DNA from: a virus
Reading direction: 5' to 3' (one strand)
IMG/VR virus record: IMGVR_UViG_3300009177_000006
Coordinates: 1 to 64,000 of that record
Length of the DNA: 64,000 nucleotides
Shown here piece by piece: positions 1-64,000 of the stretch. The notes beneath the pieces were generated by a model. The model saw nothing but the letters and a program-made list of their open reading frames with translations, searched no databases and was not told where the DNA came from. Made by a program: the position numbers and the translations under genes. Numbering within the stretch: the stretch's first letter is position 1; the number at the start of each line of letters is the position of its first letter.

Positions 1-1
1 A

Positions 2-1000
2 GATGACCAAGCGTTGGCGCTCAAGACAAACCTGTCAGCCGAGGAGGAGGTCGAACGTAAGAAACTCGAAAAGACCGTTCGTGACAACCTTGGCAAGTTC
101 AACTCAGCCGCGATGGAAATCGGCGCCGCGTTGACCATCATCAATCAACACAAGCTGTATCGCTCGACGCACAAGACTTTCGAGGCGTATGTTGCCGAGC
201 AGTTTGAGTTGTCACGACCGCAGGCTTACTCGGTAATGACCGCCGCTCGTACCTTCCAAGCTATCGCAGGTGAGGACCAAAAGTTTGCGCTCAACGCAAT
301 GCCGAGTATCCGAGCCGCCGAAGCTATCGCTCAAGGTGTTGACGGTATGATTGCCGATGCCGGTCTGAAAACTGACCCCGAGCAAAAAGCTATCGAACGT
401 CAACTAGCTCGTAACGTTTTCGAGTTGGCGACATCGACCGCACCCAAAGACAAAAACGATAAGCCGATTCTCTCACCTGCTCACATCGACTCGGTCTTTA
501 ACGTGGTCAAGGATATCGCCAAGACCGGCACGGTCGAAGTCGATGGTAAGGCTGTACCGCTCAACCTCGCCAAAGCCGCTATCGGTGAACAGATTGCCGA
601 GCAGTCGGTCGAACGGCGTAACCGACTTAACACGTTACTCGCTGAGAGGATCGAAGCTGAGCGTAACAACGTATCGGCTCAGTCAGCCGTTGCCAAACGG
701 TCTGCGACACTTGACGCCGCTCTTAACCAAGCGACCGTCACGGACTTCTCGATACCTGACGGTGTAACGCCTCGTCTGACACTGGCTTGCTCGGTACATG
801 GTAGACAAGATGCCGCCGACCATACTGACCAGTACATCGAGTTATCATGCGGTTGTCACTTCTCGGCTACGCCCGAAGGTCTGACATTCACCGATAACAA
901 AAAGGCTGACGCTCTTAAGTCGGCCAAGCCTGAGAAACCGGCTAAGACCGATGGTAAGACCGATGCCAAACCGGCTCCGGTGTCTGCACCGGCTAGTTAA
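2..1000 (+). CDS. Hypothetical protein with N-terminal helical DNA-binding-like region, 5' partial
   Basis: The frame is open to the left edge and no ribosome binding site precedes the TTG at 14, so the start is probably outside the window. The first ~110 residues are helical and charged, with a stretch around FEAYVAEQFELSRPQAYSV that resembles the helix-turn-helix part of phage and plasmid ParB/DUF3102-like proteins. A later segment has paired Cys/His (CSVHG, CGCH) that may bind metal, and the tail is a low-complexity Lys/Ala/Pro stretch. It is followed at once by a strong terminator. The DNA-binding role is inference only. Confidence 0.75.
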   Translation, partial: DDQALALKTNLSAEEEVERKKLEKTVRDNLGKFNSAAMEIGAALTIINQHKLYRSTHKTFEAYVAEQFELSRPQAYSVMTAARTFQAIAGEDQKFALNAMPSIRAAEAIAQGVDGMIADAGLKTDPEQKAIERQLARNVFELATSTAPKDKNDKPILSPAHIDSVFNVVKDIAKTGTVEVDGKAVPLNLAKAAIGEQIAEQSVERRNRLNTLLAERIEAERNNVSAQSAVAKRSATLDAALNQATVTDFSIPDGVTPRLTLACSVHGRQDAADHTDQYIELSCGCHFSATPEGLTFTDNKKADALKSAKPEKPAKTDGKTDAKPAPVSAPAS

Positions 1001-1021
1001 TTAGGTCATTTCGATACTTAA

Positions 1022-1051
1022 GGCTGAGTCAACCGTGGCTCAGCCTTTTTT
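1022..1051 (+). terminator. Rho-independent terminator
   Basis: The arms GGCTGAG and CTCAGCC (1022-1028 with 1039-1045) enclose a 10-nt loop and are followed by six T. It closes the transcript of the gene ending at 1000. Confidence 0.9.
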
Positions 1052-1087
1052 GTATACCCTTACCAGACTATGCGTTGACAATAAAAA

Positions 1088-1119
1088 CCCGTCAGAGCGC
1101 GTCTAATCGCTCGTAATCG
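1088..1119 (+). promoter_or_regulatory. Copy of recurrent ~31-bp motif (motif copy 1)
   Basis: The reverse complement reads CGATTAC..GCGATTAGAcGCG..CTGACGG and aligns with similar sequences at 8928, 25271, 36684, 52431 and 58297. It ends 7 bases before the ATG at 1127, which has no Shine-Dalgarno sequence. The function (promoter or RNA leader element) is unknown. A TTGACA lies just upstream at 1075-1080, but I see no well-spaced -10 box. Confidence 0.5.
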
Positions 1120-1126
1120 GTACGTT

Positions 1127-1591
1127 ATGAGACTTACAAAGGCTCTATTAAGACGAATCCTTATGACCAATAAAGCTAAAGGCGGTAGACCGAGAACCCG
1201 TCCCGATTTCTCAAACTGTGAACACTGTGGCAATCAGTACAAAGTGGCAACGGTTACTGGCAATAGCAATCGCCGCTACTGTGGTCGTGACTGTTACCTT
1301 GAGGCTAAGCGAGCAGGATCGAAAAACCCGTACCCGAAAATCTACGTCAACGGCAAGCGTGTCTATCTGCATCGACACATCTACGCACAGGCTCATCCCG
1401 AGATTGAGTTGACGCCCGAGGACATCATTCATCATAAAGACGAGAACCCGTTTAACCGAGAGATTGATAACTTGGAATTGATACGAGGCGAGGACGCACG
1501 GCTCAAGCATTTAGCTGAGCACAATTATCATCGAGGCAAGACCGGGCGTAAGAAAGATACATCGACTTACGATCCCGAGTTCGGGTTCTAA
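1127..1591 (+). CDS. HNH endonuclease
   Basis: This free-standing nuclease has an N-terminal zinc-binding region (CEHCG, then CGRDC) and an HNH core with RHIYAQAHPEI, IIHHKDENPFNREIDNLEL and a final HLAEH. The HH pair and the downstream Asn/His are the residues expected of the beta-beta-alpha metal fold. Such enzymes in phages act as homing endonucleases or DNA nicking enzymes; which applies here is not shown. Neither ATG 1127 nor ATG 1163 has a clear ribosome binding site. Palindrome copy 1 follows the stop by two bases. Confidence 0.88.
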   Translation: MRLTKALLRRILMTNKAKGGRPRTRPDFSNCEHCGNQYKVATVTGNSNRRYCGRDCYLEAKRAGSKNPYPKIYVNGKRVYLHRHIYAQAHPEIELTPEDIIHHKDENPFNREIDNLELIRGEDARLKHLAEHNYHRGKTGRKKDTSTYDPEFGF

Positions 1592-1593
1592 AT

Positions 1594-1611
1594 TGTCTGG
1601 CGCGCCAGACA
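1594..1611. repeat. 18-bp palindrome TGTCTGGCGCGCCAGACA, copy 1
   Basis: Exact copy between the HNH gene and the replication operon, flanked by T on the left and A on the right so the symmetry extends to 20 bp. A second inverted repeat, GGCCGAG/CTCGGCC at 1620-1640, follows; read leftward it precedes TTTTCTTTT and could terminate antisense transcription. Confidence 0.97.
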
Positions 1612-1720
1612 AAAGAAAAGGCCGAGCGAGCAACTCGGCCTACTAGGAGTCAAACACAATTCACAACCTGAGGACAGATATCTGAATGGTCTAACCGTAT
1701 ATAAGCATATAGCATACGGC

Positions 1721-1749
1721 TTGCCGAATCAAGTACAAAATCTTATAAT
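1721..1749 (+). promoter_or_regulatory. Sigma70-like promoter for the replication operon
   Basis: TTGCCG (1721-1726), a 17-base spacer and a perfect TATAAT (1744-1749) lie 52 bases before the start of the replication gene at 1801. The rest of the 1612-1800 gap is A/T-rich and shows no open frame worth reporting. Confidence 0.75.
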
Positions 1750-1760
1750 CATAAAACCCT

Positions 1761-1776
1761 TTGAGCGCTCGCTCAA
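1761..1776. promoter_or_regulatory. Operator-like palindrome TTGAGCG-CT-CGCTCAA
   Basis: A 7-bp inverted repeat with a 2-base centre begins about 12 bases after the -10 box, overlapping the expected transcription start. That is the usual place for a repressor site; an mRNA hairpin is the alternative. Confidence 0.45.
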
Positions 1777-1800
1777 CCCTGTTACTTGAGAGGAAAATAA

Positions 1801-2895
1801 ATGCAAACGAGCCTGATTGCGTACCCGCAACAGGATAGGTTTATTCGTGTACATGAGTCGATACTTGCGGCCTGTAACAACAACTCAACTGCCGCCGCTT
1901 TAGTATCGTTTTTGGAGTATTGGCACAACTATCACATTCAACGAATTGAGTATCTTGCCGAGTTCAACGGTATGCTCAAACACGTTGGCGAAAAACCTAT
2001 CTTAGAACTTAATGGTTGGCAGTATCACACCGACGAACAACTTGAGCGCGGTCTGATGATTTCAAAGAAAGACTCGATACGCAAAGCTATCACCTTGCTA
2101 GAGTCAATCGGATTTATCACGACCGAAGTCCCAGAGCGTCTTGTCATCTTGCACAAGACCGGGCGAACCAAATGGTTCTTACTGATGACCAGTTGCATCA
2201 ACGACTGGTTGAAAGACTATGCGTATAGGACCGGCAAGCGTCTTGTACGTACACCGTCACTCGCTCCCGTTTCTAAACCCGATACCGAGATTGACCAAGA
2301 CGTGCAGACCGTCTTTGATTACCGTACCTTGTGCCGTAAAGAGTACAACCGCAAACGAGGTCGTAAGGACGTTAAGGAGGTCTTAACGCCTAAACGTATC
2401 GATGCGATTACCCGAGCATTGACACACTCTAAGCCATGGGAACTATGTCTAGCCATTGAAGGCAATCTCACGTCTGACTGGCATCAGGGTAAAAACGAAA
2501 AGAAGAAAATCTATGACCGGCTTGATTTAATCTTTCGTGACCGTGACCACGTTGAGCAGTATATGCGACTCGGTTACGAAGCCGGTCTATCCCGCGCTAC
2601 TGTCGAAGCTAAACTTGATCCCGAGTACAAAACCGTTGACGAGGACGCCGCCAAGAGCAACGGCGACTACTCGAAAACATTTGGTAGAACTGCCGCTCGT
2701 GTCATTATCCGAGGCGACGATTTCAATGACGCGATAATTACATTGTCCGCAATCTATGACGCGGACCTGCTACAACCTGACGTTGCCATGACTGAGGCTC
2801 AATCGACCTTAGAAGGTGAACTCGGCATGGTCACGACTGACCACGATAGATTATTGCAATCACTACTAGGAGAACTCAGAGCAAATGCCAACTAA
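1801..2895 (+). CDS. Replication initiation / helicase-loader-like protein
   Basis: The N-terminal ~120 residues look like a winged-helix domain (TDEQLERGLMISKKDSIRK, then a wing near FITTEVPERLVI), as in phage replisome organisers. The C-terminal half is charged and probably binds a partner. It has a good ribosome binding site (GAGAGGA) and overlaps the DnaB helicase gene by 11 bases, which fits a protein that brings the helicase to the origin. The name rests on fold impression and context; no specific family was identified with certainty. Confidence 0.7.
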   Translation: MQTSLIAYPQQDRFIRVHESILAACNNNSTAAALVSFLEYWHNYHIQRIEYLAEFNGMLKHVGEKPILELNGWQYHTDEQLERGLMISKKDSIRKAITLLESIGFITTEVPERLVILHKTGRTKWFLLMTSCINDWLKDYAYRTGKRLVRTPSLAPVSKPDTEIDQDVQTVFDYRTLCRKEYNRKRGRKDVKEVLTPKRIDAITRALTHSKPWELCLAIEGNLTSDWHQGKNEKKKIYDRLDLIFRDRDHVEQYMRLGYEAGLSRATVEAKLDPEYKTVDEDAAKSNGDYSKTFGRTAARVIIRGDDFNDAIITLSAIYDADLLQPDVAMTEAQSTLEGELGMVTTDHDRLLQSLLGELRANAN

Positions 2896-4339
2896 GAAAG
2901 TTGAACCACGGCGCGAGCATTATCTTGAGCGACCGTTACCATCAAACGAAGATGCCGAGCGCGTTCTACTCGGTGCGATCCTACTTGACAACCTACTGGC
3001 GAACGGTATCTTTGCCGAGTTACAGCCAGAAGATTTTTACTCACCGATACACCGCAGAGTAGCAGGTGCAATGCTTACTCTCTTACGACACGCCAAACCG
3101 ATTGACGCAATCCTGATAGGCGAGGAACTCAACAAAGAAGGTGATGTCAGGTCGATAGGCGGCGTCACTCATATATCGAACTTCACTTACGGTCTGCCTC
3201 ACTTTTCAAACGTCAACGAGTACATCAAGATAGTTCGTGACCACGCTCTTTCACGTAAGCTGATTGACTTGAATAACTCAACGACCGGCGCAGTCCTTTC
3301 TCAAGAGGAATCGCCTGACACTATCCTCGCCAGACTTCATTCGACCATCGTCGCGTTACAGGCGACACATTCCAAGATATCAACTCAGTCAATAAAGACC
3401 GTGACCGCTGATGTCATCGACACCTTTGAGCAATGGCAACTTGGTAACACGTCTGCCTCGTCATTACATACCGGCATCGCCGGTCTGGATCGAAAGCTTA
3501 AGTATCGAGGTCTGGCGCTTGGTGAGTTGGCGATAATCGCCGCACGACCATCGACCGGCAAGACCGCGCTCTTGATTCAAATCGCGTTACATATCGTCAG
3601 ACTTGGTATCCCAACACTCTTTGTCAGCCTTGAGATGCTTAAGTCGAAAATCGTGATGCGTATGCTCCCGGCTATGACTGGTATCGCCAACAAATCGATT
3701 AACCCGGATACCTTGCAAAAGTTGCCGAAAGAAGCCGAGCGATTAAAAGTCGCGCTACACTCTCTCGAGGAGTTGCCGATGTACTTTGACCGCACGAATG
3801 ATATCTACAAGCTGATTGCGATACTTGAGTATTACGTACAGGTGAAAGGCGTCAAGTGTCTTGTCTTTGATTACCTGACACTCTTTAAGGCGCTACAGGT
3901 GAGTAAGAACGGGACTCGTGATACTGAGGTTGGAACAATCGTGACCGAGATAAAAGAGTGCTTGATACGAAACAATATCGCGGGACTCGGCGCGGCTCAG
4001 TTCTCACGAGAAGCGGACAGGTCTTACGGCATACCACAAATGAACTGGCTGAGAGAATCGGGCGTCATCGAGCAAGCGGCTGACGTATTGCTCTTTCCGT
4101 ACGATCCTCGCGGCAAACTACATCACGAGCAACCAGAGTTGATTGCTAACAAGATGAGACTCAATCTATTCTGCGCTAAGCAACGTGACGGCGAACGCAA
4201 CTGGCAAGTCCCGTTAGACTACGACAAAAATTTGCAAACCTTTGAAGAAGGCGCCGAGGAGTTAGAGCCGGTCAGGTCAACGACACCGTTACCGCCAGTC
4301 CGTAACTTCTACGAGCGCGATGAGGATGACGATGAATAG
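2885..4339 (+). CDS. dnaB: DnaB-family replicative helicase
   Basis: This hexameric 5'-3' helicase unwinds DNA at the fork. The N-terminal DnaB domain covers about residues 15-110 (NEDAERVLLGAILLDN, FYSPIHRRV). The RecA-like domain contains Walker A ARPSTGKT near residue 220, TLFVSLEM (motif 1a) and Walker B LVFDYLTLF. At 484 residues it is a normal length for the family. It is translationally coupled to the upstream initiator-like gene and overlaps the next small gene. I see no primase in the window, so priming may rely on the host or on genes outside. Confidence 0.95.
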   Translation: MPTKKVEPRREHYLERPLPSNEDAERVLLGAILLDNLLANGIFAELQPEDFYSPIHRRVAGAMLTLLRHAKPIDAILIGEELNKEGDVRSIGGVTHISNFTYGLPHFSNVNEYIKIVRDHALSRKLIDLNNSTTGAVLSQEESPDTILARLHSTIVALQATHSKISTQSIKTVTADVIDTFEQWQLGNTSASSLHTGIAGLDRKLKYRGLALGELAIIAARPSTGKTALLIQIALHIVRLGIPTLFVSLEMLKSKIVMRMLPAMTGIANKSINPDTLQKLPKEAERLKVALHSLEELPMYFDRTNDIYKLIAILEYYVQVKGVKCLVFDYLTLFKALQVSKNGTRDTEVGTIVTEIKECLIRNNIAGLGAAQFSREADRSYGIPQMNWLRESGVIEQAADVLLFPYDPRGKLHHEQPELIANKMRLNLFCAKQRDGERNWQVPLDYDKNLQTFEEGAEELEPVRSTTPLPPVRNFYERDEDDDE

Positions 4340-4664
4340 CCCTGACCTTTTGGCGGTGCTCGCCAAACTAATCGAGCACAACATTTTCTTTACGTACCTG
4401 AACCAGACCGTAACCGGCGAACAGATATTGCACGTTCACGGTCACGATTACATGAAGGCGCACCGCCTGTATCCGAAGCTGTTTAAGCAGGTCAAAAGTG
4501 CCAACGTTAAAAAGTACGGAGAGACAATCTATTTACAAAATTTGTCTGGCGCGCCAGACAAAAAGGAGGACCATGATAACGCTCAACAATCCCGAGAACA
4601 AAAGAAACCGACTGACACTGGAACTAAGCGAACAACTCGCAAGCGTACCAAGACCAAAGTTTAG
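4332..4664 (+). CDS. Small hypothetical protein with SGAPD insertion and basic tail
   Basis: Start ATG 4332 overlaps the stop of dnaB and has GAGGA upstream; ATG 4320 is in the same frame. The first ~70 residues look like a compact fold (HVHGHDYMKAHRLYPKLF). Palindrome copy 2 then encodes LSGAPDK, after which the frame runs 92 bases into the next gene with a Lys/Arg/Thr-rich sequence. The tail may have arisen when the palindrome replaced the original stop; that is inference. Confidence 0.65.
   Translation: MNSPDLLAVLAKLIEHNIFFTYLNQTVTGEQILHVHGHDYMKAHRLYPKLFKQVKSANVKKYGETIYLQNLSGAPDKKEDHDNAQQSREQKKPTDTGTKRTTRKRTKTKV
4543..4560. repeat. 18-bp palindrome, copy 2
   Basis: Exact copy. It lies in the SGAPD frame of the gene ending at 4664 and 12 bases before the RusA start at 4573. 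The ribosome binding site AAGGAGGA follows immediately. Confidence 0.97.
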
Positions 4665-5181
4665 AATCGAATTTCGTACCTTACCGTCTTGGAACGACTA
4701 CCTTGCGATTGTTAAGCACTTTGGTATGTCAGCAAGCTTTCTCGCTAAGTGGCGTAAGCTTGGCGAGGAACACGCCATACGAGCCGCTCAGCAACAATCG
4801 TTTGGCATATTCCGTTGGCAAGAATTTGAGACACAAAAGAGCGGGCGATTAAAGGAGGTCACGCACGTTCGGATCAATCCGTACATCTTTACACATTGTC
4901 GAATCGTCTTACGTATCTGGCGACCGACATTCGCTGACTATGATGTCTTTAACCCTTGTATCAAACCTATCGTTGACGGCTTCGTTGACGCTGGCGTTAT
5001 CGCTAAGGACTCGTGTTGGCAAATACGGTCCGTACAGTGTGAGTTTATGGGCGTTGATGACAGCTTGAAATTATCGGTTGAGGCGAGAGAGCAACGTAAG
5101 ATCGAAAAACGAATACGTGGCGGTAAGGTCAAACGACAGCCGGTCGTGGCGAGGTATTTTTTCGACTTCTATGACGATTAA
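4573..5181 (+). CDS. RusA-like Holliday junction resolvase
   Basis: The C-terminal half carries the RusA signature: Asp-rich strand DYDVFNPCIKPIVDGFVDAGVI followed by a KDS where the family usually has DD, then CEFMGVDDSLKLSVEA. These enzymes cut branched DNA during recombination or before packaging. The start is set by AAGGAGGA directly before ATG 4573; the open frame begins upstream at 4498 but that part includes palindrome sequence in a non-SGAPD frame. The change in the second Asp position leaves activity uncertain. Confidence 0.72.
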   Translation: MITLNNPENKRNRLTLELSEQLASVPRPKFRIEFRTLPSWNDYLAIVKHFGMSASFLAKWRKLGEEHAIRAAQQQSFGIFRWQEFETQKSGRLKEVTHVRINPYIFTHCRIVLRIWRPTFADYDVFNPCIKPIVDGFVDAGVIAKDSCWQIRSVQCEFMGVDDSLKLSVEAREQRKIEKRIRGGKVKRQPVVARYFFDFYDD

Positions 5182-5197
5182 CCAGTTATCATCTGTT

Positions 5198-5223
5198 TTT
5201 ATTGTCACGGTCACGACAATAAA
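5198..5223. promoter_or_regulatory. Inverted repeat TTTATTGTC/GACAATAAA
   Basis: Perfect 9-bp arms around an 8-base centre lie between the RusA stop and the next promoter. There is no following T-run, so an operator is as likely as a terminator. Confidence 0.5.
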
Positions 5224-5229
5224 CGCACA

Positions 5230-5259
5230 TTGACTTCTCGCTTAGTTCCGCGGTACAAT
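5230..5259 (+). promoter_or_regulatory. Sigma70-like promoter
   Basis: TTGACT (5230-5235), 18-base spacer, TACAAT (5254-5259), 41 bases upstream of the ATG at 5300. It would drive the run of small genes from 5300. Confidence 0.7.
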
Positions 5260-5299
5260 GTCGATACGGCTTTCTTAAGCCTACTAGGAGCAAACAACC

Positions 5300-5503
5300 A
5301 TGAAACATTGTCTAACTTGCAGGTCACAGTTGCCGACTGAAAATCAGTCCGGGTTCTGTGACCTGATTTGTTTTCTAAACCAACCAACAAAATTTGAAAT
5401 AACTGACGTGATGCTTCCTGCGCCAGTCATACGACCGCACCGAGCGGATCAAAATACCTTTATGGAAGCGTATCTCAAAACCAAAACACAAGGAGCAAAC
5501 TAA
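5300..5503 (+). CDS. Small Cys-rich (zinc-ribbon-like) protein
   Basis: The 67 residues begin CLTC and continue GFCDLIC, a four-cysteine pattern typical of small metal-binding phage proteins. CTAGGAGC lies just upstream. First gene after the 5230 promoter. Function unknown. Confidence 0.75.
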   Translation: MKHCLTCRSQLPTENQSGFCDLICFLNQPTKFEITDVMLPAPVIRPHRADQNTFMEAYLKTKTQGAN

Positions 5504-5724
5504 TGGCACATGATATCAACGCTGACCGCGTTAAATTAACAGACGCATCGTCTATCCGACTTGACCGAGCGATACGTGCTTTCAAACGTAGCCTCGATGC
5601 CGATATGGCAAAGACGCGCGCCGATGCGAACCTGAATACTCAGGTCACATTTTTAACGACCGAGGAATTTGCGGTGTACGTCAAACGCACCGAGAAAATG
5701 TCTCAGGCGCAGGGGAGGTCGTAA
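5503..5724 (+). CDS. Small hypothetical protein
   Basis: 73 residues, charged and helical, no recognisable motif. The start ATG overlaps the previous stop region and has AGGAGC upstream. It is coupled to the next gene through a TAATG junction. Confidence 0.72.
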   Translation: MAHDINADRVKLTDASSIRLDRAIRAFKRSLDADMAKTRADANLNTQVTFLTTEEFAVYVKRTEKMSQAQGRS

Positions 5725-5984
5725 TGGCTAGAGAGGTCGTGATGACTGAGACGCCCAAACCGGCTGACCTTAACATACGTGGCTTACTCGATACGATAAA
5801 GGCACTCAGACGTTTTGAGGCAATGTGTCTTTTAGACTTGATGAAGTTCACGCCTGACCAAGTCGTAACGTTTAACTCGGCGGTCGGCGCTATCAACTTA
5901 GACCGATTAAATGAACTGGCGGACAACATCTATAGTCAGCCAGACATAGACCTGCGACAACTAGGAGTAAAACATGGCAACTAA
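5724..5984 (+). CDS. Small hypothetical protein
   Basis: 86 residues, mostly alpha-helical. Start ATG 5724 overlaps the previous stop and follows GGGGAGG; an in-frame ATG at 5742 is possible. It overlaps the Gp157-like gene by 11 bases, suggesting coordinated translation. Not recognised. Confidence 0.7.
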   Translation: MAREVVMTETPKPADLNIRGLLDTIKALRRFEAMCLLDLMKFTPDQVVTFNSAVGAINLDRLNELADNIYSQPDIDLRQLGVKHGN

Positions 5985-6666
5985 GAAACCAGCACCAGAA
6001 CCGGCTCGCCGGTCACTATTCAAAATCGGTGAGGACATCGAAGGTCTACACGAGTATCTCTATGAGACTTTCGGCGATGTCACCGATGAGGACTTAAACG
6101 ACAAGGTTGACCAGTGGCTTAGCGACCTGTCGATTGAGGAAACGGAAAAGATAGAGCAATACTGCTATGTCATCCGTAACAACGAAACACTCGGGAACGC
6201 CGCTGAGTCCGAGCAGAAACGCGTCAAAGCTTTAGCCGACCGGCGAAAGGCTCTTGTCAAACTTTTGAAAGACCGGCTCAAGTATTACTTTGAGCACGTT
6301 CGTTCGCCAAGTATCAAGTCATACGAAACGCCGATGTTCAAGTTGCTCGTCAAGGGTAACGGCGGCACACGCGCTCTCGTGCTTGATCCTCGTACCAATG
6401 ACCAAACACATCTTGAGGAACACGTACCGGCGATTTACATCAAACAGATATACGTGCTTGATGTTGAGGCGGTACGTCAAGACCTTGAGCGAGTCGAAAC
6501 GAGTCGAGCGCGTCTTGTACAAATGCGAGGCGATAACGCCTTGACAGGGCATCCGATTAATGGGGACCAAGAAAAGGAACTTGAAAAAACGATTGCCGAT
6601 TTAGAGGCTCGTCTATCAGGTGTCGGTTATCTTGAGCCTCGCGGTACACACTTGGAAATCAAATAG
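5974..6666 (+). CDS. Siphovirus Gp157-like protein
   Basis: The 230-residue protein has the pattern of the Gp157 family: an N-terminal helical region with LSDLSIEETEKIEQYCYVI, a coiled-coil centre (QKRVKALADRRKALVKLLK), and a beta section with SIKSYETPMFKLLVKGNGG. Members are common beside phage replication and recombination genes; their molecular role is not established. CTAGGAG precedes the start. Confidence 0.75.
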   Translation: MATKKPAPEPARRSLFKIGEDIEGLHEYLYETFGDVTDEDLNDKVDQWLSDLSIEETEKIEQYCYVIRNNETLGNAAESEQKRVKALADRRKALVKLLKDRLKYYFEHVRSPSIKSYETPMFKLLVKGNGGTRALVLDPRTNDQTHLEEHVPAIYIKQIYVLDVEAVRQDLERVETSRARLVQMRGDNALTGHPINGDQEKELEKTIADLEARLSGVGYLEPRGTHLEIK

Positions 6667-6669
6667 GTC

Positions 6670-6687
6670 TGTCTGGCGCGCCAGACA
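6670..6687. repeat. 18-bp palindrome, copy 3
   Basis: Exact copy four bases after the Gp157-like stop and upstream of the AGGAGC that serves the gene at 6725. Confidence 0.97.
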
Positions 6688-6724
6688 AAAATGCGCGCCA
6701 ATCTTTTTATAGGAGCAAAACACT

Positions 6725-7855
6725 ATGGGACACGGATTGATTAGAAATTCTGTGACAGGCAAGTTCGATGCGATGATTCGCAAAGGTGCTTGGCATCATT
6801 TAGGTAATGTCGTGCAAGAGGCGCAGACCGCCGAGCAGACTATTATCGAGGCCGGTATGGACCATCTGATATCAAAGCGACAGCTTCAAATAAATGGTAT
6901 CGATATTCCGGCTTGGGCGCTCTTTCGTGATGACATCTTTTATCACGATCCTCTAGCCGCACACATCGTCAACACAACCGAAGGTTTTCAGGTCATACAA
7001 AATCGGTTCATCTTTAGCTACCTCGATGCTCTGGTCGAAGGCGAAGGTAAGGCTCATTACGAGTCAGCCGGGATACTCAACAACGGCAAGCAGGTCTGGG
7101 CATTGGTTAACCTTGGCGTGTCGTTTGAAATCGGTGCGACCGGCGACCGCTTTGAGAACTACCTATGCTTCACCGAGGACCGCACAGGTCAACGCGCGGC
7201 TCAGTGCTTTATAACCTCGATACGTGTTGTCTGCGCTAACACCTACGAACGGGCATACGGTCAAGCCGGGACAGCCGTCAAATTCTACCATCGAGGCGAT
7301 ATGACTCAGCGCATGATTGACGCCGCTGACTTGTTTACGGGCGTCACTCAGGACGTGAAGCTGTTAGAGGAAAAGCTAAACGTGTTGTCACATCGGTCGT
7401 TGAGTAAAGAGATGCTCGGTTCAGTGCTTGATGAGTTGTTCCCGCCGGTCAAAGACGAGACAAGCCGTCAGCAGAACAACCGTGAGAAAAAGCAACTCAA
7501 CGTGTTAGACCTGTTCACCGACAACGATGGCAATATGTTTCCCGAGACAAAGGGAACGGCGTACAACCTGTTCAACGCTGTCACGAACTACGTTGACCAC
7601 GAAGCGCCTGTCAAGGTGACGGAAAATCGTATCGGTCGAACCGACAAGCAGATACGTGCCGAGTCCGCAATGTTTGGTGACGGTGCGAAATTCAAAATGT
7701 CGGCACTCGATTTGATCCTCGAAAAGACAGTCGGTGCAACGACTCGTACAGTCACGTACATCGACTTACACGGCAAGGAAATTAATGTTGAGGAACGAAC
7801 GCTCGACAACTCGTCGCTCCTCGATGCCGTGCTTGAGAAAGGCGCTCAAGTCTAA
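6725..7855 (+). CDS. DUF932-like phage/plasmid protein
   Basis: 376 residues. The N-terminus (GKFDAMIRKGAWHHLG) and the centre (SIRVVCANTYERAYG) match the conserved spots of the phage/plasmid-borne DUF932 family, whose function is unknown. Families of this type often lie near recombination or DNA-processing genes, as here. ATAGGAGC gives a clear start. The intergenic space before it holds palindrome copy 3. Confidence 0.8.
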   Translation: MGHGLIRNSVTGKFDAMIRKGAWHHLGNVVQEAQTAEQTIIEAGMDHLISKRQLQINGIDIPAWALFRDDIFYHDPLAAHIVNTTEGFQVIQNRFIFSYLDALVEGEGKAHYESAGILNNGKQVWALVNLGVSFEIGATGDRFENYLCFTEDRTGQRAAQCFITSIRVVCANTYERAYGQAGTAVKFYHRGDMTQRMIDAADLFTGVTQDVKLLEEKLNVLSHRSLSKEMLGSVLDELFPPVKDETSRQQNNREKKQLNVLDLFTDNDGNMFPETKGTAYNLFNAVTNYVDHEAPVKVTENRIGRTDKQIRAESAMFGDGAKFKMSALDLILEKTVGATTRTVTYIDLHGKEINVEERTLDNSSLLDAVLEKGAQV

Positions 7856-7894
7856 TCAAGCATAAACCGTCTGGCGTGTCGGCTCTAAGGCTTC

Positions 7895-7912
7895 TGTCTG
7901 GCGCGCCAGACA
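7895..7912. repeat. 18-bp palindrome, copy 4
   Basis: Exact copy 24 bases before the ATG at 7936. A degenerate half (GTCTGGCGTGTC, from about 7869) stands upstream in an arrangement also seen before copy 5. Confidence 0.97.
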
Positions 7913-7935
7913 AATTTTTAACTAGGAGATTAACC

Positions 7936-8151
7936 ATGAAATACAGAGCGGAAGTTACAGGTAAAGGCGAGGACGTTTGGTCAGCCAACGGCAAAGAGTA
8001 CAACACCGAGCAAGAGGCAAAAGACTGGCTCGATGACTTAGGCTTTCGATGGACCGGCTACGATGCCTCGCGAGTTGTCACGGTCGATACACCGCGACAA
8101 GAGGCGTTCGACGCGACTGATAGCCGTATCTATCAGAACTGGAGGCGATAA
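7936..8151 (+). CDS. Small hypothetical protein
   Basis: 71 residues, an alpha/beta-looking sequence (EVTGKGEDVWSANGKEYNT) resembling small phage proteins with a YcgL/DUF-type fold but not assignable. The start follows ACTAGGAG; the longer open frame from 7876 is only palindrome and spacer. Its stop overlaps the next ATG. Confidence 0.72.
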   Translation: MKYRAEVTGKGEDVWSANGKEYNTEQEAKDWLDDLGFRWTGYDASRVVTVDTPRQEAFDATDSRIYQNWRR

Positions 8152-8414
8152 TGTTTTTACCAACCTGCGCGTTTTTCAAAATCAGACACGGCGATTGGCA
8201 TGGCGGCGTTGTCGTGTCAATCGTGCTCACCTTAGACAATCGTACCGCCACCGCCGAACGTCATATACCGGCTGAGCAATTACAGCTTTGGTTAGATATG
8301 AAAGCCGGGATAATGCACATGATGGATTTTCTGCAACGTAACCTCATGATGACGGCAATGGAAAAATGGTTGACTGACAATCAGCTTCGGCGCTACATCA
8401 AGGAGGTCGTGTAA
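8151..8414 (+). CDS. Small hypothetical protein
   Basis: 87 residues with a short hydrophobic strand region (GGVVVSIVLTLDN) and a Met-rich helix. GGAGGC precedes the start. It abuts the next gene with a one-base stop/start overlap. Not recognised. Confidence 0.7.
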   Translation: MFLPTCAFFKIRHGDWHGGVVVSIVLTLDNRTATAERHIPAEQLQLWLDMKAGIMHMMDFLQRNLMMTAMEKWLTDNQLRRYIKEVV

Positions 8415-8692
8415 TGGCGCTCTTATTCAAATTGCAAATCTTACGTCCCGATGGTAATCAGGGGATACCACAAGACAGTCCCGATTGGCAGACGGTACGC
8501 GAGGCGGACAATGCGTTCGCCATACTCAAGGCACTCGTTGAGGATTTGAACGAGGACTTCCAAGACTGGCATGACGTTTACAAACGAGGCGACCTAAATA
8601 CAATCGGTCAGGTCGTTCACACCGCAGACTTTTACTGGCGACTACAGGTTATCGATGAAAAAGAAAACTCAGTCTTTTACGGTTGTTCCTGA
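8414..8692 (+). CDS. Small hypothetical protein
   Basis: 92 residues, acidic, starting after AAGGAGGTC. No motif recognised. It overlaps the next frame by 38 bases. Confidence 0.7.
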   Translation: MALLFKLQILRPDGNQGIPQDSPDWQTVREADNAFAILKALVEDLNEDFQDWHDVYKRGDLNTIGQVVHTADFYWRLQVIDEKENSVFYGCS

Positions 8693-8978
8693 TTGGCCGG
8701 TTATCTGCTCAGAGATAGTTGACACCGACATATCAGATAAGGCGATTGTAAAACGTTACAAGCTTCCCGAGTTTGAGCGGATCGACCTTGACGGGTTTCT
8801 CAAAGACGCAGGTCTTAAACGAGGTTGTTGCGGTCGTTGGCACTGGTTAGACGAGAACTGTTATATCTGCGCTCTGACCGCTCCGAATCTCAAGACTACG
8901 CATTACCATCTATGGCGGGTAAAACGTGGTCAAATCGCCTCTAATCGCCAGCAAACGGGTAATAAAGACGATGATTAA
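8655..8978 (+). CDS. Small Cys/His-containing hypothetical protein
   Basis: 107 residues with a CCGRWHW...CYIC cluster that may bind zinc. It overlaps the previous gene (8655-8692) and its end overlaps the SNF2 start. The last codons contain motif copy 2. Not recognised. Confidence 0.62.
   Translation: MKKKTQSFTVVPDWPVICSEIVDTDISDKAIVKRYKLPEFERIDLDGFLKDAGLKRGCCGRWHWLDENCYICALTAPNLKTTHYHLWRVKRGQIASNRQQTGNKDDD
8928..8956 (+). promoter_or_regulatory. Copy of recurrent ~31-bp motif (motif copy 2)
   Basis: GGTCAAATCGCCTCTAATCG, matching the rightward orientation of the motif, ends 14 bases before the SNF2 start. It lies within the end of the upstream coding frame, the weakest of the six copies. 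Confidence 0.4.
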
Positions 8979-10557
8979 CACGGTGTTCGACTCAGATATT
9001 GGCATTGACGATGACTCGATAGACCTACAGCCTGACGCTCTAGGTCTGACCGGCTTTGGCGTTGACCTGTTTCGCTTTCAGCTTGAAGGAGTACGGTACG
9101 GTTTAGAGGCTCAGAACTTTATCAACGGCGACCAGATGGGACTCGGTAAAACGTTACAAGCCTTGGCAATCTGTTACTCGCTCGGGCTGAGCCGGTTTAT
9201 CGTCATGTGTCCTGCCGCCGTGAAGCTTAATTGGTATCGAGAAATCAAACGGGCGAATCCTCTTTGGGTGACCTCGATTTGGGACGCTAAAAAGGGATCG
9301 AGCAATGCCAACGTCATAATCATCAATTACGACAATCTCAAAAAGCGAGTCATCGAGTTGATTGACTTTGACGCCGAGGCGATTGTGTTTGACGAGATTC
9401 ATTATCTAAAGTCTGGCAAGGCTCAACGTACACAAGCCGCAAAGACCGTGGCGAAGCCGGTCACAACTCTAATCGGATTATCTGGGACCGCGATGCTGTC
9501 ACGACCGAGCGAGTTAATAGTCCCGTTAGATATCATCAAGCGGCTCGATGACTTCGGCGGTTGGTTCGCTTTCGCTAAGCGATATTGCCAACTCTATAAG
9601 CGAAAGGTATGGATCAAACCTAAAGGCAGACACGCCTTTCAAAAAGAGATTTGGGATTATACGGGCGCAGCGAATCTTAATGAGTTGCACGACCGGCTCA
9701 CCGCTCGATGTTTCGTCAGGCGTCTTAAGACTGAGGTCTTATCTGATATGCCGGTTAAGCAACGAGCGCAGGTCACCTTTGAAATCACGAACAAAGCTGA
9801 GTACAAAAAAGCCGCCGAGGACGTAGCCGGTTATCTTGCGCTCTGTGCGGTTGAGGAAAAGGCGTTTACCGAATCGCTCAAGTATCTATCACCGAGCGAG
9901 CAACGTGACCGCATAGAGACTCGTAAGGCATCGGTTGAGGAAAAGACCAAAGCCGCCGAGAAGTTAATGCTGATTGAGACACTCAAGCAATTGGCGGTAG
10001 AAGGTAAGATGAGCGAGGCGAAAGAGTGGATTCAAAGTTTCATCGACGCAGGTGAGAAACTGGTCGTGTTCGTCAACCACATCAAGTTCCAAGACGAGTT
10101 GATTGCACACTTCCCGACAGCCGCGAGGATCGTCGCCAAAGACAGTTTACGCAACCGACAGATAAACATTGACAGTAAATTCAAAGTCGATGAAAATTGT
10201 CAGTTGATGATTGCATCCTTAAAAGCTGGCGGTACGGGAATTGATGGTTTGCAGGAGGTTTGTGCAAACTTAGCGTTCCTCGAATTTGATTGGGTTCCGG
10301 CTGTACACTTGCAAGCTGAGGACCGGCTACATCGTATGCTACAGGCTCGACAGGTCACGGCGTATTACCTCGTAGCCGAGAACACGATTGAGGAAACGAT
10401 ACAAGATTTACTCGCCAAGAAACAAGCTGACTGCGATGCGGTCTTAGACGGTATGAGCGAGGCGATTACTACATCAGTCTTTGATGACTTGATAGACGAA
10501 TTAACGAGCAAGGGGAAGGTTACGAGCAAGGGAGGTAAACGAGTAAAGGGTAGGTGA
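8971..10557 (+). CDS. SNF2-family DNA helicase/translocase
   Basis: A superfamily 2 ATPase. Seen motifs: Q-region FRFQLEGVRYG, Walker A GDQMGLGKT near residue 55, DEIH box (IVFDEIHYL), GLSGTAML (motif III), and in the C-terminal RecA lobe VFVNHIKF, SLKAGGTGI and AEDRLHRM with the motif VI arginine. The architecture is closest to the compact SMARCAL1/annealing-helicase-like proteins found in phages, suggesting a role in replication or recombination rather than nucleosome remodelling. ATG 8971 overlaps the upstream stop; the GTG at 8926 is less likely. Confidence 0.9.
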   Translation: MINTVFDSDIGIDDDSIDLQPDALGLTGFGVDLFRFQLEGVRYGLEAQNFINGDQMGLGKTLQALAICYSLGLSRFIVMCPAAVKLNWYREIKRANPLWVTSIWDAKKGSSNANVIIINYDNLKKRVIELIDFDAEAIVFDEIHYLKSGKAQRTQAAKTVAKPVTTLIGLSGTAMLSRPSELIVPLDIIKRLDDFGGWFAFAKRYCQLYKRKVWIKPKGRHAFQKEIWDYTGAANLNELHDRLTARCFVRRLKTEVLSDMPVKQRAQVTFEITNKAEYKKAAEDVAGYLALCAVEEKAFTESLKYLSPSEQRDRIETRKASVEEKTKAAEKLMLIETLKQLAVEGKMSEAKEWIQSFIDAGEKLVVFVNHIKFQDELIAHFPTAARIVAKDSLRNRQINIDSKFKVDENCQLMIASLKAGGTGIDGLQEVCANLAFLEFDWVPAVHLQAEDRLHRMLQARQVTAYYLVAENTIEETIQDLLAKKQADCDAVLDGMSEAITTSVFDDLIDELTSKGKVTSKGGKRVKGR

Positions 10558-10582
10558 CAGACTGGCGCGTCAGCTTTGGCAT

Positions 10583-10600
10583 TGTCTGGCGCGCCAGACA
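10583..10600. repeat. 18-bp palindrome, copy 5
   Basis: Exact copy between the SNF2 gene and the gene at 10627, upstream of CTAGGAGC. A degenerate partner (ACTGGCGCGTCAG) begins about 10561. Confidence 0.97.
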
Positions 10601-10626
10601 AAAACTAAAATCTAGGAGCAAATAAA

Positions 10627-11088
10627 ATGAGCACATCAACTTTCATCGAAACGTATCTTGACTGCCGCATCACTTATCACGAATCGAGCGAGCAATTCGT
10701 ATCATCGAACGGCTTTGAATCGCCGTCACTCAAAAAGCTTAAAAACAAAATCAAACAGAATCGCCTTAACGCCTTTGAGCCGGTTCCCGTTTACATGACT
10801 GGCGGTTATAAAGAAGGCGTATCGACTGGTATGCTCACGTCACTTGATCCCGGTACATATCAGTATTGCCGCGTGACCGATGACGAGAAACATAAATCGT
10901 TTCAGTGTAACGTTGACAACATCTATCCTCAGTCTGCCGAGAACCAAGAGATAGGTGACCAACTCTTAACGCTGACCATCGTGCTTGAGGAAACCGAGAA
11001 AGAGATTAAAGACTTGGTTAGTCAGCTTAAGCCGTTAGACATCGAGGCGCTCAAAGCGAGGTACAAAAACGGGAGGTCGAATGACTGA
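10627..11088 (+). CDS. Hypothetical protein
   Basis: 153 residues; the N-terminal half is beta-rich and the C-terminal third is a likely coiled coil (EETEKEIKDLVSQLKPL). CTAGGAGC precedes the start and it overlaps the next gene by eight bases. Not recognised. Confidence 0.72.
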   Translation: MSTSTFIETYLDCRITYHESSEQFVSSNGFESPSLKKLKNKIKQNRLNAFEPVPVYMTGGYKEGVSTGMLTSLDPGTYQYCRVTDDEKHKSFQCNVDNIYPQSAENQEIGDQLLTLTIVLEETEKEIKDLVSQLKPLDIEALKARYKNGRSND

Positions 11089-11785
11089 GGAATTTTTTCT
11101 GGTCATCTTCTGGCTTGGTATCAGTTGGCTTATCGGTCGTGCGGTCGTACTAAGATATCGGGAGAACCGCGACCGCCGCGAGGAGGTTAAAGCTGTACTG
11201 CTACCACCGCCGAGAATGAATTTCTGTTTACAGCCTTCACAGACAAGCACGGCAGGCTTGTGCTGTGTCAGCGAGGTCGAAGTATCGTTTGCTCCTTCGG
11301 CCTCGCCTCTTTTCAACCCAGAGCGCCCACCTGATGACATACTGACGATTTTACGTGAGGAGTACGACAGACCGAAACCAAGACCTCGCCCGATGAACGC
11401 ACATCATCGGCACATTTGTTTCGTCTGTCACGATACAGCGATTGATTGCTACATCGGCAACCGCATGACTGGTCACCTGATGGTATGTGGTAAGTGTCAA
11501 TTCGACCTCATACAAGACGGACGCTTACAAGACCTGACGTATCAAGAAACGGTTGAAGCGATTTTCGAGTACGCCTTATCAAACCCGTTACGTAAAAAAA
11601 GGAAGATCGCCGGTCATGGCATCTTCCAATTCGTCGCTCGTGAGACTCACGTTGATTTCATCGATACGCAACGCTGTAAGATATGTAGCGAGGTCTATGT
11701 TGCTCACAGCGAGTGGCAGTATCAACGCGCCGAGTGTAGCGACTGTTTTACAGGCCGTGACCTAGTGCAATTCCCGCCGCAATAA
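11081..11785 (+). CDS. Membrane-anchored zinc-finger-like protein
   Basis: One N-terminal transmembrane helix (FFLVIFWLGISWLIGRAVVL) is followed by a Pro-rich linker and a C-terminal region with several CxxC pairs (CFVCHD, CGKC, CKIC, CSDC), suggesting two zinc knuckles in the cytoplasm. Last gene of the rightward block; it overlaps the converging leftward gene by 38 bases at the 3' ends. Function unknown. Confidence 0.7.
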   Translation: MTEEFFLVIFWLGISWLIGRAVVLRYRENRDRREEVKAVLLPPPRMNFCLQPSQTSTAGLCCVSEVEVSFAPSASPLFNPERPPDDILTILREEYDRPKPRPRPMNAHHRHICFVCHDTAIDCYIGNRMTGHLMVCGKCQFDLIQDGRLQDLTYQETVEAIFEYALSNPLRKKRKIAGHGIFQFVARETHVDFIDTQRCKICSEVYVAHSEWQYQRAECSDCFTGRDLVQFPPQ

Positions 11786-12203
11786 GTGCTATCTCTTTTA
11801 ACGCCGTCAGGAACTTTTGAAGGCCGCTCTTAGGTTTATTAAGAGCGCCTTCTAAGTCTCCGATAAGTTTACCCTGCATCGCTACCACGTCTTTCAACAT
11901 CTGTATCACTTCGGCTTGTGATTTTTGAATCGAGGCATCGGTATCTATCAACGCTTTGTAGCGGTCGATGATATTCTGTACCGCCTGACGCTCAGCTTGC
12001 CAAGTCGCACGTTCTAACGGGATCGCATCGGCTACAGCTTGCAATTTAGCAATCGTATCAAGAGCCGCTCGGTATCGGTCCGCGACATCAGCGCATTTAT
12101 CAATCGTTGCCTGTGGTACACATTGCGAGCCGGGAGCGCATTGAGCATCGCCTGATGCGTAAAGAGCGAGGAATAAAAGTGTCAGTAAAATTATCCGTTT
12201 CAT
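11748..12203 (-). CDS. Exported helical protein, possibly lysis accessory
   Basis: A typical signal peptide (MKRIILLTLLFLALYASG) leads into a small Cys-containing segment (CAPGSQC) and a long helical region, ending in a hydrophobic stretch (IALIAAGIALG). Pairing with the adjacent single-pass coiled-coil protein (12200-12622) resembles a spanin pair, but I see no proper lipobox, so the spanin idea is weak. Four-base overlap with that gene. Confidence 0.65.
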   Translation of the reverse strand: MKRIILLTLLFLALYASGDAQCAPGSQCVPQATIDKCADVADRYRAALDTIAKLQAVADAIPLERATWQAERQAVQNIIDRYKALIDTDASIQKSQAEVIQMLKDVVAMQGKLIGDLEGALNKPKSGLQKFLTALKEIALIAAGIALGHGL

Positions 12204-12622
12204 AACCCTTTAAGTTTCTCCTGTAAGTCTTGAACGCTAACGTTCGTCTGGTTGGCGTTCTGAGCCTTTTGTAAATTAGCGACCGCCTGATTCGCTTCCT
12301 CAAGTTTTTGATCGGTCACGCCGACCTGTGCGTTAGTCGCTTGCTGAGTGTTGACGTAATCGTGAATCGCCGCATTGACGTTCGCCTTATCTTCGATTTG
12401 CTTTTGCTGTAAGTTAGCAATCACCGCCTCGCGATTGGCGACCGTTTCAAGCTTGGCGTTAATCGCCTCTTTCGCTCTCTCGCGTTGCGATTTAACGTGA
12501 CAGCTTTCGGCGTACATCACGAGCCAGACCACGAGCGCAAGACCGGCTAGACAGCCAATGATAATCCAAGTGATACGATGAGTGACGGCAGTCTTAAGAC
12601 CTGCCAAGATGGTTGCCCACAT
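12200..12622 (-). CDS. Single-pass coiled-coil membrane protein (inner-spanin-like)
   Basis: An N-terminal membrane helix (ITWIIIGCLAGLALVVWLVM) is followed by about 100 residues of continuous coiled coil. This is the topology of Rz-type inner spanins, which bridge to an outer-membrane partner during lysis of Gram-negative hosts. The position in the lysis/tail end of the late block fits, but no family motif is present. Confidence 0.6.
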   Translation of the reverse strand: MWATILAGLKTAVTHRITWIIIGCLAGLALVVWLVMYAESCHVKSQRERAKEAINAKLETVANREAVIANLQQKQIEDKANVNAAIHDYVNTQQATNAQVGVTDQKLEEANQAVANLQKAQNANQTNVSVQDLQEKLKGL

Positions 12623-12623
12623 A

Positions 12624-13421
12624 CTACTCTCCTGCTAAGACGTAATTGAAATGTGCAAATTGTTGAGCGTTAGTTGAGTCAACGGTAAGACTTATAAAAT
12701 CGCCTTCACCAATGTTGCCGTGAAAGAACTTACTAAAACCCTGACCTGTAAGAATCGAGCCGGGACCGGCGAACTGATTAGACGCACCGGGACTACCGCC
12801 GAACGGGACGATATTGATTGTTGATAGGTTGACCGAACCGCCAGTTCCGTTCATGTAGTTGATGCCGCATATGCCTATTTGCGGATTGTTAGCAACCGCG
12901 AGTGTAGTGAATTGCCCTATACAAAGCGTCTTGTTTGCCGGTACGGTAAAGAGCGTGTTAGCACCGTTAATCCAACCGCCATGCTTGTCGGCTCGGAAGA
13001 ATGGAACGCTATCGGCAAACTCAACCACGTTAAGCCAGATCGTTAAACCGAGCGCAGACGTATTAACCGCAAATGTCTCGCCTGCGTTGAGAAGAATCGG
13101 CTGAGCATTATGTATCGCGTTCAGACCGTAGTTATGACCAAGACCGGCGGCGCCTTCGGTAACGCTCTGACCGATTTGCCAATACGTACCGCCTATTTTT
13201 ATCTTCGGGAAATGAGTGATACCGCCGCCTGTATTATTCGTGACGATGTAGTCACGCACTAGAGCCTTACGACCAGTGACCGGCGTATACAGGTCATTAT
13301 CGCCGTTAATGCTCGACGGTAGAAAGACGCGAGGATATACCGTCTTACGTAATACTCCCGGCGTAAAGGGATCGAGCGAGTTGAATACATCGATGATAGC
13401 CTGACTTGATTCTAATTCCAT
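12624..13421 (-). CDS. Putative virion structural protein
   Basis: 265 residues, beta-rich, Gly/Asn/Thr-rich with few charges (ITHFPKIKIGGTYW, LTIWLNVVEFAD), as expected for a tail or appendage protein. It starts after a GGAGA site, 10 bases from the previous gene. No family recognised. Confidence 0.65.
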   Translation of the reverse strand: MELESSQAIIDVFNSLDPFTPGVLRKTVYPRVFLPSSINGDNDLYTPVTGRKALVRDYIVTNNTGGGITHFPKIKIGGTYWQIGQSVTEGAAGLGHNYGLNAIHNAQPILLNAGETFAVNTSALGLTIWLNVVEFADSVPFFRADKHGGWINGANTLFTVPANKTLCIGQFTTLAVANNPQIGICGINYMNGTGGSVNLSTINIVPFGGSPGASNQFAGPGSILTGQGFSKFFHGNIGEGDFISLTVDSTNAQQFAHFNYVLAGE

Positions 13422-13431
13422 GTTGTTCTCC

Positions 13432-14118
13432 TTAACCGATTACGACTTCACCGCCTGACGTGACGAGTTCGCCCGAGTCGGTCAGACCATTGATAATAGG
13501 ATTGTAAAGACCTCGCACACCAGCCGCCATATTCCAACGGTTAGCACCTGCAAAGACCGCCTTGATACTTGAGATAAACCACACCTGATTCTGTAACGCA
13601 CCTTCGGTATCGACCGCCCAGAACAGCAAGACTTTCCGATGGTCAAGCCAAAACTGAATCAGTTCGTTTTTATCAATCAACATACGATTATCCCAACCGT
13701 ATACATAACCGATTTCCAGACCGCCGTCCTCACGAAAATATCGTGTGCGGTCCCGAGCAAGCTTTGTCTTAGTCTCGATGTCCCATTCAGTCTCAACGCC
13801 GACTTGTGGTTGTAACGGCATCGTACCGAACACGCTCAGGTTTTTCGTCGCACTATTTGGTACGGTATCGGTTGCCGTAATGATGACAGCCTGCGTCTTG
13901 TTTTTAGGCGTATAGGACGCCGTTGTACTGTTCAGACCTGACAGGACGAACGTACCGCCAGCCCCGCCGTCATTCCACGTTACAAGACCTGTATTGCCCA
14001 CGGCTACGTATACAGGGTTTGGGATCGCACCGCGTATCCGAGAGATGTACGACACCGGCGCGTTTGAACCGGCTCGGTACGTGGTCATGCCTGTTAGTTC
14101 TGAGATTGATATTGCCAT
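13432..14118 (-). CDS. Putative tail protein with Ig-like domain
   Basis: Residues ~30-100 read as an immunoglobulin-like (Big) domain (GNTGLVTWNDGGAGGTFVL, ASYTPKNKTQAVIITATD), followed by a C-terminal domain with WDNRMLIDKNELIQFW. Such domains decorate phage tails and assist surface adhesion. Start after AGAGGA, just downstream of palindrome copy 6. Confidence 0.65.
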   Translation of the reverse strand: MAISISELTGMTTYRAGSNAPVSYISRIRGAIPNPVYVAVGNTGLVTWNDGGAGGTFVLSGLNSTTASYTPKNKTQAVIITATDTVPNSATKNLSVFGTMPLQPQVGVETEWDIETKTKLARDRTRYFREDGGLEIGYVYGWDNRMLIDKNELIQFWLDHRKVLLFWAVDTEGALQNQVWFISSIKAVFAGANRWNMAAGVRGLYNPIINGLTDSGELVTSGGEVVIG

Positions 14119-14131
14119 ACGTCCTCTCTTT

Positions 14132-14149
14132 TGTCTGGCGCGCCAGACA
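14132..14149. repeat. 18-bp palindrome, copy 6
   Basis: Exact copy at the junction between the genes 14152-14619 and 13432-14118, before the latter's ribosome binding site. Confidence 0.97.
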
Positions 14150-14151
14150 AT

Positions 14152-14619
14152 TTATGCGGTTGCCACTGGTATCGCTACGCCATTAGCCTTATCGACTTCT
14201 GCCTGACGTTTTACGTGCTCAGCGTAAGCGGATTCGGCAAGACCGGCAATCGTTGCGTCTTTTGGGTCTTTCGACATATCAGCAACACGACGAAGGGCAA
14301 GCGCGCTGATGTTTAGCTGTGCTCCCCTGTCGGAGTTTACTAGCTTGTGAATCGTATCAAGTTTGCCATTAGTGTTAGCGTCGCTGTCTTTCAAAGTCGA
14401 TGCGGTAGTTGTAACAGTCTCATCAAGCTTTTGAGCAGTCTCAATCGCCGCACTATCGACTTTCAAAAGCGTAAATAAATTCGCAGTAATGACACCGCAG
14501 AACCCGAGGATCGGAATCATAGATTCTGGTATCCTCGCAGAACCTATAATGCCGATGCCTACAGTCATAACGATAGCCGCCAGAACGTACACCTGAGTTT
14601 TACTGAACGTCAATACCAT
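14152..14619 (-). CDS. Two-helix membrane protein, holin candidate
   Basis: Two N-terminal transmembrane segments (VYVLAAIVMTVGIGIIGSA and MIPILGFCGVITANLFTLL) precede a soluble, charged C-terminus. Small proteins of this topology beside an endolysin are often holins, but three such proteins are present here and I cannot tell which one forms holes. Confidence 0.6.
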   Translation of the reverse strand: MVLTFSKTQVYVLAAIVMTVGIGIIGSARIPESMIPILGFCGVITANLFTLLKVDSAAIETAQKLDETVTTTASTLKDSDANTNGKLDTIHKLVNSDRGAQLNISALALRRVADMSKDPKDATIAGLAESAYAEHVKRQAEVDKANGVAIPVATA

Positions 14620-14635
14620 AATGTGTGAGCCTCGC

Positions 14636-15253
14636 TTATGTTAAAGTTTTCATCATATCTTTCGTTTCCAGATATTCCCGATTGAGCATCTCCCGATAGG
14701 CGTTAGTCTTGTCATCGATACCTGCCATGATTTGCTCGTAAGAATGACGGGTATACTCGGGCGCATCAATCGTGTGCTTGGTCAACAATAATTGCATCTG
14801 GAAGATGATTGAGTTAAGCCGCTCACACTCGTTAAGGGCGTTATGCTTTTCCTCGCGAAGCTGAAAACTTTCGACTCGCTTATCAAGGTGTAGACGGGTA
14901 AGATATTTGACCTCTGTACCGTGTTGTTTTTTGATTTGGTCTAGCAAGTTGTACCACTCTTTTTGAGTGAGTTCTTCCATTGAGATTTGGTTCTTATCAA
15001 GTTCACCTTCTCTCAACGCCTGTTTCTCTTTACGCTTTGACCACGAGTCATAAAGACGTGCTCCGAATACAGTGATAACCGCAGTAAGAGCCGCCGCAAA
15101 TACCGGCGATTCATACCACGGCGTTTCAATCGTATCGCCATTAGCGAACAGTATAGTTGTGCCGGTCACACTCCCGAGGATCGTGGCAAGCGACCAGAGC
15201 GCACCGGCTTTAAGGATTGATATTAGCATTGTTTCGAGTAAGGGAGTTATCAT
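14636..15253 (-). CDS. Membrane protein with coiled-coil tail
   Basis: Two hydrophobic segments (about residues 8-36 and 50-67) precede a long charged coiled coil. It lies in the lysis cluster and overlaps the next membrane gene by 44 bases. Function unknown; part of a holin/antiholin system is possible. Confidence 0.6.
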   Translation of the reverse strand: MITPLLETMLISILKAGALWSLATILGSVTGTTILFANGDTIETPWYESPVFAAALTAVITVFGARLYDSWSKRKEKQALREGELDKNQISMEELTQKEWYNLLDQIKKQHGTEVKYLTRLHLDKRVESFQLREEKHNALNECERLNSIIFQMQLLLTKHTIDAPEYTRHSYEQIMAGIDDKTNAYREMLNREYLETKDMMKTLT

Positions 15254-15650
15254 AAGTCTGTATCCTCACGAAAGACTGAAATGCGAACATCGCGAATACT
15301 AAGTACAGGTATCCGCTGATACGAAACATACTGCTCGATAGCGTACAGGTTGACAGAAAAACCCAAGCGCCGATATCGGTCAACGCAACTTGTTTGCGTA
15401 ACCAACGTACATTTCGTAATTGCAATATGGCTAAGTGAAGTAGACCGAGCGCTAAATACGCACAGCCCCAGAACCACATTGGCAAGAAAGACATATTGGC
15501 ATATATCTGTTCATACCTTTCGTAAAGACCGCTTTGCGTGAGTGAGTTAAAGAGAAACAATAAGCCGACTGTCGCCGACAATATTGAATCCTGCAACTCA
15601 ATCAGGTATGTATCACGGACCATTGTCCGCTTGTACCACGTCCAAGGCAT
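15210..15650 (-). CDS. Polytopic membrane protein, holin candidate
   Basis: About four hydrophobic helices in 146 residues (SATVGLLFLFNSL, LPMWFWGCAYLALGLLHLAIL, IGAWVFLSTCTL, ISGYLYLVFAMFAF). It directly follows the endolysin gene with two bases between. Topology and position are consistent with a holin-like role, without a family match. Confidence 0.6.
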   Translation of the reverse strand: MPWTWYKRTMVRDTYLIELQDSILSATVGLLFLFNSLTQSGLYERYEQIYANMSFLPMWFWGCAYLALGLLHLAILQLRNVRWLRKQVALTDIGAWVFLSTCTLSSSMFRISGYLYLVFAMFAFQSFVRIQTYDNSLTRNNANINP

Positions 15651-15652
15651 AT

Positions 15653-16897
15653 TTAACCTTTTCCCAACTCAACTGTATTCTTACTTTGGTTAGCCGCCGC
15701 TTCAATTTTTTGAGCGTTGAGTTTGTTTGAGCGTTCGGCTGACCTGTCATAAAAGACAGACGCAATCCAGATCAAAAAAACGCCTGCACCGCATCCGAGT
15801 AACACGTAAATAATGATTGGGAGCATATCGAGAAGTACGGACCTATCCGCATTCTCAATCGCCTTATCTGCAATTTTAGTTTTGATATCCTCGCCACCGC
15901 AGTAAGCCGTGGCTGATGTCAAGAGCGTACCGACAGCGACCTTGATAGCTGTCAACCATTTCGTAAAGGTTGACGGACCTTCTTTATCGACCGTGACCGG
16001 CTGTGGCTCTGGCTTACCTGACTCTAAAGGCTCATTTGCTGGCGATTGTAGGTCATTTGACGGTGTTTTAGCCGGTTCTGGTGTGTTAGTATCCCCTGCC
16101 TCATTTGGCGCGGTCTGAGGACTGTCTGATGGTTCAGACTCGTCAGGCTCGTGCCAAGACGGTGTCCCGAGGTCAATGACCTCTTGTGGCGGTAGGTCTG
16201 AGGCTTTAGCCGCAACTACCTTACCAGATGTAGGACTGTTATAGAGCGCCGCAAAGTCTTGAGGCTCGCTCAGCTTAAAGCCGTCAGGTAACCACGCCAT
16301 GACCTGATCGAAATACGCGATGCGGTCAGCGAGTCCGTTGTGACCGCCGTTAATCCTCTCGCATGACGTTTTCATATCACGCTTATCGGCAAGCTGATTA
16401 CAACTCCGCATCTTAAACTCGTAGCAAGCAGACCAAGCGGCGAACCTAGGGACTTCGATTAACTCGGGATGAGTTTCGAGGTCAACGCCGATATGGTCAC
16501 CTTCCTCTTTGTAGTTGCTTCGCCCTGTCGTTTGAAAGTCGCCACCGCCTCGAAATATCCAACCGTCATCCGTACCCTTTTGATTACCCAGACGTGAACC
16601 GTAAACATAGTTCGCCAACGCCTTCGGATTGTGTGCGTACTGGTTAGCAATCGCGAGTGTCGGAAACCGCTTCGGCCAGACCGCGCGCAGTCTTGATGCC
16701 GAGTAATTAAGATTCTCCCGAGCAGACGTGAACCGCTGACATTCGACCATTGCATGACCGAACCAACAAGCAATACGCAACTCGGTATTTATCTCGTACC
16801 GCCAGAAGTAAACGTTAAGCCACTTGAGATGCTCACGCCGTAATTGCTCACTGATTGACGGCGCAATCTTTTTGAAAATGTCGTATGTCAGTTCCAT
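15653..16897 (-). CDS. GH19-like endolysin with C-terminal membrane anchor
   Basis: Residues ~1-205 resemble class I chitinase-type lysozymes: likely catalytic Glu52 in HAMVECQRF, ENLNYSASRL, ANYVYGSRLGN, GWIFRGGGDFQTTGRSNY. A Pro/Ser/Glu-rich linker (~210-310) leads to two hydrophobic segments (AIKVAVGTLLTSATAYC and LLDMLPIIIYVLLGCGAGVF) and a charged end. The enzyme should cut peptidoglycan; the membrane segments at the C-terminus are unusual for an endolysin and suggest tethering or a built-in export/holding device. GGGGAG precedes the start. Confidence 0.85.
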   Translation of the reverse strand: MELTYDIFKKIAPSISEQLRREHLKWLNVYFWRYEINTELRIACWFGHAMVECQRFTSARENLNYSASRLRAVWPKRFPTLAIANQYAHNPKALANYVYGSRLGNQKGTDDGWIFRGGGDFQTTGRSNYKEEGDHIGVDLETHPELIEVPRFAAWSACYEFKMRSCNQLADKRDMKTSCERINGGHNGLADRIAYFDQVMAWLPDGFKLSEPQDFAALYNSPTSGKVVAAKASDLPPQEVIDLGTPSWHEPDESEPSDSPQTAPNEAGDTNTPEPAKTPSNDLQSPANEPLESGKPEPQPVTVDKEGPSTFTKWLTAIKVAVGTLLTSATAYCGGEDIKTKIADKAIENADRSVLLDMLPIIIYVLLGCGAGVFLIWIASVFYDRSAERSNKLNAQKIEAAANQSKNTVELGKG

Positions 16898-16914
16898 AAA
16901 ATTCTCCCCGTTTT

Positions 16915-16932
16915 TGTCTGGCGCGCCAGACA
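16915..16932. repeat. 18-bp palindrome, copy 7
   Basis: Exact copy between the gene 16937-17395 and the endolysin start. Confidence 0.97.
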
Positions 16933-16936
16933 GTTT

Positions 16937-17395
16937 TTAAGCACTCGCCTTAGTTGTCTGCTCGACCGGCTCGCGTGGTAAATCTAATTGCTCTGGTATC
17001 GGTGCGACCGCCGGTTCTGTTTCATCGATTATCAACCAAGCGAGAAGATCCAGGTCATTGACCGAGATTGCCGCCGATGATAAAAAGTCTCTCATCTTAA
17101 ATGGCTCGCCGGTCAGTTCAATATCGGTTGACGTTAAGGACGTATGCTCCTCGTTGATGACGGGAACGTTAGCCTTATCAAATTCCCAAATGCCTGATTC
17201 CTGATTCGCCACCGCGCCGTATTTCGTAAAAAGTTCATCGCGCAGCTTGTGATAGTCAGCCAACTTTTCGTTGACCTGTTTAGTGATTTGCCTCAGTCGA
17301 AATGTTGTCTTAATCGGCATCGCCATTTCCATTAGCCGGTCAAGCGCCTTCGACTGCATTGCATTTACGAGTTGTGCCAGTTTGATTTTAATCAT
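16937..17395 (-). CDS. Hypothetical protein in tail/lysis region
   Basis: 152 residues, helical N-terminus (IKLAQLVNAMQSKALDRL) similar in layout to small phage proteins between fibre and lysis genes, acidic and Pro-rich C-terminus. Not assigned to a family. Confidence 0.68.
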   Translation of the reverse strand: MIKIKLAQLVNAMQSKALDRLMEMAMPIKTTFRLRQITKQVNEKLADYHKLRDELFTKYGAVANQESGIWEFDKANVPVINEEHTSLTSTDIELTGEPFKMRDFLSSAAISVNDLDLLAWLIIDETEPAVAPIPEQLDLPREPVEQTTKASA

Positions 17396-17397
17396 AG

Positions 17398-17664
17398 TTA
17401 CGTTAAGTCTCCCGGATCGACTACAGTTGCGACCGCCGCTTGAGCCGCCGCGTTCTGTGCTTGTTTGAGATAAATCGCCTTGAACTGCTTACCGAGATAA
17501 GCATGAGCAAAGTCTACTTTGGTTTGTGGGTTTGGGATTAACTGCGCCGTCTGAGGATCGAGAACCTGCGCCTGATATCCCCACTCTTTACAAAGAGCGT
17601 CAAGCATCTGCGCAGGTGTCACCGAACCCGGCAACGTGTAAGGAGCGATAGTGAATTGTGCCAT
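17398..17664 (-). CDS. Small hypothetical protein
   Basis: 88 residues, starts after GGAGG downstream of palindrome copy 8. Ala/Gln-rich helical C-terminus. Not recognised. Confidence 0.68.
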   Translation of the reverse strand: MAQFTIAPYTLPGSVTPAQMLDALCKEWGYQAQVLDPQTAQLIPNPQTKVDFAHAYLGKQFKAIYLKQAQNAAAQAAVATVVDPGDLT

Positions 17665-17681
17665 AAGCCTCCGTTGATTTT

Positions 17682-17699
17682 TGTCTGGCGCGCCAGACA
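17682..17699. repeat. 18-bp palindrome, copy 8
   Basis: Exact copy just downstream (leftward) of the Gly-rich adhesin gene stop. Confidence 0.97.
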
Positions 17700-17701
17700 G
17701 A

Positions 17702-18229
17702 TTAGAAAAACATTTTGCCTTCGCCGTAAGTCAAAACAACCTGACCGACTGAACCATTATTACCCGTTGAGCCAGCCGCGCCGTTACCGCCAGAACCGAT
17801 ACCGTTCGTACCGACGCCACCTGCACCGCCCGAGCCAGAGCCGTTCGTACCGTTTGCACCGTTCGTGGTCGTGTCGCCAATGTTACCCGTTCCACCTGTA
17901 CCGCCTGCCGCACCTGTCACTTGCCATTGACCGCCATGACCGCCAACACCTTTGACCGTACCCGATGTACTGAACCACGAGTCGCCACCGTTACCGCCGT
18001 CAGTCGCACCGCCGACACCTGCCGCACCGACAGTGACCGTGTACGTTGTACCGGGAGTGACCGCGACATTCTTTTTCGCATAACCGCCTGCACCGCCACC
18101 GCCGCCTTCTACACCGGCATTACCTGCGCCACCTGCACCGCCACCGCCGTAACACTCGGCAAAGACGTGAGAGACTCCGACAGGACAGGTCCACGTACTC
18201 GTGACTAGAAACTTATCAACGTTCGACAT
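17702..18229 (-). CDS. Glycine-rich tail-tip protein (adhesin-like)
   Basis: From ATG 18229 the protein starts with a short folded region (FLVTSTWTCPVGVSHVFAECYG) and continues with over 100 residues very rich in Gly, with runs such as GGGGGAGG and GGTGGTGN. Poly-glycine sandwich folds of this kind form receptor-binding tips in several phages. It lies next to the giant tail protein, two bases after its stop. The longer frame to 18367 lies inside that upstream gene and is rejected. Confidence 0.75.
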   Translation of the reverse strand: MSNVDKFLVTSTWTCPVGVSHVFAECYGGGGAGGAGNAGVEGGGGGAGGYAKKNVAVTPGTTYTVTVGAAGVGGATDGGNGGDSWFSTSGTVKGVGGHGGQWQVTGAAGGTGGTGNIGDTTTNGANGTNGSGSGGAGGVGTNGIGSGGNGAAGSTGNNGSVGQVVLTYGEGKMFF

Positions 18230-18230
18230 A

Positions 18231-21200
18231 TTACTCTTGCGCAACGGCGATAACGTCCCACTTAGTATCCGTCGAATTATACTTAGTAAGAATGTAAAGG
18301 GTTTTACTAACCACTGTAGCAGTCGGGAGAGTGACGCCGATAGCCCTGAATATAGCATTGTACGCAATACTCCTTGATGTACCGTTATCTTTGAATCTGT
18401 ACCAGATTTGTTGCCCTTGTGTCGGTGTTCCCGTAGGCGCTCCTATTGTCGCACCAGCCGTCATTCCAGTCAATATAACAGCGTCATCGGTATCGGCATT
18501 TGCAGTCGGTGTCGCAGATGAGGCCGCGACCTGACAACGAGGCTCAATCCTCGCTATGACCGATTTGCTAAACGTGTACTTCGGCGTACCAGATGCCGCG
18601 ACCAGATCGAACGTCACATTGGCGTTAGCGTCAATCGTAGCCTTGGCATAGTTTGACGCATCATACCGCTGTCGCACATCTGTCGCTGTAAAGAATAAAG
18701 TCAGAGCAGAAAAATCCCCAAGGATCAACGGCGTCGAGGTTGACGAGTTAGAGATGTACAGCTTATTAGAACCCGTCTCATTGAAACCGGCTGAGTAACC
18801 GATAAATACGTTTAAGTCGCCAGTAACGTTACTCAGTCCTGCAAAAGTTCCTATGTTCGTGTTCTGTTGACCAGTCGTACAACTATAACCTGATTGAAGG
18901 CCAATACCAACATTATATTGCCCTGTCGTGTTACTTAATAAAGACGTTCGACCTATCGCAGTATTATTGACGCCGGTGCATCCTCCGACACCGCCGAATA
19001 AAGCCTGTGAACCGATAGCCACGTTGCCCGTTCCAAGTGCATATTGACCGGCTACGTATCCTATGTACACACAGAAATCGCCAGTCGAATTTACAGCACC
19101 AGCGGCGTTGCCTATAGCCACGTTGCCCGAGCCGGTTGTTAGGGCTTGCAATGCTCCGATGCCGATTGCTACGGCTCCGCTACCGGCCGTAATTGCCGCA
19201 CCTGACAAATACCCGATGAGAACGTTTTGCTGTCCTGTCGTAATCGCGGAACCTGCTTGAATACCGATGCACACGTTGACAATTCCTGTCGTAATCGCAC
19301 TTCCGGCTTGGTATCCTATGAGCGTGTTTGAACCGCCTGACGTAAGAGCCGCTCCCGCACCTACACCTATCGAAACATTGGCAGTCCCAGAATAGCTACC
19401 GCCGCTCGCCTGACCGTAAAACACAGAACTTGCATTCGGAGAATCTAAGATGCCGCCCGAGCCGACCTGTGCAATTTTAGGAAATAGCACATTGCCGTTT
19501 TGCTGAAAGTCGGCGGTTGGCGTTGCATTAGGTATAGGACCGCCGGTATTAGCAAAAGTGTAAATCTTAAAACCAAGTCCCGGTACGGCATAGTACATCG
19601 CAAGACGAGCGCCGATATTACCGAACGCGTCCTCAAAATCAACTCGCTCCTCATCACCGCTTGCCGCAGGTCCGCCGATAGGGAACACTCCCCATCGATA
19701 TTTTTGCAGAACCTGACTACCAGATGCGCCCTTCCATAAAACATCGAGGACGGGTGCGGTCGTATTCTCTACACGAAAACCGAACGACGAAACCACAGGA
19801 CCGCCGAACGTTACCCCGTTGCCAGACGATAGAGCGAGCGCTGGTGTTGTACTCAAACCGCCACGACCGGCACCGCCAACCGTTCCTGTAGTGTAAAACC
19901 TTAGACCGAAGTCACCTGCGCCAACCGGCTCATAGTATGAGGCGATCGAAGCAACGTTAGTACCGAAACTGTCCTCAATGAAATCAATGTAATTTTCAGG
20001 CTGAGAACTATTTCGTTTATGAATAGCTATCGATGTTCGCGAGGTTGCCGCACCGTCACCAACACGTACCGTCATCAAGCCACTATCTAAAATTTGAAAG
20101 CGAGTCAAGGTTGTACTGTCTCGCGTCTCGATGATTGGCGCAGACTGTGAGGCCAGTCCTGATATTAGTAATCCGTATATACCGGCAGACGGAGGCGTAA
20201 GGTATAAAGCAACCGCAGGATTCGATGCAATATTGATACCAACGAAACCGCCTGCGCCGACCTGAATTATATCGAGATTGTTCGCTCGGATATTAACAGA
20301 GCTAACGCCATTTACATATGTCCCGATAGTGTTTGAAAGAATCGCATACTGAGTCGCCGATGTATGTTGCCAGTAAGCGAAACCAGAACCGAAGTCGCCT
20401 GTCTTAGCCAGACCTGCCGTCAACGATGTACCGTCATAATTAAAGTCCGAGCCGGTCCACTTCAAACCTTTAGTCTGAGCACTATCGGCAACAATAAATC
20501 TGCCGTTCGCACCTACCGACTGAATAGCCGCCGCTGATGGTCCCGTCCCAACGAGCAAATCACCTTTAGCGAGCCAGACAGGATCGGCGGTAATCGGTAC
20601 GATGTTTTTGTTGATGAATACGCCGTTCTGGTCTGTCGCTAACGTCTGACCGAGTACAGGATTAACAACGAGGAAAGCTGGAAAGTTTGAGGCATCGTTA
20701 AAGCCGCCGATTGTCGCAACCTGTTTCGTGCCAACCTCAGTAAACGCGATGCTCGATGACGGAGCGATAGCGGCGTTAGCGAGAAAGTGTCTACGGATAT
20801 TGAGCGTGACCGGCGCGATGTCATGCCTAAATGACGCATCGATAATCAGTGACGCCGCCGCAAGTGTCGCGTCTGACCAACTGTCAGCCACACCGTTGCT
20901 ACCAGTCAATCGAACGACAACATTGCCAGCTTCACGACCGATGAAAACCTTGGCATTCTGTAACGTAGCAAAGAACGTAAAGACTACAGTCGTGCCATGT
21001 AAGATTTGGGCGTTACTAGCCGAGTGAATCTTTAACGAGTAATCGATATCAGCCGCCGTCTGGTTGCTGTCGATAATGTTTAGACCGATAGCCAGTTCGC
21101 CAGTCGCGTTAAATATCCAACCGCCGTCAGTATGAGGCGGTAAAGCATCAGGGAACGATAGACCGCTAGAGCCGTCACCGCTACCGCCCGTTGACGTGGC

Positions 21201-24200
21201 AATGCCCGTTACGTTGTTATAGCTTGCGTTGACAAGATTCTGCGCCCTGTCCATCACTAACCCTTTGATTGGGATAGTCTCGGTTGACCAACGCAGATCA
21301 ATTTTAGAGATGACGCCTTGAGTCGTAACGACCAGAGCCGCATACCACGGCATCGGTCTATTACCGCCAGTACCAGTCGTATCAACCAGAGCGAGAAGTG
21401 TTTCGACTCCGTTGATGTCTCGCTTATAAGCGAATACCCAAGACGGCGTTCCGAGCAGAGCGTTCCTAAAGATGAACGTATCACCGACAACGTATGTCCC
21501 GACTGACGTAGTTGTAACCGACAGGTTGTTGATAACATCAACCGTGCCGTCAGCTTTAAGGTGAAAGGCAAAAACAAACTGAGGAGCACCGCCGCTTAAA
21601 GTCTGACTCTCAGCAACGCCGAAATACTGGTCAATGATTTTGTCTGGCGCGCCAGACAAATCGCTAAAGTTGATTGAACTAAGGTCAGTCAACATTGCCT
21701 GTGATAGCCAGACCGCAGAGTTCAAACCAGACGTGCCGGTTTTCGTAATCGAATTGTCAAGATTGATTTGACAGTTCGTCGGGTCAGACCATTTCAGGCT
21801 TAAGGGTTTTACGAACGTGGCCTCGGCGTATGTGGCAGACAGAACGCCATTGTCACTAACTGCGTACACACGCCGAGTCACGGTATCGCCTCGGGCGGTT
21901 TCCGTCCAAAGCGAACTTGAAAGAACGTCACTAACAAAATTACCTGCGCCGTCAGTAATGCGATATCGATTGATGCCAAAGGTTGTCGAAGGTGTCCATG
22001 CCCAACGGATCGAAACGCCGTCAAAGACGTAAGCTAAACCAGTCGGAGGCGCCGGTATCGTCACAACACCGCTCACATTGAGCCGCCGAGTCAGTTGAGC
22101 AGTAAAGGCGATTGTTGAACCGGCTTGTGAGAAGGTCTGTACTCTAATCAGAGCGAGCGACTTGTTAGCCGGTATCAGTTCAAACGTGCCATGACCGTTG
22201 TCATCGGGAAAGACATCAATCAGCGTGTCAACCCAATCGGCAAATGCGTACAAGGCTAAGCCGGTCGATGCGTTCGCCGTGAACTCAGTAGTCGCCACAC
22301 CGCCAATCGTCTTTGACAGCTTGAACGTTGAGCCTGACACGTTGACCACGTAATACGGAGTTTCAAAGCTTGCTCCCGGTACGTCATTCCCATCGAGTGC
22401 CGCAACGACCAATAAAGGCGTTGAGCCTGACGGGATCAAAGACGGCGAGGCGACCGTAAAGAGATTCGTTGAGAACGTGTAACTGATAACGTCAGTCAGC
22501 TTCGTTGTCAGGAACTTTCTAAAGACGCGACCTCGCCACGGTTGCACAAACTGAGGCAACGTTGAGATGAAATTGATATCGCCCGATATCGATGACACAT
22601 AGCGGTTATCAGGCAACGGCTCAGTCGTTTCTACAAGCGTCATCGACTGCGCCGCACCGGGAGGCATATATTGATTCACCGCGACCGAGTTACTAGGAGG
22701 CATGACGCCACCGTGAGCCGTGTCGGAGTAGAAGTCTGGCGTGACGATTCTTAATTCGTAAGACCTCGTTTCGACATCACCAACGTTTAGTTTCTCGTCA
22801 GTGACTTGAGCCAAAGCAGGCGCTAAAGCTGTATACCCTGACTCGGGATCGATGACGTTAACAAACGCACCTTTACATACGGCAAGCGAGTCAAGAAACC
22901 CTTCCACCGTCCACCCAATATCGAGGTCAGCCGATAGAGTGGCGAACGTTTCGCCAATACGTTCCATTTGCGTTTGTTGCATAACGCCGTATTGGATTAT
23001 CTGACCGAAGTCAATCAGCTTACCGCCGTTCGCTGCGCGCCTCGCTTTACGGTCGATGAACACATACTTCTTTTGTAAGTTCTCGTCATCGTCATCACGG
23101 TAGACGTACCGCCAAAAGTTCGTGGTCAATCGGGCGTTCTGACGCTTCACCGTCATCTTGGCGACATTGACGGGACCGGCTGTAGGATCGTTGTTAAAGG
23201 TAAAGCAAGGCGTCCTATCTGGCGAGGTCACGATACGTATCTGACCGTCAACATCGGCATACGCAACACCGGGACTCATACCGAGTTCCAGTTCAAACAA
23301 ATCAGCCGCAGGTGTTGGCTGAGTAGCAACAAAGCCGCCCTGAAAACGTTTGACTGGTCGTGGCGGTACAGACGCCGCAGGTACAAGCTGTAACCCTTGT
23401 GACGGCGAGGACCACTTGAGTTGCATGAAGTACGGGTTAGAAATTGTCGATGTCGATTGTTGAACCTTAACCTCGATGTCGTATGACGTACCGGCTACCA
23501 GATTCATCGTACCTGTCGGACTCGCAGGATATGCGCCAGACAAGATGAGTGAGCCGTTAATACGGACCTCTATCGTGTCATCGATGTTAGGCGCACTGAA
23601 CGTGTATAACTCAGAGAATGACGGTACGATTGTCGCCGTAAATATTGCAGACCATCCCCACGGTGAAACACCGGCAAAGGGAGCCGTGCCGTTACCTGAT
23701 AAATTGATGTTTGGGAACGTGGTTGCGACCGAGCCGGTTGTCCAGTTGACATCGCTGAAAAACTGACACGCCCACGATATCGGCAAGACCGATGCGGCTA
23801 CGCCTATCTGGTCAATGAAAGCTGAGGCGGTAAAGATGACAAAGTCAACGTAGAACGATGCAAATTTCTGAGTCTGGTTAATGCTGACTGATGGTAAGGC
23901 AACGCCGTTTTTATACACGACGAATAGACCGGCCTCATAGACCATACGGACACGGTCACCGACAGCAACAGGAGCGATGACGGTATGTGTATTGCCGTCA
24001 GTGTACCAAAGTTGATTCGCTTCAAACTTAACGCCCTGACGGTTAGTCGGTGTACTCTCGCCACCGTTCGCCGTGTTAAAGTGCATCGCACAAGTCGTAC
24101 CGTTCCAGACCAACTCACACGCCGCACGGCTCACACCGACGAACTGCGACGATACCGCCCACGCATCCCAAGCATTTGTTGCCGTGGTCTTAGTGATACG

Positions 24201-25193
24201 GTTTGTACCTGAATTGTATGTCGCGTTAGTGACCGTTGGAAACGATATCGGCGCAACTGGTTGAAAGTCGGTCTGCCAGTCGATGAAGCTGTCACACCTG
24301 TCGCGCCAGTCAACGAACGATTTATGATAGCGAGTTATCGGCGTCTTTTGGTCGTTAACTAAACCGTCAACCGACACTAAGGAGTTGTTAGGATCGTCAC
24401 GAATGACGGCAGTATTGAAAGCAATAGTCTCGCCCGATACCTGAATGTCATAGACCTTCTTGCCCTGCATGATGACTTTCAGATTTGTCGGCTCATCAGT
24501 ACCGTTCGACAAGTTGGCAGGCAAGAGAATCTCAAGATACGCGATACCTGAGAAGGTGATGGTCACACCGCCGAAGAAAGTTGGTCTGCCTTGTACGGGA
24601 TCAAAATAATAAGCGTTGTTAGCTTTGTACACGAACAGCCGGTCAAGATGAGTTCCCGATGTCGTGATGTCAAAGGCGTTCGTGATTAACGGTGTGCCTG
24701 TTACTTGGTTAAGGATTTTGATGTGGTCGTTATCGACTTTCCAAACCAAGTATTGCGTGTGTGTTTTAATCGCCGGTACGGAGGCAGGGATAACGACATC
24801 TGTACCTCGCTGATGTAACGCAACGAAGTCGCCAGTGACCATACCATGAGCCGGTATGTTCCAGTCATTAGTCGATGTATTGACAGACGGTATCGCCTGA
24901 TAGACCGGCGGGTTAGTTATCGTACCGGGATGAAATTGCCAGTTACGAGCGCCGTCTTGAAATTCGGGTATCTCAAAACCGGCGTACAGGACTTTGATTA
25001 TCTTTGAGCAACCTAGAGGATCGCTTCGTTCACGCGCTCCCTGAGCGAGCAATACGAGCATCGAGGTTCGACCGCCGTTGTCGCCAGTGTTGTAAACGAC
25101 AGTTCGACCTTGCGTAATGCCTTTACCGTACAGACGCGCCATGTACGGATTATCAACGGTGTTCTCGTCACGAAGTACAAATTTACTCGGCAT
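18231..25193 (-). CDS. Giant tail tip/fibre protein with PA14-like and head-repeat regions
   Basis: 2320 residues. The N-terminal ~300 residues and the segment ~630-1000 resemble central tail-tip (host-specificity) proteins. Residues ~330-460 look lectin/SPRY-like and ~470-610 match a PA14 carbohydrate-binding fold (SAIFTATIVPSFSELYTFS, DDTIEVRINGSLI). Palindrome copy 9 encodes LSGAPDK near residue 1180. Residues ~1920-2130 form YadA-head-like repeats (NVLIGYLSGAAI, GNVAIGNAAG). The likely role is receptor recognition. There is no ribosome binding site before ATG 25193, which follows palindrome copy 10. Confidence 0.85.
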   Translation of the reverse strand: MPSKFVLRDENTVDNPYMARLYGKGITQGRTVVYNTGDNGGRTSMLVLLAQGARERSDPLGCSKIIKVLYAGFEIPEFQDGARNWQFHPGTITNPPVYQAIPSVNTSTNDWNIPAHGMVTGDFVALHQRGTDVVIPASVPAIKTHTQYLVWKVDNDHIKILNQVTGTPLITNAFDITTSGTHLDRLFVYKANNAYYFDPVQGRPTFFGGVTITFSGIAYLEILLPANLSNGTDEPTNLKVIMQGKKVYDIQVSGETIAFNTAVIRDDPNNSLVSVDGLVNDQKTPITRYHKSFVDWRDRCDSFIDWQTDFQPVAPISFPTVTNATYNSGTNRITKTTATNAWDAWAVSSQFVGVSRAACELVWNGTTCAMHFNTANGGESTPTNRQGVKFEANQLWYTDGNTHTVIAPVAVGDRVRMVYEAGLFVVYKNGVALPSVSINQTQKFASFYVDFVIFTASAFIDQIGVAASVLPISWACQFFSDVNWTTGSVATTFPNINLSGNGTAPFAGVSPWGWSAIFTATIVPSFSELYTFSAPNIDDTIEVRINGSLILSGAYPASPTGTMNLVAGTSYDIEVKVQQSTSTISNPYFMQLKWSSPSQGLQLVPAASVPPRPVKRFQGGFVATQPTPAADLFELELGMSPGVAYADVDGQIRIVTSPDRTPCFTFNNDPTAGPVNVAKMTVKRQNARLTTNFWRYVYRDDDDENLQKKYVFIDRKARRAANGGKLIDFGQIIQYGVMQQTQMERIGETFATLSADLDIGWTVEGFLDSLAVCKGAFVNVIDPESGYTALAPALAQVTDEKLNVGDVETRSYELRIVTPDFYSDTAHGGVMPPSNSVAVNQYMPPGAAQSMTLVETTEPLPDNRYVSSISGDINFISTLPQFVQPWRGRVFRKFLTTKLTDVISYTFSTNLFTVASPSLIPSGSTPLLVVAALDGNDVPGASFETPYYVVNVSGSTFKLSKTIGGVATTEFTANASTGLALYAFADWVDTLIDVFPDDNGHGTFELIPANKSLALIRVQTFSQAGSTIAFTAQLTRRLNVSGVVTIPAPPTGLAYVFDGVSIRWAWTPSTTFGINRYRITDGAGNFVSDVLSSSLWTETARGDTVTRRVYAVSDNGVLSATYAEATFVKPLSLKWSDPTNCQINLDNSITKTGTSGLNSAVWLSQAMLTDLSSINFSDLSGAPDKIIDQYFGVAESQTLSGGAPQFVFAFHLKADGTVDVINNLSVTTTSVGTYVVGDTFIFRNALLGTPSWVFAYKRDINGVETLLALVDTTGTGGNRPMPWYAALVVTTQGVISKIDLRWSTETIPIKGLVMDRAQNLVNASYNNVTGIATSTGGSGDGSSGLSFPDALPPHTDGGWIFNATGELAIGLNIIDSNQTAADIDYSLKIHSASNAQILHGTTVVFTFFATLQNAKVFIGREAGNVVVRLTGSNGVADSWSDATLAAASLIIDASFRHDIAPVTLNIRRHFLANAAIAPSSSIAFTEVGTKQVATIGGFNDASNFPAFLVVNPVLGQTLATDQNGVFINKNIVPITADPVWLAKGDLLVGTGPSAAAIQSVGANGRFIVADSAQTKGLKWTGSDFNYDGTSLTAGLAKTGDFGSGFAYWQHTSATQYAILSNTIGTYVNGVSSVNIRANNLDIIQVGAGGFVGINIASNPAVALYLTPPSAGIYGLLISGLASQSAPIIETRDSTTLTRFQILDSGLMTVRVGDGAATSRTSIAIHKRNSSQPENYIDFIEDSFGTNVASIASYYEPVGAGDFGLRFYTTGTVGGAGRGGLSTTPALALSSGNGVTFGGPVVSSFGFRVENTTAPVLDVLWKGASGSQVLQKYRWGVFPIGGPAASGDEERVDFEDAFGNIGARLAMYYAVPGLGFKIYTFANTGGPIPNATPTADFQQNGNVLFPKIAQVGSGGILDSPNASSVFYGQASGGSYSGTANVSIGVGAGAALTSGGSNTLIGYQAGSAITTGIVNVCIGIQAGSAITTGQQNVLIGYLSGAAITAGSGAVAIGIGALQALTTGSGNVAIGNAAGAVNSTGDFCVYIGYVAGQYALGTGNVAIGSQALFGGVGGCTGVNNTAIGRTSLLSNTTGQYNVGIGLQSGYSCTTGQQNTNIGTFAGLSNVTGDLNVFIGYSAGFNETGSNKLYISNSSTSTPLILGDFSALTLFFTATDVRQRYDASNYAKATIDANANVTFDLVAASGTPKYTFSKSVIARIEPRCQVAASSATPTANADTDDAVILTGMTAGATIGAPTGTPTQGQQIWYRFKDNGTSRSIAYNAIFRAIGVTLPTATVVSKTLYILTKYNSTDTKWDVIAVAQE
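21641..21658. repeat. 18-bp palindrome, copy 9 (in coding sequence)
   Basis: Exact copy inside the giant tail gene; read in the SGAPD frame at about residue 1180. Confidence 0.97.
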
Positions 25194-25203
25194 ACTGGTT
25201 TTT

Positions 25204-25221
25204 TGTCTGGCGCGCCAGACA
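25204..25221. repeat. 18-bp palindrome, copy 10
   Basis: Exact copy 11 bases before the giant tail gene start. Preceded by A on the minus strand, it creates ATGTCTGGC, but that frame is not the frame of the gene. Confidence 0.97.
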
Positions 25222-25270
25222 TATCAAAGCTTTAAGGTGAAAAGAGCCTGATTGCCAACCGTCTGACGTG

Positions 25271-25301
25271 TCGATTGCTCGCGTTTAGAGGTCATCTGAC
25301 C
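25271..25301 (-). promoter_or_regulatory. Copy of recurrent ~31-bp motif (motif copy 3)
   Basis: The leftward reading is GGTCAGATGACCTCTAAACG followed by CGAGCAATCGA. It lies in the 166-base gap before the giant tail gene, next to a short CCGTC-TTTT-GACGG hairpin (25300-25313). Confidence 0.55.
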
Positions 25302-25359
25302 GTCTTTTGACGGGTTTTCGACCTATGACAAGGCTTGTCTATATCGAGCCGTCTACGGA

Positions 25360-26571
25360 CTAATATTGCGTGACCTGTTGAGCGATTGCTTTTGTATTGT
25401 GGTTCTCAAGATACTTACCCTTTTCCATACCGCAGTCATACATATTTGGAAACGTGGTATGTATCCGTAAAACCCAACCGGCTCGTATAGGCGTGAATAG
25501 ATAATTCTTATGCTCATCCTCGTCATATCTTTTCACAAGTTGCCTGATATTGCGAACCCGAGCGACAAGGTCATGCTTGGCAAAGTTAATCTCACTTGCC
25601 GCACGTCCTTTCTCATCGTCTAAGCCGGTCAGAAAATGATGTGATGCCGAGTTGCGTAGACCTACGCCGATGCCGGTCTGTACCTCATACCGATACTCTG
25701 CCCAGACCTTTAACACTTCCTCAACTATGACCGGCGTTTCTCGGTTCATTAAGATATCGCCTCGCTTGAGTTGCTTGGCGTGTATGTCGCCGTCATCAGA
25801 CCTGAACCAAGTCGTTTCATAGTCTGGGCAATCGCGACCTGTACCCGTATCCCAAGGACCGCCACCGCCGTCTGGCGGTAATGGTCCCGAGTAACCAGTA
25901 ATCAAACCAGTCGGATTGATGTAGCCGACACCGTTGAACACGCCTCCCCAAAAAATACAACCGGCATCGGCGTCATCTTGCAACTTTGAACAGACCGCAT
26001 TAATCGGAAGGTTGTTAACACTGCACCAAGCATCGCCCAGATCGTTAACGCACCGTTGCGTTACTTCTTTGCCGAGCATACCCGTCTTGATAGCGATGTC
26101 AGATTGATTGGCAAAGGTTGCCTCTAAGTCATCACCTGACAAGTCAGACAGCTTGCCGATAAAGTACGTCATCCCTTCGTATGTGCCAGACGGTTTAGGG
26201 AAGCATAGATAAATCGTGATGTCGGCGTTGTCGTATAGCCTCGCAGGATCGGGTATCGCTTGAGTGACGATGTAGTCAAGATTGATGACACGAATTTCTG
26301 AGGCGTCCATAACCTTACCTTGACTGTGCCGAATCTCAGGCGCACCAGATATCCGTGATGTAAAGACGAGCGGAGTTATCGCGACCGAGGACGTACCCAC
26401 TGATAACGTATCGACCGTAATAGCGTCAGTTGCCCAATACAGCTTCGTTCCGTTATTGAGCGTCACGACCATCGCTATTTCGGTGTTGTACGCACGGCTA
26501 TTGAGCGTCGCTTTCGTCGCAAAGTAATTCGTGATGTACGCCGACATTGGGCGAGAGAAAGGAACTGACAT
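25360..26571 (-). CDS. Tail hub protein (DUF2163-like) with C-terminal Hint/intein-like domain
   Basis: Residues ~1-240 resemble the DUF2163/lambda gpL-type tail protein: a beta domain, then four spaced cysteines (C174, C183, C194, C205) in CVNDLGDAWC...VCSK...GC, where lambda gpL carries an iron-sulphur cluster. Residues 248-392 look like a mini Hint domain: Cys248 start, LKRGD at 268-272, SHHF at 310-313, and HN at 391-392 followed by Thr393, the residues needed for self-cleavage or splicing. Only 11 residues follow. The Hint call is inference from these motifs. Confidence 0.75.
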   Translation of the reverse strand: MSVPFSRPMSAYITNYFATKATLNSRAYNTEIAMVVTLNNGTKLYWATDAITVDTLSVGTSSVAITPLVFTSRISGAPEIRHSQGKVMDASEIRVINLDYIVTQAIPDPARLYDNADITIYLCFPKPSGTYEGMTYFIGKLSDLSGDDLEATFANQSDIAIKTGMLGKEVTQRCVNDLGDAWCSVNNLPINAVCSKLQDDADAGCIFWGGVFNGVGYINPTGLITGYSGPLPPDGGGGPWDTGTGRDCPDYETTWFRSDDGDIHAKQLKRGDILMNRETPVIVEEVLKVWAEYRYEVQTGIGVGLRNSASHHFLTGLDDEKGRAASEINFAKHDLVARVRNIRQLVKRYDEDEHKNYLFTPIRAGWVLRIHTTFPNMYDCGMEKGKYLENHNTKAIAQQVTQY

Positions 26572-26573
26572 AA

Positions 26574-29500
26574 TTAACCGTCCACTAATTTCTGAGTAAT
26601 AGTATCCATCAGACCAGAATCGTTGCCGTTGTGTACGCCCATACGTACTTTCATTGCTACACCGTGAGGCGATGCCTTTGCTATCAAGTCATCAGCCGCG
26701 TTCTCGTCATAGACCGCAACGACTGTGATATTAGGCGTGTTACCGCCACCTGTCGGCACACCGTTCACCGTAGGTCTACGCACGGTTGAATTGTAATTGT
26801 CTGGCGCGCCAGACAAATTGATGCCCGGGACTCCGACATCACGCAATCGCCTGTAGCCGCCAAGCGCCATTATCTGCGATTGATTAATGACCGCCTCGTT
26901 ACCATGTACAACTATTGGCATCGCTCCCGAGGTCATACCCGTAAACATCGATACGCCACCTGTCGCAAATGTCGGCACGACTTTCTCGTCAAGAGCCGTA
27001 GCCGCCGCTTGAGCCATATCAGCCTTTTGACCTTCTTGCTTCAACGTATCGAGCAATGCGTTTATCTGACCGAGTTTCTCTTGAGCAAGACGTTTACCCG
27101 GACCTGTTTTCAGCGCCGCGACTTGTTGCGAATATTGATCCCTGATTGCCGTACCTTGTTGCAACGCCGATGCACCGTCTATCTTGTACGTCTTGACTTG
27201 GTCGATGAGTTGCTGTATCTGCGTCATCGCATCGCCTGACAATTGGTTGACCTGCTTCTTTTCCTGCGCTCGGCGTTTAGACCGACCGAACAGATAAGAC
27301 GCGAGCATCAGACCGCCAGCAATCGCAAGACCGATACCAAACGTTGCCGCACCTGACAAACCGAATAGACCGGCTGTCGAACCAAAGATACCGCCCGTTG
27401 TCGCACCTGATACCGAGCCTGATGTAATCAAGCCGGTCAACAACGTTCCACCTATCGCACCGCCAACACCGCCAAGCACCTGACCGCCTATCGACTGACC
27501 GCCAAGACCGACACCAAGCGAGCCGCCAACCATCGCACCGGCAAGCTGAGTCTGAAAAGCTTTGCTCGATAACAGACCTCGTATGCCGGTCAACTGACGC
27601 GCGCCACCGCCAAGCGTCTGCATACCGCCCATACCGATACTGAACGGACCTGCGCCGATTGATGTCGGAGCACCGCCTAGCGAGATATCACTAGAGCCGA
27701 TACCGCTCAGACCACCGCCAAGACCAAGTAAACCGCCAAGACCGCCACCGCCACCGTAACCTGATGTTGACGGACCGCCAAAGATATTGCCGCCGCCGAT
27801 ACCGACACCGCCAAAGCCTGACAATGACGGTACGACCGCACCGGCTGATGACAAGAGAGAACCGCCGCCAGACGATACAGACGAACCCGCGAGGTTAGAG
27901 CCGTTCATACCGCCGAATAGAAAGTTGGTGAACATATTACCGATGCCACCGCCGCCACCTGACCTCGCACCGCCAGACGATAAGGCAGGCGTGTCTAAGC
28001 CGAATAACGCTCGAAAGCCTTTGTTGACGATTAGCTTAATGAACGAGGACAGTAAATCGTGAACGGCATTAGTGAGCAGTCCCATCTTCGGCAAAATCTT
28101 ATCAAGACCTTTGTCAATGACATCGTAGCCCGACTGGATCAATCCTACCTTGAAATCGCCCATCGCCTCAGTCACACCTTTTTGTGACGCCATGAACTCA
28201 AGCACCTTTGTATCGGCTTGAGACGCCGAATATTTAGTTTGCTCTTGTATGTCTAGTATCGCCTTGTTTCGGGCAATGATTGCGTCACTCTCTTTGTATC
28301 GGAGGTCAACGATATCTTTCAGTAATGCGGCCTGTATACGTAACTCTTGATTAACGTCAACGGTCGAATACTCGTCTTGTAACGCCGTGATTTGCTTCTC
28401 AAGATTGAACCGCTCACTGACCGCCTCGTTACGTCTACGCTCGGTCACAAAACCGGCATCGGAGTTCTGCTGTTCCAAGACAGACAGGTCACGCTCGATA
28501 TCTTTACGCTCGTTGACCTGCTCGGTGTACGATTGTTGCAGTTTTACGTATGCCTCTTGCTCGGTGTTACGCTTACGGGCAACTTCCAAGTCAATCGCGT
28601 TCTGTGTCTGAGCCTTAGTTAGCAAGGCGATTTGGTGTTGAACGATTGTACTGATTTCCTCATCGGCATTTCGTTGTTGCAGGATCGTGTCGGTTATCAA
28701 CTCCTCAGTATTGAGCGAGTCTTTCAGACGGGCGATGTATTGCTGGTCAAGGTTAGGACGTAGACCTACGCTCGTGCCAAGCTGTGCAGGCTGAGCCGTG
28801 AGGTCTGAGCGATAGGTATCACCGATACGCTTGACGAGAGCCGTAGCCCGAAGCTTACGTTCTTCCTCTGCGAAGTCGTTGATATCGATACCGCCAATTG
28901 ACGTTTTAATATTCGACTCTGCACCGCCGAAAAACTTGGTCAACGCTTGAGTACGAGCATTACCCGTCATCCGCAACAAGTGTTGAGCAATCGTGCCGTG
29001 CTGGTCTTTAGCCGTTAAGGGTACGTTCGGGTTACCGCCTAAGACCGTGCGATACAGGTCTGCTAATGATGCACCGGCTGTCTGCTTGCCAACCTGACCG
29101 AATCGGTCTTGTAGAAACGGCACGACCGAGTTCATCAACTGACTTGAGAACGTGAGATTCTGACCAACGTGATACTTGCTGTACTCCTCAGGACCGAACT
29201 GCACTAAGCCGGTATACGCATCGCCTGCACCGCCTTTAATGGTTGGCGAGAAAGTACCCTTAGTTTCGTAAGCGATGATTGTTGCGAGGTCAAGCGGTTT
29301 GATTCCCAGACGAGCCGCCGCTTCGATGAGTGTTTTAGCATCACCACTCGGCTCGAAAATCTTTTTAGCTTTCTTCGCCGCATCGCCTTCCAAGTCCTCA
29401 GTGTTACCCGGATTTTTTAGACCTAGAAACGGATTGTCACCTTGCGGCTGATTGGTAACAGCGGCACGGTTAGTAGCAAAGTCTTGCCACCGCTGATTAG

Positions 29501-31016
29501 CCCTATCGTAACCTTCGTTATGCTTAAAGACCGACTTCCACCACTGACTACGAGCGTCCATCGCGCCGGTCAACGCACCTTGCACATCGGTATCAGACGC
29601 ACCTTTGAAAGTCGGAAACTGATACTGTGAACCGAACGTTGGCGATCCCGGTATTTGTGCCGCTACTGTCAACACCAGATTAGCGCCGTCAACGATTTTA
29701 TTGATACCGTTCATTACTGCCAAGACATCAAAGTTAACGCCCTGAACAATAGTGTTCATCATCTTGCCAATCATCTCTGAGAAGTTGGTGTACTCCTGAG
29801 AAACGATGTCTATAAAGTTGACGGTTGACACCGTCATCTTGGCGAAAGACGATACCCACGAATCGGCGGTCTTGTGTGCCTGATTTTCGTTCTTAGATAA
29901 CGCGGTCGTATTTTTATTAAGCAGGTTAGTGACCGACTCGATAGCCGCAATGACATCGGGATTCTGCTCAAGGATACGACCAACGGAAATCTTGAGCCGG
30001 TCCCAAGCATCGCTCACATTCTCAACCGCCAGACCTGCGCTGTTAAATTGCGGATTGATTTTTTGCATTGTCTCAATCAGCTTTTCTAAGAACTGCTGAG
30101 GACCGCCTGCTTTCTTAACTGTTTCCTCGTTGAGATGACCAAACTCTTTCGTCATCAACTGGATCAAAGCTGGCATATGGTTAGCCAGTTCCCTAAAGAT
30201 GATGCCGACCTTTTCACCGCCCGCCGAGAACTTGGCGAGTTCGGTAATCATTATGTCGAAGTCTTGCTGTGATGTGTTCGACAAGACTCGGACCTTGGCG
30301 AGTCCTTCAAGTAATGATGTTGCCTTATCGGCTTGGAAGCCGACAGCCTCAAGTCTAAGTTGACCTTGTACCGCCGAGTCGAATCGGAGTCCCGGCGTCT
30401 TGTTAGCAACGTCAATCAACTTAGCAACACGGTCGTTAGCTTTCTCGACACTCCCTTCAAATTGAGCGAGCGCTTTGATTTGACTATCGAGGTTGAGCGC
30501 CTTGTCGAATGAGTCTTTAACAAAGTCAACAATCATGCTCGGTATCTGGGCAAGCTTCGCCATGAAGTTAGCGGCGATGTTACCCGCGAGCGTTCCCCAA
30601 AACGTAGCCGAGAATATACCGTTGCTAGACTTTGCTTTCTCAGCCGCTTTCTGACCGGCTGACACGTACTCCTTTTCAATCTGATTCATCGACGCCTTAA
30701 ACGCCGAGACTCGATTGTCCCGTTGTACCTCAGACTCTTTCGCCAGTTGTTTAGATAGGTCAGCTTCCATCTTAAACCTCTGACGTTGCATCTGCTGTAT
30801 ATCCTGCATCGCCTTTTGCATCGCAGGATCATTTTTACCAGTACCGCCACCGCCAAACATACCGCCACCGACAGTCGCGAAGATACCTTTCATCTCACGC
30901 GCCCACTTCGTAGCGTCTGACTTCATTCGGTCTAACGCCCGATTGAAATCCGCAGACACATTTCCGGCTGACGTGCGAATTAAGATATCGACCGCGGCTG
31001 TGGTATTGGCATCCAT
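26574..31016 (-). CDS. Tape measure protein with embedded muralytic-like domain
   Basis: 1480 residues from ATG 31016. Long helical N-terminal part, a lysozyme/transglycosylase-like segment around residues 545-700 (LDLATIIAYETKGTFSPTIKGGAGDAYTGLVQF), a coiled-coil stretch, hydrophobic and Gly-rich regions (about 1000-1270) and a C-terminal segment where palindrome copy 11 encodes LSGAPDN near residue 1400. The protein sets tail length, and the embedded domain may help DNA entry. A TTG start at 31049, reading SGAPDKK from palindrome copy 12, is possible; ATG 31016 has no ribosome binding site. Confidence 0.9.
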   Translation of the reverse strand: MDANTTAAVDILIRTSAGNVSADFNRALDRMKSDATKWAREMKGIFATVGGGMFGGGGTGKNDPAMQKAMQDIQQMQRQRFKMEADLSKQLAKESEVQRDNRVSAFKASMNQIEKEYVSAGQKAAEKAKSSNGIFSATFWGTLAGNIAANFMAKLAQIPSMIVDFVKDSFDKALNLDSQIKALAQFEGSVEKANDRVAKLIDVANKTPGLRFDSAVQGQLRLEAVGFQADKATSLLEGLAKVRVLSNTSQQDFDIMITELAKFSAGGEKVGIIFRELANHMPALIQLMTKEFGHLNEETVKKAGGPQQFLEKLIETMQKINPQFNSAGLAVENVSDAWDRLKISVGRILEQNPDVIAAIESVTNLLNKNTTALSKNENQAHKTADSWVSSFAKMTVSTVNFIDIVSQEYTNFSEMIGKMMNTIVQGVNFDVLAVMNGINKIVDGANLVLTVAAQIPGSPTFGSQYQFPTFKGASDTDVQGALTGAMDARSQWWKSVFKHNEGYDRANQRWQDFATNRAAVTNQPQGDNPFLGLKNPGNTEDLEGDAAKKAKKIFEPSGDAKTLIEAAARLGIKPLDLATIIAYETKGTFSPTIKGGAGDAYTGLVQFGPEEYSKYHVGQNLTFSSQLMNSVVPFLQDRFGQVGKQTAGASLADLYRTVLGGNPNVPLTAKDQHGTIAQHLLRMTGNARTQALTKFFGGAESNIKTSIGGIDINDFAEEERKLRATALVKRIGDTYRSDLTAQPAQLGTSVGLRPNLDQQYIARLKDSLNTEELITDTILQQRNADEEISTIVQHQIALLTKAQTQNAIDLEVARKRNTEQEAYVKLQQSYTEQVNERKDIERDLSVLEQQNSDAGFVTERRRNEAVSERFNLEKQITALQDEYSTVDVNQELRIQAALLKDIVDLRYKESDAIIARNKAILDIQEQTKYSASQADTKVLEFMASQKGVTEAMGDFKVGLIQSGYDVIDKGLDKILPKMGLLTNAVHDLLSSFIKLIVNKGFRALFGLDTPALSSGGARSGGGGGIGNMFTNFLFGGMNGSNLAGSSVSSGGGSLLSSAGAVVPSLSGFGGVGIGGGNIFGGPSTSGYGGGGGLGGLLGLGGGLSGIGSSDISLGGAPTSIGAGPFSIGMGGMQTLGGGARQLTGIRGLLSSKAFQTQLAGAMVGGSLGVGLGGQSIGGQVLGGVGGAIGGTLLTGLITSGSVSGATTGGIFGSTAGLFGLSGAATFGIGLAIAGGLMLASYLFGRSKRRAQEKKQVNQLSGDAMTQIQQLIDQVKTYKIDGASALQQGTAIRDQYSQQVAALKTGPGKRLAQEKLGQINALLDTLKQEGQKADMAQAAATALDEKVVPTFATGGVSMFTGMTSGAMPIVVHGNEAVINQSQIMALGGYRRLRDVGVPGINLSGAPDNYNSTVRRPTVNGVPTGGGNTPNITVVAVYDENAADDLIAKASPHGVAMKVRMGVHNGNDSGLMDTITQKLVDG
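26798..26815. repeat. 18-bp palindrome, copy 11 (in coding sequence)
   Basis: Exact copy in the SGAPD frame near the C-terminus of the tape measure gene. Confidence 0.97.
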
Positions 31017-31030
31017 AGTGTTTTGTTTTT

Positions 31031-31048
31031 TGTCTGGCGCGCCAGACA
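31031..31048. repeat. 18-bp palindrome, copy 12
   Basis: Exact copy between the GT stop and the tape measure start; in frame with the tape measure through a TTG codon. Confidence 0.97.
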
Positions 31049-31054
31049 ATGCTC

Positions 31055-31534
31055 TTACTTACGCTTCAAGTTGTTTTCCTGCATATAATCGAAAATCGCA
31101 CTAAAGGCTCCCGAGTCGCCCTTACCTTTTAAGGCTAGATTGTTCTCTTTATCTTCGCCTTGATTTTCATGATGCTCTTGCTCAACTTGTTGCATGACTG
31201 AGTTGGCGACCATATAAGCCATGATTGCCCAATGCGGATACAGTGATTCGTAAAGATTGAGTTTGCCTTCTCGACGCATCCTCAAGATTGATACAGCTTG
31301 AATGAAACCTCGAAACTCTAAAGGCGTTACATTTTTCTTAGTAAAGTACAGCTTGCAACCATTCGCTTCGCCGTGACAATGCTGTTCTAACGTAACGCCT
31401 CGCCTCGCACACTCGCCCTGTATTTTATCTGATGTACAAAAGTCCTCGCCGGGACATCGCTCACTCGTCTTTAATTCGTAGATCGCTCGTGTGCGTTTGA
31501 GTAGGTATTCCTCAAACGCCTCTAAACGTTTCCC
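31055..31534 (-). CDS. Tail chaperone T extension, made by -1 frameshift
   Basis: This frame has no start of its own beside the G gene. It is open from the slippery site GGGAAAC (31528-31534) to the stop at 31055, adding 157 residues to protein G (beginning KRLEAFEEYLLKRTRAIYE). It contains several Cys/His (CPGEDFC, CARRG, HCHG) and ends in an acidic, helical tail. By analogy with lambda gpGT, the fusion binds the tape measure and recruits tail tube protein. An internal ATG at 31285 is probably not used. Confidence 0.82.
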   Translation of the reverse strand, partial: GKRLEAFEEYLLKRTRAIYELKTSERCPGEDFCTSDKIQGECARRGVTLEQHCHGEANGCKLYFTKKNVTPLEFRGFIQAVSILRMRREGKLNLYESLYPHWAIMAYMVANSVMQQVEQEHHENQGEDKENNLALKGKGDSGAFSAIFDYMQENNLKRK

Positions 31535-32541
31535 ATTGAGTTCGCTTCACGGAAGATTTGTACGACCACATTCTTTTTGATTTGTAGCGGTACAAGAGCG
31601 AGTAAGGCGTCACGTTGTTTGTTGGCGCTCTGGTCAGAACTGATAGCCGGTATATCGATAGCCTGACCGTACAGCGATGCGCCTTCGATTTTGGTAATCA
31701 GCTTGTCAAAAAGCTTGCTGACCGTATCGAGGTTGTAATACGTTTCGGCACGTTGACCGCCACCTTTCAGACCGACCGCGTAACCCTTTTGACCTTTCAT
31801 CTCCCAACGTGAAAAGTCCTCTGCCTCAGGATCGTTCGCAAAGTATCGTATGACGTGTGTCGGCTCAGTAAAGCGACCAGTGTTGCCGACCTGCTCAATG
31901 CCGAGTGATTGACGAACGATAATCGTTCGCTCAAGAGACAGCGAATAGACCTGCTGAGCCTGTTCCTGCTTAGCAATCTCTTTCTGCATATCGAACTCGT
32001 CATCAGAGCCGAACGGGTCAGACACATCGCCTTCGTCCTCAACCTCTGGTTTCTCGACCTCGATTTTTCCCGAGTACAAACGAGCCGCCGCCGCTTTACG
32101 AATAGCAGGCGAAAGCATATCGACATATCTAGCCGGTTTACCTTGGCGGTTAACCTTACCGTCAACCAGATCGAGCGCTTTGAAGAACGTACCGTTCTGG
32201 TCAACGCCGTCTAATTGTACGCCGCCAAATTCATCAATCATCAACTCGTAATAGGCGAGAAGTGACTTTGTAAAATCGGTCTTTACATCTAGCGGATTCT
32301 CGCCGTGTATCTGGGCAGGTGATGTGACCACGATGGACTTTAGCAAGTCCTCTCTCCGCTTCTCAGCCGCGAGCGACCACATCTTAAAGCGGTGTACTGT
32401 ACCGTTCGGCAACCTCACTGTAACAGGTGCATCGAACGGAAATAGGGGATAGGAAACACCGTCTAAATCCCAAGACGGCGTTGACGTAGCGGGAGAAATT
32501 TGTGTGTCAGTGTTTTGTGTGTCAGTAGTTTCGGCGTTCAT
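31522..32541 (-). CDS. Tail assembly chaperone G
   Basis: 339 residues, longer than lambda gpG. The N-terminus has a beta domain (DAPVTVRLPNGTVHRFKMW), the centre is acidic and low-complexity (EKPEVEDEGDVSDPFGSDDEFD), and the end is helical with the frameshift site in SMGNV. Located between tail tube and tape measure, the standard place. Not recognisable by sequence alone; the call relies on position and the frameshift. Confidence 0.78.
   Translation of the reverse strand: MNAETTDTQNTDTQISPATSTPSWDLDGVSYPLFPFDAPVTVRLPNGTVHRFKMWSLAAEKRREDLLKSIVVTSPAQIHGENPLDVKTDFTKSLLAYYELMIDEFGGVQLDGVDQNGTFFKALDLVDGKVNRQGKPARYVDMLSPAIRKAAAARLYSGKIEVEKPEVEDEGDVSDPFGSDDEFDMQKEIAKQEQAQQVYSLSLERTIIVRQSLGIEQVGNTGRFTEPTHVIRYFANDPEAEDFSRWEMKGQKGYAVGLKGGGQRAETYYNLDTVSKLFDKLITKIEGASLYGQAIDIPAISSDQSANKQRDALLALVPLQIKKNVVVQIFREANSMGNV
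31528..31534 (-). promoter_or_regulatory. Programmed -1 ribosomal frameshift site GGGAAAC
   Basis: The reading AT-G-GGA-AAC-GTT-TAG places the heptamer G GGA AAC exactly in the X XXY YYZ register, two codons before the G stop. The -1 frame is the one open for the T extension. Lambda uses GGGAAAG at the same place. Confidence 0.87.
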
Positions 32542-32608
32542 GTTTTAAGTTACTCCTTAAAATAGTTAAAGCGGCCTTGTTTTTATCCGTCAGGCCGCGA
32601 CTCGGAAA

Positions 32609-33058
32609 TTAGACTGGAACATCAGTGTTACTATCTGGCGGAACTGTACCGTAATCGCCGGGAGGTATCGGCATAGTGTGTAAGCCGTGTTCTGGTTGCG
32701 GCGATGTGTTCGGGTCTTTCGTCTGACCTTCTTTCTGCTGATTCTCATACGGCGCGTTCAGGTCAATCGGCTCGGGAGTCGGGGGATCGCCTAAGACCGC
32801 CTCAGACTCAGCCTTAAAAGCGGCGTCTAATTCAGCATCGACAAGGACGTTGTTCTCGTCCCAAATCGGCGTTGGCGATTGTGGCGGCTCAGCCGTTCCA
32901 CCTACCGCCTCAGTGTCTTTAACCTCAGACTCTTTCGGTGCTGGTTGACTCGGCGTTGACTGCGTAATTGATTTGTCTGGCGCGCCAGACAAACTTGACG
33001 AACTGCTTGGCGATGCTGTCGGCTCGAAATCGCCCGTTGATTCATTTTCTACTGCCAT
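32609..33058 (-). CDS. Disordered Pro/Ser-rich protein
   Basis: 149 residues from ATG 33058, which follows GGGAGGA; the frame to 33124 lies in the tail tube gene. Almost entirely low-complexity, with palindrome copy 13 encoding LSGAPDK after a run of serines. It lies between tail tube and chaperone genes. Function unknown; a tail-associated flexible protein is plausible. Confidence 0.68.
   Translation of the reverse strand: MAVENESTGDFEPTASPSSSSSLSGAPDKSITQSTPSQPAPKESEVKDTEAVGGTAEPPQSPTPIWDENNVLVDAELDAAFKAESEAVLGDPPTPEPIDLNAPYENQQKEGQTKDPNTSPQPEHGLHTMPIPPGDYGTVPPDSNTDVPV
32974..32991. repeat. 18-bp palindrome, copy 13 (in coding sequence)
   Basis: Exact copy in the SGAPD frame of the disordered protein gene. 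Confidence 0.97.
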
Positions 33059-33074
33059 GATTTTATATCCTCCC

Positions 33075-34166
33075 TTAAGTGATAGCGATGCTGACGCCGT
33101 TGATGACCTCGATGCTGTACACACCGTAATAAGCGGCGTGAACTAACGGGAATATCGTAAACGTTTTCGTTGACAGGTTGTTCGATTCACCGGCTGACGG
33201 CGTTCGCAAATTAAACTTCGGTATCACGACCGCGACCGAGTATTTGTTCGTGACTGACGCACCGACATAATCACCGAGCATGGTCCACTTCCAGTTGGTA
33301 TACACGAGGTTCTTTTCTTCGGCGTCTTTGATGTTGTACGTTGAGTCCATGCCCATCGTCCACTCGGCGCTGACCTCACGGTCACCGAAGTACAAAAAGT
33401 CACGATACCAACCACGTTGCGGCGTAGTCGCATCGATTGGCGGCATACCGGCTCGTGTATCGCCCGTATTCAGATTGTTGTTCGCTGAGAACGTCTGGCT
33501 ACGAAGCTTGTGTGACGGTGTAGTCAAGTTCTGAGTTGCCGCGAGGTCATCGGTATACGTCATCTGAGACTGCGGACCGTACATATAAGCGTCTTGTGGC
33601 GGTAGAGCCATTGCTCCAAATGACGGATAATCGACCGATATACGCTTGCGATTGCCTGACGTGACGATTGCCATTGTGTATGACGGGTCAGCCGCGCCCT
33701 GCTGTGTAAACTGTAACGTCGAACCCACACCGCCCGTTAACAGATAGTCGTACTCATTCAATGAGTAAACGCAAGACGATGACGGCAACTGTAACCCGTC
33801 AACGTCAGGATCGGCTTCTTTGAACGTGTGCTTAAACGCGATTGCGGCTTCGACCGTTGTCGGTGTCGTACCGGCTTTGCCCATATACCGGCGAAGTAAC
33901 GGTGCAAGCGTTGTCGCTTGTGCCATATCGGTAAACTCGAAACCGATAGGCTGAGCGAAACCAGATCGTTGAAAAGTCGGATACATCGCCGTCTTTCGAC
34001 CGATAACGCCACGGTCATCTGTTTTCTCGGTTTGCGGTACAGGAAATGCTCTGGCTCGCGTAACCATCGGCGTAAACAATGACGCCGTAACAGGGTTTAC
34101 ACCGTAGGTCGATTCTGGTGCGGTCGAATAGGCAATGACTGTTTGCGATAATAGAGATTCGGCCAT
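33075..34166 (-). CDS. Major tail tube protein
   Basis: 363 residues, beta-rich, with an N-terminus (VIAYSTAPESTYGVNP) and layout typical of long-tailed phage tube proteins and a position between tail terminator-type genes and the chaperones. No motif is diagnostic; the call is from size, composition and gene order. Confidence 0.75.
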   Translation of the reverse strand: MAESLLSQTVIAYSTAPESTYGVNPVTASLFTPMVTRARAFPVPQTEKTDDRGVIGRKTAMYPTFQRSGFAQPIGFEFTDMAQATTLAPLLRRYMGKAGTTPTTVEAAIAFKHTFKEADPDVDGLQLPSSSCVYSLNEYDYLLTGGVGSTLQFTQQGAADPSYTMAIVTSGNRKRISVDYPSFGAMALPPQDAYMYGPQSQMTYTDDLAATQNLTTPSHKLRSQTFSANNNLNTGDTRAGMPPIDATTPQRGWYRDFLYFGDREVSAEWTMGMDSTYNIKDAEEKNLVYTNWKWTMLGDYVGASVTNKYSVAVVIPKFNLRTPSAGESNNLSTKTFTIFPLVHAAYYGVYSIEVINGVSIAIT

Positions 34167-34182
34167 AACTTAAACTCCTTTG

Positions 34183-34764
34183 TTAGTGTTGAAGTGCTTC
34201 TGAGATAACCGCAAACATCGAACCCGATGCGACGATTACATTGCTCCCGTCAGAAAACGGAGTAGGTGACAGATTGCTAAATTCTAAAGGTCGTATTTCA
34301 CGCAAGTATTGATTACTGCTTACCATAACATCAGCGTTACGCCAAAGGGAAGCTGAGACTAAGCGAGCCTCGTCTAACGCCGCCCGTTGAGTTCCAGACT
34401 TACCATCATTTTCAAAGAATCCCCAGACATCAAGTTTAATCTGCCAAGACCATTGCCCGTTGCGGCTACCGATGGTATCAGGAACGCCCGATGGTCCTTT
34501 GATAAAGAGCGCTTCGGCTATCCCGATGGTCCAGCAATGCACGAGGTTATTCTCGGCTGAGCCTACCTTATCGACCTTTAAGATATTGGTCAGCCTGCCG
34601 AGTAACGTTAAGCTGTCAATCTCATAAACCCAATATGGGAAAATGCGGACGCCTCGTGAGCCGTCATTATCGACCGTGAACTTGATACAGTCGGCAAGCG
34701 TCTGACAAAGGTCACCGAACGAATAATGAGAATCGGCTGATATGTCGATGAACGATAGTGGCAT
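34183..34764 (-). CDS. Putative tail terminator/completion protein
   Basis: 193 residues in the place of the tail terminator, directly upstream of the tube gene in the transcript. Contains a central beta region (WSWQIKLDVWGFFEND) common to that group. One-base overlap with the next upstream gene. Confidence 0.55.
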   Translation of the reverse strand: MPLSFIDISADSHYSFGDLCQTLADCIKFTVDNDGSRGVRIFPYWVYEIDSLTLLGRLTNILKVDKVGSAENNLVHCWTIGIAEALFIKGPSGVPDTIGSRNGQWSWQIKLDVWGFFENDGKSGTQRAALDEARLVSASLWRNADVMVSSNQYLREIRPLEFSNLSPTPFSDGSNVIVASGSMFAVISEALQH

Positions 34765-35318
34765 TAACTCACCTTGACAATACCGCGAGCGATGTTAGCC
34801 GCCGCGTGTTGCGTGAACTGGTTGATAGACGGCTGAGCCATACCGAGCGCAAGCTTTGGCACGTTACGAGGTTTAATGCCACGCTCTTTGATTGCTCGTA
34901 GGATCGGAAACCACGCCGACTTCGGTATTGCTAAAAACGTGAACCATCTGAGCATCTCTGGCAACGGCTCAAATATCTTACCGCCTCGTGGTCCTGTGCC
35001 GACCATTCTGACCGGCATCTTAGCACCTGCTTTACGTCCCGAGATGATAAATTTCAAAGAGGCGTCACCAACGACACGGCGTTGCACTAAGCCGGTCTGC
35101 GCGACACCAAACAAAGCGAGACGGCGTGACGTGACGAACTCGCCTCTAATTGCTCGGTAGTTCCGACCAGTGGCGATTGCACCTAGCGTCATTAACGCAT
35201 TTTTGGTGTAACCGACTAACGCCTCTTGAATGTTAAGCGCCAACTTATCAGCTTCGGTATTGACGAGCGGATAGTTGATTGCAATCTTTGGAAATTTAAC
35301 GTCTACCTCAATCATCAA
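34764..35318 (-). CDS. HK97 gp10-like minor tail/connector protein
   Basis: 184 residues, basic, with helical N-terminus (EADKLALNIQEALVGYTKNAL) and a Gly/Arg-rich centre, in the gp10 position of the connector gene order. Family placement is tentative. Confidence 0.55.
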   Translation of the reverse strand: MMIEVDVKFPKIAINYPLVNTEADKLALNIQEALVGYTKNALMTLGAIATGRNYRAIRGEFVTSRRLALFGVAQTGLVQRRVVGDASLKFIISGRKAGAKMPVRMVGTGPRGGKIFEPLPEMLRWFTFLAIPKSAWFPILRAIKERGIKPRNVPKLALGMAQPSINQFTQHAAANIARGIVKVS

Positions 35319-35716
35319 TCTAGTTGCGGTTTCTTATCATTAAACGCCACGTGTATAGCGAATACGAATCGCTGTTCGTCAACGATAGGATTGCCTTCGG
35401 TCGATAGCTTGTAACGTTGACGGCTACCCGTTGTCAGACTACGCAAATCGAATCCCCAAGCCTTGGCGAACTCGGTAGGATCGAGCGGCGCGTTCGTGTT
35501 GACATCAAGAGCATATTGAGCATCAACGGTCAGTAGCCATTCGGCGGCTCCCTGTGATGTATCGGTATTACGCCCAACGTAAAAATGTGAATCGACAAGA
35601 GCGATAAGTGTAAGGCCTTGACCGCCGTCAGCAAGCTTGTACAACTTGATTTGCTGATTAGGATGAAAGCGTTTCCTAAATCTGTCGATTTGACTATTTT
35701 TAAGACCTGCTGACAT
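35315..35716 (-). CDS. Head-tail connector (stopper-like) protein
   Basis: 133 residues, beta-rich (IKLYKLADGGQGLTLIALV, QRYKLSTEGNP), in the head-closure position. Start ATG 35716 has no ribosome binding site and lies 21 bases after palindrome copy 14. Name from position only. Confidence 0.58.
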   Translation of the reverse strand: MSAGLKNSQIDRFRKRFHPNQQIKLYKLADGGQGLTLIALVDSHFYVGRNTDTSQGAAEWLLTVDAQYALDVNTNAPLDPTEFAKAWGFDLRSLTTGSRQRYKLSTEGNPIVDEQRFVFAIHVAFNDKKPQLD

Positions 35717-35737
35717 AAAGGTTCATTAGTGACTGTT

Positions 35738-35755
35738 TGTCTGGCGCGCCAGACA
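35738..35755. repeat. 18-bp palindrome, copy 14
   Basis: Exact copy between the two connector genes, one base beyond the stop of the upstream gene 35757-36185. Confidence 0.97.
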
Positions 35756-35756
35756 A

Positions 35757-36185
35757 TTACCATCGTGGCGGACAACGCCGATGAGCCAGACCAAAGAAAT
35801 TCGGATTGACTAAATCCTCGGTCGTAGCATCATCGCCCTGTATTGCTGTGATTGCATCGTTCGCATTTTGAAGTAACAGAGCCGATTGCTTCGCGAGGTC
35901 TTGCGGCTCGTACTTAAGAAAACCGGCTGGTAACTTTTCTTCTGATATCAGGCGTAATGTCGGTGCGACAAGACCTGCAATGTAAAGCGTGGCGGCGTAG
36001 TCGGCTGATGACGCTTGGTCTGTCCATTGTTCCTCAGTTAGATTACTCATAATCCAACGCTCAGCCTCGCCTTCGTAGATGTTCATTGCCAAGACCTCGT
36101 CAGGCAATAGAGTCTCATCTACTTCTGTACCGATAGCCGCTCGGACCTCTGGAAACTTTTCGTCTGGAAACGTATACGCCGCCAT
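35757..36185 (-). CDS. Head-tail adaptor-like protein
   Basis: 142 residues, mostly helical (DEVLAMNIYEGEAERWIM, SADYAATLYIAGLVAPTLRLI) as in gp6-type adaptors, immediately after the capsid group. Tentative. Confidence 0.58.
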   Translation of the reverse strand: MAAYTFPDEKFPEVRAAIGTEVDETLLPDEVLAMNIYEGEAERWIMSNLTEEQWTDQASSADYAATLYIAGLVAPTLRLISEEKLPAGFLKYEPQDLAKQSALLLQNANDAITAIQGDDATTEDLVNPNFFGLAHRRCPPRW

Positions 36186-36197
36186 TTGTTACCTCGC

Positions 36198-36665
36198 TTA
36201 TTTTTTCTCCGTGCTTGCCTCAAAGATCGCTTCGGCAAGTTCGGTCTTATTCGGATGCTGAGTCGCATCAATGCCGTACTCATCAGCCAGTACGTTTAGC
36301 TGTTCACGAGTATAACGCTTCTCGATGTCAGCCGCTGTATCGCCTTGATTGAGAGTCGGTTTTGAAATGTCAGCGAGTCCCGGCTCGAAAGTATCGCCTG
36401 CTTTCTCATCGGCACCGGCTTCAACAAGCCGTTGGTCTGCCAATGCTCTCATCACCGCGCCGGTCTTTGGTACGTTGTGTACCTTGTCATCAGCGATAAA
36501 GACTTCGCCGTCCATAATCGCTGAATCGGCAAAGACCTTTGTCCCGTCTGACTCGGTCTTAATGACCTCGCCAACGTACTCGTCGCTCTTATCATGTAAG
36601 GCGACAGGGTAACCACCTTCCGAGGTTTTTCCCAGATTGCTTTTTACTGCTACTGTATCTGCCAT
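36198..36665 (-). CDS. Hypothetical protein with C-terminal HeH/SAP-like helix pair
   Basis: 155 residues; the last ~45 (YTREQLNVLADEYGIDATQ) match the short helix-extension-helix fold often found in phage head-region proteins. The N-terminal part is beta-rich. AAGGAG precedes the start; motif copy 4 lies just upstream. Confidence 0.68.
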   Translation of the reverse strand: MADTVAVKSNLGKTSEGGYPVALHDKSDEYVGEVIKTESDGTKVFADSAIMDGEVFIADDKVHNVPKTGAVMRALADQRLVEAGADEKAGDTFEPGLADISKPTLNQGDTAADIEKRYTREQLNVLADEYGIDATQHPNKTELAEAIFEASTEKK

Positions 36666-36683
36666 ATCCTACTCCTTGTAGTA

Positions 36684-36714
36684 TCGATTGCTGACGTTTA
36701 GAGGCCGTTTGACC
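36684..36714 (-). promoter_or_regulatory. Copy of recurrent ~31-bp motif (motif copy 4)
   Basis: The leftward reading is GGTCAAACGGCCTCTAAACG then TCAGCAATCGA. It sits 18 bases before the ATG at 36665. Confidence 0.55.
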
Positions 36715-36735
36715 TCGTTTCGACCGCAAGTCTAT

Positions 36736-36764
36736 GGGTTTACATACCCGTATAATGTAAACCC
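36736..36764. repeat. Perfect inverted repeat GGGTTTACAT/ATGTAAACCC
   Basis: Ten-base arms with a 9-base centre follow the major capsid stop. There is no U-run in either direction, so it may stabilise the capsid mRNA 3' end or bind a regulator. Confidence 0.6.
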
Positions 36765-36772
36765 GTCTAAGC

Positions 36773-38017
36773 TTAAGCCGCGAGGTTGAGAATCTGGTTA
36801 GCGTTACCGCCTTCCATGATGTCGTACCCTTCGACCTCTGACAGAATCAGCGAGTTGATTTGCTGTTTTACATCACGGTCCGACTCTTGAATGTTGGCGC
36901 CGATTTCAAACACTCGCTCAACCGCAAATCGTCTGTCGATGCCTACGAGTTTTGACGCAGGCGCAGACGCCAACCAACCGTACCGCTCGCCACCTGCCAA
37001 CGTTTGGTTAATCGGAGTCATCGACATAATTTGACTGCCCGGGATACCGCCCATCATTACGAGCGGAATGTTTGTCGAGCCGGTATTAAGCATTAGAAGC
37101 TTGAGGACCGATGTCGACTGACCGAGTACGTGTGTCATCTGGAACGGATTTAAGAATTTCATCTTAAACGCGAGCCATGCCGCAACGGTCAAGTTGTTTG
37201 CCGTTGTCGCGGGATCGAGCGCAGTCAAGTTGTAAGACGTAGCCGATGTGCCAGAGTTACCATCGCCGTTGACGATAATGCCCATGACCGTATCGACCTT
37301 GTCAGTTTCGACCTTGATAGCAATACGCTGTACATAGATTGACATCAGGTCAATCGGGATACGGCGCAACGCCTCATACGTCACGTCAAGACGGCGACCG
37401 AATTTAGTCAGCGTGATGCTGTGTTCCGTGGTCGATATACGAACCGCTGGAATCTCTGCGGCCTCAGACACGCGAGCAGTCGCCTTCTGCACGTCCTGTA
37501 TGTAGAACGGCTTGTAGTAATTGCTGTTAATGCCGGTTGTTTGACCGATGAGTTCTGCCAACGGGATTGCTGGCTGTAGTGGAACGCCTCGAGGAGTACC
37601 GGGATACTGCCATTGATTTATCATCGTCCCGGGTACGCCTTCGCCAGACGCTACCGTCACACGAGAACCGCCGTGTATCGAGCGACGATAGGCGCGACTA
37701 AAAATCTCGATTGCCAGATGTCTAGCAACAGGATGATTGACAACGTCCTCAAGCGTCGATGCACTGATGCCGAGTTCTGGGTTTGACGATGTACGAATGC
37801 CACACGCCGCCAACACTCGGTTGAACGCGTCTGAGCGCGTACCCACTGGATGCTGTGACGTTGGGTCAGCCGCTTCCAGATAACGGGATACGTTCATGCC
37901 GTTATCGTAAGCTTCTTTGGTCAAGCCGCCGCGAATGACCTTTACCAAGTCTTTCGCGATAGCCATTGCTCGCTGTGACGGCTTTTTCTTACGAATTACT
38001 TTTAATTCCATATTCAA
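36773..38017 (-). CDS. Major capsid protein (HK97-type)
   Basis: 414 residues. The N-terminal helical arm (KKPSQRAMAIAKDLVKVIRGG) is followed by a segment with ARVSEAAEIPAVRIS and LTKFGRRLDVTYEALRR, the E-loop/spine style of HK97 capsid proteins, and a C-terminal part with GWLASAPASKLVGIDRRFA. Position after protease/scaffold and a decoration-type gene fits. Sequence similarity to a named family was not tested. Confidence 0.85.
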   Translation of the reverse strand: MNMELKVIRKKKPSQRAMAIAKDLVKVIRGGLTKEAYDNGMNVSRYLEAADPTSQHPVGTRSDAFNRVLAACGIRTSSNPELGISASTLEDVVNHPVARHLAIEIFSRAYRRSIHGGSRVTVASGEGVPGTMINQWQYPGTPRGVPLQPAIPLAELIGQTTGINSNYYKPFYIQDVQKATARVSEAAEIPAVRISTTEHSITLTKFGRRLDVTYEALRRIPIDLMSIYVQRIAIKVETDKVDTVMGIIVNGDGNSGTSATSYNLTALDPATTANNLTVAAWLAFKMKFLNPFQMTHVLGQSTSVLKLLMLNTGSTNIPLVMMGGIPGSQIMSMTPINQTLAGGERYGWLASAPASKLVGIDRRFAVERVFEIGANIQESDRDVKQQINSLILSEVEGYDIMEGGNANQILNLAA

Positions 38018-38068
38018 CTCCTTAAGTGAACAAATTGATTTGCCTTAATCCGAAGATCAACGACCGGC

Positions 38069-38479
38069 TTAGCCTAAGTCAGCGATAAGCCTGTTAGCGA
38101 CGCTATCGGCTTTAATAGCCCGAGCACGTCTTACAGCCGCCGTTGCCGCCACCGCCGCCGCTACTGTCACATTGCCAGCCGCCGCGCCGCCTACAATTGC
38201 ATTGTTAACCGCCGTGTATGTCGGTGAACCGTCATACGGGAGGTCACAATAACCACGGTCTTGAACAGTCGCCACGTTATCGGCTTCGACCTTAATCAGC
38301 TTGCCGAAAACCTCGTGACCTGTCGCACATAACCCGACAGTACCTGCCGCCACTAACTCGACCGCCTTGCCGACTTGGTTAGAGCCAAACTGCGCCGTAG
38401 CCAAGTAAGTAATTGACGTGCCGTCAATGAGAAAGGTCGTGTATCTAGCATGTACCTCGTAATATTCTGGTGATGCCAT
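38069..38479 (-). CDS. Putative capsid decoration protein (DUF2190-like)
   Basis: 136 residues, Ala/Val/Gly-rich with beta character (VELVAAGTVGLCATGHEVFG, ATVQDRGYCDLPYDG), between protease/scaffold and capsid genes. The small AVxAGxxVG-style sequence and position suggest a DUF2190-type head protein. Confidence 0.62.
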   Translation of the reverse strand: MASPEYYEVHARYTTFLIDGTSITYLATAQFGSNQVGKAVELVAAGTVGLCATGHEVFGKLIKVEADNVATVQDRGYCDLPYDGSPTYTAVNNAIVGGAAAGNVTVAAAVAATAAVRRARAIKADSVANRLIADLG

Positions 38480-38538
38480 AACTTTTACTCCTGTGAAGTC
38501 CTAAAGCCTCAATTCAATTGGCAATCGCGCTGTTGAGA

Positions 38539-39825
38539 TTACACGCCCGCGCCAGCTTCTACCGCCTCGAAACCTTCGGTGATTTCCTCGCCTTCGGTTT
38601 CGTCTGGATCGTCATCACTCTCTACCTCATCGAGTGACGTGCGACCTTTACCCGCAAAGGTTTTGTCACCGATGCCTTTCCAAGACGCCCGAAGCGATTG
38701 AACTGATTCGACCGGCATCGCCTCAAGCATTGCTCTTTGCGCGACCTCGTCAAAATCATCCCCGTTCGCCCTGACACCTTCTTTCACCGCATCGTCAACC
38801 AACGCCTTGCGCAGTTTGACACCGTCTGCCGCGTCTTTCTCAAGACCACGCAAACGAGTGATTTCAGTCCTTGCCTCTGACAGCAATTCCATGACATCGT
38901 TTTGCGTACCGACACGCACCGTCTTTAAGCCGAAGTCGCGAGCAAAGCTACGCATCTCGGCGTAAATCTCGGAATTGTCTGGCGCGCCAGACAAAGTCTT
39001 GTCTTTCGTCTCGTCTTTTTCTCCCATTTCATTCTCCTTTGTTTGTCTATCGCCAGACAGGATCGCTGGCTCTTTGAACTTAACCCGATACTGCGTCTCT
39101 AGAAAACGCTGAGTGGCCGGTTTAAGTCGGCCAGCTTCTAATTCACGGCGCGCCTTGGTAATCATCGCGTTCGGTGTTGCGCCGTCAAACACCGCCGATA
39201 CTTCTGATAATCGGGCGTCCTCAATCCAAGCGAAACACAAAATCTCGCGTGTGGTTTGCTCGTCTGGGTCAGCCTCGGGATTATCAATCACTTCGTACAT
39301 CACTCCCGGTATGTGCGGACAATCCCAATCCCACATATCGCAACCGCATACTGAGCAGACGTATTCGCCTCGTGAGAATCCGATCGAAACGTCACGCACG
39401 ATGCCGTACTGTACCGAGTTGATGAACTGATTTGTATCTAAACCTGTAATGTTGAGATTGCGGACCGTGTAAAAGTCAGCCATGACACGAGGAAAATTCT
39501 CGTCATCACTTGCGCCTTCCTCGTATGTCGCATTTATCGAGTAGCCGATTGGCAGTTCGCCGTGTCGATGACTATTCAAAAAGGCGATACCGGCATTAGC
39601 ATCAGCCGCATAATTCTTGAGCGAGGACGCCGCCATTTTCGTAAAGTACGAATCGAGTTGGCTATTTGATATCTCAGCCGTGAACGTGAATATGTCCTCG
39701 TCTGGCACATCGGCAAGAGCCGGTTGATTCGCCCTGACCTGTTTAAGTAGTTGAGCGCGTGTTCTGTCAGAATCAACGACTCGTGCCGTAAACTCCTGCG
39801 CTACCATATTGTCATCTTGTTTCAT
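38539..39825 (-). CDS. Prohead protease fused to scaffold
   Basis: 428 residues. The N-terminal ~200 residues carry the prohead protease pattern: FLNSHRHGELPIGYS (catalytic His) and VRDVSIGFS (catalytic Ser), with an inserted Cys cluster (CSVCGCDMWDWDCPH). The C-terminal ~140 residues are acidic and helical like a scaffold. The joint carries LSGDRQTKENE and then LSGAPDN from palindrome copy 15. The fusion would be cut during head maturation. Confidence 0.85.
   Translation of the reverse strand: MKQDDNMVAQEFTARVVDSDRTRAQLLKQVRANQPALADVPDEDIFTFTAEISNSQLDSYFTKMAASSLKNYAADANAGIAFLNSHRHGELPIGYSINATYEEGASDDENFPRVMADFYTVRNLNITGLDTNQFINSVQYGIVRDVSIGFSRGEYVCSVCGCDMWDWDCPHIPGVMYEVIDNPEADPDEQTTREILCFAWIEDARLSEVSAVFDGATPNAMITKARRELEAGRLKPATQRFLETQYRVKFKEPAILSGDRQTKENEMGEKDETKDKTLSGAPDNSEIYAEMRSFARDFGLKTVRVGTQNDVMELLSEARTEITRLRGLEKDAADGVKLRKALVDDAVKEGVRANGDDFDEVAQRAMLEAMPVESVQSLRASWKGIGDKTFAGKGRTSLDEVESDDDPDETEGEEITEGFEAVEAGAGV
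38976..38993. repeat. 18-bp palindrome, copy 15 (in coding sequence)
   Basis: Exact copy at the protease-scaffold joint, SGAPD frame. Confidence 0.97.
39044..39059. repeat. Decayed palindrome TGTCTATCGCCAGACA
   Basis: Two bases shorter and altered at the centre compared with the consensus, 50 bases from copy 15 and encoding LSGD in the same frame. Reads as an eroded copy. Confidence 0.6.
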
Positions 39826-40016
39826 GGTTTGTTTACCTTCACGTTCGGTCTGGCACTGTGAGGTCTGTTCGCCATTGGTTTGACCTCGCGCCGGTCGTAC
39901 AGCTTACGGACCTTATGCTTGATTCTCTGACCGGCTTCACGTTGCAAGTCATCGTCAACTATCTCGTTTAACTCATCGGCGCTGTGACCGATATACTTGT
40001 TGATTTTTAGGGACAT
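39822..40016 (-). CDS. Small basic hypothetical protein
   Basis: 64 residues from ATG 40016 (SLKINKYIGHSADELNE), Lys/Arg-rich C-terminus. Its GGAG ribosome binding site is in the right arm of the terminator hairpin just upstream, so translation may be controlled by that structure. Overlaps the protease gene by four bases. Confidence 0.62.
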   Translation of the reverse strand: MSLKINKYIGHSADELNEIVDDDLQREAGQRIKHKVRKLYDRREVKPMANRPHSARPNVKVNKP

Positions 40017-40059
40017 AAAATAGAAAACGCTCCGCAAGCCGGTTAAGACTTACGGAGCG
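40016..40059 (-). terminator. Terminator/attenuator hairpin with ribosome binding site in its stem
   Basis: The leftward strand has a stem of CGCTCCGTAAG with CTTGCGGAGCG (one G-U pair), a 10-base loop, then TTTTCTATTTT running into the ATG at 40016. GGAG of the small gene lies in the stem. Confidence 0.8.
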
Positions 40060-40220
40060 CGAAACTTCCGTCAACTGAAATCGCCTACGCATGACACCTT
40101 GAAGAAAACGTAACGCCCGATTGGCAACGAAGCGTGGTACTAAAACAACAAGGTTACAGGCAATTCCTATCGCTGGATTTTCAAAGCGTGATGTTGGTCA
40201 CGGTTACCACGCGGAAGCAG

Positions 40221-40248
40221 ATTAACACGATGTTAAAATTCGTGTCAA
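40221..40248 (-). promoter_or_regulatory. Promoter candidate, leftward
   Basis: TTGACA (reverse strand of 40243-40248), 16-base spacer, GTTAAT (40221-40226). It starts an approximately 200-base leader ending at the 40016-40059 terminator. The 40060-40220 stretch has no open frame I would support. Confidence 0.5.
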
Positions 40249-40262
40249 GCGCCGCGTTAAAT

Positions 40263-40778
40263 TTAGTCAGTAACAGGCGCCGGGATATCCTCAGCCGGTC
40301 CAGCCTGAATCTCAGACACGAACGCCTCGCCCTGAGTAACGACATAGTCAAGCGTCGAAACGAGGACGCGAGTCTGGTCAGCATCGGGATCGCCGTCAGC
40401 CGTGCATGATGCTACGCCAGCCGCATTTGCCGAACCGTCTGTACCGTTAAGGAACGCCTTGGTTTCGTCGTTGGGATCGACCTCAAGCGAGGCGATATCG
40501 GGATTTGAATTATCCCATTTAACCGTACCGGCTTCGTGAGTTGCCGGATGACCGTTGGCCGTTTTGAAATTGGCCTGTAGCGGAATACGTTGACCTTCTC
40601 TAAGTTCTGCCATTTCTATATCTCCTTTAATTGTGATGCCGTTTAGGCTGATTATCCATCCACCTTTTGCCGTCTGCGGACATTCATCACAAGGCGTCTG
40701 TATGTCGTACGCCAAAGCGAGTAAAGCCGCATAGACCTTGAGTAGATACCGTAAACAGGCTTTAGATGAATTTGACAT
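40263..40778 (-). CDS. Ig-like (Big-type) domain protein, two possible starts
   Basis: The last 116 residues (REGQRIPLQANFKTANGHPAT, TVKWDNSNPDIASLEVDPND) form a bacterial Ig-like domain as seen in head decoration proteins. Two starts have ribosome binding sites: ATG 40778 after GGGGGAAG, giving a hydrophobic N-terminal extension (LRYLLKVYAALLALAY), and ATG 40613 after AAAGGAGA, giving the Ig domain alone. Both may be used. Confidence 0.7.
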   Translation of the reverse strand: MSNSSKACLRYLLKVYAALLALAYDIQTPCDECPQTAKGGWIISLNGITIKGDIEMAELREGQRIPLQANFKTANGHPATHEAGTVKWDNSNPDIASLEVDPNDETKAFLNGTDGSANAAGVASCTADGDPDADQTRVLVSTLDYVVTQGEAFVSEIQAGPAEDIPAPVTD

Positions 40779-40844
40779 TTTCTTCCCCCTGTCACTGTTC
40801 ATATTAACGCCCTAAATTCGGCGCGTCAATCGCTTAATAAAAAA

Positions 40845-41084
40845 TTAAGTTCTAGGCTCAAACACGTTCTTCGCCAGACAAGATACGCACCGAAAAACTG
40901 TGCGATTTGTCATCATCATATTACCGTTGATAAGGTTTCTCTTTTCGATGATACCGATACAACGAGTACAGCAACGGCAACGGGCAATGTTACCGTCTAC
41001 CACAATCGGCGCTGGCATATCAGGCCGAATGTTTTTGTCTGGCGCGCCAGACAATTTCGGGACGTTGTTTACACGAGAATCCAT
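40845..41084 (-). CDS. Small zinc-ribbon protein with SGAPD insertion
   Basis: 79 residues with CRCCTRC and CVSC pairs around a short loop, like Mu Com-type zinc ribbons. Palindrome copy 16 encodes LSGAPDKN in the N-terminal part. It starts at the last bases of the upstream head gene. Confidence 0.7.
   Translation of the reverse strand: MDSRVNNVPKLSGAPDKNIRPDMPAPIVVDGNIARCRCCTRCIGIIEKRNLINGNMMMTNRTVFRCVSCLAKNVFEPRT
41036..41053. repeat. 18-bp palindrome, copy 16 (in coding sequence)
   Basis: Exact copy in the SGAPD frame near the start of the zinc-ribbon gene. Confidence 0.97.
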
Positions 41085-41735
41085 TTACACTAACTCGCTT
41101 GTAGGAGTTTTCCTAAATTCAAATACACATCGACACCGCGCGCCGCATTGACTGTCGCCTATACGTCTTAATGCTCCCATCGGTTGCCAACCTTGACCGG
41201 CTTCAACGATACAGTCATTACATGAGCGTCCCGAATTTATAACTCGCCGCTCTTGGTCCATACCGGCGACCTGTTCACGCATACGTAAGCCGTTCTGGTA
41301 CGTATTGAATCCTGCCTCGCCGTACATCGAGGCTCTATCAGCGAACCGACCGTTAAAGGGAACTTGCCCGACTACCGCGCCGAAAATAAATTGATCCCAA
41401 TACCTCAGTTGCGAGGCTATCGCGGCGTCTGCATCTGCCCAGACACTCGCGTTCGATGTCGAAAACTCAATCGCAGCTTTCTTACCGCCAAGGGCAATGA
41501 CCGTATACGCCGTGTGCATATCCTTGATGAGTTGTCGTGTCTCGGTTGCCCACGCTATAAACTTCTCATTGGTGAAGTTGTCAATCATCGCCTGCGTATT
41601 CTGTTTGATTTGAGCGGCGAATTTATTAGACGAGTTCTCAACGTGGCTCGTGATGGTCTTTTGAGCAACGAAGCGACCTGACGCATCCCGATAGCGCCTG
41701 ACGTTGTGATACCACTGATATTTCGGCTTAGGCAT
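41085..41735 (-). CDS. Head morphogenesis protein (Mu F / SPP1 gp7-like)
   Basis: 216 residues. The C-terminal part has the family pattern ASMYGEAGFNTYQNG, ERRVINSGRSCNDCIVEAG and QCGARCRCVFEF, with conserved Cys pairs. The protein is a minor head component usually next to the portal. N-terminal region helical and charged. Confidence 0.85.
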   Translation of the reverse strand: MPKPKYQWYHNVRRYRDASGRFVAQKTITSHVENSSNKFAAQIKQNTQAMIDNFTNEKFIAWATETRQLIKDMHTAYTVIALGGKKAAIEFSTSNASVWADADAAIASQLRYWDQFIFGAVVGQVPFNGRFADRASMYGEAGFNTYQNGLRMREQVAGMDQERRVINSGRSCNDCIVEAGQGWQPMGALRRIGDSQCGARCRCVFEFRKTPTSELV

Positions 41736-42070
41736 TAGACTATTTGGATACAGAAGAATTCTTTGCCCGTCACGTTAGTCGGAAACGTCTTTACTTGCGT
41801 GTTGGGATACGTGACCTGTAATCGGGCATCATAAACGCCTATCGGTAAGGTGTTAGCCGGGACCGAGAACGTGTATGACACTTTACCAGTCGCCGCATCA
41901 ACGATTGCGACAGGATCGCCGCTTATTAAAACTGTATGATGGTCACGAGATTGCCAGATAGATATCGTAATGACACAGCCGGTTAATATCTCGGGAACAC
42001 CGTTACGAAAGAGTTGCATTAAGAGCGGCTCGGAATCGCCTCGTGCGTGGTAATACTTCGGATATGCCAT
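41735..42070 (-). CDS. Small beta-sandwich virion protein
   Basis: 111 residues, Ig/BppU-like beta pattern (PEILTGCVITISIWQSRD, KVSYTFSVPANTLPIGVYDARL). One-base overlaps on both sides place it in the head gene group; function unknown. Confidence 0.65.
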   Translation of the reverse strand: MAYPKYYHARGDSEPLLMQLFRNGVPEILTGCVITISIWQSRDHHTVLISGDPVAIVDAATGKVSYTFSVPANTLPIGVYDARLQVTYPNTQVKTFPTNVTGKEFFCIQIV

Positions 42071-43087
42071 TTAGTGAACTCCCGTAATACCGTTATAAAC
42101 TAAGAACATTTGAGTCTTGCCGTCTACCTGTATCGTCAACACCGTTAGACCATCTGACAGGAACAAAACATCAAGAGTGTCGTTGTCGGCTAAGATACCT
42201 GTCATCTCGCCAATACCGGCTATATTGCCACTCAATAACCTAGCGATTACGAGCGATCCTAGGCCGTTTGAGACACTTTGAACGTGACCTGATAGGTTAC
42301 GCTCAACTCGTAAATTGCCCACGGTCAGAGCGAGGCCGTTCGGGTGTCCTGACAAGATAACGTTATTACCTGCGCCGATACCGCCAAGCACCGTTGAGTG
42401 ACCGGCTGGCGTTCCTGTCAGATAACGAGTCAATAAGATTAACCCGTTAGTGATACCGTGACTGTCTGGCGCGCCAGACAAATATCGTTCAACCCTGATG
42501 ACGCCTGATACAAGTCCCTGACCTATCGGATGACCAGTTAGATTGCGTGTCAGCTTTATGACGCCGCCACAATTACCTAGCCCCGCAATCGAGCCCGACA
42601 AGTTACGTTGAACCAGTAAACCGCCGCTTGCCGAGCCGATTGCGTTCGCCTGACCGAGCAACTTACGGGTAATCTGGCATGAGCCTGACACAGTACCCAA
42701 ACCAGACGGAGCGCCGGTCAAGACTTTGAGGATAATAAAACTTCCGCTAACGCTACCAGAGCCAGCCACCGTGCCTAGTAGTTTTCGTGTGACGTTGAGA
42801 CTGCCTTGAGCGTTAGCGGATGCGAGTACATTACTAGTCAACCTTCGTTCAACCCTGACTGTACCAGCGACTATGCTCGTGCCGGTTGGTTGACCAGTAA
42901 TGACGCGCCGAACATTCAAAGAACCGCCGACCGTTGACGTGCCGGTTATTGATCCCGATAAAAGCTTTGTACTCGGCGCCTCGAAAAACTCGTTGGCAAC
43001 GATGTACGTGTTATCGCCTGCCGAGTGTTTGACAAGCGATGAACTGGTTAATGTAAACGATGGTTCACGGCGAAAGAAACTAGCCAT
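42071..43087 (-). CDS. Repeat-rich virion protein
   Basis: 338 residues; residues ~45-290 are about eleven units of ~22 residues with the pattern LxGxxxGxGxVSGxxxVxRx. Palindrome copy 17 provides LSGAPDSHG in one unit, where other units have LTGAPSGLG, LTGHPIGQG or LTGTPAGHS. A regular beta structure such as a solenoid or fibre is likely. Function unknown. Confidence 0.68.
   Translation of the reverse strand: MASFFRREPSFTLTSSSLVKHSAGDNTYIVANEFFEAPSTKLLSGSITGTSTVGGSLNVRRVITGQPTGTSIVAGTVRVERRLTSNVLASANAQGSLNVTRKLLGTVAGSGSVSGSFIILKVLTGAPSGLGTVSGSCQITRKLLGQANAIGSASGGLLVQRNLSGSIAGLGNCGGVIKLTRNLTGHPIGQGLVSGVIRVERYLSGAPDSHGITNGLILLTRYLTGTPAGHSTVLGGIGAGNNVILSGHPNGLALTVGNLRVERNLSGHVQSVSNGLGSLVIARLLSGNIAGIGEMTGILADNDTLDVLFLSDGLTVLTIQVDGKTQMFLVYNGITGVH
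42463..42480. repeat. 18-bp palindrome, copy 17 (in coding sequence)
   Basis: Exact copy occupying the conserved LxGxP position of one protein repeat. Confidence 0.97.
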
Positions 43088-43877
43088 TTGCTATCTCAAT
43101 CATTAACTCTGGGATACCCGTTGACGTTGAGTCAGCCGAGAATACAGGGAATAACGCCGAGTCGGTCCACACTTCGACTAAGCCGGTCTTTAACATATCG
43201 TGTACGTCACCTGCGTTCACGAGGTTAACGCGACCTGACCATAACGGGCGCAGTACGAGCACGTTGAACGTCCCGGCTGATGCGACCGAGCCGACAACGT
43301 TTTCTATTTTCTGTACGCCCGAATCACCTGCGGCTAACGGTAGTTGCCACATACGACCGACAGTCGGAGCCGCACCGATACCAGTTGCGCCGGTTGTCTT
43401 ACCTGTCGTGCCAGCTTGGTTCGTATACGTCACGTTGACAGCTTGGTTAAGTGTTGCCGCCGTGACCTGCTCAACCCAAATCTGCAAGCCGGTATAATCC
43501 GTACCGCTTGGTATACGTGACGAGTAAGCCGGTTGAGATGTCAATGCCACACTCGCGTTAAAGGCGTATGCACCGGCTTTGAATAGACAGTCGTAAAGAT
43601 CGAGCCAACCGGCTACAGTGTTAGCGAACTCAACCTTGGAAATGTAACCTCGTGCCGCACCGCCAAAAGCGTTGATGATAGGAAAACCGGCGACCGAGTC
43701 ATCAGGCTTAACACCGTTCGCCGTGTTAGCCCCTGCCAACACTCCCGCTCCCGGTTGACCGGCTAGATCGAACATCGAGAACGGGAAAGCGGCGACTGAG
43801 GTCCGCGAGGCTGATTTGAAATATTGCACACGCTGTTTCGGCGCGGCAATCAAACCGTCTAACGTGGTAATAGACAT
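43080..43877 (-). CDS. Putative virion structural protein
   Basis: 265 residues, Ala/Gly/Thr/Val-rich and beta-looking, low in charge, as in phage appendage proteins (YISKVEFANTVAGWLDLYD, GRMWQLPLAAGDSG). Overlaps the repeat protein gene by eight bases. Confidence 0.65.
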   Translation of the reverse strand: MSITTLDGLIAAPKQRVQYFKSASRTSVAAFPFSMFDLAGQPGAGVLAGANTANGVKPDDSVAGFPIINAFGGAARGYISKVEFANTVAGWLDLYDCLFKAGAYAFNASVALTSQPAYSSRIPSGTDYTGLQIWVEQVTAATLNQAVNVTYTNQAGTTGKTTGATGIGAAPTVGRMWQLPLAAGDSGVQKIENVVGSVASAGTFNVLVLRPLWSGRVNLVNAGDVHDMLKTGLVEVWTDSALFPVFSADSTSTGIPELMIEIANG

Positions 43878-43879
43878 AG

Positions 43880-44275
43880 TTAGTCCTCGCTGATTGTGAG
43901 CGTACCCGACAGGAACTTAACAACATCGTCCTGTACGATAGGTTTATTCGGCGTCTGTGCGTTGTAATAAAGCTGATTACCTGCACCGTATGTACCGTTA
44001 TCGACAATCGCCCAACCGACGACCGTTCCCCACGAACCCGTAGGATTTGGGAAAGTGACATCGGCGTTATTTGATATCGAGCCGCCAGACGGCGCGGCGA
44101 AGTTGACTGCGGTCCGAGCATAGCCGTTAGCGTTGGCACACTCGGTAACGGTCGATGTTTCGCCGTTGGTCACGACCGTAAAGAGCGCAATGTAGCATTG
44201 AGCGATTGCGCTGATTGCCGTATTACGTAGGACGTTCAAGACGGCGTTCTCATAATAGTCAGTTTTGCTTCCCAT
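43880..44275 (-). CDS. Putative phage structural protein (tail-fibre-associated type)
   Basis: 131 residues with YIALFTVV, NGYARTAVNFAAPSGGSISNN and GTVVGWAIVD, the layout of a common small phage protein annotated as tail fibre related. Role uncertain. Confidence 0.7.
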   Translation of the reverse strand: MGSKTDYYENAVLNVLRNTAISAIAQCYIALFTVVTNGETSTVTECANANGYARTAVNFAAPSGGSISNNADVTFPNPTGSWGTVVGWAIVDNGTYGAGNQLYYNAQTPNKPIVQDDVVKFLSGTLTISED

Positions 44276-44277
44276 GA

Positions 44278-44469
44278 TTACGCCTCCTTCGGTGCGTACC
44301 AGTCATTCGTACTGGCTTGACGCTCATACGTGACGCCTTGAAATTCGATAAGCCGTGTAGCATTGGCTGTCGGCAACTCAAGGGTTACTTTCAGCTTGCC
44401 GTCTGCACGGTAAAGATTACACTTGACGGTTTCAGGCGGTACGAACGCCTGACCATTTTGTTCTGCCAT
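44278..44469 (-). CDS. Small hypothetical protein
   Basis: 63 residues, beta-rich, starting after AGGAG downstream of palindrome copy 18. Not recognised. Confidence 0.68.
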   Translation of the reverse strand: MAEQNGQAFVPPETVKCNLYRADGKLKVTLELPTANATRLIEFQGVTYERQASTNDWYAPKEA

Positions 44470-44494
44470 TGGTTGTTCTCCTGTGGTTGAAATT

Positions 44495-44512
44495 TGTCTG
44501 GCGCGCCAGACA
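44495..44512. repeat. 18-bp palindrome, copy 18
   Basis: Exact copy one base after the portal stop codon. Confidence 0.97.
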
Positions 44513-44513
44513 T

Positions 44514-46265
44514 CTACTGAATGACTGTGGTCGTGTCCTCAGGCTCAGCCGGGACATTGTCGGCGTCATAAAGATTAGTAAGCAACTCGTCATCAATCGA
44601 GTCTAAGAATTTCTCGGCGTCATCGAGTTCGCCAAGTGTCGGTTGACGCTTCTTAAAAAAGATGTCAGCGAGCAATGTACGGATCGACCGACCTTCGCCG
44701 GGATTTGGGTTTTCCTGTAAGGCGTTGTTTGCGGCAATGGCTGTACCGGGAGCCATTTGGGTAACTCGCGGTTCTGGTTGGTCTGCCACTTCTTTGTCTG
44801 CGCCAAGCTGTGCGGCCTCGTCTTGAGATATCCAGCCACGGTCATACTCAAGCGCCGCTCGTTGTGCTCTCATCAACGCGACTTGCTCATCACGCATTTG
44901 TTCAGCCGCTCGGAACTGAGCGAACCTTGCCTCAACGTCAACGAGATACCCGTAAGCTTGCATCGCCAAGGTAAATAAATCCTCTAAGGCGTTTTCGACA
45001 GGATGCTGTACAGACTCGATACCTTTGGCGTATATCTCCCACTCGCGATTAGCTTGCGTTTCTGAGCGTGATTGGTCAGTGCCCATTAGGATCGGCATCG
45101 TCTTTAACGCCCTGACCGCCATACGCTCGATACACTTAAAGAGCGCGTCTATCGCGCCGAGTGAATCAGACGTGACCGAGCCGACCGGCTTATTGACCTT
45201 AACCGTATCAGGATGCACATATGTATCGTCAGGCTCTAGTGAGGCATACGCCGCCGTGACATCGTCAACGAGCGATTGCATCCACTCAGTAACTTTTTTC
45301 GGATTGCCTTCAATGTCTGTCGGCATTGTCTCGCGCAACTTGTCAAACAGAATTTCGACATCGAGGCGCAAGTAGCCTTGATGCTGTACGACACGTTTCG
45401 TATCGCGCAACACTGCCATTAAAAAGACGGCGAGGAAAAAGGCAGATGAGCAAAGACTATGACCTTCAATCGAGTCAGGGTTAGGATGAACCGGCACGTA
45501 GCGTACCGTTGGGATATTAAGACTCACAAAGCCGCCAAGACGCGGTCCGCTCGTCATGCCGTCTTTTAATTGCCGTTGACCGAAGTCCCAACACTGACCT
45601 CGTAACTCGTCAAACTTGCGCCGGTAGGTAAGCGTTGCGGGATCGGGAGTCGCGATGTCTACGAATTCATACCCTGCGTCATCTAACACGAGTTCCATTA
45701 AAAACGAGCCACGCAGAAAAATCGTTTTATAGACACGGTCGAAGAACACACTCAACGCGCCGTTGTACGCCGACAGCTTCGCCAGTATGACATCGTCCAT
45801 ATACGCCTGAGCGACTTCGTCAAGGTCTTTCGTGCCGGGATGAAAACATTTGACCTCAAAGCCGGGATTACACAACAAGAGAAAGTCCCAGAGCGCCTTT
45901 GATATCTCGGGCGAGATGTCCGCAAGTATCTCGGACATCTGCTCAAAGGTCATATTGCGAAAGCTGTTAAAGTCAAGCGTCTGCCCAAAACCAAAACGCT
46001 GTACCCAACGTTGCTTGGCAACAATGTCCCATTCTGTAAAGTTTGGAAAGGTGTCTAAGGTTTCGACGGACTGGCGACCGCCGGTCAGGTCTTTCTTGGC
46101 GACTGCACCGGCCGGTGCGTTTGGTGTGTCTCGGGAACTGTCTGGCGCGCCAGACAAACCTTTAACAACGGCTTGAGGAAAACGCGGCGCTGTCTCTGAT
46201 TGCTCAGCCGATGAAGCTTTATCTTTGCGTGATAGTGTGATGCCGAATGGCAGACGTATTTCCAT
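44514..46265 (-). CDS. Portal protein
   Basis: 583 residues. A disordered N-terminus carries LSGAPDS from palindrome copy 19; the core (ILADISPEISKALWDFLLLCNPGF, FLRGSFLMELVLDD, KTMPILMGTDQSRSETQANREWEIY) has the portal pattern, and the acidic helical C-terminus follows. The dodecameric ring is the channel for DNA packaging. Located four bases after TerL in the transcript. Confidence 0.88.
   Translation of the reverse strand: MEIRLPFGITLSRKDKASSAEQSETAPRFPQAVVKGLSGAPDSSRDTPNAPAGAVAKKDLTGGRQSVETLDTFPNFTEWDIVAKQRWVQRFGFGQTLDFNSFRNMTFEQMSEILADISPEISKALWDFLLLCNPGFEVKCFHPGTKDLDEVAQAYMDDVILAKLSAYNGALSVFFDRVYKTIFLRGSFLMELVLDDAGYEFVDIATPDPATLTYRRKFDELRGQCWDFGQRQLKDGMTSGPRLGGFVSLNIPTVRYVPVHPNPDSIEGHSLCSSAFFLAVFLMAVLRDTKRVVQHQGYLRLDVEILFDKLRETMPTDIEGNPKKVTEWMQSLVDDVTAAYASLEPDDTYVHPDTVKVNKPVGSVTSDSLGAIDALFKCIERMAVRALKTMPILMGTDQSRSETQANREWEIYAKGIESVQHPVENALEDLFTLAMQAYGYLVDVEARFAQFRAAEQMRDEQVALMRAQRAALEYDRGWISQDEAAQLGADKEVADQPEPRVTQMAPGTAIAANNALQENPNPGEGRSIRTLLADIFFKKRQPTLGELDDAEKFLDSIDDELLTNLYDADNVPAEPEDTTTVIQ
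46139..46156. repeat. 18-bp palindrome, copy 19 (in coding sequence)
   Basis: Exact copy in the N-terminal disordered part of the portal gene, SGAPD frame. Confidence 0.97.
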
Positions 46266-46269
46266 ATGA

Positions 46270-47961
46270 TTACCAGCCTTTCGCTTTGCCCGAAGGTAGG
46301 GCGGTTATACTGATGCCTTTTGGTCTTTGTGAACATTGCCACAGAGCCATGCTTTGACACACGGCTAGATCAATCGGCTTGGCATTAGCACCTGTACCTT
46401 TGACTATGCGGATTACGGTTGTGTTGGCGTCTGTCTGCACATCGGCTTTCGCCGCGTCTAGGTGCGATTCTAAATCACTATTATCGAGGTTGTCAATCTT
46501 AAACGCCTGATACTGTTGAAGCATGAACGTATCGGATTTTTTACGCTCAGTTGTTTGTCCGAACTCAGCCATTAACAGGCGGTGCTCTTTACGTAAATCC
46601 ATAGCGACTTGATGCATCTGGTAAGGATCGTACCAAACGTCAATAGGCGTCAATCGCTCGCTCTCAATCGCTTTTTTCTCGCCTGCCCTTGCCTCACGTC
46701 GAAGGACAAGTCCTGAGCGATACAACCTCAGTAGTTCGGCAATGACAGTCTCTTTAAGGTCGATGTCTTTACCGCCGGGATTCCACGCCTTTGCGAAGCC
46801 GGTCTTGTACTGACCTTTATCCTCGTATACACCGCACAGACCAACGCAGTCTTTACGCATCGCGGCGTCAATCGCAAACGTCATCGCTCGGGACGCGCTG
46901 ACTAGAGCCTTATTACGAAAGCTTGCGGCGAGTATCTCGGATGAGAGTAGTCGCGCCTCAGTCTTTTGCCAACGGTTCTCAAGTAACCGCAATATGTTCG
47001 TCTCAAGCATACCGAGTCCGACTGTCTCTTGTCGGTGAGCCTCGGCGTTCTCGCCAACCTGCCACGTCATACGGTTGTCATGGTCGTTGTAATAAAAGAG
47101 TCCCTTACTTGGAACTTCATAGCAGGTTGGTATCGGCTCACCTTTGGCGTTCGTGGTCTGTATATCTATCAACTCAGGGACCGGCTGCGCGCCGACCTTT
47201 AGTTCAGTCTCGGTCGTGTCGGTGAAAATGGTTGTGTACAACTCATAGAGTAAATCAGACGAGTCCTCGAAACCGGCATACGTAACGATAAAGCGAATTG
47301 ATATGTTGCGTGTGAGAATCGGCATCAACTCATCCCACAGCAAGCGAGCGCGGTCAGATTTATATGCCCACAGTTCGTCCCAGACCGTCAGCCCGTATGT
47401 ACCGCCTGCCTCGCTCTCGGGATCGCTCGTTGCGGCCTGTACGATTGAGCCGTTCGACAATATCTTTTTGAATCGTGTCTCATACTGTTTAGCCCCGAGC
47501 GCGGTCAGAGTCGGTTTAGCAAAACCATAGACACGACCAGATGATTGCTCACGGTCGTTGGCGAGTATGTATATTGAGTTCGGCGTTTCGACGTTTGCGG
47601 CAAACCAACAAGCGACCATCGAGCCGGTCGTTGACTTACCAGATTTTTTCGGACAGCTATAGACGATAGTGCGATATGGAAAGCGCCCGGTCTTAGGATC
47701 GAGCGTCAGGCATTTACGTAAGATACGTTTTTGATGCGGCGCTAATTTTACTTTCGGGACTCCGGTGAAATCGAGTGTGTTCGGGTTACAGAATTGCGGG
47801 TCATAAAAGTTCGACTCGCACCAGTCGGCAATGTCTGGGATAGCGACTGACTTGGCAATATTTGCTTTACGTTTACTGAGTAATTTGTGTCGAAGTTTCG
47901 CCTCTAAGATTTGACGCTCGACAGGATCGAGCGCCCGTAATTGGTCTAAAGCCGGTAACAT
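46270..47961 (-). CDS. terL: Large terminase subunit
   Basis: 563 residues. ATPase: Walker A SCPKKSGKST near residue 102, adenine/coupling region, Walker B GLTVWDELWAY. Nuclease: Asp in FAIDAAMRKD and in IDVWYDPYQM. It cuts and pumps DNA into the procapsid. AGAGG precedes the start, after palindrome copy 20; first gene of the leftward late operon. Confidence 0.94.
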   Translation of the reverse strand: MLPALDQLRALDPVERQILEAKLRHKLLSKRKANIAKSVAIPDIADWCESNFYDPQFCNPNTLDFTGVPKVKLAPHQKRILRKCLTLDPKTGRFPYRTIVYSCPKKSGKSTTGSMVACWFAANVETPNSIYILANDREQSSGRVYGFAKPTLTALGAKQYETRFKKILSNGSIVQAATSDPESEAGGTYGLTVWDELWAYKSDRARLLWDELMPILTRNISIRFIVTYAGFEDSSDLLYELYTTIFTDTTETELKVGAQPVPELIDIQTTNAKGEPIPTCYEVPSKGLFYYNDHDNRMTWQVGENAEAHRQETVGLGMLETNILRLLENRWQKTEARLLSSEILAASFRNKALVSASRAMTFAIDAAMRKDCVGLCGVYEDKGQYKTGFAKAWNPGGKDIDLKETVIAELLRLYRSGLVLRREARAGEKKAIESERLTPIDVWYDPYQMHQVAMDLRKEHRLLMAEFGQTTERKKSDTFMLQQYQAFKIDNLDNSDLESHLDAAKADVQTDANTTVIRIVKGTGANAKPIDLAVCQSMALWQCSQRPKGISITALPSGKAKGW

Positions 47962-47971
47962 TATGCCTCTT

Positions 47972-47989
47972 TGTCTGGCGCGCCAGACA
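47972..47989. repeat. 18-bp palindrome, copy 20
   Basis: Exact copy in the leader between the late promoter and terL. Confidence 0.97.
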
Positions 47990-48034
47990 TTTTTTGAATA
48001 TTTTTTCGGGCGCTAAAACCTTGATTTACTTCAT

Positions 48035-48063
48035 TTATAACATTATTAAAAAAAAATGTGCAA
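48035..48063 (-). promoter_or_regulatory. Leftward late-operon promoter
   Basis: TTGCAC (reverse strand of 48058-48063), 17-base spacer rich in T, TTATAA (48035-48040). It is divergent from the 48091 promoter and 74 bases from terL. Confidence 0.62.
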
Positions 48064-48090
48064 ATTAACGCCTTTTTACCCTTAAAACAG

Positions 48091-48119
48091 TTGACATCTC
48101 TGTTAAGTACGCGTAGATT
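48091..48119 (+). promoter_or_regulatory. Rightward promoter of the ribozyme operon
   Basis: Perfect TTGACA (48091-48096), 17-base spacer, TAGATT (48114-48119). It produces an approximately 200-base leader before the first gene at 48324. The 47962-48323 gap holds only the two promoters, inverted repeats, palindrome copy 20 and ribozyme 1. Confidence 0.72.
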
Positions 48120-48151
48120 AAGTATTGTTAGGTTGATATTTGATAACTTAA

Positions 48152-48180
48152 GTCGGCATACATAGATTGGAATTGCCGAC
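48152..48180. promoter_or_regulatory. Inverted repeat GTCGGCA/TGCCGAC
   Basis: Seven-base arms 15 bases apart in the early leader of the rightward operon; operator or RNA hairpin. Confidence 0.45.
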
Positions 48181-48221
48181 AGGACATCGAAGGTACAATC
48201 AAGTATCCGATGCAAGCTTGA

Positions 48222-48245
48222 GGTTGACACGCACCGCAGTCAACC
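48222..48245 (+). other. Leader hairpin GGTTGAC/GTCAACC
   Basis: Seven-base stem with a 10-base loop ending two bases before ribozyme 1. After cleavage it would stay on the upstream fragment. Confidence 0.5.
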
Positions 48246-48247
48246 AA

Positions 48248-48298
48248 GACCGAAACCGGCTCAGCCGGTCTAAGCGTAAGGCGCTTACTGATGAGGTC
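48248..48298 (+). ncRNA. Type II hammerhead ribozyme 1
   Basis: Order: GACC (stem II), GAAA, CCGGC-TCA-GCCGG (stem III), TC, TAAGCG-TAAGG-CGCTTA (stem I), CTGATGA, GGTC (stem II). All catalytic core bases of the hammerhead are present and the three stems pair perfectly. Predicted cleavage follows C48270 in GTC. It lies 25 bases before the ATG at 48324. Confidence 0.92.
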
Positions 48299-48323
48299 AG
48301 AATCAAAACTAGGAGCAAACAAA

Positions 48324-48536
48324 ATGGCAAAGATAATCAAACGAGTTAATGGAATGGTAGTCGCGGCGTTGACCGATAAAGAGATGACAGACGCTAACGA
48401 GTTAGACCGATACGCAGTCTTTACTCAAGACGAATGGGAACAGGGCGCAGGTAATCGATACGCTGATATGTGTTTCGGTATGGCCGAGCACGCGATAAGC
48501 TTTGCGGTACATTACAACGACGAGGTAGATGACTAA
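48324..48536 (+). CDS. Small hypothetical protein, ribozyme operon gene 1
   Basis: 70 residues from ATG 48324 after CTAGGAGC; the longer frame from 48291 begins inside the ribozyme core. Acidic C-terminal half. Its stop overlaps the start of a 26-residue frame. Not recognised. Confidence 0.75.
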   Translation: MAKIIKRVNGMVVAALTDKEMTDANELDRYAVFTQDEWEQGAGNRYADMCFGMAEHAISFAVHYNDEVDD

Positions 48537-48616
48537 TGTTGCTAACAATCCTACACATCATCACTGACGAGGTCGTTGTCGAATCAATCGTGGTTTTCCT
48601 AATGGCGATACTGTAA
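48536..48616 (+). CDS. Possible 26-residue hydrophobic peptide
   Basis: ATG 48536 overlaps the previous stop (TAATG). The product MLLTILHIITDEV... is largely hydrophobic and could be a membrane peptide. The stop adjoins ribozyme 2. Supported only by coupling and position. Confidence 0.45.
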   Translation: MLLTILHIITDEVVVESIVVFLMAIL

Positions 48617-48670
48617 GACCGAAACCGGCTCACGCCGGTCGCAACGTGAATTCGTTGCCTGACGATGGTC
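48617..48670 (+). ncRNA. Type II hammerhead ribozyme 2
   Basis: GACC, GAAA, CCGGC-TCAC-GCCGG, TC, GCAACG-TGAATT-CGTTGC, CTGACGA, then T and GGTC. The C for T at core position 7 is tolerated in hammerheads. One extra T between the core and stem II is a deviation that may slow it. Predicted cut after C48640. Confidence 0.8.
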
Positions 48671-48696
48671 AGACTAAATCACTAGGAGCAAATACA

Positions 48697-48993
48697 ATGA
48701 AAAACGTAAACACCAAAACAACCGCAACCGTCAACGCAACCAAGGTCCGAGACAACATCTATCGGATGAAAGTCGGAGCCGGTCAGTCGTTCCAGATCGA
48801 ACTCGAAAAGGGCGTCGCCAATGTCTTTAAGTTCTCACCTGCTCAGCGCCGATTCAAGTTCGTCGGCGAGGCCGGTAATCTTAAAGCCGCCGAAGTCGAT
48901 ATCCGAACTGGTAAGTATGCCAAGCTTTTCAAGTCTGAGAAGATGAGAGCGTACAAGGCTGACGGAACGTTCGTAGTTCGCAAGGCTTACTAA
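48697..48993 (+). CDS. Hypothetical basic protein, ribozyme operon gene 2
   Basis: 98 residues from ATG 48697 after CTAGGAGC; Lys/Arg-rich with beta character (RMKVGAGQSFQIELEKGVANV). Could bind nucleic acid; no family recognised. The upstream part of the open frame belongs to ribozyme 2. Confidence 0.75.
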   Translation: MKNVNTKTTATVNATKVRDNIYRMKVGAGQSFQIELEKGVANVFKFSPAQRRFKFVGEAGNLKAAEVDIRTGKYAKLFKSEKMRAYKADGTFVVRKAY

Positions 48994-48998
48994 GCCTA

Positions 48999-49089
48999 AG
49001 TCGAAACCGGCTGGTATCTGTGAGGCGGCAAACAGTCCGCAAACCATGACGCCAGCCGGTCTAACCGTGATGCGGTTACTGATGAGACT
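48999..49089 (+). ncRNA. Type II hammerhead ribozyme 3, enlarged stem III
   Basis: AGTC, GAAA, CCGGCTGG...CCAGCCGG (stem III, 8 bp) with a 37-base apical insert containing GCGG-CAAACAGT-CCGC, then TC, TAACCG-TGATG-CGGTTA, CTGATGA, GACT. The stem II pair changes to AGTC/GACT with compensation on both sides. Predicted cut after C49061. Confidence 0.88.
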
Positions 49090-49112
49090 AAATCTAGGAG
49101 AGTGAACACACA

Positions 49113-49370
49113 ATGGCAACAATACAAGTCAAACGATTAAAGGCAATCTTAAAAGAATTGGGCATCACCGAGAACGTACACCTTACTAAGTATCGCCGCA
49201 CATGGAAAAATCCCGAGACAGGCAAGACCGAGAGATTCAACGAGTACGGACCGGCTTTCTCGGTAGTCGGTAAACGACATCTGTCGCCCGAACAGTTGGC
49301 GAGTCTCAAGGCTCACGAGCATCTGACGGTCACACACGAAACCGATAATTTCATTCACGTTAAAAGCTAA
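49113..49370 (+). CDS. Hypothetical basic protein, ribozyme operon gene 3
   Basis: 85 residues, basic (KRLKAILKELGITENVHLTKY), start after CTAGGAG. Not recognised. Its stop is one base before ribozyme 4. Confidence 0.75.
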   Translation: MATIQVKRLKAILKELGITENVHLTKYRRTWKNPETGKTERFNEYGPAFSVVGKRHLSPEQLASLKAHEHLTVTHETDNFIHVKS

Positions 49371-49371
49371 A

Positions 49372-49424
49372 GACCGAAACCGGCGCCGAGCCGGTCTTGA
49401 CGTTAATCGTCAACTGACGAGGTC
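49372..49424 (+). ncRNA. Type II hammerhead ribozyme 4
   Basis: GACC, GAAA, CCGGC-GCCGA-GCCGG, TC, TTGACG-TTAAT-CGTCAA, CTGACGA, GGTC. All stems pair perfectly; stem I differs in sequence from the other units but is fully complementary. Predicted cut after C49396. Confidence 0.92.
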
Positions 49425-49448
49425 AGACTAAAAACTAGGAGCAAAATT

Positions 49449-49793
49449 ATGACAACCAAATACATCATTCAACGCGTAATCAACTTTGACGGCACGACTC
49501 GTCACTTTCTCGCTTACAACTCAACGGTCGTAGCCGAGTATGACGGACCGCTACACTCTATCGGTGAGCGAGCGTTCGGTAGGGCAGACGGCAACGTCTG
49601 GTCATACGCCTCGGACTTACACGTTGCCAACGAGCGTGACAGTCAGATGCTTGACCACATCGCCGAAGCGACCGCCGGTCTGCGTAAGTCGCTTGATGAA
49701 CTTGAGGAGTTGCGCCGAACGATAATCACGAGCGGCTACGCCTCAACCAAACCGTTGACCATCGAGAAGCTTGAAAAGATGATATCGAAATAG
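49449..49793 (+). CDS. Hypothetical protein, ribozyme operon gene 4
   Basis: 114 residues from ATG 49449 after CTAGGAGC. N-terminal beta region (YIIQRVINFDGTTRHFLAY), helical C-terminus. Its stop overlaps stem II of ribozyme 5. Not recognised. Confidence 0.75.
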   Translation: MTTKYIIQRVINFDGTTRHFLAYNSTVVAEYDGPLHSIGERAFGRADGNVWSYASDLHVANERDSQMLDHIAEATAGLRKSLDELEELRRTIITSGYASTKPLTIEKLEKMISK

Positions 49794-49849
49794 TCGAAAC
49801 CGGCTCAGAGCCGGTCTGGTACAGGTTGACCGCTTGCCACTGATGAGAC
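49793..49849 (+). ncRNA. Type II hammerhead ribozyme 5
   Basis: GTC, GAAA, CCGGCT-CAG-AGCCGG, TC, a longer irregular stem I beginning TGG and ending CCA with an internal GGT/ACC, then CTGATGA and GAC. Stem II is only three pairs. Predicted cut after C49816. Confidence 0.82.
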
Positions 49850-49870
49850 AGGTCACTAGGAGTGAACATT

Positions 49871-50257
49871 ATGACACGTAAAGAAGCTATAGATTTTCTA
49901 TGTAACAAGTATTCCAACGATGACACCGAAGGGTACATTGACGCGGCAGACGGTGAAGGCGATAAGTATTGGGATCAGTTCCCAACTACTAACGAGTTAG
50001 ACGCCGATTTTACACTGTACCGTGATGCGATTGACAGCGATGATATCGCCGATGACGGCTTGACTTTTACACTTGAGAATTCAGCTTATGCTCAGGCGAC
50101 TGCTAAGACGGTTGAGCAAGGTACGGCGAAGGCGTTAGTCAGTATGATTATCGGCGACATTCTCACTCGTGACGAGGATGACGATGACGTGCCGGACAGT
50201 CTGCTCGATATTGACGAGCCTGACTATGACTATGAGTACGACGATTTAGGAGACTGA
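49871..50257 (+). CDS. Highly acidic hypothetical protein, ribozyme operon gene 5
   Basis: 128 residues from ATG 49871 after CTAGGAG; very rich in Asp/Glu, ending DEPDYDYEYDDLGD. Such acidity recalls DNA-mimic proteins of phages, but nothing else supports that role. Confidence 0.72.
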   Translation: MTRKEAIDFLCNKYSNDDTEGYIDAADGEGDKYWDQFPTTNELDADFTLYRDAIDSDDIADDGLTFTLENSAYAQATAKTVEQGTAKALVSMIIGDILTRDEDDDDVPDSLLDIDEPDYDYEYDDLGD

Positions 50258-50258
50258 T

Positions 50259-50441
50259 ATGACAGACCGAGAGAGATTGATTAACAGTGCCGAGCGTGAA
50301 CGGTGTTACAGCCGGTTACGCTCACTTGAAAAACGGTTGCCAAAGCCGTTATGTTGGAAGAATATCAAGTCATCGCCAGTCCGACATCTGACGATGCTGA
50401 TTGCGGTGTATGAGAAACGCCTTAAGGTAAAGGCGGTATAG
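50259..50441 (+). CDS. Small basic hypothetical protein
   Basis: 60 residues, Arg/Lys/Leu-rich helical sequence, one base after the previous stop with TTTAGGAG upstream. Not recognised. Confidence 0.65.
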   Translation: MTDRERLINSAERERCYSRLRSLEKRLPKPLCWKNIKSSPVRHLTMLIAVYEKRLKVKAV

Positions 50442-50451
50442 GAGTCAAATT

Positions 50452-50931
50452 ATGAGCGAAACTAAAACAGTAGGTGATAAGGTTTTCATTACTCAGCAAT
50501 GGTTGTATACAGGTCAGACCGAAGGCGTTGCCAGTAAAACGGTTGAACGGTTTACGGTATTAGACGAGAACGGCGATATGACCGATGAGACACGATGTTT
50601 CAAAAAGCCGAAAGGCTCGTATCTAGTGCCGGGATATGTCTATGATGCGACGATTGAGCAATTACCCGAGAACCGTATATCGTTAATCGGCTCGCCAGCC
50701 TTTAGACACGTCTATCCTAATCAGGAGGTCGTTGACCGGCTACGTGCCGAGTCATCGGCTCGTGCTCAGCTTATCAGGTCTGAGGCTCAAGCCAAAAAAG
50801 CGGCTGGCGAATGGTTTGATACGTGGGACCGTCTGGTTACGGCGTACAAGAACCTGTCAAGCTTTGGTGACCAGTTAGGATTTGAAGCCGCTGTAATCGC
50901 CCGTATGCGTAAGGACGCTAGGCGTAAATAA
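50452..50931 (+). CDS. Hypothetical protein
   Basis: 159 residues, mixed beta N-terminus and long helical C-terminus (AQLIRSEAQAKKAAGEW). TATAGGAG precedes it. A terminator follows. Confidence 0.7.
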   Translation: MSETKTVGDKVFITQQWLYTGQTEGVASKTVERFTVLDENGDMTDETRCFKKPKGSYLVPGYVYDATIEQLPENRISLIGSPAFRHVYPNQEVVDRLRAESSARAQLIRSEAQAKKAAGEWFDTWDRLVTAYKNLSSFGDQLGFEAAVIARMRKDARRK

Positions 50932-50937
50932 CATCGA

Positions 50938-50965
50938 GCCGGTCACACGACCGGCTTTAACCTTT
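50938..50965 (+). terminator. Rho-independent terminator of the ribozyme operon
   Basis: GCCGGTC-ACAC-GACCGGC then TTTAACCTTTT. The T-run is broken, so readthrough to the 51003 gene is possible. Confidence 0.7.
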
Positions 50966-50968
50966 TCG

Positions 50969-50986
50969 TGTCTGGCGCGCCAGACA
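50969..50986. repeat. 18-bp palindrome, copy 21
   Basis: Exact copy between the terminator and the gene at 51003, upstream of CGGAGGA. It is the first copy rightward of copy 20, after a 3.0 kb gap that holds the ribozymes. Confidence 0.97.
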
Positions 50987-51002
50987 AAATCGGAGGATCG
51001 AA

Positions 51003-51383
51003 ATGAGAAAAACAATTATCGAAATCGTTGTCATTTTCGTCATCGCTCTGGCGATGTGTCTGGCGTTGTTTATCGAGGCGTCTAACGCGCAGGTCACGAC
51101 CGTATCAGGTCGTGTGTATCGTGAGGTCTACGGACTGCAAATCCCCGTCAGTCGCACGTATGTCGCTCTGTACGATAGTCACGGTCTACAGGCCGCAACG
51201 TACACGTCAACCTTTGGTTACTATCAACTCAACGTGCCGAACTATGATTACTACGTGGTTGTGGCAACGAGCCGGTTATATCTATTTGAGCCGGGAGCCG
51301 TGGTCTTTAACAGCGCCTTTGACGATGGTCACGGTTTTCACTTTGACTTCGTCGGTGTGCCGCCGCCAACGCGAGGTCGTTGA
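51003..51383 (+). CDS. Exported carboxypeptidase-regulatory-like domain protein
   Basis: A signal peptide or anchor (IIEIVVIFVIALAMCLALFI...SNA) is followed by a beta domain (VSGRVYREVYGLQIPVSRTYV, GYYQLNVPNYDYYVVV) typical of CarboxypepD_reg/SdrD-B folds. A secreted protein acting at the host envelope is plausible. Confidence 0.7.
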   Translation: MRKTIIEIVVIFVIALAMCLALFIEASNAQVTTVSGRVYREVYGLQIPVSRTYVALYDSHGLQAATYTSTFGYYQLNVPNYDYYVVVATSRLYLFEPGAVVFNSAFDDGHGFHFDFVGVPPPTRGR

Positions 51384-51676
51384 CTTACATACTCTTTCAA
51401 ATCGTGTGACCAAAATACCACACGAACGCCGGTTGCAAAACCGGCTTTTTTTGTGTACGTGACAAAGCCGCACATACCGTCCGACCACTGTACGACATAG
51501 CGCCCGTCTTTAGTCGGCATACGGTCGATGTACTTAACCCATTTGCGGTAACCTTCGGGTTCTACCCACTCAACAATTTTAACGCCTCGCGCATTACGAG
51601 GTTTGCCGTTAAAGCTGTTAACGCGCCATTGCTGTTCCTGCGGTATACCGCGACGATTCATATCTTTACGATTCAT
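51338..51676 (-). CDS. Hypothetical basic protein
   Basis: 112 residues, Arg/Lys/Trp-rich (VKIVEWVEPEGYRKWVKY). The start is ATG 51676 or 51661. Converges with and overlaps the 51003 gene by 46 bases; contains the opposite-strand terminator. Not recognised. Confidence 0.62.
   Translation of the reverse strand: MNRKDMNRRGIPQEQQWRVNSFNGKPRNARGVKIVEWVEPEGYRKWVKYIDRMPTKDGRYVVQWSDGMCGFVTYTKKAGFATGVRVVFWSHDLKEYVSQRPRVGGGTPTKSK
51428..51452 (+). terminator. Rho-independent terminator
   Basis: GCCGGTT-GCAA-AACCGGC followed by seven T. It ends rightward transcription inside the 3' half of the converging gene 51338-51676. Confidence 0.85.
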
Positions 51677-52070
51677 GTTGTTTTATTGCCCTTGTTAGTA
51701 TCACCGACTGCTCCCAGAGGCAGTGACCGATAAGTGGCGCCGTGACCTCTGGAAATACCTCTCTAAGAATCTCGTAATACTTGCGGCTCCCGATGTAAAG
51801 AACCGGCTGATGTGCAATCATCATACGCTGTGCTTGGTTGCGTATTACAGCGCTTGTGACGGTCTTTTCTCGCGGACCTATGTCATAAGGTTCGATGACA
51901 TCAGTTAAGCGCAGTAGACCGTGTTTAGCACTGACGATGAATATCTGAGGATCGCTGAACTTGGTTTGCAGATATCGCCTCGTCATCCGATGATACGCAC
52001 CGTTGTACATATCAATTGCCGCCGAGGTTGTCTTGAGTTTACGTGTACCGCAACTACATATCCCAATCAT
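51666..52070 (-). CDS. DUF6884-like protein
   Basis: 134 residues from ATG 52070: CSCGTRKLKTTSAAIDMYNG near the start and IFIVSAKHGLLRLTDVIEPYD in the middle match the DUF6884 pattern (small CxxxK start, SAKxGLL-PYD core). The family role is unknown. There is no ribosome binding site; palindrome copy 22 ends five bases before the ATG. The frame upstream reads palindrome in a non-SGAPD frame and is excluded. Confidence 0.75.
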   Translation of the reverse strand: MIGICSCGTRKLKTTSAAIDMYNGAYHRMTRRYLQTKFSDPQIFIVSAKHGLLRLTDVIEPYDIGPREKTVTSAVIRNQAQRMMIAHQPVLYIGSRKYYEILREVFPEVTAPLIGHCLWEQSVILTRAIKQHES

Positions 52071-52074
52071 AATT

Positions 52075-52092
52075 TGTCTGGCGCGCCAGACA
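52075..52092. repeat. 18-bp palindrome, copy 22
   Basis: Exact copy filling the space directly between the stop of 52093-52410 and the start of the DUF6884-like gene. Confidence 0.97.
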
Positions 52093-52410
52093 TCAATACG
52101 CGACTTGTTTGATGATGTGATAACACCGACCGGCTGATACAAACGAGCCGACCAGTTCCATACGCCAGCCTGACGCCTTCGGCCACGGATCGCCAGCCGC
52201 GATTCTGTGAAAGTTTAACCAGTCATCCTCTGTACTCGATAACGGTGCGGCATAATCAAGGTACGTCAAGTTGCCGAGTGTGTACACATTGAGTAACCGG
52301 CTGTGCATCGGTAGTCGTAAGCTGAAAATTCGTCGGTCAGGAATGGCCGTCCTTAAGACCTGCTCAGTTGCGTCTACGAGCCTCGTTTCGGTGTGGTTGA
52401 CCTTATCCAT
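52093..52410 (-). CDS. Hypothetical protein
   Basis: 105 residues with an excellent AGGAGGT before ATG 52410. Mixed alpha/beta; not recognised. Motif copy 5 lies upstream. Confidence 0.7.
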   Translation of the reverse strand: MDKVNHTETRLVDATEQVLRTAIPDRRIFSLRLPMHSRLLNVYTLGNLTYLDYAAPLSSTEDDWLNFHRIAAGDPWPKASGWRMELVGSFVSAGRCYHIIKQVAY

Positions 52411-52430
52411 CGTCTTTACCTCCTAAACCT

Positions 52431-52461
52431 CGTCAAATCGCCTCTAAACGCGAGTAATCGC
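52431..52461 (+). promoter_or_regulatory. Copy of recurrent ~31-bp motif (motif copy 5)
   Basis: CGTCAAATCGCCTCTAAACG then CGAGTAATCGC, close to the consensus. Here the orientation opposes the neighbouring leftward genes; an ATG follows at 52463 but opens only an eight-codon frame. Confidence 0.55.
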
Positions 52462-52688
52462 TATGTCTTACTCGTGGAAAGGATACTAATTTTCTCTTTA
52501 AGATCGTTTATGCCTACCTCATGTAATGCCGCCTCATAACCCGCCTTAAAACCTCGCCTCAAACCATTACGATAAGCATTGATAACAGGATGGTCAGCCG
52601 GGAGCGTCTTACCGACAGCTTTAGCAATCTCAACCTGTCGCCTCAACTCATTCTCAATGAATGTATCTCTTGCCTCGTCTAATGTCAT
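52461..52688 (-). CDS. Small helical hypothetical protein
   Basis: 75 residues from ATG 52688 (GAGGA upstream), helical (LDEARDTFIENELRRQVEIAK). The longer upstream frame lies in the next gene and is rejected. Confidence 0.68.
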   Translation of the reverse strand: MTLDEARDTFIENELRRQVEIAKAVGKTLPADHPVINAYRNGLRRGFKAGYEAALHEVGINDLKEKISILSTSKT

Positions 52689-52978
52689 ACACGTCCTCGC
52701 TTTACTGTATACGTTCTGACTGTCTGACCGACAGCCGGTTGATGTTGGGCGCGCCTGACCACGAACACGCAATCGCTGATATCCTCTGGCACGTATTGGT
52801 CCCACTCATCGTCAGCCCTGCGCCAGACATTGTTCGGCCAGTCATAGCAAAGGTCATCAGGTAAAAGACAGCCAGAGCGCACCTGTGCGTAACCTTCGGG
52901 TATCGAGTTAGACGCCCGTTGCCACGGTGTGTCAATCCTAGTCGGTTTCCTGTTTGGTCTTTGGCTCGCTAATTTCAT
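52685..52978 (-). CDS. Hypothetical protein with decayed palindrome
   Basis: 97 residues from ATG 52978: IPEGYAQVRSGCLLPDDLCYD and DWPNNVWRRADDEWDQYVP suggest a small phage fold. Near the C-terminus a degenerate palindrome is read in the non-SGAPD frame VVRRAQ. It overlaps both neighbours. The start is uncertain. Confidence 0.6.
   Translation of the reverse strand: MKLASQRPNRKPTRIDTPWQRASNSIPEGYAQVRSGCLLPDDLCYDWPNNVWRRADDEWDQYVPEDISDCVFVVRRAQHQPAVGQTVRTYTVKRGRV
52744..52761. repeat. Decayed palindrome TGTTGGGCGCGCCTGACC
   Basis: Matches 14 of 18 consensus positions with the GGCGCGCC core intact. Likely an eroded copy, though chance similarity is possible. Confidence 0.5.
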
Positions 52979-53297
52979 TGCCGAATCTATCGAGTACAGG
53001 CGCAAGCTTCTTCTTTCGCCGGTCAGGTATAAACGCACGGTCAGGAACGTACTGGCGATAGACCGGCTCATTGGTAAACTGTGCGTGAGGATCGATAGCC
53101 ATGATGACCGCCTTGATACCGTGAGAGATGCAAAACAACTCTTGCTCAGGCATTTGCTCAATCGAGTCAGGCGCTTCGTTCGACATAGCGAACAGGTCGT
53201 TGACAATCGAGCGAGTCATTGACCAGTTAAACGGCGCGTCACGTTGCACGTAAGCACGATAGTATTTATTGCACAAGTCTGTCAGGTCGTAAGTCAT
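52938..53297 (-). CDS. Hypothetical protein
   Basis: 119 residues from ATG 53297, overlapping the previous stop as ATGA. Helical N-terminal part (YDLTDLCNKYYRAYVQ), basic C-terminus. Not recognised. Confidence 0.65.
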   Translation of the reverse strand: MTYDLTDLCNKYYRAYVQRDAPFNWSMTRSIVNDLFAMSNEAPDSIEQMPEQELFCISHGIKAVIMAIDPHAQFTNEPVYRQYVPDRAFIPDRRKKKLAPVLDRFGNEISEPKTKQETD

Positions 53298-53425
53298 AAT
53301 TCTTTGTCGCGGTAGTATTCTGCCCACTCGTCAACGCTTGGTTGCTCGTAAGGCGTCGCTCGTAGTAATCGAACGATGTACCAGACGTACCAGACGAACA
53401 ACACTATCAATATCGGTAACAGCAT
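53294..53425 (-). CDS. 43-residue membrane peptide
   Basis: MLLPILIVLFVWYVWYIVRL forms one transmembrane helix, followed by an acidic tail. GGAGGAG supplied right after palindrome copy 23 is its ribosome binding site, and TAATG/ATGA overlaps link it to both neighbours. Confidence 0.68.
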   Translation of the reverse strand: MLLPILIVLFVWYVWYIVRLLRATPYEQPSVDEWAEYYRDKEL

Positions 53426-53880
53426 TACTCCTCCGTTTTGTCTGGCGCGCCAGACACACCGTTCACCGAATTGTCATACGACAATCGCGCGTGTTCCATT
53501 TTCCTCGCTGACCTGACCTCAGAGGTCAGCCGCTCCGAACAAAGGTCACAGACGGGCGCATACGGCTCGCGTGAGCACGTACAGCCTTGAGCCTTACGAG
53601 CCGCTAACTCAAGTTCCAGAGATACCGTAGCCGGGACTTTAACAACGCCGCCGTAATCGACCATGCCTTTAGGACCGATGCTGGCGAGGTTATAAGTAGA
53701 CCGTTTGACGCGGCGCGTTATCATCGTGGTCTGAATCGGACCGTTAACCTCAAAACGATAACCTAACAGCATTCCCATCAGGTAACGTTCGACTGATTGA
53801 TGATTACTAAAAATACGTGTGACATCGTTTTGAATATCGGGATCGTCAGTCTCTATCTGAATGTATATCTGCGTACTCAT
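53425..53880 (-). CDS. Hypothetical protein ending in SGAPDKTEE
   Basis: 151 residues. N-terminal beta/helix region (IYIQIETDDPDIQNDVTRIF), then CTCSREPYAPVCDLC, a four-Cys metal site. Palindrome copy 23 codes for the last residues. AAAGGAGC precedes the start. Confidence 0.72.
   Translation of the reverse strand: MSTQIYIQIETDDPDIQNDVTRIFSNHQSVERYLMGMLLGYRFEVNGPIQTTMITRRVKRSTYNLASIGPKGMVDYGGVVKVPATVSLELELAARKAQGCTCSREPYAPVCDLCSERLTSEVRSARKMEHARLSYDNSVNGVSGAPDKTEE
53439..53456. repeat. 18-bp palindrome, copy 23 (in coding sequence)
   Basis: Exact copy, SGAPD frame, four codons from the stop. Confidence 0.97.
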
Positions 53881-54013
53881 TTTTTAATTGCTCCTTTAGA
53901 TATCTACGCCTCGCTCGTCTGGTTTGACGTTTATCAAACGGCGTCAGACCGGGACAGCGACCTTTACAACTCCGGCAATGATAGGTCCACTCGTTGTTAC
54001 TTATCGGCTTCAT
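53846..54013 (-). CDS. Small zinc-finger-like protein
   Basis: 55 residues (KPISNNEWTYHCRSCKGRCPG) with three cysteines and a His, then a very basic helix. Overlaps the next gene by 35 bases. No clear ribosome binding site; it begins beside the decamer array. Confidence 0.5.
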   Translation of the reverse strand: MKPISNNEWTYHCRSCKGRCPGLTPFDKRQTRRARRRYLKEQLKNEYADIHSDRD

Positions 54014-54024
54014 CGAACTTCGTT

Positions 54025-54153
54025 GCGGCGCTGTGCAGTGCTTAGCGGCGCTGTGCAGTGCTTAGAACTTCTTAGAACTTCTTTGCGGTGCTAAAAGCGA
54101 TGCTAAGAACTTCTGAGCGGTGCTTAGCGGTGCTTAGCGGCGCTAAGAAGTTC
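54025..54153. repeat. Array of ~10-bp phased repeats
   Basis: Thirteen consecutive ten-base blocks, mostly variants of GCGGYGCTTA and GAACTTCTTA, including an exact 20-base tandem duplication (54025-54044 and 54045-54064). The ten-base period equals one DNA turn and does not suit coding. It fills the gap between two leftward genes. Confidence 0.8.
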
Positions 54154-54535
54154 AGATACCTATCATATCAGTTTCGTACATACATCGACACGAGATAACC
54201 GTGCCAAGTGATTGAGCGATACTACACCAATCACAGTTCTTAACGGGATGAACACGAACTCGGCGTCTAGCCGGTCGATAGTGGCCGTTGACTATTATAC
54301 CTAAATGTTTATCCTCACATTCTTGACTGCAAAAGTCTTGAGACTTAATCGGACCAAGATCACTTTCACACGTCAGGAAAATAGTCTCACATTGGGCGCA
54401 TACGGCTTGCCGGTTTCTCATATCATCCTCTTTGTCGCACGTTCCATAGTAAGTGCATAACGGATAGCGTTCGTGACCTCGATGATACTCAATCCAGTAA
54501 TCAACGAACGTGAAGTCAGCCGTATGTCGTGACAT
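54152..54535 (-). CDS. Multi-zinc-finger protein
   Basis: 127 residues with three Cys clusters (CAQCETIFLTC, CSQEC, CDWC..CRC) and a basic section (RPARRRVRVHP). Probably binds nucleic acid or a protein partner; no family assigned. Confidence 0.72.
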   Translation of the reverse strand: MSRHTADFTFVDYWIEYHRGHERYPLCTYYGTCDKEDDMRNRQAVCAQCETIFLTCESDLGPIKSQDFCSQECEDKHLGIIVNGHYRPARRRVRVHPVKNCDWCSIAQSLGTVISCRCMYETDMIGI

Positions 54536-55239
54536 TACTCAGTGCCTTCTAGTTGTTGTTTACGCATCGCCGCCAGTTCGTCGATGTACTTGAGCATCTG
54601 CTCCTCGCTCATCGAATCGAGGTCAACGTTCTCGTCAAGCAGACTGACATTCTCGGTAGACATATCGGCAGACATACGTTGCAACTTAATACCGGCTTCG
54701 ATGAAGCCTTTGGCGTCTCTCGGATGCTGTATAAAGTTGAGGATCGTCAACGTGTCAATAACCTCGCCTGACTTTGCGGTGACCTGCGCTCTGACCTCAC
54801 GATTGAGTACGGGTAACTCTAAAAGCTTTTTGCCTCGCTCAATCAAAGCTGCGCCGACCGAGTAACCTTCTTCTCTGATATCTAGTCGGCGCTTGGTCCA
54901 CTCACGCGTTCGCTCTTTGATGAGTTTAGCTTCTTCTCGCTCAGCCATCATCTCAAGCTGATTTTGATAAAGCCGATATCGCTCTTTCCAGTCGTGCCGG
55001 TCGTGCCAACGGTAGATGAGCGATGAACTCTTTTTCAACTGTCTTGCGACCTCATTAGCACCGCCTTCTTTACGAGATGCCAGTTCGCAATACAGCTTAA
55101 AAGCCTCGTATGCTTCGACCGATTCTTTTTCTCGGCGCTCAAGTGGAGTGATGTCTGGGACAGCCTTTAGATTCGGGCGATTTTCCACCGCTGTTTCGTC
55201 ATCCGTGATTGATTGTTTTTTGTCTGGCGCGCCAGACAT
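54535..55239 (-). CDS. Small terminase-like helix-turn-helix protein
   Basis: The centre (SRKEGGANEVARQLKKSSSL, then IYRWHDRHDWKERY) has the helix-turn-helix pattern of phage small terminase subunits, followed by a coiled coil and an acidic C-terminus. Palindrome copy 24 supplies the start itself: ATG TCT GGC GCG reads MSGAPDKK, with AAGGAA upstream; ATG 55251 in the same frame is the alternative. TerS would bind the packaging site. It is separated from terL by the rightward operon. Confidence 0.68.
   Translation of the reverse strand: MSGAPDKKQSITDDETAVENRPNLKAVPDITPLERREKESVEAYEAFKLYCELASRKEGGANEVARQLKKSSSLIYRWHDRHDWKERYRLYQNQLEMMAEREEAKLIKERTREWTKRRLDIREEGYSVGAALIERGKKLLELPVLNREVRAQVTAKSGEVIDTLTILNFIQHPRDAKGFIEAGIKLQRMSADMSTENVSLLDENVDLDSMSEEQMLKYIDELAAMRKQQLEGTE
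55221..55238. repeat. 18-bp palindrome, copy 24 (in coding sequence)
   Basis: Exact copy; with the preceding A it forms the start codon region of the small terminase-like gene. Confidence 0.97.
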
Positions 55240-55243
55240 TTCC

Positions 55244-55663
55244 TTATTCATGTTGAGAGTTTAATTCCTGTAGATGAGTAATGAACTGTGATGCGCCGCG
55301 TTTAGATAACTCGTCAAAGTTACAGTGCATGACAGCCTTACATTCATTCCGTAGGTCGATGTTAAGTGTTCGACCTAACGCTTTAATCATGCCAAGCTGT
55401 TTACCTGTTACGAGGTCACCTAACGACTTGGCAACGTGGTCAGTTACCGATTTAGGCGGCATGACTGATACCGGCTCAGATTCGCTCGGATGATACATGC
55501 CAGACGAGTCTTTTTTATAGCCGAGAGAATCGGCAAGTTGGTCAGTGAACGGCGTCTCTGTTTTTGGTTGACCGGCTCGGTTAACGGTTAGCTGATTGTC
55601 GATTGCCTCGATGCCTTGTAGCAGTAATGCTCTTAGGGCTACGAGTGTTGATTCGTTACTCAT
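55244..55663 (-). CDS. Hypothetical protein with C-terminal helical domain
   Basis: 139 residues. The last ~55 (VTGKQLGMIKALGRTLNID, ELSKRGASQFITHL) match a short helical module that recurs at the ends of phage and bacterial DNA-metabolism proteins. The rest is unassigned. Confidence 0.7.
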   Translation of the reverse strand: MSNESTLVALRALLLQGIEAIDNQLTVNRAGQPKTETPFTDQLADSLGYKKDSSGMYHPSESEPVSVMPPKSVTDHVAKSLGDLVTGKQLGMIKALGRTLNIDLRNECKAVMHCNFDELSKRGASQFITHLQELNSQHE

Positions 55664-56127
55664 TACTCAACCTCCTTTAACTCACGATAAAGCTGATTGT
55701 TTATAAAACGCTCAGCGACCGTCTGAGTTGTGATAACCGCGCTGTTATCGGTTGCGTTCTCACGCTCAAAGAGTAATTGCCTTCGTCGTGCCTCGTTATA
55801 GCTGACACGCTCAGCGAGTACGGCGTGTGATGATATCAACGCCCAGATTGGTTCGCTCAATTCTGATTGTTCCATAATTCGTTTTAGATCGAAGTTGCTT
55901 AATCGGTTGAGCCGTTCGGCAAACTTGGTTTTTAATTTAGCTAGAGCCGTTTTCTCGATGTACTGAATATTCCTGACGTGACAACCGCAAGCGTCTGCTA
56001 TCTCTTGAGCCGTGCGAGTCTGACCGTAAGGCGTTATCGCCTCAAGCAGAAGGAGGCCAGCCGGGATCGAGCCGTCCTCTGGGTTATCAAACTCGCGCCA
56101 AGGATTTGTATTCGGGCTACCACGCAT
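55663..56127 (-). CDS. Sigma-like helix-turn-helix regulator
   Basis: 154 residues with TRTAQEIADACGCHVRNIQY followed by ALAKLK, as in sigma70 region 4 or sigma-like phage regulators. It could direct late or middle transcription. The rest is helical and charged. One-base overlaps with both neighbours. Confidence 0.68.
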   Translation of the reverse strand: MRGSPNTNPWREFDNPEDGSIPAGLLLLEAITPYGQTRTAQEIADACGCHVRNIQYIEKTALAKLKTKFAERLNRLSNFDLKRIMEQSELSEPIWALISSHAVLAERVSYNEARRRQLLFERENATDNSAVITTQTVAERFINNQLYRELKEVE

Positions 56128-56510
56128 TAAGTCTTTCTCGGTCCTAAGACCGCGTCAGCTATTTTCTCGCCTTCCCGACTGGCGTCTAAATACCAGTTAG
56201 CAGTCAGTGGCCGATTGTTGTCTGGCGCGCCAGACATTTCGACTTTCATACGGTCGTGTATGGCATTGATAAACTTCTCTGCCTGATATTGACGGCGAAA
56301 GTAAAAATGGTCAGGTTGACCGGCGTACTTTGGTAACTCGGTGAAGTCAAGCGTTGCGTCTTGCCGATAGAGTTTAATAGCATTCTCGGCGGCGTTACGG
56401 ACCTCCTCAAGTATCTTGATAAATCGTTTCTTATATCCCGGCGCCATTGGTTGCCAGTCAATCGTATGTTGCAAGTTATTGATTAGCTGATTGATTTGTA
56501 GCATCGACAT
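56127..56510 (-). CDS. Hypothetical protein with SGAPD insertion
   Basis: 127 residues, helical; palindrome copy 25 encodes MSGAPDNN between two charged segments. Overlaps the next gene. Not recognised. Confidence 0.66.
   Translation of the reverse strand: MSMLQINQLINNLQHTIDWQPMAPGYKKRFIKILEEVRNAAENAIKLYRQDATLDFTELPKYAGQPDHFYFRRQYQAEKFINAIHDRMKVEMSGAPDNNRPLTANWYLDASREGEKIADAVLGPRKT
56219..56236. repeat. 18-bp palindrome, copy 25 (in coding sequence)
   Basis: Exact copy in SGAPD frame. Confidence 0.97.
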
Positions 56511-56874
56511 TTATTGTATCCTCCGTCATCTCGTCATCGGCTATCCATCGCCAATTAAACCCTGCCTCAGTCAACACCTTGCCGATGTCTTTGACCGGCG
56601 TCTTACCCAACACCTTACGTAAGTAGGGCGCCATATCAAACACCTTCCAATCCTCGCCGTTCTCTTTCTCAAAGATGATACCGGCGATTACCCAATTACT
56701 CGGACCGTGTATCTCGATGTGACCGTACTGCTTCGGCTTTTGCTCCCGAGTGGCAAGTAAGAACTTTATCTTTTTCATTGTCTCAAGATGCAACACGCGC
56801 TCAACGTTAAGAGCCGTGCGTGAAAAGAGTCCGATTGTCTCAAGTGTGTTAGTCGATAACATCTGTATCCTCAT
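56476..56874 (-). CDS. Hypothetical protein
   Basis: 132 residues, mixed alpha/beta (HIEIHGPSNWVIAGIIFEKEN). Start 56874 or ATG 56862; both ends overlap neighbours. Not recognised. Confidence 0.65.
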   Translation of the reverse strand: MRIQMLSTNTLETIGLFSRTALNVERVLHLETMKKIKFLLATREQKPKQYGHIEIHGPSNWVIAGIIFEKENGEDWKVFDMAPYLRKVLGKTPVKDIGKVLTEAGFNWRWIADDEMTEDTINVDATNQSANQ

Positions 56875-57295
56875 CCTCGTACACTCGGCTATTTAACCCT
56901 GAGTTTCCGAGTATGTATTTTTTAATGTCTGCCCACGTTAAGCGTGGCTCGGCATCGTCATCAAGGGAGCGCCAGATAAGCCAAGCAATCTCGCCCGAGG
57001 TCCGTCCCTTAAGATCGGCGCCCAAACTCCATTGATGAGTTGTAACGCCATCGGAAAATTCGACACGAAATCGGCGTAGACCTTTTTGCCAAAGCGAATC
57101 GTTCCCGTTTTGCGCGGCATAATCCAACGCCCTGAGCATTTGTTCGGCGGGTATATCTTCGATATCCGCGTAGTCGAGAAACACCGACAATTCAAACTCC
57201 TCGAAAAGCGATACTTCCTGCTGATAGGCATCATTAAACGCATACTCCTCCTCTGCGATTTCCTCAACCGTTGTTTGATGTAGCCGCATTGACAT
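56849..57295 (-). CDS. Acidic hypothetical protein
   Basis: 148 residues with many Glu/Asp (TVEEIAEEEYAFNDAYQQE) and Trp in the centre. Not recognised. Confidence 0.65.
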   Translation of the reverse strand: MSMRLHQTTVEEIAEEEYAFNDAYQQEVSLFEEFELSVFLDYADIEDIPAEQMLRALDYAAQNGNDSLWQKGLRRFRVEFSDGVTTHQWSLGADLKGRTSGEIAWLIWRSLDDDAEPRLTWADIKKYILGNSGLNSRVYEDEDTDVID

Positions 57296-57317
57296 AGGTC
57301 GTGACGTAGTTCACTGA

Positions 57318-57440
57318 TTACTCATCACCTGTGAACCGGCTCTTGATGTACTTGACGAGTTCAAGTAACACGATGACGAGGAACGCGATTAACGCCGCCT
57401 CAAGTAACAGATCGATTAAATGGTTTACAACATGACTCAT
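57318..57440 (-). CDS. 40-residue membrane peptide
   Basis: MSHVVNHLIDLLLEAALIAF continues into VIVLLEL, one transmembrane helix, then a basic tail. AAGGAG comes directly after palindrome copy 26 and overlaps the stop of the upstream gene. Confidence 0.65.
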   Translation of the reverse strand: MSHVVNHLIDLLLEAALIAFLVIVLLELVKYIKSRFTGDE

Positions 57441-57443
57441 ACT

Positions 57444-57857
57444 TTACTCCTTTTTGTCTGGCGCGCCAGACATTGTTACCGATGACCTCAGTCCGCGATA
57501 AAACGGATTATTGCCGCGATGAGTTGGTAAAACGATGGTAGGATTTTCCGCCTCGTCTTTTTGCTGTGCCTCACGCTTTGCAAGAATTGATGCCTTGTGT
57601 AACTCATACAATTTTAACTCCTCAATGAGATGTTGAACTGACGAATGACACGCACACTTTAGACAAATGCGTTGCAACCTATCGTCAACGGTTGACAGTA
57701 TACTCCCCTGTACGCCGCACCGCTTACCTTTACGTATTGGTACAGGGCAAGGTGACGTTGGCATTTCCGGTCGAAAGGTCACGACCGGCTCGGGTTTAGA
57801 CCGGCTTAGTACAGCCCGTATTCGTTCAATAATCGCTTTGATGATTTTCCGGTACAT
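57444..57857 (-). CDS. Hypothetical Cys-containing protein ending in SGAPDKKE
   Basis: 137 residues; basic N-terminus, CPVPIRKGKRCG and CLKCACH metal-type clusters, helical middle. Palindrome copy 26 codes the C-terminal MSGAPDKKE. Not recognised. Confidence 0.66.
   Translation of the reverse strand: MYRKIIKAIIERIRAVLSRSKPEPVVTFRPEMPTSPCPVPIRKGKRCGVQGSILSTVDDRLQRICLKCACHSSVQHLIEELKLYELHKASILAKREAQQKDEAENPTIVLPTHRGNNPFYRGLRSSVTMSGAPDKKE
57455..57472. repeat. 18-bp palindrome, copy 26 (in coding sequence)
   Basis: Exact copy just before the stop codon, SGAPD frame. Confidence 0.97.
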
Positions 57858-58282
57858 TGCGGCCTCACAAATTGATACTTGCCGATGTCGGCAACGGTCA
57901 GTACATACACGATGAACGGATAGCCGGTCACCTGTTTTGTATTCGGGTTAGGATCGTGCGCGACAGTGATACGTGAACCGCCTCGCTCAATCTCAACGAC
58001 CACAGCGTGAACCGAGTTCTTAAACGTTGGCGATTTGTAACCAGCGATTGCGTATGTCTTGCTAGTCATCACACCGAACGCAAAGTTACGCCGTAAGGGT
58101 AACTTGAAACTGACCATTGCTAGACCTCGCTCGGTGAGCCAGTCGTTGACTTTACTCAAGTCTCCGTCACGTTGGGCGAACTTCGGTATGTCTGCCAGAT
58201 TGCATTCAAGTATCGAGGCGAGACAGGCTGAGAAGCAATCGCCTTTATTTGGGTCAATTATCTCTTGGAATACTGGTTTCAT
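57806..58282 (-). CDS. Papain-like/C39-type peptidase-fold phage protein
   Basis: 158 residues from ATG 58282. NKGDCFSACLASILECNLADI near the N-terminus (Cys), HAVVVE (His) and AHDPNP (Asp/Asn) follow the order of a papain-like active site; small proteins like this are common in phages and of unknown substrate. The start has no ribosome binding site and motif copy 6 is immediately upstream. Confidence 0.68.
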   Translation of the reverse strand: MKPVFQEIIDPNKGDCFSACLASILECNLADIPKFAQRDGDLSKVNDWLTERGLAMVSFKLPLRRNFAFGVMTSKTYAIAGYKSPTFKNSVHAVVVEIERGGSRITVAHDPNPNTKQVTGYPFIVYVLTVADIGKYQFVRPQCTGKSSKRLLNEYGLY

Positions 58283-58296
58283 AGTCGTTTTATTGT

Positions 58297-58328
58297 GCGA
58301 TTGCTCGCGTTTAGAGGCGATTTGAGAC
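58297..58328 (-). promoter_or_regulatory. Copy of recurrent ~31-bp motif (motif copy 6)
   Basis: The leftward reading is GTCTCAAATCGCCTCTAAACG followed by CGAGCAATCGC, 14 bases before the ATG at 58282. The rest of the gap to 58378 shows only a weak GTCTG/CAGAC hairpin. Confidence 0.6.
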
Positions 58329-58378
58329 ACTTTTGGGTGCTATTGGTAGGTCTGAGCAGGGTTAGCCCAGACGAGCCG

Positions 58379-59014
58379 TCAAATCGCGTTACCAGACCTA
58401 AACCGAAGGAACTCGGCTCTTGCTCGTTGGTCTGAGTAAATAACACCTTTCAAAGCTGACGTTGTCATACGAGCATGTGACTTTTTAACGCCACGACAGG
58501 TCATGCACTGATGAGTCGCGTCAATGATGACGCCGACACCTTTAGCGGCTAGGTGTGTCTCGATAGCTTGTGCTATCTGTTCGGTCAATCGCTCTTGTAT
58601 CTGTAGCCGGTTGGCAAAGCAATCAACTAACCTCGCAAGTTTTGATAGACCGACAACGCCGCGCTCAGGATTTGGGATATAGCCGACAGTCGCATGACCG
58701 TAGAACGGGAGTAGGTGATGCTCACACAAGCTAAAGAAGTCGATGTCCCGTAAGATAATCATTTCGTCATACGACTGCTCGAACTCGGTTGAGAGGATCA
58801 GCGCGGCATCTTGAGAGTAACCCTTTGTTTGCTCTTTGAATGCTCGTAAGACTCGATGCGGCGTTTCATCTAAACCGTCCCGAGTGGCGTCCTCGCCAAG
58901 CAATGTAAACAAAGCTTCGATGCCCTGCTTAAATAACAACTCAAGCGAGCGCCTCGTTTCGTTGCCGAGAACGGCCGGTTTGATATTGTCGATAGTAACG
59001 ATGTCATTCGCCAT
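58379..59014 (-). CDS. folE: GTP cyclohydrolase I
   Basis: 211 residues from ATG 59014 after AAGGAG. Seen: [13 protein letters not shown], the zinc site [12 protein letters not shown] (C97, H100) and HQCMTCRGV (C170), [16 protein letters not shown]. The enzyme turns GTP into 7,8-dihydroneopterin triphosphate, the first step to preQ0. It stands at the downstream end of the deazaguanine cluster. Confidence 0.95.
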
Positions 59015-59339
59015 TGTCAGGTATATGCTCCTTGCCGATACCGGCCACAATCTCGCCAATCTCTTTCTCGGTCTGGTCAATCATAATGATTAAGTCGTTG
59101 ATATCTTCGACCTCGCCAGAGTTAACCTTGTCACGAAGGCGCAGGTCAACATACCACATCAAGGCTGTGCGTAATGTCGGATGATATGAAAAGCTTTTTG
59201 AGAATGTCGGGTTACCGTCTTTATCAACACCTTGCTTGCCGGTGTTAGGATTGACCGTTGGTTCGACCTTGACGAGATTCCAAGACGCTACGTCAACCTC
59301 GATTGAATACAGGTCATCAAGTTTCAATACTTTGCTCAT
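59004..59339 (-). CDS. Hypothetical protein in preQ0 cluster
   Basis: 111 residues from ATG 59339 (CTAGGAGC). N-terminal beta region ([20 protein letters not shown]), acidic helical end. Not recognised; overlaps folE by 11 bases. Confidence 0.72.
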
Positions 59340-59490
59340 GTGTTTTGCTCCTAGTATTTTTGTCTGGCGCGCCAGACACGCATTCAAGACATCGGTAACG
59401 AGATTCGGATTCTCGGTACAGGCGCTTAAAAGATTTACAGCCTTGGCAGTAGCCGTCTAGTTCGACCGGCTCGGGTAATTTTTTCATCAT
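59317..59490 (-). CDS. Small zinc-ribbon protein with SGAPD insertion
   Basis: 57 residues from ATG 59490, which overlaps the queE stop. CQGC and CLEC form a zinc ribbon; palindrome copy 27 then encodes SGAPDKN and a short tail that overlaps the next gene. Confidence 0.62.
   Translation of the reverse strand: MMKKLPEPVELDGYCQGCKSFKRLYRESESRYRCLECVSGAPDKNTRSKTHEQSIET
59361..59378. repeat. 18-bp palindrome, copy 27 (in coding sequence)
   Basis: Exact copy in SGAPD frame near the end of the zinc-ribbon gene, and before the ribosome binding site of 59339. Confidence 0.97.
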
Positions 59491-60089
59491 CTCACGTTCC
59501 AAAACTTATGCTGTTGTACGCTCAATCGCCACTTGGGATTTTGCTTGACGAGGTCGATGCAATGAGCAAGAGAACGTCTGTCAATTGTACCATCAGGATT
59601 GAACTTTGGCGACAATAAATAATTCTTAGACTTGACGCTTGGCTTCGGGATTCCCTGACCTTCATGGCGCACGTATTTGACTTCGTCGGCGTACTCTAAG
59701 CGTAAGGTATGCTCAGCCGATTTCGGTGAACAGCATACCCAATCGATGCCGTCAGGTAACGGCGTTGTCCCGTTGGTTTCGATTGCGATGTGATACGAAA
59801 AACCTATCAGCATCGTTATCAACTCTTTATCAATCTGCAATGACGGCTCACCGCCTGTTAGGATCACGTTGCGACTCTTGCTCGTATCAGCCGCCGCAAT
59901 CTCTCGCATCAATCTGTCACGGTCCATCGACACGCCAGATGTAAACTCGGTATCACAGTCGAAGCCGCTGTCAGGATCGTCAACGGCACATTTGAGATTG
60001 CAACCAGAGAAACGCACAAAGACGTTGGCGGTCCCGGCTCGTATACCTTCGCCCTGTATCGAGTAAAAGATTTCGTTAATTCTGTACAT
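59487..60089 (-). CDS. queE: 7-carboxy-7-deazaguanine synthase (radical SAM)
   Basis: 200 residues. FYSIQGEG near the N-terminus, a cluster motif SGCNLKC followed ten residues later by CDTEF, and ILTGGEPSLQ, IAIETNGT of QueE. The usual CxxxCxxC is expanded by an eight-residue insert before the third Cys, a variation known in related enzymes. It makes CDG from carboxytetrahydropterin. Confidence 0.92.
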   Translation of the reverse strand: MYRINEIFYSIQGEGIRAGTANVFVRFSGCNLKCAVDDPDSGFDCDTEFTSGVSMDRDRLMREIAAADTSKSRNVILTGGEPSLQIDKELITMLIGFSYHIAIETNGTTPLPDGIDWVCCSPKSAEHTLRLEYADEVKYVRHEGQGIPKPSVKSKNYLLSPKFNPDGTIDRRSLAHCIDLVKQNPKWRLSVQQHKFWNVR

Positions 60090-60474
60090 TGGGTTTTATC
60101 GTACTCCTCTCTATCACGCCAGCCGGTGAAAAGTACGCCTCAGTTTTTTCAGTCTCTTTGACGATGACGCCAGACAGCATCGGCCACATAGCCGAAAAGA
60201 CATCGTAGAAAAACCGCGCGAGGTTTTCGGCAGTCGGATTAAACTCAACCACGTTGTTGATGTGACGATGTTCAAAGTTCTCGTCAAGATAGGTCTTGAT
60301 GTTATCGAGTTCGCCGTAATCAACGACCATGCCGTTATCATCGAGAAACGGCATACCGAGAATTACAATCACTTGATAGTTATGACCGTGTAGGCGGGCG
60401 CATTTATGTCCTTCGGGTAAGCCAGACAGTTGATGACTGGCGCTAAAATCAAATCGTTTTTGAATTATGTACAT
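60076..60474 (-). CDS. queD: 6-carboxytetrahydropterin synthase
   Basis: 132 residues. Zinc histidines H14 (FSASHQL), H29 and H31 (RLHGHNY), catalytic Cys25 and the PTAENLARFFYD segment identify QueD. Overlaps queE by 14 bases, so the two are co-translated. Confidence 0.93.
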   Translation of the reverse strand: MYIIQKRFDFSASHQLSGLPEGHKCARLHGHNYQVIVILGMPFLDDNGMVVDYGELDNIKTYLDENFEHRHINNVVEFNPTAENLARFFYDVFSAMWPMLSGVIVKETEKTEAYFSPAGVIERSTIKPNVQN

Positions 60475-60476
60475 AG

Positions 60477-60803
60477 TTAGAATCCTGTCGGTCCGAGTTT
60501 TATCCGACTGTCGCCGAGTTGCTCTTGTAACTCTTTCTCAAAGGCGTTAGCTTCCATTTCCATTCCGTCAGCCAACGCGTTCAGATATTCATCCTCAGTA
60601 ATGACGCCTTTAGCGATGAGTAAACGAGCGAGCGAGCCTTGGTCAGCTTTGGTTATATCAACGCCAACGCGGAGATGCTTCGGCTCAGCCGCACCGTAAT
60701 CGGCTTTACCACACGCCGCCAGTTCCATGAGCCATTTAATACCCGACTGCACACGCCGAGAGTGAAGCATATATTTAGCTTTCGCCTCTGCTGGTAACAT
60801 CAT
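60477..60803 (-). CDS. Hypothetical helical protein
   Basis: 108 residues between queC and queD, four-base overlap with queC. Contains KADQGSLARLLIAKGVITEDEY, a pattern seen in small phage proteins of unknown role. Because it is inside the cluster a role in the modification is possible but not shown. Confidence 0.68.
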   Translation of the reverse strand: MMLPAEAKAKYMLHSRRVQSGIKWLMELAACGKADYGAAEPKHLRVGVDITKADQGSLARLLIAKGVITEDEYLNALADGMEMEANAFEKELQEQLGDSRIKLGPTGF

Positions 60804-61561
60804 AACAATCCTCCTAGGTTTCCTTCTGATTTGTCTGGCGCGCCAGACATTTTTGACTCCGCGTAATTCTCGGTCACGTCACGCCAATAGTCGGCGTCAT
60901 CGTATACCGTAGGATCGTCAACGATACCGGCATTGTGTATCGCCTCTAATCGCTCAACACACGTACCGCAACGACCACAGTGATTCTCACCGCCTTTGTA
61001 GCATGACCACGTCATATCAAGCGGTAAGCCGACAGTCGCCGCACAACTCGCAATCAAAGTCTTATCGTAACAGGCGAACGGTGCGAGGAGGTTGAGCCGG
61101 TTGTAATCGCATAACTCTAACGCCGCATCGAGCGCGTTAATGAACGACTCTCGGCAATCGGGATAAATCGCATGGTCGCCAACGTGAGCCGCAAACGCTA
61201 CGTTCTCGATGCCGTTTGACAATGCGTACCCGCCAGCTATCGCCAACATAATCATATTCCGATTCGGCACGACAGTCTGCTTCATGTTGTCTTGACTGTA
61301 ATGACCTTCGGGTACGGCTTGGTCAGATGTCAGCGAGGACCGGCTGAGGATCGATGCCAAGTTACTGAGGTCAACGACCGTATTCTTGACCTTGAAAAAC
61401 TCGGCAACCTTTTTCGCCGCGAGTAACTCTTTCGAGTGACGTTGACCATAGTCGAACGATATCGTTTCAACCTCGTTATGGTTGTGTAGTAAGACGCCGA
61501 CCATTGCAGATGAGTCAAGACCGCCCGATAAAAGAGCCAGGACTTTTTGATTCTTAACCAT
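60800..61561 (-). CDS. queC: 7-cyano-7-deazaguanine (preQ0) synthase
   Basis: 253 residues from ATG 61561. PP-loop SGGLDSS (12-18), FDYGQRH, VVPNRNMIMLAIA and a C-terminal four-Cys zinc site (CYKGG, CGRCGTC). Converts CDG to preQ0 with ATP and ammonia. The last 15 residues (SGAPDKSEGNLGGLL) come from palindrome copy 28 and beyond, an extension not needed by the family. Confidence 0.94.
   Translation of the reverse strand: MVKNQKVLALLSGGLDSSAMVGVLLHNHNEVETISFDYGQRHSKELLAAKKVAEFFKVKNTVVDLSNLASILSRSSLTSDQAVPEGHYSQDNMKQTVVPNRNMIMLAIAGGYALSNGIENVAFAAHVGDHAIYPDCRESFINALDAALELCDYNRLNLLAPFACYDKTLIASCAATVGLPLDMTWSCYKGGENHCGRCGTCVERLEAIHNAGIVDDPTVYDDADYWRDVTENYAESKMSGAPDKSEGNLGGLL
60832..60849. repeat. 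18-bp palindrome, copy 28 (in coding sequence)
   Basis: Exact copy in the SGAPD frame near the end of queC. Confidence 0.97.
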
Positions 61562-62495
61562 CAACCTTGTGTTCCAGACCATAATTTTCTCCTAGTATGA
61601 ACGCCGTCAACGTTGCCACGTCTGAGATGTTTTCGGCGTTGCTAAAGTAAACCTTGATATCCTGTTGCCAGTATTGAGTGAGCCATAAAGAAGCTTGCGC
61701 CCACGCGACACCGTCAACTAGACACGCATAAACCCGCTTGTACTTTTCCTTGTCAACAAACCACTCGGGATCAAGACCGAGCGCACGGAAACGTTTGCCG
61801 TGTTTATAGACACTCGCCTTATCCCAGAGCGTCGCTTTCATAAACTCGCCTTTACCGTCAAAGAAAACTAATCGCCCGTATATCGCACCGGCGTTCCAAC
61901 TCGAGGAGTCAACCGAGTGCCAAGGGAAGCTTTTAAGTAACTTCCAATTCGTCATGCCAAAGCCGTGAAACTTACAGCCGGTTGTCTGAGCCATTTTGAA
62001 ACAGGTGATGAAGTAAGACATCAGATTCTTACGGTCAGTAGCGAACGGCACAAGACCGCCGAGCGCAATGTAATCGTAATCCTTCATCAGCTTATCGAGT
62101 ATCTTAAAATCAGCGCCCACATGAAAGACCGGCAAAGGCGTCAGGTCATACGCATTCTCAAGATACTCTTGATTCTTAGCGGTCTGTTTCTCGTTGCCGA
62201 TGACATCGAAATTAGCATAGGTCAGAAAGTGCTTTTTGTGTTTTGTTAACCATCGAGCGTAATCATCGATATCAATCTGCGCGCCTTGAGTTGCCGCTGA
62301 GAACGCACCGGAGTCCGCAAAGAGTTTAGGCGCACCGAGCGGAAACAGCTTCGGCAACTGCTTATCGAAATCGAAGTCACGAAAGTAATGGTATGAGGTC
62401 AGCGAGTAAGGTTGAAAGCCTTTAAGCATGACCTGTACAGGCGTTGTCATATCTCTGATGTTTAAGAGGACCGTGTTTGAGATAAAGCTAATCAT
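61554..62495 (-). CDS. dpdA: DpdA-type DNA deazaguanine transglycosylase
   Basis: 313 residues with the tRNA-guanine-transglycosylase barrel reduced to the phage form: LFADSGAFSA (Asp61 likely catalytic), VFHVGADF, YIALGGLVPF and FHGFGMTNW. In characterised phages DpdA swaps guanine in DNA for preQ0. Overlaps queC and the ParB-like gene by a few bases, showing one operon. The TGT Zn site is not obvious. Confidence 0.88.
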   Translation of the reverse strand: MISFISNTVLLNIRDMTTPVQVMLKGFQPYSLTSYHYFRDFDFDKQLPKLFPLGAPKLFADSGAFSAATQGAQIDIDDYARWLTKHKKHFLTYANFDVIGNEKQTAKNQEYLENAYDLTPLPVFHVGADFKILDKLMKDYDYIALGGLVPFATDRKNLMSYFITCFKMAQTTGCKFHGFGMTNWKLLKSFPWHSVDSSSWNAGAIYGRLVFFDGKGEFMKATLWDKASVYKHGKRFRALGLDPEWFVDKEKYKRVYACLVDGVAWAQASLWLTQYWQQDIKVYFSNAENISDVATLTAFILGENYGLEHKVDG

Positions 62496-63205
62496 GCTTG
62501 CTTGGTCTTACGCTTCGGCAGTAACGCCTTAACTCGCTCCTCGTCAGTCGTACCGAGAGACTCCCAAAACGTCACGAACTTTTTATAGAGGAGTAGCGGT
62601 AACGTGATAGCAAAGACCTTTGAGAATACGTTAGCGTCATCGGCCGCACCGTGCATCGCCGCGAGGTCATCGAGTGACGGCGGTTGTTTATCGAGCAAGG
62701 CTAACAGGTGAGTAAGATCGTCACTCGTGAAGCCCGTCCCGGCTAACGACTCAGCCGGTAGACCGTTGAGATAACCGGCTAGTCGTTGCGTGTTCCACTC
62801 AGACGTTTCGCCTGCTCGATTGTCAACGATTTTAAGCCGCTCTTTTTGCTCAGGTGTTAAGTTCTTACGGCGTACCGCAACGACTTGGTCACCTTCGGCA
62901 TCGATGATTAAAACTTTCTTTAGACCGGCTGACAGTGAACCGCGTGTTGCGCCTTCACCGGCTATCAACTGGTTGTTCTCATCGACCACAATAGACCGAG
63001 CAAACCCTAAGTCTTGAATTGAGTTGGTTATGATAGCAAGGTTATCCTCAGGATGGTCCCGGTAGTTGTTAGGATCGAACGTAATCGAATCGATATCAAT
63101 TGTTTCGACCTCAATAGTTGTTTTCGCTTTTCCGTTTTTACTCATAGATGATAGTACGAGGCGGTTAGACTTACCTCGCCTGCTAACCGCCTCTAAGACA
63201 GTCAT
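62492..63205 (-). CDS. ParB/sulfiredoxin-like domain protein
   Basis: 237 residues. The N-terminal ~120 residues match the ParB/Srx fold linked to DNA modification enzymes: ITFDPNNYRDHPEDNL, SIQDLGFARSIVVDENNQLI, AGEGATRG, and RLKIVDNRAGETSEW. Coupled to dpdA, it may help the transglycosylase choose or reach its sites. Start ATG 63205 or 63145; neither has a clear ribosome binding site. Confidence 0.82.
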   Translation of the reverse strand: MTVLEAVSRRGKSNRLVLSSMSKNGKAKTTIEVETIDIDSITFDPNNYRDHPEDNLAIITNSIQDLGFARSIVVDENNQLIAGEGATRGSLSAGLKKVLIIDAEGDQVVAVRRKNLTPEQKERLKIVDNRAGETSEWNTQRLAGYLNGLPAESLAGTGFTSDDLTHLLALLDKQPPSLDDLAAMHGAADDANVFSKVFAITLPLLLYKKFVTFWESLGTTDEERVKALLPKRKTKQA

Positions 63206-63238
63206 TGAGTTCGTGCAGGGAATTTTCTCAACGACTGT

Positions 63239-63547
63239 CTATCTAAACTTTAGTAGTTTTTTCCGCTCGATGACATCCTTAGCGAGTTCGTACTCATCAA
63301 GACAGTTTCGGCAAAACTGGTCAGCAACGCCGAGCCTGATTTTACATTGCAACACGGTATCACATTGCACGACAGGATATAAAAAAGCGCCGTGCAGAGC
63401 CATGTACCAGACCTTACCGAAGTGAGCCTGACCAAGCGCGGCATCGCACAGATGCCAGAGTATCGATGACTCAGAGTCTTTCGCAAAAAAGATACGAGTG
63501 CTCACTGAGCCGGGATTCTCAATCGGGAAATTCTCTTTTAGGTTCAT
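63239..63547 (-). CDS. Hypothetical Cys-containing protein
   Basis: 102 residues with IRLGVADQFCRNCLDEYE near the end, a possible metal site. Not recognised; overlaps the next gene by four bases. Confidence 0.66.
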   Translation of the reverse strand: MNLKENFPIENPGSVSTRIFFAKDSESSILWHLCDAALGQAHFGKVWYMALHGAFLYPVVQCDTVLQCKIRLGVADQFCRNCLDEYELAKDVIERKKLLKFR

Positions 63548-63816
63548 CGCCTACCTTTGTCTGTTTGATATTGCTCGATATCCCAGATGACCGCTGTCAG
63601 GTTGTCGCGTTGCTCATCTGTCAGCTTTTCATCGAACGCAACGATGCGTTGGACTCGGTCTTGAAAGTCATCGAGTAAGGTGTCAGGATCGATGCCGACC
63701 GAGCGCAGGTAAGCGGCTGTCTTTTCCTCAGACCACTTAGCGACCTCGTCAACGATTGCGTTACAACTGTCTGGCGCGCCAGACAAATCTACCGGCTTAT
63801 GTGGTCCCAAAACCAT
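63544..63816 (-). CDS. Small hypothetical protein with SGAPD insertion
   Basis: 90 residues; palindrome copy 29 encodes LSGAPDS close to the N-terminus, then a helical acidic body (SEEKTAAYLRSVGIDPDTLL). Not recognised. Confidence 0.68.
   Translation of the reverse strand: MVLGPHKPVDLSGAPDSCNAIVDEVAKWSEEKTAAYLRSVGIDPDTLLDDFQDRVQRIVAFDEKLTDEQRDNLTAVIWDIEQYQTDKGRR
63768..63785. repeat. 18-bp palindrome, copy 29 (in coding sequence)
   Basis: Exact copy in SGAPD frame, the last in the window. Confidence 0.97.
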
Positions 63817-63923
63817 GATGGTAATTGAAAGAAAGATTTAACGATGTAGATGAAAAATAACAACACAGCAAACGTGACGAACAACTCTAACCAGTCCCGG
63901 CTATGGTCAGGGGTTACACTCAC
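63789..63923 (-). CDS. Possible 44-residue membrane peptide (GTG start)
   Basis: From GTG 63923 the frame reads DWLELFVTFAVLLFFIYIVK, one transmembrane helix, with AAAGAG upstream. It overlaps the next gene by 28 bases. Supported by hydrophobicity and coupling only. Confidence 0.5.
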   Translation of the reverse strand: MSVTPDHSRDWLELFVTFAVLLFFIYIVKSFFQLPSWFWDHISR

Positions 63924-63954
63924 ACTCTTTTTGCCGACAGATAAGACAGTACAT
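63907..63954 (-). CDS. Possible 15-residue Cys-rich peptide
   Basis: MYCLICRQKECECNP from ATG 63954, overlapping the upstream stop region (GGTGAGTAATATG). CxxC...CxC could hold a metal; very short, so tentative. Confidence 0.3.
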   Translation of the reverse strand: MYCLICRQKECECNP

Positions 63955-63955
63955 A

Positions 63956-64000
63956 TTACTCACCTCGATAGTGTTGTAGAAAAGAATCGATATCCCAGAG
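63956..64000 (-). CDS. C-terminal end of a gene outside the window
   Basis: The open frame from the right edge reads LWDIDSFLQHYRGE then stop at 63956, coupled to the next small frame. Too short to identify. Confidence 0.45.
   Translation of the reverse strand, partial: LWDIDSFLQHYRGE

Follow-up and report, generated by a model that had tools for sequence, protein, structure and literature searches.

A phage operon in which self-cleaving RNAs appear to lie between the genes raises the question of whether its transcript is cut into separate messages, and by what kind of ribozyme. We addressed this question in a 64-kb stretch of DNA (the window), which is part of a 69,487-base IMG/VR virus record with terminase and portal genes. 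The original prediction placed five type II hammerhead ribozymes at 48248-49849, described them as uniform in layout and situated at gene junctions throughout, and proposed that they split the operon RNA in a manner not described before.

The phage itself appears very divergent. Its terminase gave one weak match in the phage collection (28.5% over 24%), no terminase or portal relatives were confirmed in IMG/VR scans, and BLAST of the array region against cultured phages returned only chance-level pieces. Elsewhere in the window, at 60800-61582, lies a gene for a QueC-like protein (PF06508, E 2e-58), which suggests 7-deazaguanine modification of phage DNA or tRNA.

Five hammerhead units along one operon

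We scanned both strands of the window for the type II topology, i.e., GAAA, a stem III of at least 5 bp, UH, a stem I of at least 4 bp, CUGANGA and a stem II of at least 3 bp. Exactly five matches were found, all on the plus strand at 48248-49849 as predicted (U1-U5), compared with none in 60 first-order Markov-shuffled windows, and the rest of the 69,487-base record held no further units. The catalytic core is intact in all five, with CUGANGA, GAA, the A15.1-U16.1 pair and H17 present, and in each unit stems I and III are closed and stem II is open (by MFE for U1-U4, by homology to RF02276 for U5). For U1-U4 the MFE structure is a three-way junction with z of -2.6 to -3.9; for U5 the best predicted fold without a pseudoknot is not a hammerhead (z -0.23). 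A covariance model, R1, trained on the subtype represented by U1-U4 (subtype A), with U1, U2 and U4 in its training set and U3 and U5 outside it, scored the five units at 40-67 bits (E 1e-11 to 1e-20) and gave no other match in the window below E 0.04. That the array consists of type II hammerhead ribozymes is thus well supported at the level of sequence.

All features of the operon lie on the plus strand. A putative sigma-70-like promoter, TTGACA-17-TAGATT, is found at 48091-48119; it is a consensus match only (10/12) and weak taken alone, since the region contains seven promoter-type matches where 4.0 are expected. U1 (48248-48298; predicted cleavage after C48270; R1 66.9 bits) lies between this promoter and gene 1 (48324-48536, 70 aa). 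U2 (48617-48670; predicted cleavage after C48640; 55.7 bits) carries an extra U between A9 and stem II, an offset seen in 37 of 192 sites among the matches listed, and is followed by gene 2 (48697-48993, 98 aa). U3 (48999-49089; C49061; 59.4 bits), which has a long stem III, precedes gene 3 (49113-49370, 85 aa), and U4 (49372-49424; C49396; 63.9 bits) precedes gene 4 (49449-49793, 114 aa). U5 (49793-49862, core 49793-49849; C49816; 40.1 bits) is followed by genes 5-8 (49871-50257, 50259-50441, 50452-50931 and 51003-51383) with no hammerhead between them, and the operon ends at an intrinsic terminator-like hairpin, GCCGGTTGCAAAACCGGC-T7 (51428-51452, of which 51428-51445 is the hairpin and the remainder the T-run). 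The cut nucleotides agree with those of the original prediction, and they lie 53, 56, 51, 52 and 54 nt from the start codons of the genes downstream of U1-U5, respectively.

The placement at gene junctions holds for U2-U5 and fails for U1, which sits in the leader; the rule common to all five is therefore a position just upstream of a ribosome-binding site (RBS). The leader at 48140-48247 contains two perfect 7-bp hairpins (GTCGGCA..TGCCGAC and GGTTGAC..GTCAACC), and cleavage at U1 would free a structured leader RNA of ~145 nt. The segment between U1 and U2, for its part, holds more than gene 1: a 26-codon ORF at 48536-48616, encoding a hydrophobic peptide, overlaps the gene 1 stop and lies directly before U2.

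Two subtypes in one array

Closer comparison of the five units established that the array mixes two subtypes. Subtype A (U1-U4) is compact, with a 17-nt stem I hairpin, a G-U-N-A-N-G-C loop, a 4-bp stem II and a near-invariant A before stem II. U5 belongs to subtype B, which is pseudoknotted: by inspection, its loop I UGACC is complementary to GGUCA in the tail, forming a possible pseudoknot, and its stem II is only 3 bp. The uniform layout originally described applies to the core of all units, with U2 departing from it by its extra U and U5 by its subtype.

Loop I shares at least four complementary bases with the 3' tail in 82% of subtype B sites (long stem I) versus 27% when shuffled, and in 16% of subtype A sites (short stem I) versus 11% (192 unique sites, from the matches listed and the window). 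A loop I-tail pseudoknot in U1-U4 is accordingly unsupported. Instead, the loop of subtype A is itself conserved, reading G98 U99 N A89 N G81 C97 (percent) in 297 sites among the matches listed, although the letter frequencies of loop and stem II are inflated because two search patterns fixed the loop G, U, A and C and stem II. The loop bias was already evident in the match set obtained with core and stem III, where the loop was free. The bases flanking stem II were fixed by no search pattern, and in the same 297 sites among the matches listed A precedes the stem in 99% and A or G follows it in 96%. Conceivably, the G-U-N-A-N-G-C loop of U1-U4 makes a non-Watson-Crick contact with the A-flanked end of stem II, in place of which U5 would use the pseudoknot.

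Checking the array with the Rfam type II model, as had been proposed, gave no match in the whole window at the gathering threshold. U1-U5 share the topology and catalytic core of RF02276 (Hammerhead_II), but U5 matches this family only weakly (32.7 bits, below the gathering cut-off of 37) and U1-U4 go unrecognised even at E<=10. Across 12 subtype A loci the R1 model finds 55 units and Rfam at gathering finds 2; many subtype B units are picked up by Rfam. Subtype A is nearly always missed at the gathering threshold, and current annotation misses most such ribozymes.

As a system, an array of hammerheads in a phage operon is of a known kind, contrary to the claim that none had been described. 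Clusters of type II hammerheads that flank one gene or a short block in prophages were reported by Perreault et al. (2011; PMC3088659), who proposed that they cut phage transcripts into messages the length of a single gene or of an operon; three arrays cleaved in vitro, and the Agrobacterium tumefaciens array cleaves in E. coli. Those arrays (e.g., the A. tumefaciens triple array around ardA) resemble ours in that the type II permutation is common and several same-strand units flank the genes of one phage operon. However, the type II consensus of that study contains a loop I-tail pseudoknot, whereas four of the five units here lack it and carry another conserved loop, and here the first unit precedes the first gene. 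The same authors noted that ~40% of hammerheads likely use a pseudoknot, the contacts of many others being unknown (PMC3088659), and a 2017 review that covers the clustered prophage hammerheads describes type II contacts as usually Watson-Crick and the role of prokaryotic hammerheads as an open question (PMC6155905). The theta ribozymes of gut phages (PMC10879173) are likewise self-cleaving and process RNA in tailed phages, but have an HDV-like fold and are linked to phage tRNAs rather than to mRNA junctions. Our literature search covered open-access full texts, and hence few preprints and neither subscription papers nor supplements; it turned up nothing further on arrays in phages, and subtype A may already appear in supplementary alignments.

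The original interpretation is therefore partly supported. What it missed is that four of the five units are pseudoknot-free and undetected by Rfam, that they are mixed with one canonical unit (U5), and that U1 stands before the first gene. The new element is this Rfam-missed and widespread structural variant, occurring here alongside a canonical hammerhead.

Related sites in phages and cellular genomes

Searching with a pattern of core and stem III, we found at least 120 stretches in phage contigs (IMG/VR) and 43 in the genomes of 84,980 bacterial and archaeal species; in the bacterial and archaeal assemblies, subtype A lies on contigs assigned to Planctomycetota, Synergistales, Promineifilum, Clostridia and a betaproteobacterium. 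In 118 unique viral sites among the matches listed, for which only core and stem III had been fixed, a stem I of at least 4 bp is present in 113 (versus 2% by chance) and stem II, which was not required, in 109. Two further patterns, with core, loop and stem II fixed and stems I and III free, were applied to public phage contigs. Among the matches listed, all five base pairs of stem I form in 134/135 and 93/93 unique sites, or 227 of 228 overall, compared with 4% and 8% when partners were swapped, and the stem occurs in at least 81 and at least 53 distinct sequences; stem III forms in 131/135 and 90/93. The covariation claimed for these helices was thus confirmed for stem I in an unbiased manner, while a count from a 32-sequence alignment of all stems was not taken as proof, since pairing had been a condition of the scan behind it. 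Judging from these matches, subtype A is widespread in IMG/VR phages.

The position relative to genes recurs as well. In 416 sites among the matches listed, the stop of an upstream ORF (at least 60 codons) falls within -5 to +2 of stem II in 70%, versus 2.5% in the control, and a Shine-Dalgarno (SD) sequence with a start codon follows within 60 nt in 89%, versus 22% in the control, at a median of 22 nt. In the commonest layout among the matches listed, the last base of the stop codon is part of stem II. Like U1, the first units of three other arrays (L075, L084 and L329) precede any plausible gene.

A comparable operon occurs in Streptomyces phage Tefunt and its relatives (NC_054665 / MF766048, Arquatrovirinae), with eight type II hammerheads, most of them at junctions. 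It differs from ours in that all units are pseudoknotted and recognised by Rfam; they are absent from the record's annotation, in which two genes run over ribozymes. All five annotated intergenic gaps longer than 80 nt hold a ribozyme, and three further units overlap or just precede the annotated starts of gp79 and gp75. These two genes, annotated at 1551-1781 and 2629-3594 (locus L122), cover hammerheads; both probably begin only after the ribozymes, the start codons having been mis-annotated. The records of phages Andris and Triumph match the array region of Tefunt. Annotation probably sets gene starts inside or before ribozymes in the same way elsewhere.

Processing of the operon transcript and its alternatives

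The original inference that the operon RNA would be split into separate messages is well supported by sequence. We consider it probable that this processing is constitutive and co-transcriptional, so that the five cis-acting hammerheads provide every gene or block with a message of its own whose ends are protected by hairpins. The primary transcript, running from the promoter at ~48.1 kb to the terminator at ~51.45 kb, would carry the five units, each of which would fold once transcribed and cut after C17. Besides the leader, this would release four messages of ~335-421 nt, followed by a fifth of ~1.6 kb. On the upstream side of every cut, the RNA would terminate in the GC-rich stem III hairpin, similar to that of an intrinsic terminator, and carry a 2',3'-cyclic phosphate; on the downstream side, it would start with a 5'-OH and the stem I hairpin, at a distance of 51-56 nt from the start codon. 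As the hairpin that ends the operon has the same GCCGG/CCGGC arms as stem III of the units, the 3' hairpins of all messages would be alike. Predicted pairing of both new ends is mostly high, and lower for stem I of U3 (0.44-0.99).

In bacteria, 5' hairpins and a missing 5' phosphate impede RNase E or J where these depend on the 5' end, and terminal hairpins impede 3' exonucleases. From this general knowledge of RNA decay, we infer that protected, standardised ends may insulate neighbouring genes and set message stability without a protein factor. Since no plausible gene lies ahead of U1 or of the first units of L075, L084 and L329, a defined 5' end is probably part of the function, beyond separation; and since no ribozyme lies between the last four genes, separation is not applied to all genes.

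A tenable, though not a probable, alternative is that the ribozymes cut mainly to mature 5' ends (a 5'-OH and a hairpin before the RBS), with gene separation as a by-product. Units that precede the first gene fit such a role, as does the tight spacing to the start codon in the window, yet the 3' side is just as tight, with the stop codon abutting or overlapping stem II at most sites, and the upstream message always keeps a GC-rich stem III hairpin. The same stop codon overlap could instead point to a switch, in which cutting exposes or hides the downstream RBS, or is itself prevented by a ligand or by a terminating ribosome, which would cover the core strand. This we regard as unlikely: predicted SD-to-ATG accessibility is nearly equal in uncut and cut RNA (0.84/0.85, 0.68/0.69, 0.54/0.59, 0.64/0.78 and 0.45/0.46 for U1-U5), and the long stem III of U3 is the only aptamer-like extension seen. 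An unmasking of the RBS by cleavage was rejected on these values. With cutting hardly altering access to the RBS, separation into messages with protected ends is the simplest interpretation.

Other explanations fare worse. The repeats could function at the DNA level, for instance as linkers through which recombination shuffles small genes, their ribozyme activity being incidental or lost; units of an array can indeed be alike (two adjacent units in L231 share their whole core) and the genes beside them are small and show no relation to known families. Nonetheless, the stem sequences vary and still pair almost always around an intact core, implying selection on RNA structure, so that we hold this explanation to be improbable. 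Hardly more credence, and if anything a little less, is due to the rejoining of segments into circular messages by RtcB or by the reverse reaction. The 5'-OH and 2',3'-cyclic phosphate ends suit RtcB and every inner segment lies between two ribozymes, but the phage record gave no RtcB match (phage genes only; the host might supply the enzyme) and a search for spliced or circular products by Perreault et al. was negative (PMC3088659). A search for the T4 RNA ligase family gave no match, with its controls likewise giving none. Lastly, the GC-rich stem III resembles a terminator hairpin and the window has no gathering-level Rfam match, as would be expected of chance hairpins or repeated terminators, but the complete core, the empty shuffled windows and the lack of a T-run after stem III leave this explanation next to no probability, and covariation refutes it.

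Whether message separation with protected ends extends to subtype A at large is a more tentative matter. It may be a very common RNA of phage operons that serves as protein-free mRNA punctuation, placed between stop codon and RBS as well as before the first gene and providing messages with 5'-OH hairpin starts and terminator-like 3' hairpins that resist host RNA decay, a proposal to which we give somewhat less than even chances. A common and uniformly placed subtype, occurring in arrays of up to eight and with a unit before the first gene, offers sharp, testable predictions on phage mRNA processing. Among the matches listed, subtype A arrays of eight units occur in L231 and L329; relatives of these two and of a further subtype A array, L312, were sought in the phage collection without a match. 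Finally, the densest array among the matches listed, in L084, comprises twelve hammerheads within 5.5 kb (3609-9067, minus strand), each just before a GAAGGAGGACA-type RBS, and has a short distant match only, in a Streptomyces phage.
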